Source: a virus
Length of the DNA stretch: 22,274 nucleotides
Strand: one strand, 5' to 3'
IMG/VR virus record: IMGVR_UViG_3300013014_001562
Coordinates: 1-22,274 of that record
Shown here piece by piece: positions 1-22,274 of the stretch. Position numbers and translations under genes: made by a program. Below the pieces are notes generated by a model. That model worked only from the letters and a program-made list of their open reading frames with translations, made no database searches and had not been told where the DNA came from. The number at the start of each line of letters is the position of its first letter. The stretch's first letter is position 1.

Positions 1-20
1 GCAATAAATGTCTTACGCAT
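1..20 (-). CDS. 5' end of a gene running off the left edge
   Basis: An ATG on the minus strand at 20 is preceded by a good Shine-Dalgarno sequence (AGGAG, 5 nt upstream) and opens a frame reading MRKTFI before the window ends. The Lys/Arg followed by hydrophobic residues could begin a signal peptide, but six codons cannot support a function. It would follow the lipoprotein gene in the same direction. Confidence 0.5.
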
Positions 21-22
21 AA

Positions 23-634
23 TTACTCCTTACCCATCATCCTTTTACGAATGTTCTCAGATATAGCTTGATCTTTATCACTCCACACATAAACTGCTAC
101 GTATGTCTTGCCATTATCTTTTTGGTAATCATTTGCTTTTCGTACACCTACAAGTTTACCTTGCGACTTCATGGAAGTTACTGTGTCTGTGACTGTTTCG
201 TTAACAATCTTAGCTGTTCGCTTTGCATTGCTTGAATTGTTTGGTTTGTTTCTTAACTCTGATTCTAATTCTTTAGAGTCAGATGTTATAGTATCTGTAT
301 TAGTTGAGTCTTCAGCATTCTCAATTGCTTTACCAATAATATTTACTTTTCGATTTGTGGATACATCATTACCGTATACAAACTTAACTAATTTTGCTAA
401 TGCATCTGCTTCTGCCAAGGCTTCTACATTGCCTTTCCATGCTTCAGCTCTTCCATGCACTTCAATCTTTTCAAGTTTACCTGTAAAAGTGTAATATATT
501 TTTACACCTTCATCTGTAAAATTTGTTGCAAGTTTTGCGTCTTTAATTGAACTTGGTTCATTTAATTTAACAGAAGAACATCCAGATATGGACAATGCTG
601 CTACTAATAGAATCAGTTTAAATTTATGTTTCAT
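23..634 (-). CDS. Putative lipoprotein, LPP20-like
   Basis: A 203-residue predicted lipoprotein. The start chosen is the ATG at 634, which gives MKHKFK followed by a hydrophobic stretch and a lipobox (LSISGC, Cys at about residue 19). The longer frame would begin at a TTG and bury the signal peptide. After cleavage and lipidation it would sit in the host membrane facing the periplasm. The central part (VHGRAEAW, then ALAEADALAKLVKFVYG) and the C-terminal GKTYVAVYVWS segment resemble bacterial LPP20-type lipoproteins. That assignment is by eye and tentative. The middle (about residues 100-150) is Ser/Asn/Thr-rich and low in complexity. A role in altering the envelope of the infected cell is inference only. 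Confidence 0.75.
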   Translation of the reverse strand: MKHKFKLILLVAALSISGCSSVKLNEPSSIKDAKLATNFTDEGVKIYYTFTGKLEKIEVHGRAEAWKGNVEALAEADALAKLVKFVYGNDVSTNRKVNIIGKAIENAEDSTNTDTITSDSKELESELRNKPNNSSNAKRTAKIVNETVTDTVTSMKSQGKLVGVRKANDYQKDNGKTYVAVYVWSDKDQAISENIRKRMMGKE

Positions 635-656
635 GATGATCTCAAAAATCAAATAA

Positions 657-685
657 TATAAAAATTCCGCTTACGCCGTACGGAA
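657..685 (-). terminator. Possible intrinsic terminator after the winged-helix gene
   Basis: Read on the minus strand, TTCCG (685-681) and CGGAA (669-665) form a 5-bp stem with an 11-nt loop, followed by a T-tract (664-660). It lies downstream of the winged-helix gene at 740-991. The stem is short, so this is moderate evidence. Confidence 0.45.
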
Positions 686-739
686 ACACTTTATTATCGT
701 TGCGATAAAAGGTAGGGGGAAGTGTTCGTCAATTTTGCA

Positions 740-991
740 TTAAGCGCGGCTAAATGCTTCTCCGCCCATCATTGCATAGGCGGCTGCTACCATTTTGCGG
801 CTTGGTGTGCCAAGGCGATAAGCTGTCTTACCGTTCTTAGTTTGGTTAGTGTAAACAGCATAACCTTCTGAGCGAAGTTCGCTGATACGAGGACGGATAC
901 TGTCTTCAGACGAACCCGTCAAACCTGCTAATTGAGCAGGCGTAAAATTACGACCAGACTCAAGTACTTTCAAAACACGTTGTTTTAACAT
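740..991 (-). CDS. Small winged-helix DNA-binding protein
   Basis: An 83-residue protein that looks like a single winged helix-turn-helix domain. The N-terminal helix MLKQRVLKVLESG is followed by the turn FTPAQLAGLTGSS, a recognition-type helix DSIRPRISELRSEG, and a beta-wing (YAVYTNQTKNGKTAYRLG). Similar small proteins are common in T4-like phages. The gene is expressed alone from its own perfect sigma-70 promoter (1050-1078). Its leader contains an inverted repeat at the transcription start (1024-1043), which suggests autoregulation, although no target is proven. The start ATG at 991 has GGAG about 9 nt upstream. A DNA-binding role is likely; which promoters it controls is unknown. Confidence 0.85.
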   Translation of the reverse strand: MLKQRVLKVLESGRNFTPAQLAGLTGSSEDSIRPRISELRSEGYAVYTNQTKNGKTAYRLGTPSRKMVAAAYAMMGGEAFSRA

Positions 992-1023
992 TGTGTGACT
1001 CCATTTAAATTAATTAAAAAAAC

Positions 1024-1043
1024 ATAGTAATATTAATTACTAT
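1024..1043. promoter_or_regulatory. Inverted repeat at the transcription start (candidate operator)
   Basis: ATAGTAAT (1024-1031) and ATTACTAT (1036-1043) are perfect 8-bp inverted arms separated by 4 bp. The element begins about 7 bp downstream of the -10 box at 1050-1055, so it covers the expected +1. A T-run follows on the minus strand, so a weak hairpin attenuator is an alternative reading. Its position fits an operator for a dimeric repressor such as the winged-helix protein just downstream. Confidence 0.5.
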
Positions 1044-1049
1044 ACACAT

Positions 1050-1078
1050 ATTATAATATAAAATTACAATCTTGTCAA
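1050..1078 (-). promoter_or_regulatory. Perfect sigma-70 promoter for the winged-helix gene
   Basis: The minus strand has TTGACA (1078-1073), a 17-bp spacer, and TATAAT (1055-1050). Both hexamers match consensus exactly. It points at the gene starting at 991. Confidence 0.9.
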
Positions 1079-1086
1079 GGACTTAG

Positions 1087-1329
1087 TTATCCATTTCGAT
1101 GGTGTCTACTCTGACGGCTTCCTTTTGCATATATGTTCAAGTATTCAATACCTACTTTACCTTCTTCAATTTCTTCCAAAGCCCGTAGAATATTGCTTCT
1201 GGCATCAGTATGTTTTTCCTTTTTGAGTTCCCGTGCTCTCGCAGTAGCAACCAAAACCATATCATACCGATTACCAATTTTAAGTGCAGCATCTTCTGAT
1301 GTATATCTGCCTCGATCAAGATCTTTCAT
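1087..1329 (-). CDS. RNA polymerase omega subunit (RpoZ)-like protein
   Basis: An 80-residue protein that reads along its whole length like the bacterial RNA polymerase omega subunit, the small factor that clamps the beta-prime C-terminus during assembly. Residues 10-35 (SEDAALKIGNRYDMVLVATARAREL) carry the family hallmark of Asp-Ala, a KIGNRYD turn and the VLVA..RAR helix. Residues 47-60 (ILRALEEIEEGKVG) match the second conserved helix (ALREIEEG in bacteria). Bacterial omega is usually 70-95 residues, so this is full length. The basic tail (SRQSRHHRNG) is specific to this copy. It lies just downstream of a CAU tRNA gene, between it and the winged-helix gene. By inference it could replace host omega and bias host polymerase towards phage promoters. 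Identification by family pattern is strong; the effect is untested. Confidence 0.85.
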   Translation of the reverse strand: MKDLDRGRYTSEDAALKIGNRYDMVLVATARARELKKEKHTDARSNILRALEEIEEGKVGIEYLNIYAKGSRQSRHHRNG

Positions 1330-1342
1330 ATTACCCTTTATA

Positions 1343-1419
1343 TGGTACGCCGAGTAGGGCTCGAACCTACGACCAAAGGATTATGAGTCCTCTGCTCTGA
1401 CCAACTGAGCTATCAGCGC
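1343..1419 (-). tRNA. tRNA with CAU anticodon (Ile2 or elongator Met)
   Basis: A complete cloverleaf with encoded CCA. The acceptor pairs GCGCTGA with TCGGCGT (G:U pairs tolerated), the anticodon loop is CTCATAA (anticodon CAU), and the T-arm is GTAGG TTCGAGC CCTAC. The bases after the anticodon stem (TTTGGTCG) resemble tRNA-Ile2, whose CAU is modified to lysidine to read AUA, an AT-rich codon a phage would want. Elongator Met cannot be excluded from sequence alone. Confidence 0.9.
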
Positions 1420-1425
1420 TAATTA

Positions 1426-1590
1426 TTAATTGTTTTCTTCTTTGGCTTTGTCTTCATTATATTTCTGAAGGCGCCGTTCAAATTGTTCTTCGGTTAAATT
1501 GTGCCAGCCAACGCATCTGCCTGTTGGACTACGACCACATGCACATTGTGTAACTATTTCTGTTAAAGTATCTCTCGGATTAACTATCAT
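1426..1590 (-). CDS. CDGSH-like iron-sulfur miniprotein
   Basis: A 54-residue protein. Residues 16-30 read CACGRSPTGRCVGWH: Cys16, Cys18, Cys26 and His30 in the order C-x-C-x2-S-x4-C-x-G-x-H. This closely parallels the CDGSH signature, which binds a 2Fe-2S cluster with three Cys and one His, although the spacing before the third Cys is one residue shorter and the CDGSH Asp is Val. The C-terminal half is a charged helix (LTEEQFERRLQKYNEDKAKEE). The ATG at 1590 is separated by one base from the rubrerythrin stop codon (1592-1594), so the two are almost certainly co-translated. A zinc-binding knuckle is the alternative. Electron transfer to rubrerythrin is an inference from the pairing. Confidence 0.75.
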   Translation of the reverse strand: MIVNPRDTLTEIVTQCACGRSPTGRCVGWHNLTEEQFERRLQKYNEDKAKEENN

Positions 1591-1591
1591 A

Positions 1592-2029
1592 TTATACCTG
1601 ATTAGATTTATGGGCTTCCAAAGCCTTTATATAACGATTCGCATGACTACGCTCTGCTTTTGCCAATGTTTCAAACCAATCAGCAACCTCATCAAATCCT
1701 TCGTCTCTGGCAGTCTTTGCCATGCCGGGATACATATCTGTATATTCGTGCGTCTCACCGTGGACTGCTGCTTCCAACATTTCCTGTGGACTTTTTGCTG
1801 ACATACCTGTACCTGGTTCTCCTGCGCCGCCCTCAATTAAAAACTCCATATGTCCATGCGCATGACCTGTCTCACCTTCAGCAGTGCTACGGAATAGTGC
1901 AGCTATATCATTCTCACCTGCAATATCGCAACCATTTGCAAAATACAAATAACGACGATTAGCCATTGACTCACCTGCAAATGCTTCTTTAAGACATTCT
2001 GCTGTTTTACTACCTTTTAAATTACTCAT
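1592..2029 (-). CDS. Rubrerythrin-like ferritin-fold diiron protein
   Basis: A 145-residue four-helix-bundle diiron protein of the rubrerythrin group, whose bacterial members reduce hydrogen peroxide in the cytosol. Ligand patterns are visible in both helix pairs: Glu20 with RRY at 25-27, E53-x2-H56 (EGETGH), the Glu-rich helix around 86-97 ([14 protein letters not shown]), and a second ExxH in AERSHANRY near residues 125-130. The C-terminal rubredoxin domain of classical rubrerythrin is missing; the protein ends soon after the bundle ([11 protein letters not shown]). The gene directly downstream encodes a Cys/His miniprotein that could supply the missing redox site. A tRNA-Leu gene lies upstream. 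A role in protecting infected cells from peroxide is inference. Confidence 0.88.
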
Positions 2030-2063
2030 TCTAACTCCTTCTGTTAAGTTTTATTCTCACATA

Positions 2064-2146
2064 TGGTACCCGAAGCGGGACTTGAACCCGCAAGCCGAAG
2101 CGGAAGATTTTAAGTCTTCTGAGTTTACCAATTTCTCCACCCGGGC
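2064..2146 (-). tRNA. tRNA-Leu (UAA)
   Basis: Class II tRNA with a long variable arm (CGCTTCGGCTTG). The anticodon loop is CTTAAAA (anticodon TAA), the T-arm is CGGG TTCAAGT CCCG, the acceptor is GCCCGGG/TTCGGGT with G:U pairs, and CCA is encoded. It reads UUA, a favoured codon in this AT-rich genome. Confidence 0.92.
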
Positions 2147-2186
2147 ATTTCTATATTATAAAATCATTAATGGAAAAGGGCAATAC

Positions 2187-2477
2187 CTATTCATCCAAAA
2201 CATGATCGGCTGCCCGAGCAACTTTGTTTATAAAATTTTCTTCATATTGTTTTTTTGACTGTTCCATATCAATGGAAATGGTACTTGAATCTTTTATTGC
2301 TTTATAAACAGGATGCATTATCTTTTGTGCCATTCGCTTTGCCATTTCTTCCATAACCTTATATGGTTTCTCACCTAATGCAATTTGTTGTAGAGCAAAT
2401 CCATATTCATATTTACGGACTCGCTCTACCCATTCCCCGAAAGTTTCATCAGGTTTTATTCTGATTACGTTGGACAT
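2187..2477 (-). CDS. Conserved-type phage protein with a HemA-like C-terminal motif
   Basis: A 96-residue hypothetical protein, predicted all-helical and cytosolic. Residues 39-62 (KVMEEMAKRMAQKIMHP, then VYKAI) loosely resemble the dimerisation helix of glutamyl-tRNA reductase (pattern LxRLxNKLLHxP). No catalytic or NAD(P)-binding domain of that enzyme is present, so an enzymatic function should not be assumed. The start at 2477 overlaps the end of the phosphoesterase gene by 13 nt, so the two are probably co-expressed. Function is unknown. Confidence 0.75.
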   Translation of the reverse strand: MSNVIRIKPDETFGEWVERVRKYEYGFALQQIALGEKPYKVMEEMAKRMAQKIMHPVYKAIKDSSTISIDMEQSKKQYEENFINKVARAADHVLDE

Positions 2478-3046
2478 TCTGTTGAGCCATTGCCATTCTT
2501 AAAACCAACTGTTCCACCTTCTTCTTTAATTCGTTTGATAACATCCTCAAAAAGAATAGGAGCAAAATCAGTTTGTTCTACGCACACGCAATGGTATCTG
2601 GGATCAATTTCATATTTACCCCAGGTCTCTGCCATCACACGATTCGCATGAAGGTGACCGTGAATGTTAGTTCCAAATCTAGCTAGACTTTCAGTATGGA
2701 TTGGAATATGAGAAAGAATCATTCCATTCATTACATGATATGCACGCAGTTCCCTGAAATGCTCTCTATATTCTTCGTCTCTAAAGATATCGTGATTACC
2801 CCTAATAAGAACTTTATCTCCGTTCAAACGCCACAATGTCTTTAGCGCCTTACGATTAATAACCACATCTCCGAGATGATAAACTTTATCATTTGGTCTG
2901 ACTGTGTCGTTCCAACGACGGATCATTTCTTCATCCATCTCATCTGGATTATCCCAGGGACGAAGTTTGGTTCCATCTGATCTTAGGAAACGACATACTC
3001 CAGCATGGCCGAAGTGTGTATCGCTAACTAGAAAAATTGCTGGCAT
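2465..3046 (-). CDS. Calcineurin-like metallophosphoesterase
   Basis: A 193-residue protein with the full motif set of the calcineurin-like metallophosphoesterase superfamily: DTHFGH at residues 8-13, GDV at about 59-61, GNHD at about 83-86, H-x-PIH at about 113-117 and GHLH at about 130-133. These residues hold a dinuclear metal centre. The superfamily includes phosphodiesterases, phosphatases and nucleases, and the substrate cannot be told from sequence. The size and simple architecture match small phage phosphoesterases. It is followed by an overlapping small helical protein. Fold assignment is very secure; the reaction is only known as phosphoester hydrolysis. Confidence 0.93.
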   Translation of the reverse strand: MPAIFLVSDTHFGHAGVCRFLRSDGTKLRPWDNPDEMDEEMIRRWNDTVRPNDKVYHLGDVVINRKALKTLWRLNGDKVLIRGNHDIFRDEEYREHFRELRAYHVMNGMILSHIPIHTESLARFGTNIHGHLHANRVMAETWGKYEIDPRYHCVCVEQTDFAPILFEDVIKRIKEEGGTVGFKNGNGSTECPT

Positions 3047-3071
3047 AGTAACCTCTTAAAAAATAATGTGT

Positions 3072-3629
3072 TTATTTAGAATCATATTTTAAACATTCCA
3101 ACAAATAGCTTGAAGGATATCCTTTACCTGTTTGTATTAGTACTCCATATTTGGTGTAATGTACGATATCAAACTTAATATCATATTGCGCTAGCCAAAT
3201 TGCTAATACTTTAGCATCATAGCTTTGCCATTGTTTGGATCCATGAAATTCGTCAACATAAATTAAAGAATTTCGTAACCCCTGAGCTAGTATTTCTAAT
3301 GTGAAAGCTGTTGTTATAGGATTTCCGTCTAAATCTAAAAACAATATGTCAATAAGTTCTCCATTATAAGATGGTACCAGTGTATCTAAAATATTTCCTT
3401 GAATTAGCTCTGCTTGTTTTATAATAGGTTTTGAACAATTTGCTGCCCATAAATCATAACCAATAACTTTACCTTTCCATCCTGCATTTAAAAGTCTACG
3501 TATGTTGGTGCCTTGGGCAGTGGCAATCTCCATACACAAGTTTCTATGAGGAGATATGTTTACTACAGTTTTTGGGATCAAAGATTTGTAGGTTGCTTTG
3601 GCGTTTGGAAAATGTCGGTCAAAAAACAT
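3072..3629 (-). CDS. Class I SAM-methyltransferase-fold protein
   Basis: A 185-residue protein with the look of a Rossmann-fold methyltransferase. A glycine-containing first strand-loop (MEIATAQGTNIRRL, about 33-46) is followed by a strand ending in an acidic residue (VIGYDLW, about 55-61), an acidic 'GNILD' segment (about 78-82), and a core strand LFLDLDG (about 96-102). The first motif is not the canonical GxGxG, so the donor could differ or activity may be lost. Its target (nucleic acid, sugar or small molecule) is unknown. It is a single gene between tRNA-Gly and the phosphoesterase, probably transcribed from the consensus promoter at 3740-3768 together with that tRNA. Confidence 0.65.
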   Translation of the reverse strand: MFFDRHFPNAKATYKSLIPKTVVNISPHRNLCMEIATAQGTNIRRLLNAGWKGKVIGYDLWAANCSKPIIKQAELIQGNILDTLVPSYNGELIDILFLDLDGNPITTAFTLEILAQGLRNSLIYVDEFHGSKQWQSYDAKVLAIWLAQYDIKFDIVHYTKYGVLIQTGKGYPSSYLLECLKYDSK

Positions 3630-3655
3630 ATTAATTTTATTTAACTTACCAATTT

Positions 3656-3729
3656 TGGAGCGGGATATCAGAATCGAACTGATGACACTAACTTGGAAGG
3701 ATAGAGTTTTACCATTAAACTAATCCCGC
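3656..3729 (-). tRNA. tRNA-Gly (UCC)
   Basis: The acceptor is a perfect GCGGGAT/ATCCCGC, the anticodon loop is CTTCCAA (anticodon TCC), the T-loop is TTCGATT, and CCA is encoded. It lies just downstream of a perfect sigma-70 promoter and reads GGA codons. Confidence 0.95.
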
Positions 3730-3739
3730 ATATTTTTAT

Positions 3740-3768
3740 ATTATAACACCTAATACAAAATATGTCAA
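3740..3768 (-). promoter_or_regulatory. Perfect sigma-70 promoter for tRNA-Gly and downstream genes
   Basis: TTGACA (3768-3763), 17-bp spacer, TATAAT (3745-3740) on the minus strand, with TGT directly before the -10 box (extended -10). The tRNA-Gly 5' end is at 3729, about 4 nt past the expected start of transcription. Confidence 0.92.
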
Positions 3769-3771
3769 GTA

Positions 3772-3939
3772 TTAATTTTTGTAGATTGCCATTAAGCAAT
3801 CTTCTGTAGTCAAAACATCGTAGTATTCGTTTTTGTCGGTTCCGGTGTTATCAATTATAATTTGATCTGGTATGGCTTTAAAAGCCTCATCCTCAGTCAA
3901 TTGATCTTCCACTATCTTTGGATCTCTATTTTTGCCCAT
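3772..3939 (-). CDS. Small acidic hypothetical protein
   Basis: A 55-residue frame beginning with MGKNRDPKIVEDQLTEDEAF. The ATG at 3939 has a strong AGGAG site 8 nt upstream, and a TATAAATA box (3979-3972) lies about 33 nt before the start, which would fit a T4-type late promoter. The protein is acidic and soluble, with one Cys near the C-terminus (TEDCLMAIYKN). I do not recognise it. It is divergent from the J-domain gene at 3986. Confidence 0.7.
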   Translation of the reverse strand: MGKNRDPKIVEDQLTEDEAFKAIPDQIIIDNTGTDKNEYYDVLTTEDCLMAIYKN

Positions 3940-3971
3940 TTTAAACTCCTAATAAATAAATGATAATAACA

Positions 3972-3979
3972 TATTTATA
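3972..3979 (-). promoter_or_regulatory. T4-type late promoter box (TATAAATA)
   Basis: Minus-strand TATAAATA stands alone, without a -35 hexamer, about 33 nt ahead of the ATG at 3939. That is the arrangement of T4 late promoters, read by the gp55/gp33/gp45 machinery. An octamer this AT-rich can occur by chance. Confidence 0.4.
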
Positions 3980-3985
3980 TCTACC

Positions 3986-4561
3986 ATGGATCCATACCTT
4001 GAATTAGAAGTTTCTGTCGACGCAACCGACGAAGAAATAAAATTTCAGTATAGAGCTATGGCTATGATCCATCACCCGGACAAGGGTGGAGATGAGGAAA
4101 AATTTAAACGCATAAAAGAAGCGTATGAGATTTTATCCGATCCAATACGTCGTAAAGCATATGAGTTATCTGGTAATGCTGAAACTAATCTGCAAATTAG
4201 AAATGCGGCACTAGATCATATTGCTCAAATGATGGGGCAGATTGTCCCTCAGTTTAATTCTGAAGCTGACGATTTATTTGCCATAATGAGACAGGAAGTA
4301 ATTAACATACGACAGAGTATGCTTGAAAATACAAATACGTGTGTTGGATATATGGCAAATCTACAAAAGGTTATGATTAGAATAAATGCTAAGCATGATA
4401 AACAAAACATCATGATAGATATACTACAAAAACAAATAGATTTTAGAAATCGAGAACACGAAGATTTTGCGCAACGTATTAAAATTTGTGATCTTGAAAT
4501 GGAAATTCTCAAAGATTATGAATACGGTTTAATAGAACGTATTCAATTGCCTGAGAATTAA
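3986..4561 (+). CDS. J-domain (DnaJ-like) co-chaperone
   Basis: A 191-residue protein with an N-terminal J-domain (about residues 1-60): DPYLELEVSVDATDEEIKFQYRA as helices I-II, the invariant HPD tripeptide in MIHHPDKGGDEEKF, then FKRIKEAYEILSDPIRRKAYE. HPD is what stimulates the ATPase of Hsp70/DnaK. The remainder (about 70-191) is helical and probably coiled-coil, with no Gly/Phe region, zinc finger or DnaJ C-terminal domain, so it is a minimal J-protein with a phage-specific effector part. It is an isolated plus-strand gene. No clear Shine-Dalgarno precedes the ATG, but the domain starts exactly here. It stops one base short of the 3' end of a convergent tRNA gene. Recruitment of host DnaK is inference. 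Confidence 0.92.
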   Translation: MDPYLELEVSVDATDEEIKFQYRAMAMIHHPDKGGDEEKFKRIKEAYEILSDPIRRKAYELSGNAETNLQIRNAALDHIAQMMGQIVPQFNSEADDLFAIMRQEVINIRQSMLENTNTCVGYMANLQKVMIRINAKHDKQNIMIDILQKQIDFRNREHEDFAQRIKICDLEMEILKDYEYGLIERIQLPEN

Positions 4562-4562
4562 A

Positions 4563-4636
4563 TGGATGCGGGAGATGGATTCGCACCATCCTCGAAAGAG
4601 CTTATGAGACTCTTCGGGTCACTAGACCTTCCCGCG
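4563..4636 (-). tRNA. Aberrant initiator-like tRNA with CAU anticodon
   Basis: The acceptor pairs GCGGGA with TCCCGC, but the first position is C1 opposite A72, the mismatch that marks bacterial initiator tRNA-fMet. The anticodon loop is CTCATAA (CAU) on an AGAGT/GCTCT stem, so the three G:C pairs of true initiators are missing. The T-loop is TGCGAAT (G instead of T at position 55). The D-arm folds only as GGTC TAGT GACC, without the usual GG, and three bases separate it from the anticodon stem. CCA is encoded. It may be a divergent tRNA-Met or a degenerate copy. Confidence 0.7.
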
Positions 4637-4639
4637 TAT

Positions 4640-5233
4640 TTAAGACATAAAAATATTATCATATGATAACCAACCGGTGGTAATCATCTTTTGATCTTTA
4701 GTTGCAGGTATACCTTTGTGCATATGAGTCCAATATGCTGGCCATATTAATGTTAGTCCTTTTTCAGGTTTGACTTTAATATCCTGTGAAGAGAAATACG
4801 TTTCTCCGCCTTCTTCCACATCATTTAAATATGTCATAAACACAAGTGTGCGCCATGCTGTGTTATCAGATGATCCAAAATTTTCGCAATGCAGTTCGCT
4901 ATAATAATTGCCAGGTTCATAGCATTGAACATTATAAGGTTCATGCAATCCCCATTTAGGATTACTAAATGTAAGTCCCTCCTGAGGTATACAGTCTGGG
5001 TATTTAACTTTATAGTGGCTGATGCAATTACTTAGTTCTATTTCATATGCTTTTGCCACACTCTGAGAAATTACTACGGAACCTAAACTGGAGTAGCCTC
5101 TAAAGTTATTAGTACTATTGACCCATATATCTTTCTTAGAAACAAAATCTGATACAAGTTTATCCACCACATCTTTGTCTATATACCATCCCGCAATAAA
5201 ATGATTGGCTGAATTTAGACTATGTTCTTTCAT
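4640..5233 (-). CDS. 2-oxoglutarate/Fe(II)-dependent oxygenase (prolyl-4-hydroxylase type)
   Basis: A 197-residue protein of the 2OG-Fe(II) oxygenase superfamily, which couples 2-oxoglutarate decarboxylation to hydroxylation of a substrate. The double-stranded beta-helix runs from about residue 100. YSELHCENF gives His115 and Glu117, followed by VFMTYLNDVEEGGETYF, typical of prolyl-4-hydroxylase-like members. WPAYWTHMHKG carries the distal His (170 or 172), and the basic residue for 2-oxoglutarate is likely Lys182 in TKDQKMITTGW. The first metal motif is HxE rather than the usual HxD. Such oxygenases are frequent in phages of aquatic bacteria, but their substrates are mostly unknown. It lies between two tRNA genes. 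Confidence 0.88.
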   Translation of the reverse strand: MKEHSLNSANHFIAGWYIDKDVVDKLVSDFVSKKDIWVNSTNNFRGYSSLGSVVISQSVAKAYEIELSNCISHYKVKYPDCIPQEGLTFSNPKWGLHEPYNVQCYEPGNYYSELHCENFGSSDNTAWRTLVFMTYLNDVEEGGETYFSSQDIKVKPEKGLTLIWPAYWTHMHKGIPATKDQKMITTGWLSYDNIFMS

Positions 5234-5248
5234 AACTACTTTCTTATT

Positions 5249-5323
5249 TGGGTTGACGTATGAGAATCGAACTCATGATAGCGGAATCACAACCCGCGGT
5301 TTTACCATTAAACTAACGCCAAC
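5249..5323 (-). tRNA. tRNA-His (GUG)
   Basis: The anticodon loop is TTGTGAT (anticodon GTG) and the acceptor is TTGGCGT/ACGTCAA. An extra G at -1 faces discriminator C73, the tRNA-His identity pair. The T-arm is ATGAG TTCGATT CTCAT and CCA is encoded. The G(-1) is the base at 5323. Confidence 0.95.
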
Positions 5324-5328
5324 ATGAT

Positions 5329-5403
5329 TGGTCCGGCGACCAGGAATCGAACCTGGATTAATAGCTTAGAAGGCTACTGTTCTATCCGTTGAACTATCGC
5401 CAG
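5329..5403 (-). tRNA. tRNA-Arg (UCU)
   Basis: The anticodon loop is CTTCTAA (anticodon TCT), the acceptor CTGGCGA/TCGCCGG has one T:G pair, the T-arm is CCAGG TTCGATT CCTGG, the discriminator is A, and CCA is encoded. It reads AGA, typical of AT-rich phage coding. It ends 5 bp before tRNA-His, so the two are surely processed from one transcript. Confidence 0.95.
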
Positions 5404-5408
5404 CTATT

Positions 5409-5672
5409 TTATTCTGCTACTGCCAATACGTTATCTTCGGAGATTACTCCAAGATATGTATCACCCTCTTTGACTGTTTGTATATTTTGCCATTGTAAAT
5501 ATACAATATCACCAACCTTAACATCTTCAACTTCTGGGCCAATTGCCAATACAGTTCCAGTCTTTGCTCTTGGATCCGCTAAGGTTTTACCTACATAGAT
5601 ACCGCTTTCGGTTTCTTCTTGACGCTCTGTATCTTTGACAATTAATTTATTTCCAAGTGGTTGATATTTCAT
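5409..5672 (-). CDS. GroES-like co-chaperonin
   Basis: An 87-residue protein matching the Cpn10/GroES family over its full length. KYQPLGNKLIVKD is the N-terminal strand, ESGIYVGKTLADPRAKTG the mobile loop that docks on GroEL, GTVLAIGPEVEDVKVGDIVYLQ the core, and VISEDNVLAVAE the C-terminal strand. The dome loop is shortened. The ATG at 5672 is preferred, since the only longer start is a TTG. T4 encodes gp31, a GroES analogue needed to fold the capsid protein on host GroEL; this copy looks closer to bacterial GroES. It sits inside the tRNA cluster between tRNA-Tyr and tRNA-Arg, probably co-transcribed with them from the promoter at 6148-6175. Confidence 0.93.
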   Translation of the reverse strand: MKYQPLGNKLIVKDTERQEETESGIYVGKTLADPRAKTGTVLAIGPEVEDVKVGDIVYLQWQNIQTVKEGDTYLGVISEDNVLAVAE

Positions 5673-5691
5673 ATTTTCTTTCAAGTTAAAA

Positions 5692-5776
5692 TGGTGGAGA
5701 ACCAGGGATTCGAACCCCGTATGCCTGAGGCGACAGATTTACAGTCTGCTGAAGTCACCAATGCTTCTCGATCTCC
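5692..5776 (-). tRNA. tRNA-Tyr (GUA)
   Basis: Class II tRNA with a long variable arm (CGCCTCAGGCAT region). The anticodon loop is CTGTAAA (anticodon GTA), the T-loop is TTCGAAT, the acceptor is GGAGATC/GTTCTCC with one internal T:T mismatch, the discriminator is A, and CCA is encoded. Confidence 0.93.
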
Positions 5777-5779
5777 AAT

Positions 5780-5855
5780 TGGCTCCCCGAGGTGGGTTCG
5801 AACCACCGACCTGCGGATTAACAGTCCGTCGCTCTACCGACTGAGCTATCAGGGA
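5780..5855 (-). tRNA. tRNA-Asn (GUU)
   Basis: The anticodon loop is CTGTTAA (anticodon GTT), the acceptor is TCCCTGA/TCGGGGA, the D-loop has GG (AGTCGGTA), the T-arm is GGTGG TTCGAAC CCACC, the discriminator is G, and CCA is encoded. Confidence 0.96.
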
Positions 5856-5859
5856 ATGT

Positions 5860-5936
5860 TGGCGCCTCGTAGGGGACTCGAACCCCTGGCCTCTTGCGTG
5901 ACAGGCAAGCGATCTAACCAACTGAGCTAACGAAGC
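5860..5936 (-). tRNA. tRNA-Asp (GUC)
   Basis: The anticodon loop is CTGTCAC (anticodon GTC), the acceptor is GCTTCGT/ACGAGGC, the T-arm is GGGG TTCGAGT CCCC, the discriminator is G, and CCA is encoded. It is the first tRNA after the approximately 200-nt leader that starts at the promoter at 6148-6175. Confidence 0.96.
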
Positions 5937-6141
5937 AAAATTAGGTGTAGTCTACGCCTTCCATTGTCGCCACTACTTGAGGTGTTACCCTGTCCATTCA
6001 TTTTATTCAAAGTCTGTGTGCAGTTAGAATTCTGCCTATCAGAGCCTGGGCTTCACCCCGCTAACGGTTTTCTGCCACCGGATCTCTATCGCTAATCAAA
6101 CGCTATTTTAACGAAAAATAGTAACGGGATTCTTTTTACTT
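5937..6141 (-). ncRNA. Non-coding leader or candidate structured RNA ahead of tRNA-Asp
   Basis: About 205 nt between the promoter at 6148-6175 and tRNA-Asp contain no credible gene. Minus-strand hairpins include CTATTTT with AAAATAG, CGGT with ACCG, GCAG with CTGC, and a possible closing pair of CCCG near the 5' end with CGGG. The longest in-frame peptide from an ATG is 18 codons without a ribosome site. It may be a processed tRNA leader or a separate stable RNA; T4 has two such RNAs (C and D) in its tRNA cluster. I cannot match it to a known family. Confidence 0.4.
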
Positions 6142-6147
6142 GTTTCT

Positions 6148-6175
6148 ATTATAACATCGTTACAATATTTGTCAA
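6148..6175 (-). promoter_or_regulatory. Sigma-70 promoter inside the tRNA cluster
   Basis: TTGACA (6175-6170) and TATAAT (6153-6148) on the minus strand are exact hexamers with a 16-bp spacer and a TGT extended -10. It lies just downstream of tRNA-Cys and drives the leader at 5937-6141, tRNA-Asp, Asn, Tyr and probably GroES, Arg and His. Confidence 0.88.
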
Positions 6176-6185
6176 GCATTATTTT

Positions 6186-6263
6186 TGGAACCTAGGGTCA
6201 GATTCGAACTGACGACTTTATGGATTTGCAATCCACTGCATTTGACCACTCTGCCACCTAGGC
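6186..6263 (-). tRNA. tRNA-Cys (GCA)
   Basis: The anticodon loop is TTGCAAA (anticodon GCA) on a GTGGA/TCCAT-type stem, the acceptor is GCCTAGG/CCTAGGT, the T-arm is GTCAG TTCGAAT CTGAC, the discriminator is T (the Cys identity base U73), and CCA is encoded. The D-loop is slightly enlarged. Confidence 0.92.
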
Positions 6264-6264
6264 G

Positions 6265-6464
6265 GAAGCCATTGTTAAGTGCTATATGTTATGTCTGACC
6301 TTCACCGTTTCAGAGTTTGATTTTAACGACTCGGCTTATTCCCTAAGCGTCCAAAGGGCATTCTTCCTCATCAACTCCTGATTGCGCTTTCCTAGGAGAC
6401 ACAACCATTCAGAGATTCACTATCCAGTGAGAACTGGAATCTTCCACATAACACTTAACAATGG
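6265..6464 (-). ncRNA. Candidate structured RNA between tRNA-Glu and tRNA-Cys
   Basis: This stretch of about 195 nt without a gene is bounded by complementary arms. ACTTAACAATGG (6453-6464) and ACATAAC (6446-6452) pair with CCATTGTTAAGT (6269-6280) and GTTATGT (6288-6294), giving 12 + 7 bp with a 7-nt bulge (6281-6287). Inside, on the minus strand, are GATTC/GAATC enclosing CCAGT-TCTC-ACTGG, CTCCT/AGGAG, CCCT/AGGG and GAGT/ACTC, a multi-branched layout. The outer arm includes the CCA end of tRNA-Glu, so pairing could influence tRNA processing. I do not recognise it as tmRNA, RNase P RNA or a group I intron. Confidence 0.5.
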
Positions 6465-6537
6465 CGTCCCGTACCAGATTCGAACTGGTGTGAATAGCGT
6501 GAAAGGCTACTATCCTAGGCCTCTAGATGAACGGGAC
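6462..6537 (-). tRNA. tRNA-Glu (UUC)
   Basis: The anticodon loop is CTTTCAC (anticodon TTC), the acceptor is a perfect GTCCCGT/ACGGGAC, the T-arm is CCAG TTCGAAT CTGG, the discriminator is G, and CCA is encoded. It starts 5 bp after the stop codon of the gene at 6543, so it is probably carried on the same mRNA. Confidence 0.95.
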
Positions 6538-6542
6538 ACTGA

Positions 6543-6764
6543 CTATTTTTTAGAACTTTTTTTATCTAAAAAATCTGTCTTTACCTTCGTAACAATAATC
6601 TCATCACGACCAATGGCTTCAAGCCAGGTGTTTAGTCGATAGATAAGGATATCATCACTCGTAGGATTTTCGAAACTAACAGTACAATCCAAGGCTGTAT
6701 CGCTAGTATTTTGTTCTCGTGAACTGTAACTTAAATTAAAGTTCTCATTTATCTTCGCTGTCAT
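6543..6764 (-). CDS. Hypothetical protein downstream of the Api92-like gene
   Basis: A 73-residue protein, predicted soluble, with a strand-rich first half (NFNLSYSSRE, TALDCTVSFENPT) and a helix-strand C-terminus (IYRLNTWLEAIGRDEIIVTKVK) ending in a Lys/Ser-rich tail. The ATG at 6764 is chosen because it has a GAGGA ribosome site and overlaps the preceding gene by 20 nt. The longer frame up to 6818 is antisense-like sequence within that gene. No family is recognised. Co-expression with the Api92-like gene and tRNA-Glu is likely. Confidence 0.75.
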   Translation of the reverse strand: MTAKINENFNLSYSSREQNTSDTALDCTVSFENPTSDDILIYRLNTWLEAIGRDEIIVTKVKTDFLDKKSSKK

Positions 6765-7323
6765 ATGCTTCCTCTTCTTCCGAAATTGCTCTATTTTCTG
6801 AAAGGCAGAACATATCATCTAAGTCTGCCGGAATTTTTTCCACGATCTCTTTTGATGTATTTGGAATCTGAAATTCTTCATCACCATTCTCATCTGACCA
6901 TCTACCAACAAAGCCAATACCTTCTTCACAATATTGTGCATCAATTCTAAATCCTAATTTAGACATTTTTTCATATGCTACCACGGGAGGTGCCCATGCA
7001 CTATCAAATGTTACGAAAAGAGAATTTTCCGTGACACTGTTGATACCGTATTCATCCCCGACATCCCATTTTGTGCCCCACTCGTTGACACGAAAACTAT
7101 ACCAATCACTATAACCGTATTTCTTGGTCATGCTATATCGCAAGGCGTCGTGCGTTTCCGCATTGACCCCACCATGAGTAGTAGTATCTGGATTCGCAAG
7201 GTCGTCAGGAACTGGAACGAATTCATTTAACAACTTACCTTCAGCAAAAGCAGAATGTGCCCGCCTGATGAACTCAGGATCGTCATGTTCCAACCTCAAA
7301 ATATTTTGACACCAATTGGGCAT
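6745..7323 (-). CDS. Api92-like ferredoxin-fold protein (YubB/DUF1281 type)
   Basis: A 192-residue protein beginning MPNWCQNILRLEH, the signature opening of the Api92-like group, which adopts a ferredoxin-like alpha/beta fold without an iron-sulfur cluster and is spread in plasmids and phages. The remaining landmarks are also present: LLNEFVPVPDDL (about 32-43), WGTKWDV (about 83-89), FVTFDSAWAPPVVAYEKMSKLGF (about 104-126) and EEGIGFVGRW. The C-terminus is strongly acidic (SEEEEAYDSEDK). Function is unknown for the family. The gene follows the H1-like gene closely and overlaps its downstream neighbour. Confidence 0.85.
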   Translation of the reverse strand: MPNWCQNILRLEHDDPEFIRRAHSAFAEGKLLNEFVPVPDDLANPDTTTHGGVNAETHDALRYSMTKKYGYSDWYSFRVNEWGTKWDVGDEYGINSVTENSLFVTFDSAWAPPVVAYEKMSKLGFRIDAQYCEEGIGFVGRWSDENGDEEFQIPNTSKEIVEKIPADLDDMFCLSENRAISEEEEAYDSEDK

Positions 7324-7333
7324 ATTCTTCTCC

Positions 7334-7747
7334 TTACATCAAAGCTGGTTCTGCTTCTGCAATGTTCTTGATTTCTGTGATCTCGAAATCTTCTTCAGCT
7401 TTTGCAGGCTTTGTAACTTTGGGAGTCTTTGCTGGGACTTTTGCCGGAGTCTTGGCAGGTGCCTTAGCTGGGACTTTCTTAGCAGGCTTTGTTGCTGCTA
7501 CAGTAGTGCCTTCTTTCTTGGCCATTGTCTCAATCAAGAGACCTGCCCATTGTGTGAAAACACCACCTGTATCTAGAAGATACTGGCATGCCTCAGACTT
7601 GGTCATTGCTTTAGGCAACTCCACAAGCTCAAGAGGGGAATGTCCGCCTTTAGCTAAAAGCTTAGTACGAGACACAATATCGTTTGCAAAACGAACTTTA
7701 GTGATACCAAACTGAGTCGATACACCTGCAACTGTAAAATTAGACAT
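7334..7747 (-). CDS. Protein with a histone-H1-like Lys/Ala/Pro tail
   Basis: A 137-residue protein in two parts. The first 80 residues form a helical domain (FTVAGVSTQFGITKVRFANDIVSR, KAMTKSEACQYLLDTGGVFTQWAGLL). Residues about 87-118 are built of PAK/PAKTP/PAKVP units like the C-terminal tail of histone H1, and an acidic segment follows (EEDFEITEIKNIAEAEPALM). Such tails bind DNA non-specifically in bacterial H1-like proteins, and the acidic end could moderate that. It is transcribed from a perfect sigma-70 promoter (7805-7833), with AAGGAG before the ATG at 7747. A role in coating phage or host DNA is inference. Confidence 0.8.
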   Translation of the reverse strand: MSNFTVAGVSTQFGITKVRFANDIVSRTKLLAKGGHSPLELVELPKAMTKSEACQYLLDTGGVFTQWAGLLIETMAKKEGTTVAATKPAKKVPAKAPAKTPAKVPAKTPKVTKPAKAEEDFEITEIKNIAEAEPALM

Positions 7748-7804
7748 ACGTCACTCCTTAATAATAAAAATTAATCTCACCGAAAGCGTCTGCTCTCAAA
7801 CTTA

Positions 7805-7833
7805 ATTATAACACCTTTTGTATCGCATGTCAA
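7805..7833 (-). promoter_or_regulatory. Perfect sigma-70 promoter for the H1-like gene
   Basis: Minus strand TTGACA (7833-7828), 17-bp spacer, TATAAT (7810-7805), with GGTGT directly before the -10 box (extended -10). It shares GCTTGACA and GGTGTTATAATTAA with the promoter at 8262-8290. Confidence 0.92.
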
Positions 7834-7859
7834 GCATAAAGTTTGGCGCTGTTGTTCTT

Positions 7860-8240
7860 TCACAACACCGACTTAACTTTCTCAGAATGTTTGCATTTGG
7901 TTCTGAATTGGAAACCAACGCAATCACAAAATACATGTCCATTATCAGAAGTAACATTGTATGTCTTTCCTGATGATTTTGATTGCACTTTGAAGATACG
8001 CAGATTGCTTCTTTCTTCTGAGAAAGCATGGCCTACGATATACTTCTTGTGTATGTAATTAATGGGGTAGTCGAAAAATTTATTTTTTTCTGCCGCACGA
8101 ATCGATACAAAGTCTCTATCGAGCCATTTTGGATTAGGTACTACTGTTCCCTTGTAGGTGTTGTAATCGAAGTCTACTCCAAGAAGATTGGACTTCCATT
8201 TCGTTTGAATTTCGACATCTGCACCTACAGAAAAGTTCAT
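7860..8240 (-). CDS. SWIM zinc-finger protein
   Basis: A 126-residue protein ending in a SWIM-type zinc finger: CDCVGFQFRTKCKH gives C-x-C-x8-C-x-H at about residues 106-119. SWIM domains mediate DNA or protein contacts in transposases, plant regulators and bacterial helicases. The N-terminal part contains IQTKWKSNLLGVDFDYNTYKGTVV and a basic FVSIRAAEKNKF stretch. No enzymatic domain is visible, so it is a stand-alone finger protein. It is transcribed alone from a perfect promoter (8262-8290), with the -10 box only about 22 nt from the ATG. The role is unknown; nucleic-acid binding is likely. Confidence 0.82.
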   Translation of the reverse strand: MNFSVGADVEIQTKWKSNLLGVDFDYNTYKGTVVPNPKWLDRDFVSIRAAEKNKFFDYPINYIHKKYIVGHAFSEERSNLRIFKVQSKSSGKTYNVTSDNGHVFCDCVGFQFRTKCKHSEKVKSVL

Positions 8241-8261
8241 AACCGTTTCTCCATTTTCTTA

Positions 8262-8290
8262 ATTATAACACCTTTCGGATCGGTTGTCAA
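8262..8290 (-). promoter_or_regulatory. Perfect sigma-70 promoter for the SWIM-finger gene
   Basis: Minus strand TTGACA (8290-8285), 17-bp spacer, TATAAT (8267-8262), with GGTGT before the -10 box. It lies immediately after the terminator at 8303-8330, so one unit ends and the next begins within 70 bp. Confidence 0.92.
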
Positions 8291-8302
8291 GCATTTTTAG
8301 CC

Positions 8303-8331
8303 AAAAAAATACCCCAGTCCTTGCTGGGGTA
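8303..8331 (-). terminator. Strong intrinsic terminator
   Basis: ACCCCAG (8311-8317) and CTGGGGT (8324-8330) form a 7-bp GC-rich stem with a 6-nt loop, extendable by T:A at 8310/8331. On the minus strand it is followed by seven Ts (8309-8303). It ends the unit containing the 59-residue membrane protein. Confidence 0.9.
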
Positions 8332-8342
8332 ATAATTTATTA

Positions 8343-8522
8343 TTAATCTTTCTTCTTAACTACGTCTAAGTCATCCGTAAGTTCGATGATTCCCTTATCC
8401 TCAAAAAACCCTACTGTATCTGATATTCCTGCTTGATATCCCGAACACCTACAAGCCCAGCATGCGGCCAACATTAAAACAATCTGTACTATATCATAAA
8501 ATGTAAATGTTAAATTTTCCAT
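8343..8522 (-). CDS. Small membrane protein, Cys-rich
   Basis: A 59-residue protein. Residues 8-27 form one hydrophobic segment (FYDIVQIVLMLAACWACRC), followed by a soluble tail (GISDTVGFFEDKGIIELTDDLDVVKKKD). Three Cys lie at or near the membrane edge (CWACRC). Small one-helix proteins with a 'DTV.FFEDKGII' tail recur in T4-like phages as far as I recall, but no function is known to me. It follows the metallopeptidase gene by about 45 nt and precedes a strong terminator, so it is the last gene of its unit. Confidence 0.75.
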   Translation of the reverse strand: MENLTFTFYDIVQIVLMLAACWACRCSGYQAGISDTVGFFEDKGIIELTDDLDVVKKKD

Positions 8523-8566
8523 TTCTTTTCCTTATAATTAAGTTTGAATTACATGATCTATTCCTA

Positions 8567-9079
8567 TCACTCATCCAAAACATTATCTTCTTCATACACA
8601 AACCAATTCTCTTGTTTCTGACGAAGATTCTTGAATTGATTGTGCTCAATTAAAAACTTGGCAACTAAACTATTTTCCAAACCATAGGCTTCTAATTCCC
8701 AAGGTTGATCCCAATAGTTAACATCATCCTCATACCAATCTCCCCTCCAAACTGTTACGTATCTTGATTTAACATATTTGTCTTTCATCTCACCCTTTGC
8801 CATTTGTTTGAGATGAACCATCTCATGTGCAAGTACCGAGAACATATGTATCTTCTTTTTTGTTCTGCAAATGTCTATTTTAAAACTGCGAGGATTCGGC
8901 AAACCTTCCTCTTCAAAATCACAGAAACCTCCAGCGTCCAATCGATCATGTATTTTGATCTTTACCTGGATGTTCTTTTCTAGTTGTGGGGAAAGTAATT
9001 TATCAGCGAATGATTGTGCTGCTAATTTAAGTAACTTAGTTAATTCTCTATTTCTAGCTCCGTTTACACTTACTATCAT
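8567..9079 (-). CDS. SprT-like zinc metallopeptidase
   Basis: A 170-residue protein with the zincin motif HEMVH at about residues 85-89 (VLAHEMVHLKQMAKGE), where two His and one Glu form the zinc site. A downstream Glu in WDQPWELEAYGLE (about 126-138) is the probable third ligand. This layout fits the SprT/minimal-gluzincin class. The N-terminal segment (LTKLLKLAAQSFADKLL) is helical. The ATG at 9079 has AAGGAG upstream, and a TATAAATA late-type box lies 24 nt before it (9103-9110). Substrate unknown; a role in proteolysis late in infection is conceivable. Reasonably sure of the protease fold, not of activity. Confidence 0.85.
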   Translation of the reverse strand: MIVSVNGARNRELTKLLKLAAQSFADKLLSPQLEKNIQVKIKIHDRLDAGGFCDFEEEGLPNPRSFKIDICRTKKKIHMFSVLAHEMVHLKQMAKGEMKDKYVKSRYVTVWRGDWYEDDVNYWDQPWELEAYGLENSLVAKFLIEHNQFKNLRQKQENWFVYEEDNVLDE

Positions 9080-9094
9080 AGAATCTCCTTGTTA

Positions 9095-9283
9095 CTACAA
9101 ATTATTTATATGTTTAGTATATACTAAATCTATACCTTCAATGATTTGATGTGATTCAAGTTTACTTATATCTTTTAATTCTTTGATGTTCATTGGAATA
9201 GGACTATCTATTTCTCTTATCGCAGAGTTAGCTTTTAATCTTAAATTGGTATCAGATAATTTAGTATTCTTTAGTGATTGCAT
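9095..9283 (-). CDS. Small hypothetical protein after the helicase gene
   Basis: A 62-residue protein (MQSLKNTKLSDTNLRLKANS...). The ATG at 9283 comes one base after the helicase stop codon, with AAGGG about 8 nt upstream, so it is probably translated by re-initiation. The sequence alternates short charged and Leu/Ile-rich helices, with no Cys and no membrane segment. No family is recognised. Confidence 0.65.
   Translation of the reverse strand: MQSLKNTKLSDTNLRLKANSAIREIDSPIPMNIKELKDISKLESHQIIEGIDLVYTKHINNL
9103..9110 (-). promoter_or_regulatory. T4-type late promoter box (TATAAATA)
   Basis: A lone minus-strand TATAAATA lies 24 nt ahead of the metallopeptidase ATG (9079), inside the end of the preceding gene. 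Position and spacing fit a T4-style late promoter; chance occurrence in AT-rich DNA is possible. Confidence 0.4.
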
Positions 9284-9284
9284 A

Positions 9285-10685
9285 CTATACCCTTATCTTT
9301 GAAAAGTCTCGTTTATTATCTCCGAAAATACCTTTTTGTCTGTCGTTCTCTTTAGGCGCATTATATTGGATATTGGAATCACTCAATCCCTTTTGCGCGG
9401 ATTGTTCAAGATCATATAATTTCATCTTTGCTCTATCCACACCTATGACAAACCTCTTGTTTATTGTAGGATCGTTATATCTATTCTTTAATTGCTTAAC
9501 CATCAACTGATTCATCTTTTCCATATCCTCTGTGGATATCAAAGCAAACATAAAGTCCACTGTCGCAGGCAAACCAAACGATTCAGAAGTATCTGTTAGT
9601 TCTACATCTGTGTTACCATAACCACCCCTAGTAGTCTGTGTAGCAGAAAGAATAGGAAGATTCTCTTCTACTGCCAACCCCCTAAGTTCCTCCGCAATAG
9701 ACTTAATCAAAGTATAGGAATTAATATTAGCGCCGCCTTTGAATCTAGATGATGCGCAGATATTCAAATAATCAATTATAATGATATCTGGCTTAAACTG
9801 TTTCTTTAGTTGCAATTCATTTAACAATGCTTTAAAGTGTCCTGTATGTGCGCCAGTAGTAGGATATTCTTTAATGATTAAAGTTCCTTCTGTCTTTGCA
9901 CGAATCTTTTCAATACGATTATCGAAAAGAGTCTTAGGAAGATCTTTCAGTTGATCCATAGTGATGTTCATTAAATTAGCATCAATACATTCCGCAATTC
10001 TTTCTTCAGCCATCTCTAAAGTAATATACAAAACATTTTTGCCCTGTGCCAATACCGAAGCTGCAACGTGACACATAAACAAAGACTTACCAACACCTGT
10101 TCCTGCCAAACAAACATTCAATGTCTTATTAGGCATTCCACCATTGGTAATTTTGTTAAAGTATTCTAAGTCAAACGGGACTCTTGATTCTACACGGTGA
10201 TAGAATTCATATCGTTTATCTGCGCTTTCGATATAATCATGTCCGACATTATTGTCGAAGCACACTCCTAGCGCATCCTGCAAAAGCTGAGGAATACCAT
10301 CTTCAGACCTTGCTGTGTCTCTGCCATCTATGATAGAAATAGATTGTAGAATAGCATTGTAGATTGCTTTGTCTTTACAGAACTTTTCTGTTTCTTTATA
10401 CAGCCAATCTTTATTATGGTCTGTAGGTTCAAGCTCATGTATAAGTTCTACAACTTCCTTATACTGATCTTCGTTTAAGCTTTTATCATTTTGAGATGCA
10501 ATAACCAACGCATCCTTTGTAGGTATTACATTATACTCATCTATAAAATTCTTAATCTTATCATAAACTATCTTTTCGTTGTTGTCAATAAAGTAATCCC
10601 GCTTTAAGAACGGGATCACTTTTCTCATAAACACATCATCATTCGCTAGGTTCTGTAGGATTACCTTCTCGATTTTCGTATACAT
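9285..10685 (-). CDS. 41: Replicative DNA helicase, DnaB/T4 gp41 family
   Basis: A 466-residue helicase of the RecA-like DnaB superfamily, the replication-fork motor in T4-like phages. The N-terminal helical domain (about 1-150; KVILQNLANDDVFMRKVIPFLKRDYF) aligns with the start of T4 gp41. The ATPase core has Walker A AGTGVGKS (about 194-201), Walker B PDIIIIDYLN (about 298-307) and the DnaB-type SATQTTRGG sensor region. C-terminal 'VKQLKNRYNDP' and 'RFVIGVDRAKMKLYD' complete the fold. The ATG at 10685 is preferred over the TTG one codon earlier; AAAGG precedes it and it overlaps the upstream gene by 47 nt. A separate primase (gp61-like) is not in this window. Confidence 0.93.
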   Translation of the reverse strand: MYTKIEKVILQNLANDDVFMRKVIPFLKRDYFIDNNEKIVYDKIKNFIDEYNVIPTKDALVIASQNDKSLNEDQYKEVVELIHELEPTDHNKDWLYKETEKFCKDKAIYNAILQSISIIDGRDTARSEDGIPQLLQDALGVCFDNNVGHDYIESADKRYEFYHRVESRVPFDLEYFNKITNGGMPNKTLNVCLAGTGVGKSLFMCHVAASVLAQGKNVLYITLEMAEERIAECIDANLMNITMDQLKDLPKTLFDNRIEKIRAKTEGTLIIKEYPTTGAHTGHFKALLNELQLKKQFKPDIIIIDYLNICASSRFKGGANINSYTLIKSIAEELRGLAVEENLPILSATQTTRGGYGNTDVELTDTSESFGLPATVDFMFALISTEDMEKMNQLMVKQLKNRYNDPTINKRFVIGVDRAKMKLYDLEQSAQKGLSDSNIQYNAPKENDRQKGIFGDNKRDFSKIRV

Positions 10686-10941
10686 CAATTGCCTTTTGTA
10701 AAATGTCTTGAATAATAAAATTTAGTGCTGCGTCAAAATTAGGCCCGCTAGCATCTTCAACAGATTTACCTTCTGGGGGTGAAACTACATTATAGTCTAA
10801 CATCAATTCCTTTGAACCTTCTTTTTCATCCAGTTCATTAATAGCAAATGCGCAACCTGCAAATTCGCCATCTAGAATTTTTACACCCCATACTTCACTT
10901 TCTTCTGTTTTTAGAACCCATGGTTCATACTTCACTTGCAT
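10639..10941 (-). CDS. Conserved-position protein between uvsX and the helicase
   Basis: A 100-residue acidic protein (VKYEPWVLKTEESEVWGVKILDGEFAG) predicted as beta-rich followed by a helix (FDAALNFIIQDILQKAIDVYENRE). Its ATG (10941) lies within the end of uvsX (17-nt overlap), and its own end overlaps the helicase start, so all three are translationally linked. The position corresponds to T4 gene 40, between uvsX and 41, but I see no convincing similarity to gp40. Function unknown; a replication or helicase-loading role would be guesswork from position. Confidence 0.8.
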   Translation of the reverse strand: MQVKYEPWVLKTEESEVWGVKILDGEFAGCAFAINELDEKEGSKELMLDYNVVSPPEGKSVEDASGPNFDAALNFIIQDILQKAIDVYENREGNPTEPSE

Positions 10942-12004
10942 GCTCGAACTCCTCGCTTATATCTATATTTGCCATTTCTACGCCAACCATGTCAATGGAT
11001 GCCATTTTATAGCGACCCTCAATATAATCCCGGAATGCTTTCGACTGAAGAATAGACATCCAGAATTCTTTTGTATATGTATCTTTGACACGATACTTTT
11101 TATCTTCTACTTCGCCGGTTTTCATATCTACTTTAGAATACCAACCATTAGATGGCTTAACAACAAACTTACCGTCAATTGCTACATCCAATAGACCAGA
11201 CCAAGTACTAATACCACCTTCGAATGTTACTTCGATTGGGATCTTAGATTTTTCTCTTACGAATCTAGACTTCTCTACATTCACAATAAAGTTATAACCT
11301 ACAACATCCGTGCCATCTTTTTCTTGTTGGCGACCGATAATAAAGATGTTATCTGCAGAATAATAAATGCCTGTTCCGCCAGATACAATCTGTTTAGGAT
11401 ATAAACCGATTTCTGAATAGGTATGATTAACAACAACCATTGGAATATCTTTAATAGTCAAATGAGGTGTGACCATTCTAAATAACGACTTCATCTGTTT
11501 AGCACGGGTCATATCTGCAACAGACTTACCTTCAAGTGCATCATCAACTTCTTTCTTAGATGCAAGATTGCCTACAGAGTCAATACAAATAAGAACATGA
11601 TCGCCACGCTCGACATTGTTAATCTGACTCATGATATCAAACTTTAATTGCTCAATATCTGTTATAGGGGTATGTAATACCCTGCTTGTGTCAATCCCGA
11701 AACTATCGAAATAAGACTGAGGACTACCGAACTCAGAATCATAAAATAATAAAATAGCATCTTCATATTTTTCCAAATAAGCTTTCGCAAGTAATAATGA
11801 AAAGGCTGTCTTGAAGTGTTTAGAAGGTCCAGCAAAAACTGTTAAGCCTGGGGTCAAGCCACCTTCTAAACTTCCTGACAACGCCACATTGATCATAGGA
11901 ACAGATGTTTGAATCATATCTTTCTTTTGAAAGAACTTGGATTTATTTAAAACTTCCGTTTCTTTGATCGTCGAATTTTTCTTCAATTTATCAAGTAATG
12001 ACAT
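10925..12004 (-). CDS. uvsX: UvsX RecA-like recombinase
   Basis: A 359-residue strand-exchange ATPase of the T4 UvsX/RecA family, which drives recombination-dependent replication and repair. Walker A is GPSKHFKT at about 59-66, the atypical form also found in T4 UvsX. Walker B is HVLICIDSVGN at about 136-146. The region MKSLFRMVTPHLTIKDIPMVVVNHTYSEIG, followed by SGGTGIYYSADNIFIIGR, matches the RecA core with its DNA-binding loop. An acidic tail (ISEEFEHASEV) ends the protein. Its own perfect sigma-70 promoter lies at 12029-12057 and AGGAG precedes the ATG. The length matches the family (T4, about 390). Confidence 0.95.
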   Translation of the reverse strand: MSLLDKLKKNSTIKETEVLNKSKFFQKKDMIQTSVPMINVALSGSLEGGLTPGLTVFAGPSKHFKTAFSLLLAKAYLEKYEDAILLFYDSEFGSPQSYFDSFGIDTSRVLHTPITDIEQLKFDIMSQINNVERGDHVLICIDSVGNLASKKEVDDALEGKSVADMTRAKQMKSLFRMVTPHLTIKDIPMVVVNHTYSEIGLYPKQIVSGGTGIYYSADNIFIIGRQQEKDGTDVVGYNFIVNVEKSRFVREKSKIPIEVTFEGGISTWSGLLDVAIDGKFVVKPSNGWYSKVDMKTGEVEDKKYRVKDTYTKEFWMSILQSKAFRDYIEGRYKMASIDMVGVEMANIDISEEFEHASEV

Positions 12005-12028
12005 AGTATCTCCTTATGTATATAGTAT

Positions 12029-12057
12029 ATTATAATGTATATTGCAGTATTTGTCAA
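12029..12057 (-). promoter_or_regulatory. Perfect sigma-70 promoter for uvsX and the helicase
   Basis: Minus strand TTGACA (12057-12052), 17-bp spacer, TATAAT (12034-12029). It lies in the 62-bp gap after the nuclease gene and about 25 nt before the uvsX start. Confidence 0.92.
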
Positions 12058-12066
12058 GTAAAAAGA

Positions 12067-12894
12067 TCAATCTGCAGATGCCGATGCGCCACACTTTGCT
12101 CTTTTATCTTTGGTTAATTTTCCAAAGTCAACAGGCCATTCTTTACCTGGTTGTATTTCCTTGCCATTGGGTGGAACACCAAATGCAATTTTTGCTTCTT
12201 TAACAATATCGGTAACACGTACTCTGTATTTTGTTAAATCGTTTCCTAAATTAGGATAAGGTGGAATATGTGGAAATTGCCATGCAGCATATTCATTTGT
12301 TTTACGATTGATTACAATCTTATAATATGCGTGAGGTACAATAACACCCGAACCAATTTTCTTATCTGTTATGTCGTTATAGATACCGCCACCGTAAATT
12401 GTAAATGGTGCATCTAATTGAACTGCCCATGCGCGCACAGATGTTTCTAATAATTTCCAAATGCCTCTGTTCAATGATCCTGCTTGGGGAACCATATTAG
12501 TCATAAGGAATGATTCATATTCAACTTGCTGATCCCAGCTTAAGTCTCCGTCAGGTGATACGTGACCCTTGTCATATCCTGTACCAGCATAGTCTCCTGG
12601 GACTGGGCCATCTTTAACAGATTTATCTGCAGCAAAAGCATTTGTTCTTGCAACACAACCAAGAGCATTCTTTGGCTCTAATGTATACGCTACATATGCA
12701 GGAATCTTTGCAGGTGCATCATATGCCACAAAATATGCTTGACGGCAAATAGGTGTATACTTTTTTGCACTATCGGCAAAACCGAATGGGCTATGTACCT
12801 TACATTGTTCTGGTGGTAATGGTTGACGCTGATCCCATGCTTGAGATCCTGTAGCAACTAATGCTACAAATAATGTTACTAATAATTTTTTCAT
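12067..12894 (-). CDS. Secreted DNA/RNA non-specific endonuclease (NucA/EndoG type)
   Basis: A 275-residue nuclease of the beta-beta-alpha-metal (NUC) superfamily. The active site YDKGHVSP (about residues 106-113) is a DRGH-type motif with the catalytic His, and the metal-binding Asn lies in MVPQAGSLNRGIW (about 133-145). A clear signal peptide (MKKLLVTLFVALVATGSQA, cleavage before WDQ) implies export to the periplasm or medium. Several Cys (CKVHS, CRQAY, CVART, CGAS) could form disulfides, as expected of an exported enzyme. The ATG overlaps the polymerase stop codon (ATGA), so it is translationally coupled to gp43. Phages usually keep nucleases cytosolic; an exported one might scavenge nucleotides or destroy competing DNA. 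That role is inference. Confidence 0.93.
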   Translation of the reverse strand: MKKLLVTLFVALVATGSQAWDQRQPLPPEQCKVHSPFGFADSAKKYTPICRQAYFVAYDAPAKIPAYVAYTLEPKNALGCVARTNAFAADKSVKDGPVPGDYAGTGYDKGHVSPDGDLSWDQQVEYESFLMTNMVPQAGSLNRGIWKLLETSVRAWAVQLDAPFTIYGGGIYNDITDKKIGSGVIVPHAYYKIVINRKTNEYAAWQFPHIPPYPNLGNDLTKYRVRVTDIVKEAKIAFGVPPNGKEIQPGKEWPVDFGKLTKDKRAKCGASASAD

Positions 12895-15383
12895 CCGAAT
12901 AATCCTTCTAGTGTTGCTTGAGGTTTAGCCGACCATCCTATTCCGTTTAATATCGTATTCATAGGTTCCAAGAATGACTTCTCGAACATAGTATCATAAT
13001 CTGCAAATTTAAGCAGATCAAACTCAGGCGGTATAATAGTATTGAAAGCTATACAATTTTCACCGATAGTATTGGGTTCTTTTAAATATATGAACTTAAT
13101 CTTATCGCCTTCTTTAATCTTTTCATATTTTTTACCTAAATCATATTTGTCCAAGTAAAAATTATATAATAGTGCACCTCTGACATGCATCGGTGTAGCC
13201 TGTTTATATATGGCTGCTCTATCTGTATATTTACCTATTCCGTTAACTCCTCGAGGAAAGGAAATCAATTCAGGTTTCATCTTTCTATATTCCGATTCAA
13301 ACACCCTTATATAGTCTTGTAGTGTTTGTTCATCAGCTGTTAGTGCAAGTTTAACTGCTTTACGCAATCCATCTCTGATAGGCTCGGGTGTAGAAGACCT
13401 AACAATTTCTAATCCCATAACCTTTAACTTAGGTTCTGAATATTTAACCCCTTCGTTATTGTAGACATTTAAAGCATATCGTTTCTTCGCAACCCATACA
13501 CCTGTTTCTGCGATTGCCTCTCGTTTAAAATAAATCTTCTTATCAAAAGCATTAGTATAATCTGCAATTTGATTACAACTTTTATTTAGAATCTCCTGAA
13601 TCTTACCCTCACATATTTCATCAAGAATGTCCACAATCTTTTCTGGGTCTTTTCCTTTATAGAATTTTTCCACAAGAGGAGCAAAGGTAACATAACAAGA
13701 ATCAGTATCAGAATAAAAGGAATAGCTATGATCCTTTGTTCCGCAAATTTTATTTAAGTATGCGTCGAGGTCTCTACCTACTTTCTGAATAATATACTGA
13801 CCTGTTAGTGTGATACCTTCAGCAATGTTGGAATCATAAAATCTAAAATACTCATTAGCCCAGGCACCGAATAAAGAATTCATCTGAATCTTTCGAGCCA
13901 TCTGAAAATTATTATACTTCGATATCTCTTTTTTCCAAATAGGATTCTTTGTTTTCTCATACTCGGCTTCTGCATCAAGCATCAGCTTCTTATACTGTTT
14001 TCTATCATTAAATAACTTTTGTACAATCTCAGGGAAGATGCCTTGTTTATCTCTTGTAAAACATCTGCCATTGGATGCCATACAATAATCCGATTCCTGC
14101 AAATCTGATAAGTCATCTTCTCCCTTAAGAAGATCTTTAATTTGTATGTCGAAGTGTTTAGGATTATTAACAAGTGTTTCTGGCGACATATTATACTGCA
14201 TAATAATACTAGGATACAGACTTGTCGCATCGAATGATACTACCCAATTATACTTTCCAGGAATAGGTTCCTGTACATATGCTCCAGCAATTTGCCTACC
14301 AGGTTTGTCCTCACGCTGGTGGACAATAATATTTTTCTTGAGTAGTTGATTATATAGAATACAATCCCAGGTTCTTACTGCAGAGAAGATGTCAATGTAA
14401 TTACATTTCGCATCATATGCCATTGTTAGGATCAGTTCAATTAACTTCATCTTATCCTCGAGTTGGTCAACAAGTTCTACGTCTCGAATATTATACTCGA
14501 CAAACTTCTGCCAATCTTTTCTATAAAAATCTGAGAACGATCCATATTCCTCGTATGATAATTTTTCTTTACCTAGTTCTACCTTAGCAATATGATCTAA
14601 CTTATAAGACTCTTGTGCATTATAAGTAAACTTTTTATACAAGTCCAAATAGTCTAGAATAGCAATACCCAATACTTCAAACGAAATATTTTCTTTCTTT
14701 AATTTTAGAATACGCTTTTCATTTACAACCTTCCACGGCGACAACTTCTTTAACGCATCCTCGCCTAAAATTTTAGCAATGCGATTACACAGATATGGGA
14801 TATCGAAGAACTCTACATTCCATCCTGTAATAATATGAGGATGATCTTCAGCGATATATTCCAAGAACTCTTTTAGCAATTGTGTTTCATCTGCACAATA
14901 AACATACGTGTGGTTTGCACTAACAGGATTTGCCTTATTTAATCCAAAGGTTACAAGTTGTTTGGTTACATAGTCCTGCGTAGTTATCAACAGAACTTTC
15001 TCATTAGGATTAGAAACATCGGGGAATCCTAGTTCTGCAGTTGTCTCAATATCCAATGACCATATCTTCATTTGAGACATATCGAATTCTATGTCATCTT
15101 TAAATGCAGAAGATATGTATTGATATCCATAGTTTGTGTTTCCATATACAGGAAAGTTCTCAACTTCCTTATACTGTTGAACATATTCTTTAGCTTCATT
15201 TATACTGCCAAATTCGATTGGTGATAGATCTTGCCCATAAACAGATTTGAATTTGGATTCCTTTGGTGAATTAAAGTAAAGAGTAGGCTTAAAAGGAATT
15301 CTATCCTGTACTTTGTGGCCGTTATTTATCCCACGAACAAGGATACTGTTGCCATATTGGTTTACGCTAGTATAAAACTTCAT
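12891..15383 (-). CDS. 43: DNA polymerase, family B, T4 gp43 type
   Basis: An 830-residue replicative polymerase with 3'-5' exonuclease. Exonuclease motifs: Exo I WSLDIETT (Asp111, Glu113), Exo II NVEFFDIPYL (Asp194), Exo III YNIRDVELV (Asp301). Polymerase motifs: A SFDATSLYPSII (about 383-394), B KIQMNSLFGAW (about 498-508), C SFYSDTDSCYV (about 555-565, catalytic Asp pair). The C-terminus (IGWSAKPQATLEGLFG) ends in a short hydrophobic peptide of the kind that binds the sliding clamp. It is somewhat shorter than T4 gp43 (898) but complete. It is transcribed from a perfect promoter at 15419-15447; its stop overlaps the nuclease start. No intein or intron is visible. Confidence 0.97.
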   Translation of the reverse strand: MKFYTSVNQYGNSILVRGINNGHKVQDRIPFKPTLYFNSPKESKFKSVYGQDLSPIEFGSINEAKEYVQQYKEVENFPVYGNTNYGYQYISSAFKDDIEFDMSQMKIWSLDIETTAELGFPDVSNPNEKVLLITTQDYVTKQLVTFGLNKANPVSANHTYVYCADETQLLKEFLEYIAEDHPHIITGWNVEFFDIPYLCNRIAKILGEDALKKLSPWKVVNEKRILKLKKENISFEVLGIAILDYLDLYKKFTYNAQESYKLDHIAKVELGKEKLSYEEYGSFSDFYRKDWQKFVEYNIRDVELVDQLEDKMKLIELILTMAYDAKCNYIDIFSAVRTWDCILYNQLLKKNIIVHQREDKPGRQIAGAYVQEPIPGKYNWVVSFDATSLYPSIIMQYNMSPETLVNNPKHFDIQIKDLLKGEDDLSDLQESDYCMASNGRCFTRDKQGIFPEIVQKLFNDRKQYKKLMLDAEAEYEKTKNPIWKKEISKYNNFQMARKIQMNSLFGAWANEYFRFYDSNIAEGITLTGQYIIQKVGRDLDAYLNKICGTKDHSYSFYSDTDSCYVTFAPLVEKFYKGKDPEKIVDILDEICEGKIQEILNKSCNQIADYTNAFDKKIYFKREAIAETGVWVAKKRYALNVYNNEGVKYSEPKLKVMGLEIVRSSTPEPIRDGLRKAVKLALTADEQTLQDYIRVFESEYRKMKPELISFPRGVNGIGKYTDRAAIYKQATPMHVRGALLYNFYLDKYDLGKKYEKIKEGDKIKFIYLKEPNTIGENCIAFNTIIPPEFDLLKFADYDTMFEKSFLEPMNTILNGIGWSAKPQATLEGLFG

Positions 15384-15402
15384 TAAAATAAAACCTTAGT
15401 TA

Positions 15403-15410
15403 TATAAATA
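15403..15410 (+). promoter_or_regulatory. T4-type late promoter box for the plus-strand island
   Basis: TATAAATA on the plus strand lies about 100 nt before the first gene of the plus-strand island, in the divergent region that also holds the polymerase promoter on the other strand. No sigma-70 consensus promoter faces right here, so late transcription is a reasonable reading. Confidence 0.4.
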
Positions 15411-15418
15411 TATGTATG

Positions 15419-15447
15419 ATTATATAGTAATCCCGTGAATTTGTCAA
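15419..15447 (-). promoter_or_regulatory. Perfect sigma-70 promoter for DNA polymerase
   Basis: Minus strand TTGACA (15447-15442), 17-bp spacer, TATAAT (15424-15419), with the ATG at 15383. Confidence 0.92.
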
Positions 15448-15514
15448 TAGATAATAATTAAAAAGGACAATTCGCAGTGTTACTGTACACATCACGTGTT
15501 AGAAGAAAAGAGCA

Positions 15515-16291
15515 ATGGATCCAATAACTCTATTTGCTCTCGCTAACGGCGCTGTGTCTGCAGTTAAAGCAGGATGCAAACTTTACAGGGATATAAAGGG
15601 TGCAGCCGGAGAAGTCAAAGATGTTCTAAAAGATCTTGACGACCAGTTCAGCAAATTACACCCCCCAGAAAAACCCGCGACAGTAGAACAACGTAATCAG
15701 TTTGTTAAAGAGAAAAATCGCGTAATAGAACTCAATAAACAATCAGGTGAAACTACTGGTATCTATACTGAGATCGGCAATCATCTTGGCGCTTACTATG
15801 ATAACTATTACAAATGCATGGCTATTTTTGATGAAGAGGAGCGCCGTGCTAAAACAGAAGTATACGCGGGCGATTCTAGTTTAGGTAAAAGAGCATTACA
15901 AAGAGTTCTAATGAAAAAACAATTAGAACAAATGGGAACAGAATTGCGTGAAATAATGGTATATCAAAGTCCAAAAGAATTAGGTGCCTTACATACTGAA
16001 GTTGAAGAAATGATGGAAGTTATGGGCAAAGAACAAAAAATTCTTATTGCAAAACAAATGCAAGAAGACCATAAAAATTTAATTAAACGAAAAAGAAGAT
16101 TAGCTATTGCCCGAGCACAAGCTGCCTGGGGAATAGGGGCGATTGTAATAACATTAGCATTTGGATTAATGATATCATTTGTTGTCGAAGATCGAATTAG
16201 AAAATATCCTCAGTTAGGCAACGGGTTTATTCCTAAATCCGAATCGCAACGACAAAAAGAATCTCAACCTCAAAAATACGTAGGAAGATAA
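15515..16291 (+). CDS. Membrane-anchored helical protein
   Basis: A 258-residue protein that I do not recognise. After MDPITLFALANGAVSAVKAG comes a long, highly charged, mostly helical region (about 30-200: ELNKQSGETTGIYTEIGNHL, MKKQLEQMGTELREIMVYQ) with coiled-coil character. One strong transmembrane segment follows (about 206-226: WGIGAIVITLAFGLMISFVV), then a short polar tail (SESQRQKESQPQKYVGR). The basic KRKRRLAIARAQ before the membrane helix suggests that the large part is cytosolic. It heads a plus-strand group of four genes. A lysis, envelope or virion-associated role are all possible; nothing here decides. Confidence 0.8.
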   Translation: MDPITLFALANGAVSAVKAGCKLYRDIKGAAGEVKDVLKDLDDQFSKLHPPEKPATVEQRNQFVKEKNRVIELNKQSGETTGIYTEIGNHLGAYYDNYYKCMAIFDEEERRAKTEVYAGDSSLGKRALQRVLMKKQLEQMGTELREIMVYQSPKELGALHTEVEEMMEVMGKEQKILIAKQMQEDHKNLIKRKRRLAIARAQAAWGIGAIVITLAFGLMISFVVEDRIRKYPQLGNGFIPKSESQRQKESQPQKYVGR

Positions 16292-16292
16292 A

Positions 16293-16445
16293 ATGTTCAA
16301 AAGATTAGCAGAAGAATATGAATATTTGTGGAACTGGTTATTAGATAAGGGAACAGTTATTGCCCTTATAATTGTGAATGCATTTATGTTATTTTTTATT
16401 ACCATTGCAATGATACTTGTGAAATTGTTTTCAGGCAAACATTAA
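16293..16445 (+). CDS. One-helix membrane miniprotein
   Basis: A 50-residue protein starting MFKRLAEEYEYLWNWLLDKG, with a single strong transmembrane helix at about 23-45 (VIALIIVNAFMLFFITIAMIL) and the short basic end KLFSGKH. The ATG is one base after the previous stop codon (16289-16291) and AGGAAG lies just upstream, so it is co-translated with the membrane-anchored protein. A holin-like role is conceivable from size alone, but there is no specific evidence. Confidence 0.75.
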   Translation: MFKRLAEEYEYLWNWLLDKGTVIALIIVNAFMLFFITIAMILVKLFSGKH

Positions 16446-16454
16446 AGGAGTTAT

Positions 16455-17000
16455 ATGGCTGAAGTAAAAACAGAAACAAAACCTCTATCTCGTTCTGAGC
16501 GAGAGGCGTTAATTAAAGATAAGGCAGGAATGGTGATTGTTGTTATGGCATTTTGTCTGGCAATTACTACATACTATGCTAGTAGTTTCAGTGGTGCTGT
16601 ATTAAAGAATACATTAAAGGCAACTGATACATATGCTTTCTTTCAATCCAAATCAATTAAGCAAGCTATTGCTGAAGGACAAAGAGACGATTATGTTGCT
16701 CGCGGAGACAAAGCAAAAGCTGAAAAATTAGATGCCAAGATTGCTAGATATGAATCTGAACCTGACAAAGGCGAGGGTAAGAAAGAATTATTAGCTAAAG
16801 CCCAAGCCTACGAAAAGGCAAGAGATGAAGCTAGTAAACATACTCCTTGGTTAACTTTCGCCAGTATGGCATTTCAATTGGCAATTGTTTTATTATCTGC
16901 AAGTATTTTAGCAGTCAACAATAAGATGTATAAAGGTAGTTTGTACGTTGCTGTTGCTGGTATGGTACTATTGAGTCAAGGTATTTGGCTTTGGTTTTAA
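16455..17000 (+). CDS. DUF4337-like membrane protein
   Basis: A 181-residue protein with one N-terminal membrane helix (about 26-46: MVIVVMAFCLAITTYYASSFSG) and two C-terminal ones (about 133-153 and 160-180), separated by a charged helical loop. After helix 1 the segment TDTYAFFQSKSIKQAI matches the hallmark of DUF4337 proteins (aromatic-FYQ-KSIKQ), an uncharacterised bacterial membrane family. The loop ARGDKAKAEKLDAKIARYESEPDKGEGKKELLAKAQAYE also fits in type. The ATG has AAAGGAG 6 nt upstream. It is third in the plus-strand group. The biochemical function of the family is not known to me. Confidence 0.82.
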   Translation: MAEVKTETKPLSRSEREALIKDKAGMVIVVMAFCLAITTYYASSFSGAVLKNTLKATDTYAFFQSKSIKQAIAEGQRDDYVARGDKAKAEKLDAKIARYESEPDKGEGKKELLAKAQAYEKARDEASKHTPWLTFASMAFQLAIVLLSASILAVNNKMYKGSLYVAVAGMVLLSQGIWLWF

Positions 17001-17014
17001 CCTAATGGACAGCA

Positions 17015-17317
17015 ATGCTTAGTAAAAAAACCTTATTGAGCATTGCTGCCTTTTCCGCGGCAGTTGCACCGTTGATAACAAATATAAATTTTGATTTTAA
17101 AATAGAAGTATCTTCAAAAGATAAGGTAGAAAAACCTTATACGGTTGTGGAAACTTCTTGCAACCTAACTAGTAAAAAAGCCTCAGACAATCTTTTAGTA
17201 TGCGAGTATAAATGTGCTTCTGGAGATAAGGGTCCTATACAAAAGACCTATTATAACAGATCAGGATCCTGCCCCTCATCTATAACTGAACGGGTGAGAC
17301 TAACTAAAAGAAATTAG
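17015..17317 (+). CDS. Small secreted Cys-containing protein
   Basis: A 100-residue protein with a probable signal peptide (MLSKKTLLSIAAFSAAVAPLI) and a mature part of about 75 residues with four Cys (SCNLTS, VCEYKC, GSCPSS), plausibly two disulfides in the periplasm. The rest is polar and strand-rich (KPYTVVETS, LLVCEYKCASGDKGPIQKTYYNRSG). The family is unrecognised. It starts 14 nt after the DUF4337-like gene. It is convergent with the Sm-like gene, and the two stop codons overlap by 4 bp (17314-17317). Confidence 0.72.
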   Translation: MLSKKTLLSIAAFSAAVAPLITNINFDFKIEVSSKDKVEKPYTVVETSCNLTSKKASDNLLVCEYKCASGDKGPIQKTYYNRSGSCPSSITERVRLTKRN

Positions 17318-17646
17318 TTCTGTACGATATTTAATGATGCGTGATTTGGAGACATAGAAGATTGCTCCGATAATATTTGAATACCCGATCCGAAAATAGA
17401 TTGGTATTGATTGTAAACAGAATCTTCTAATTCCGCTTCCCAAATTACTGCTCTTTCATCTACTGTAATAGTATGATCTTTAGCGTAACCTGCGTATGGG
17501 ATTAATGCCATAGAATGTTGATCGGGTGTTGACTTGGATGAAATCAACATAACAGCACATGGGCGTGTTACTTCAATCTTTGTTTCTGTATAGTTTAATT
17601 CTCCGATGATTTCTTCACCGGTAACAAGTTTAAGAATTTTAATCAT
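17314..17646 (-). CDS. Sm/Lsm-like phage protein
   Basis: A 110-residue protein beginning MIKILKLVTGEEIIGEL. Small phage proteins with this KLxTGEExIGxV opening are thought to have an Sm-like beta barrel, and the following strands (KIEVTRPCAVMLIS, ALIPYAGYAKDHTITVD) fit that. I infer the fold from pattern memory, not from an alignment. Sm-like proteins often bind RNA as rings, but nothing here proves binding. AGGAA precedes the ATG at 17646, immediately after the terminator hairpin at 17657-17680. Expression therefore depends on read-through or an unseen promoter. Confidence 0.75.
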   Translation of the reverse strand: MIKILKLVTGEEIIGELNYTETKIEVTRPCAVMLISSKSTPDQHSMALIPYAGYAKDHTITVDERAVIWEAELEDSVYNQYQSIFGSGIQILSEQSSMSPNHASLNIVQN

Positions 17647-17656
17647 TTTATTTCCT

Positions 17657-17680
17657 AATAAAAAGGGGACCGAAGTCCCC
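17657..17680 (-). terminator. Intrinsic terminator with UUCG tetraloop
   Basis: On the minus strand GGGGAC-TTCG-GTCCCC (17680-17665) is a 6-bp stem capped by the extra-stable UUCG loop, followed by TTTTTATTA (17664-17656). It ends the hsp20 unit just after the 27-residue micro-ORF. Confidence 0.92.
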
Positions 17681-17684
17681 GTGT

Positions 17685-17768
17685 TTAACGACCCTTTAAA
17701 CCGGTATCGCTTCTGTGCTTTTTGATTGCTTGAATTGCTTCAAGAATACTTAAAAAGAATTTCTTCAT
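17685..17768 (-). CDS. 27-residue microprotein coupled to the DUF3563-like gene
   Basis: The frame MKKFFLSILEAIQAIKKHRSDTGLKGR begins at the ATG at 17768, which overlaps the previous stop as ATGA, with AGAGG about 7 nt upstream. The N-terminal half is an amphipathic helix (FFLSILEAIQAI) and the C-terminus is basic. Very short proteins of this MKKFF... style seem to recur in aquatic T4-like phages, from memory. Function unknown. Confidence 0.6.
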   Translation of the reverse strand: MKKFFLSILEAIQAIKKHRSDTGLKGR

Positions 17769-17950
17769 ATCATACCTCTTCTTTGAAGGTTGCGCATTCT
17801 GTTGTCAAAGTCTACATAATCCACAGATTGTGCAAGATAAGATTCTATCTCATCCTGATATGATATTGTGAAAGTTCTTTTCACCCAATTCCAAAAATTG
17901 CTCATGTATGGCGTGTCAACCCCGCCGAGAGCTTCTAGTTCTTTTTGCAT
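17765..17950 (-). CDS. Small DUF3563-like protein
   Basis: A 61-residue protein whose C-terminal half (ESYLAQSVDYVDFDNRMRNLQRRG, about 37-60) matches the pattern of DUF3563-type bacterial proteins: YLA.A.D..DLE.RMRELERR. These are short and uncharacterised. The N-terminal part (FWNWVKRTFTISYQDE) is an aromatic/basic helix that may touch membranes. It lies 25 nt downstream of hsp20 and is followed by an overlapping micro-ORF and a terminator, so it belongs to the hsp20 transcription unit. Confidence 0.75.
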   Translation of the reverse strand: MQKELEALGGVDTPYMSNFWNWVKRTFTISYQDEIESYLAQSVDYVDFDNRMRNLQRRGMI

Positions 17951-17975
17951 TTTTTACCTTTTGAGTAGTTTAAAA

Positions 17976-18482
17976 TTACAGATCACGATCTTGTGGATCT
18001 TCTGTAAGTAATTGCTTTTTGCTCTTTGTTGTTTTTACTTCTGCCTCAGAATCCTTTACTTCAATTTTCTTTGGCTTCTTATGCTCAGGAATAATTTTTT
18101 CCAAGAATACTTTTAGCATACCATTCATCATGGCTGCATCTTTTACTTCGACTGTGTCTTCTAAAGCAAAAGATCTTGTGAATGCCCGATTAGCGATTCC
18201 TTTGAATAGGAATGCATCGTCGGCTTCGTCATTCTGTACGTTGCCTTTGATAATCATCTTACCATCAGCTAATTCAATTTCGATATCCTGTTTGGCAAAA
18301 CCAGCAACAGCTAATTCGATAACGTAAGTGTTATCGCCTGTTTTCTTGATATTGTATGGGGGATAGTTTGGGATTGCTTTCGTCAGATCATCGTGCATCT
18401 TTGAAAGGCGATTGAATTGATCATCAAATCCTACAAAGAATTTGTCGAAATCTTTAGGTAGGTTGTTTAAAAAATATTGCAT
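17976..18482 (-). CDS. Small heat-shock protein (Hsp20/IbpA type)
   Basis: A 168-residue ATP-independent holdase chaperone. The alpha-crystallin domain spans about residues 40-135: PPYNIKKTGDNTYVIELAVAGFAKQDIEIELADGKMIIKG, then the FLFKGIANRAFTRSFALEDTVEVKDA strands characteristic of the IbpA/IbpB subgroup, and GMLKVFLEKIIPE at the end. The C-terminal tail is long and charged (EVKDSEAEVKTTKSKKQ) and lacks an obvious IxI oligomerisation motif, which may alter assembly. The N-terminus (FLNNLPKDFDKFFVGFDDQF) is typical of the family. It is transcribed from a perfect promoter at 18592-18620 through a structured leader of about 100 nt, with AAGGAG before the ATG. Confidence 0.95.
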   Translation of the reverse strand: MQYFLNNLPKDFDKFFVGFDDQFNRLSKMHDDLTKAIPNYPPYNIKKTGDNTYVIELAVAGFAKQDIEIELADGKMIIKGNVQNDEADDAFLFKGIANRAFTRSFALEDTVEVKDAAMMNGMLKVFLEKIIPEHKKPKKIEVKDSEAEVKTTKSKKQLLTEDPQDRDL

Positions 18483-18585
18483 TTTGTGCTCCTTAAATAA
18501 GCGAGTTAATAATACTACCCCGAAGGCGTAGCGTTTGGCGAAGGTTTTTTACAAGGTTACCTTCTCCTTGTTCCCATCTCGGGGA
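18483..18585 (-). promoter_or_regulatory. Structured 5' leader of hsp20 (candidate riboregulator)
   Basis: The transcript predicted from the promoter at 18592-18620 starts at about 18585, right at a closing stem TCCCCGA/TCGGGG-type pairing (18579-18584 with 18518-18523). Inside, ACAAGG (18571-18566 on the minus strand) pairs with CCTTGT (18556-18551). The loop bases GAAGG (18564-18560) can also pair with CCTTC (18544-18540) beyond an A6 run, which is the layout of an H-type pseudoknot with an A-rich third loop. The ribosome site (AAGGAG, 18494-18489) lies further 3'. A thermosensor or ligand riboswitch are both possible. No known class is assigned. Confidence 0.55.
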
Positions 18586-18591
18586 TTCTTT

Positions 18592-18620
18592 ATTATATAT
18601 TATTTAGTGCTAGTTGTCAA
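18592..18620 (-). promoter_or_regulatory. Perfect sigma-70 promoter for hsp20
   Basis: Minus strand TTGACA (18620-18615), 17-bp spacer, TATAAT (18597-18592). The -35 box and most of the spacer lie inside the last codons of regA, so hsp20 can be expressed separately from the clamp/regA operon. Confidence 0.92.
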
Positions 18621-19034
18621 TTTTTTCTTACCAATGTTATACTTTGTTTCAAGCATCCACTCATTTTTTTCTTTGTGGGATATAACTTTGATTTGAGAAA
18701 GCGGGGCATAATCCGTAAAGTAATCTGGATTACTAATTTTAACTAATCCCCAATCAACTAGTAATTTAGCAATAGTATTTCTTCTTTGTAAATCGTTATC
18801 TGATAGATCAGCGGTCTTTCCATCTAAGGCAAAGAGCTCTTTAAAATGAACTATAAAATAATGACCTTGTTTATGCAGTATATGGCAAGATTGGAATAGT
18901 ATTTTATCTTTTCTAGAAGCCACACCTATCCGTGTTAGAGTTTCTCTTACCTTTAAAAAATCGTCGGGTTCTGCGAGTATTACTTCTAAGGGTTTATATC
19001 CCGGGAAGTCAATACTTATCATGTCAGTACTCAT
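18600..19034 (-). CDS. regA: RegA translational repressor
   Basis: A 144-residue homologue of T4 RegA (122 residues), an RNA-binding protein that represses many early phage mRNAs at their ribosome sites. The match is extensive: EPDDFLKVRETLTRIGVASRKDKILFQSCHILHKQGHYFIVHFKELFALDG, then DLQRRNTIAKLLVDWGL and KVISHKEKNEWMLETKYNIG. The ATG at 19034 (AAAGGTGG upstream, 11-nt overlap with gene 62) is chosen. The GTG at 19043 and the ATG at 19022 are alternatives, and the N-terminus is about 10-15 residues longer than T4's. The C-terminus adds a basic KKKLTTSTK tail. It is adjacent to 62 and 44, as in T4. Confidence 0.93.
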   Translation of the reverse strand: MSTDMISIDFPGYKPLEVILAEPDDFLKVRETLTRIGVASRKDKILFQSCHILHKQGHYFIVHFKELFALDGKTADLSDNDLQRRNTIAKLLVDWGLVKISNPDYFTDYAPLSQIKVISHKEKNEWMLETKYNIGKKKLTTSTK

Positions 19035-19467
19035 TCCTACCACCTTTTGTTATTTTTCTTTTCATATCGTCAATAATCTTGTCATCTACAAGCGGGAGTA
19101 CTTGCTTAGCTTTTTCTGTGCTGTAGCCATAGTATTCTTTTATAACTTCCAAATCATTGATTTTCTCAGCCTTGATCCATTTATTGAATCTCTTCTTAGG
19201 CCTAATAATATTTATAAGAAAGTGAAATTGAAGGATCTTATCCAAATGAGGACGAGAGTTCATTTCATTGGCGGGGATTACTGTATCTGGTCCGTAGGAT
19301 AATCCTTTATTAATGACCCAAGGGTTATACTGTTTCTCGGACCAATCGTCGACTATTAAATTTTCCTTACTATGATGTATTGCATTGATAAAATCAAAGG
19401 GGGATATTGCAGGAGCCTTATACGGAACTTCCTCTATTTTTGCGACAGGTTCTCCAAACAAACTCAT
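19024..19467 (-). CDS. 62: Clamp-loader small subunit gp62
   Basis: A 147-residue protein in the position and of the type of T4 gp62, which forms the clamp loader with four gp44 subunits and opens the gp45 ring. Characteristic text: ISPFDFINAIHHSKENLIVDDWSEKQYNPWVINKGLS, then DTVIPANEMNSRPHLDKILQFHFLINIIRPKKRFNKW. It has no ATPase motif, as expected. The start overlaps the upstream membrane-protein gene as ATGA, and its end overlaps regA. T4 gp62 is 187 residues, so this is a shorter version. Confidence 0.9.
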   Translation of the reverse strand: MSLFGEPVAKIEEVPYKAPAISPFDFINAIHHSKENLIVDDWSEKQYNPWVINKGLSYGPDTVIPANEMNSRPHLDKILQFHFLINIIRPKKRFNKWIKAEKINDLEVIKEYYGYSTEKAKQVLPLVDDKIIDDMKRKITKGGRNEY

Positions 19468-19751
19468 AGCACCATCCTAATTAATCCAACGGTATCTATT
19501 GTAACTAACAATAAGTAGTTAGCCAACATACCAAATGATTTCCTAGTATAAGAAGCCCAAGCGTAGATAGCACAACCACAGATCCAGATAGGATACAGTA
19601 TAAGTAAAGGAGGATTGGGAACCGTAAGTGCCATTGTGATAGAACACCCAATAGATATACCCCAAGCAAGACACTCCAACATAAACCTATTAGCGTTAGT
19701 GTGCCAGTCATCTCTTATCCATTCAAAAGTTGGTTTGACATAATTTATCAT
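19464..19751 (-). CDS. Three-helix membrane protein inserted in the clamp-loader operon
   Basis: A 95-residue integral membrane protein, with helices at about 24-45 (FMLECLAWGISIGCSITMALTV), 48-69 (PLLILYPIWICGCAIYAWA) and 72-94 (FGMLANYLLLVTIDTVGLIRMV). A polar N-terminus reads VKPTFEWIRDDWHTNANR. It overlaps gene 44 (ATGA at 19748-19751) and gene 62 (ATGA at 19464-19467), so it is locked into the clamp-loader operon by translational coupling, where T4 has nothing. The NYLLLVTIDTVGL helix faintly recalls small transporters of the PnuC type, too weak to assign. Function unknown. Confidence 0.82.
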   Translation of the reverse strand: MINYVKPTFEWIRDDWHTNANRFMLECLAWGISIGCSITMALTVPNPPLLILYPIWICGCAIYAWASYTRKSFGMLANYLLLVTIDTVGLIRMVL

Positions 19752-20689
19752 TTAAATTCTACCGCTGCCATAATCTCAGTTAGACATGCTACAAGATTAA
19801 TTTCTTGATCTGCGCAGAATGCTGCCTTATACTGATAATCTGCAAGTAGTAAAATTAACTGCGGTACTTGTTTAACTTGATCTGTTAATGTATCGTATAA
19901 TTTTCTAAAGATAGTCCCAGGGTCATTGTCAATATTATTTACAACCCATGTGCGCATCTTCTTCCAATCTCCATCCTTTAAAGAAGAGACTAGTTCTTGC
20001 ATATTGGATTCGCCTAAATTAACAAAGATGCCTTCGTCAATTTTACCCGAGGCTGAGTATCTCTGCAATTCATTTAGAACACGTCTATAGTCAGGAAAAT
20101 GCTTTTCGATTACCTTAGCAATTACTTTACCGTCAGCCTCAATCTTTTCGATAGACATAATCTCGGTAACACGTTTGAAGAATGCTGCCGCAATTTTAGG
20201 CTTATCTGCTTTAGGTAATTTAAATTCAATAACCGCAGTACGAGAATGAAGCGGAGGAATGATTCTATTCTTAAAGTTACAAGTAAGAATAAATCTACAA
20301 TTAGATGAGAACTCTTCTATAAATGCTCTCAATGCAGGTTGTGTAGAGTTCGGATTAAGATAATCTGCCTCGTCTAAAATTACAACCTTAGGCTTACCAC
20401 TGAATGATACAGTAGATGCAAACTGTTTAATCTTTGTACGAAGAACATCAATACCTGATTCTTCTGATCCGTTAATGATAATATAATCTGTTTCTAGTTC
20501 TTCACATAATGCTCGGGCAACTGTGGTCTTGCCCATACCTGCCCCACCGCATAATAGCATGTTCTGAATCTCACCCTTAGACAACATCTCATGAAAGATA
20601 CGCTTTTGGTCTGCGGGTAAGATACAGTCTTCTAATTTGCGGGGGCGATATTTCTCAACCCATAAAAATTCATTTTCACGATAATCCAT
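19748..20689 (-). CDS. 44: Clamp-loader ATPase subunit gp44
   Basis: A 313-residue AAA+ ATPase that loads the gp45 sliding clamp onto primer junctions. The N-terminal WVEKYRPRKLEDCILP is the hallmark of RFC/gp44 proteins. Walker A is GGAGMGKTT (about 47-55), Walker B is VVILDEADYLN (about 103-113), sensor 1 is FILTCNFKNRI (about 137-147), and the SRC-type arginine finger is in PPLHSRTAVIEF (about 150-161). The C-terminal collar domain follows. The length is near T4 gp44 (319). It is separated from gp45 by a 61-residue gene and coupled to the membrane-protein gene downstream. Confidence 0.95.
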   Translation of the reverse strand: MDYRENEFLWVEKYRPRKLEDCILPADQKRIFHEMLSKGEIQNMLLCGGAGMGKTTVARALCEELETDYIIINGSEESGIDVLRTKIKQFASTVSFSGKPKVVILDEADYLNPNSTQPALRAFIEEFSSNCRFILTCNFKNRIIPPLHSRTAVIEFKLPKADKPKIAAAFFKRVTEIMSIEKIEADGKVIAKVIEKHFPDYRRVLNELQRYSASGKIDEGIFVNLGESNMQELVSSLKDGDWKKMRTWVVNNIDNDPGTIFRKLYDTLTDQVKQVPQLILLLADYQYKAAFCADQEINLVACLTEIMAAVEFK

Positions 20690-20748
20690 AATAACCTCAT
20701 AATATTAATTTTTTTTCCACTTCATACCCAAAGACCAATAATTTAATT

Positions 20749-20934
20749 TCAAGCTGTTGTTGCATCTCGGACAGTATTAAGTTCGTTAATACGTTGCTCT
20801 AATACACTTATTGTTGTATTAAAATGTCCTGTGCCTTCCTCATTTGGTTTGTAATAATAACGCTTTAGAGTCTCTACTTCATTCTGAAGAACAGCAATAT
20901 ACTCACGTCTTGGTACATAAAAATTTTCTTGCAT
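20749..20934 (-). CDS. Small coiled-coil protein between 45 and 44
   Basis: A 61-residue protein with two probable helices (REYIAVLQNEVETLKRYYYK and TTISVLEQRINELNTVRD) showing heptad-like Leu/Val/Ile spacing, and a Gly/Asn hinge between them (PNEEGTGHFN). The ATG is one base from the gp45 stop codon, so it is co-translated with the clamp. The position recalls RpbA, which sits near gene 45 in T4, but I see no sequence reason to call it that. Function unknown. Confidence 0.72.
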   Translation of the reverse strand: MQENFYVPRREYIAVLQNEVETLKRYYYKPNEEGTGHFNTTISVLEQRINELNTVRDATTA

Positions 20935-20935
20935 A

Positions 20936-21592
20936 TTATACCACCGAATCAGGTTCCATTGCGATAAAATATCCTAATGGTTTTGTTGCGTGTTTAAATT
21001 GGAATGCTTTCTTTTTCGAGATTGTAACATTGTATGCATCCGGCACAATCTTAAAATTCTCTACTGCCATATGACAATCAAATGAATGTTCGCTCTTACC
21101 AATAATTTTCTTATAAGTATTTGCTGTGTCATTCTTTTTATCACCGATAGTCAATGTAACATTCTCGCCTTTGCTGGAGATTGTGATTGTTGGGGCACCT
21201 GTAATAGCCGCCGCTTTCATAATCATATTAACATCTTCTGCTGTCAATTTAAATTCATAGTGTGAATCTATTTCAATTTCCTTGGCAGGCGCTGCTACAA
21301 TTACGTTCGGTGCAGAATAGAAGTATTCAAACTTGCCATTGTCTTTCGACATAGTTAAGCTCTTTTCTCCAAAATCTACAGTTTGACTTTCCATCAGTGT
21401 TAGCAAAGCTAACAAAGAATTCAAATCGTATACTGCAACTTCCTCCGGAAAGTCTTCAGCAACTTCTGCTCTCGCATAAATGTTTTTAGCTGTGCTAATT
21501 GTGGATAATACCTTACCTTTTCGGATTAGAATATTGCTATTAATACTAGCAAAATTCTTCAGGATATCAATTGTCTCTTTACTGATCTGCAT
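20936..21592 (-). CDS. 45: Sliding clamp gp45
   Basis: A 218-residue DNA polymerase processivity clamp, which as a trimer rings DNA and in T4 also activates late transcription. The N-terminal MQISKETIDILKNFASINSNILIRKGKVLSTIS matches T4 gp45, and the internal repeat of the clamp fold is seen in EEVAVYDLNSLLALLTLM, followed by YEFKLTAEDVNMIMKAAAITG. The C-terminus (KATKPLGYFIAMEPDSVV) fits the family. T4 gp45 is 228 residues, so this is complete. It starts 14 nt inside the preceding gene and leads the 45-44-62-regA block. The presence of gp45 makes T4-type late promoters plausible. Confidence 0.95.
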   Translation of the reverse strand: MQISKETIDILKNFASINSNILIRKGKVLSTISTAKNIYARAEVAEDFPEEVAVYDLNSLLALLTLMESQTVDFGEKSLTMSKDNGKFEYFYSAPNVIVAAPAKEIEIDSHYEFKLTAEDVNMIMKAAAITGAPTITISSKGENVTLTIGDKKNDTANTYKKIIGKSEHSFDCHMAVENFKIVPDAYNVTISKKKAFQFKHATKPLGYFIAMEPDSVV

Positions 21593-21878
21593 TATTTAAC
21601 TCCTTGGTTTCAATGTCATGTACATATAATAACATCATGCTATAGTGTAACACCTTTAGTATGTCTTGTCTATTCCTTCCGGCTTTCTTTCCGTATCTTT
21701 GAACATATTTCATTACGTTCCCTGCGGTAAATCCGACACCGTGACCATTATCAATTATAAATTCAGTTGCCTGAAATTTGTTCATCGAATAATGTTCGCC
21801 GTAAGTGGCGTCGATATATTCTTTCAACTCTGTTATAAGTTGTCCTTCATTATATTTGTAGTTTATTTCTTTCTCCAT
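21579..21878 (-). CDS. DUF3310-like phage protein
   Basis: A 99-residue protein. The segment GFTAGNVMKYVQRYGKKAGRNRQDILKVLHYSMMLL (about 50-86) fits the DUF3310 pattern GNaiKYi.Ra.kK....eDl.Ka..Yl, found in many phages and sometimes called a nucleotide-kinase-like domain without biochemical proof. The N-terminal part (YNEGQLITELKEYIDATYGEHYS) also suits the family. It overlaps gp45 by 14 nt at its end and its upstream neighbour by 16 nt at its start, so all three are in one coupled operon. Confidence 0.78.
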   Translation of the reverse strand: MEKEINYKYNEGQLITELKEYIDATYGEHYSMNKFQATEFIIDNGHGVGFTAGNVMKYVQRYGKKAGRNRQDILKVLHYSMMLLYVHDIETKELNNADQ

Positions 21879-22274
21879 GGGTATCCATCCTTAAATTTCT
21901 TTTCCATCAATCCATTACCCCACCTAAAGAAGTCAGCCTTGACCGAATCTTCTCTATTACCAACTCTATAATTCAATGAATATATTCCATTGGTATCATA
22001 CGTAAATTCGTGTTCACGTAATACTTGCATTATGATACGATCTACTTCAGGTTGATCGTCAGGATGTCTTGCTCTGCGATACCATAAAGGAGATATTTGA
22101 ATTGCAATAGATGTAGGTAAAAAGTATGCACCTACATCTACAAAATATTCCTGTTCACTTAAGCATGTAGGCCATTTACCTAAGTTCTCACAATCATCAA
22201 GACAAACATACTTGCTATCTTTGTCCACAATTTTTCTTAATGAGAATGCCCAATCATTAGTTTCGCAAACTTTA
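21863..22274 (-). CDS. Hypothetical protein, N-terminus beyond the window
   Basis: The frame is open to the right edge, so the real start is outside. The GTG at 22228 is only an internal possibility, since the upstream residues (ETNDWAFSLRKI) look coding. At least 136 residues are visible. There are three Cys (VCLDDCEN, PTC), the motif YFLPTSIAIQISPLWYRRARHPDDQPEVDRIIMQVLREHEF, and an aromatic C-terminus (FFRWGNGLMEKKFKDGYPWRKK). I do not recognise the family. It overlaps the DUF3310-like gene by 16 nt and is upstream of gp45 in the same direction. Confidence 0.72.
   Translation of the reverse strand, partial: KVCETNDWAFSLRKIVDKDSKYVCLDDCENLGKWPTCLSEQEYFVDVGAYFLPTSIAIQISPLWYRRARHPDDQPEVDRIIMQVLREHEFTYDTNGIYSLNYRVGNREDSVKADFFRWGNGLMEKKFKDGYPWRKK

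Follow-up and report, generated by a model that had tools for sequence, protein, structure and literature searches.

A phage-encoded omega subunit of RNA polymerase in or next to tRNA arrays of T4-like and jumbo phages

Bacteriophages are known either to add factors to the RNA polymerase (RNAP) of their host or to encode a complete polymerase themselves, and the late activators of T4-type phages act on other parts of RNAP than the omega subunit. Omega is usually dispensable in bacteria, and because bacteria usually survive without it, its function has long been an open question, for which an omega carried by a phage provides a natural test. Bacterial rpoZ is commonly linked to gmk, a linkage that is not defining for omega. 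The supply of a single core RNAP subunit of the host type by a phage appears to be undescribed: no description of a phage-encoded omega was found in the literature, with most subscription papers outside the coverage and absence therefore no proof, PHROGs contains no omega family, and none of the matches examined from 50,697 annotated phage records was a genuine phage omega. For the moraphage clade of jumbo phages, a 2025 paper states that a search for homologues of RNAP genes found none (PMC12619734).

Candidates for an already known phage omega were rejected on closer inspection. The omega of “Campylobacter phage A11a” lies in E. coli gmk-rpoZ-spoT DNA with 100% identity, and its record (MG065691, approximately 119.2 kb, marked UNVERIFIED in GenBank) is a contaminated assembly with E. 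coli chromosomal DNA; the approximately 54.7-kb record MG065686 (A18a) contains the same omega match. The hits in AFYI01000003 and AGRM01000003 belong to Salmonella records, each longer than 500 kb. The verdict of contamination does not extend to the other omega matches in phage records (Acinetobacter phage MD-2021a, MT839270).

The stretch of DNA analyzed here, referred to as the window, is a virus record of 22,274 bases from a large lake virus. An open reading frame of 80 codons occupies positions 1087-1329 on the minus strand, and its product is an omega subunit (RpoZ/Rpb6-like). The initial annotation had proposed a phage-encoded omega homologue at this position, leaving the strand unstated, and had named two omega motifs, KIGNRYDMVLVATARAREL and ALEEIEEG, both of which are found in the product. 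A search with the RpoZ profile had been set beforehand as the test that could refute the proposal, and it returned a significant match: NCBIfam TIGR00690, the rpoZ equivalog, scored 35.1 bits (E-value 1e-8; cut-off 23.6), Pfam PF01192 (RNA_pol_Rpb6) scored 44 bits (2.2e-11; cut-off 26), and phmmer matched the viral protein to E. coli omega among the PDB sequences (E-value 1.4e-7). Since profile, fold, phylogeny and selection all agree, the ORF encodes a genuine omega subunit. An AAAGGG ribosome-binding sequence stands before the ATG in a 13-nt spacer (1330-1342, minus strand), and no other ATG, GTG or TTG start codon occurs upstream of codon 24. The protein begins with MKDLDRG (residues 1-7; 1309-1329, minus strand), which precedes a conserved Arg8 as judged from both sequence and structural alignments. 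The core conserved region KIGNRYDMVLVATARARELK (residues 17-36; 1222-1281, minus strand) includes N20, R21, L26, R31 and R33, and the second conserved region ALEEIEEGK (residues 50-58; 1156-1182, minus strand) includes E53, I54 and G57; together with T10, these residues reach a conservation of 90% or more among both viral and bacterial omegas. A basic C-terminal tail, NIYAKGSRQSRHHRNG (residues 65-80; 1090-1137, minus strand), is kept across the subfamily to which the window belongs.

The predicted structure points in the same direction. An AF2 model of the viral omega (pLDDT 76, pTM 0.62) contains helices at residues 12-18, 21-37, 46-55 and 62-70, and its top Foldseek matches are omega chains in the PDB (6pss_K, E-value 5e-4, probability 1.0). 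VIA-align gave Z values of at most 7.9, a moderate level for a helical protein this small, against omega chains that span several phyla. The predicted fold thus matches that of E. coli omega. In the structural alignment, model residues 5-8 fall on E. coli omega residues 2-3, and the first residues of the model project past Ala2 of the E. coli protein.

The carrier had been described in the initial annotation as a T4-like phage, which is borne out by the gp43, gp41, UvsX, gp44 and gp45 homologues encoded in the window. Furthermore, a 222-kb contig (G001, locus L003) is colinear with the window over its positions 27-51 kb; it carries the gp23 capsid protein, the late coactivator gp33 and the late sigma factor gp55 (7.8e-23), and no RNAP beta subunit was found in it. 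From this relative we infer that the phage of the window is T4-like and relies on the RNAP of its host. The coactivator gp33 was also found in a 190-kb relative. AsiA and MotA gave no phmmer match in the 222-kb relative, single-sequence searches of this kind being insensitive, and the T4-type late promoter TATAAATA showed no excess over chance and did not occur by the omega gene. With the viral profile, no omega was found in T4 itself or in the tRNA-rich jumbo phage XacN1.

A permuted tmRNA is present in the 222-kb relative, in two further subfamily members and in two jumbo contigs (L169:18879-19244 for the 222-kb relative, and L009:3721-4091, L021:4089-4487, L036:11677-12021 and L047:9524-9942). 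These tmRNAs match the betaproteobacterial Rfam model (beta_tmRNA, RF01850) at 102-134 bits, with a gathering score of 84, as well as the model for permuted tmRNA (tmRNA_permuted, RF04321), and they encode the tags ANDEQFALAA, ANDEMFALAA or ANDSQFALAA. The carriers of tmRNA are in this case T4-like and jumbo phages, which gives a clue to the host. Because the tmRNAs of the relatives are of the betaproteobacterial class and the omega itself resembles omegas of that type, the phage probably infects a freshwater betaproteobacterium.

The viral omega is tied to phage tRNA arrays, its gene lying within or next to large ones. In the window, a tRNA-Met (CAU anticodon; 1343-1419, minus strand) ends 13 nt upstream of the omega start codon, an adjacency also seen in relatives, and this gene is the first in a series of 10 tRNA genes detected by ARAGORN between 1343 and 6537. 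The 222-kb relative has its 25 tRNA genes confined to 5.8 kb (28.0-33.8 kb), with the omega gene, at 27,762-28,004, again 13 nt off the edge. A tRNA gene occurs within 5 kb of 40 of the 51 distinct viral omegas, and a co-oriented one, with Met, Gly, Thr, Ser and Ala as the species involved, within 70 nt upstream of 22 of them. The tendency extends to a jumbo contig of 321 kb, where 48 of the 50 tRNA and tmRNA genes lie together with omega at 50-80 kb and only 1.6% of 10-kb intervals match the omega site in tRNA richness. Other very dense arrays around viral omegas hold 46 tRNA genes in 11 kb (L013:634-8324) and 37 (L012:663-13318). The gmk linkage is absent from the window, where omega is flanked by the tRNA-Met and phage genes.

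Several other genes near omega deserve mention. Directly downstream lies a gene for a small winged-helix/HTH protein (740-991), 95% identical in the 222-kb relative and possibly a regulator. A rubrerythrin gene adjoins omega at 1592-2029; in the 222-kb relative, although colinear elsewhere, its closest homologue is located at 136 kb, showing that this gene has moved. Genes for a calcineurin-like phosphoesterase (2465-3046) and a 2OG-Fe(II) oxygenase (4640-5233) are found among the tRNA genes, and the window also encodes a set of chaperones consisting of a DnaJ-domain protein (3986-4561), a GroES-like Cpn10 (5409-5684) and an Hsp20 (17976-18482).

A search of IMG/VR with the single viral protein returned 19 loci, and a profile search at least 138 related loci, 80 of which were kept; they represent 51 distinct omega proteins on contigs of up to 364 kb. 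Each of the 50 contigs tested has one omega above the Pfam cut-off, and 18 of the 50 contain the gp23 capsid protein. Within the phage group of the window, omega was present in 9 of the 10 contigs with 9 kb or more of sequence downstream of gp41, the tenth ending approximately 10.7 kb downstream. Where dS was unsaturated, dN/dS in the window subfamily was about 0.03-0.12, and this omega is thus under purifying selection. When 55 viral and 42 bacterial omegas were placed in a maximum-likelihood tree, a branch with 100/100 support separated all 55 viral sequences from the bacterial ones; the tree is based on 73 columns with Pseudomonadota as the only bacteria, so that it sets the viral lineage apart from these rather than identifying its donor. 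A joint clade of viruses and betaproteobacteria was not rejected (p-AU 0.34). On the sequence evidence, the viral omegas of T4-like and jumbo myoviruses form a distinct lineage apart from the sampled Pseudomonadota omegas. Given its recurrence in large uncultivated phages and the single clade that its viral copies form in this sampling, the phage omega is a stable viral strategy and no accident.

It might still be argued that the window omega reflects a recent accidental capture of host rpoZ, or bacterial contamination, with no function for the phage. Contamination of this kind does exist, as the E. coli chromosome piece in the A11a record demonstrates. We nevertheless regard this explanation as refuted for the window, with very little probability left to it, since the neighbourhood is colinear with that of the T4-like 222-kb contig, purifying selection acts across lineages, and the 100/100 viral clade spans T4-like and jumbo phages. 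Even less credible is the idea that the protein serves as a subunit of a multisubunit RNAP encoded by the phage. Such polymerases occur in some jumbo phages (PMC7598289), but none of 27 large omega contigs, the longest 364 kb and several over 300 kb, had a match to the RNAP beta family PF00562, a search in which 14 of 14 bacterial and archaeal controls matched and which only very diverged beta-like subunits could escape; the presence of gp33 and gp55 likewise points to the use of host RNAP. This largely refutes a phage polymerase, and it follows that the partner of the viral omega must be host RNAP.

We estimate a probability of roughly 0.65 that the viral omega joins host RNAP and upholds its assembly and stability as part of a gene-expression kit of the phage. 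During infection it would bind beta-prime of the host polymerase, either replacing or supplementing host omega, and polymerase assembly and stability could in this way be upheld while host genes are shut down or degraded. Omega would then be one item in a set supplied by the phage that also comprises tRNAs, tmRNA, GroES-, Hsp20- and DnaJ-like chaperones, and gp33/gp55. It speaks against such a role that the tRNA arrays could be a tolerant insertion zone in which neighbourhood need not mean shared function, and that the benefit of a second omega is uncertain when the host copy can usually be dispensed with. The suggestion in the initial annotation that a phage omega would be a different route from the remodelling of host polymerase by T4 is not entirely accurate: gp55 and gp33 are both present in close relatives, so that omega adds to the T4 late-transcription set instead of standing in for it.

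A more specific role is suggested by the N-terminus. Site 1 for ppGpp lies at the interface between omega and beta-prime (PMC7676912), and an N-terminal MAR motif in omega predicts ppGpp binding at this site (PMC6912228). MAR begins 41 of the 42 bacterial omegas and only 12 of the 55 viral ones; in the window omega, one of the 43 viral proteins without it, the N-terminus reads MKDLDRGR and the arginine is found at position 8 with five extra residues ahead of it. Since the predictor of site 1 is missing from most viral omegas and kept in nearly all bacterial ones, shielding from ppGpp, which the initial annotation had suggested alongside displacement of host omega, is plausible: large phages might keep a virus-specific omega that enters host RNAP and, by its altered N-terminus, weakens or blocks site 1, rendering the polymerase insensitive to ppGpp there and allowing phage transcription to continue in starved or stressed cells. 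The lead of seven residues before the arginine (two in bacteria) is conserved in the relatives of the window, and its projection beyond E. coli Ala2 would fit such an effect. As a general rule, however, it is contradicted by the 12 viral omegas that retain MAR, and the conserved arginine itself is kept in 42 of the 55. Furthermore, site 2, which involves DksA, is reported to carry more weight in E. coli (PMC7700224), and a DksA/TraR-type zinc-finger protein, which would act on that site, was found in none of 28 contigs, so that co-occurrence lends the ppGpp role no support. We consider ppGpp desensitization unlikely. If true, it would mean that phage transcription is uncoupled from the stringent response of the host by replacement of a core subunit and not by an added inhibitor, and the missing MAR offers a precise and cheap test of whether viruses tune this response through omega.

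The surface of the viral protein could also act as a docking platform, its basic tail, Glu34 and Tyr63 being recognized by a phage transcription factor and marking RNAP for phage promoters. A precedent is found in Rhodobacter, where GafA binds omega directly and redirects RNAP to the promoters of a gene-transfer agent (PMC9638019). Glu34 and Tyr63, which bacterial omegas seldom or never have, are each present in all 55 viral proteins, and the C-terminal tail is net positive in all 55, with a median of +4. By analogy, docking is conceivable; we consider it improbable, as no candidate partner was identified among the phage proteins and, as mentioned above, T4-type late activators contact RNAP elsewhere. 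The basic tail had been described in the initial annotation as unlike that of hosts, which is true in comparison with gammaproteobacteria (median -4.5) and fails for betaproteobacterial-type omegas, whose tails are short and positive (median +2).

Compared with the T4 late-transcription set (gp33, gp55 and gp45) and other phage proteins that bind RNAP, the viral omega would share host RNAP as its target, and the two kinds of protein are found together, with gp33 and gp55 in close relatives and gp45 in the window. The T4 proteins are add-on factors without homology to a core subunit, and T4 itself gave no omega match. Compared with bacterial RpoZ (TIGR00690/PF01192), the core motifs, the arrangement of helices and the length of the core domain are the same and the scores exceed both cut-offs, but the viral protein is encoded by phages, forms a separate clade, has a positive C-terminal tail, and carries Ser11, Glu34 and Tyr63 in place of residues that are mostly different in bacteria. 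In the window subfamily an N-terminal extension takes the place of MAR, Arg8 corresponding to Arg3 of E. coli omega with the five extra residues located at ppGpp site 1 of the proteobacterial protein, and the viral gene adjoins tRNA arrays instead of residing in a gmk-rpoZ-spoT locus. Closest in appearance are omegas of betaproteobacterial type, assigned to this class by their sequence pattern (e.g. ...TALREIAEGKVGIEMLKKVPG; L274, L277), which are likewise short and share the loop length, the EGKVGxExLKK ending and a slightly positive tail. These differ in having PNRFQL and RARML where the viral proteins have GNRYDL and RAREL, and in starting with MAR without an extension. The best viral matches to the predicted fold, UniProt A0A6J5T227 (38% identity) and A0A6J7WH19 (28%), presumably belong to this viral family too; both carry the automatic name “DNA-directed RNA polymerase [uncultured Caudovirales phage]”, for which we found no discussion in the literature. 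Collectively, the family is known by its sequence and fold, and what is new is the carrier, the lineage, the N-terminus and the genomic setting.
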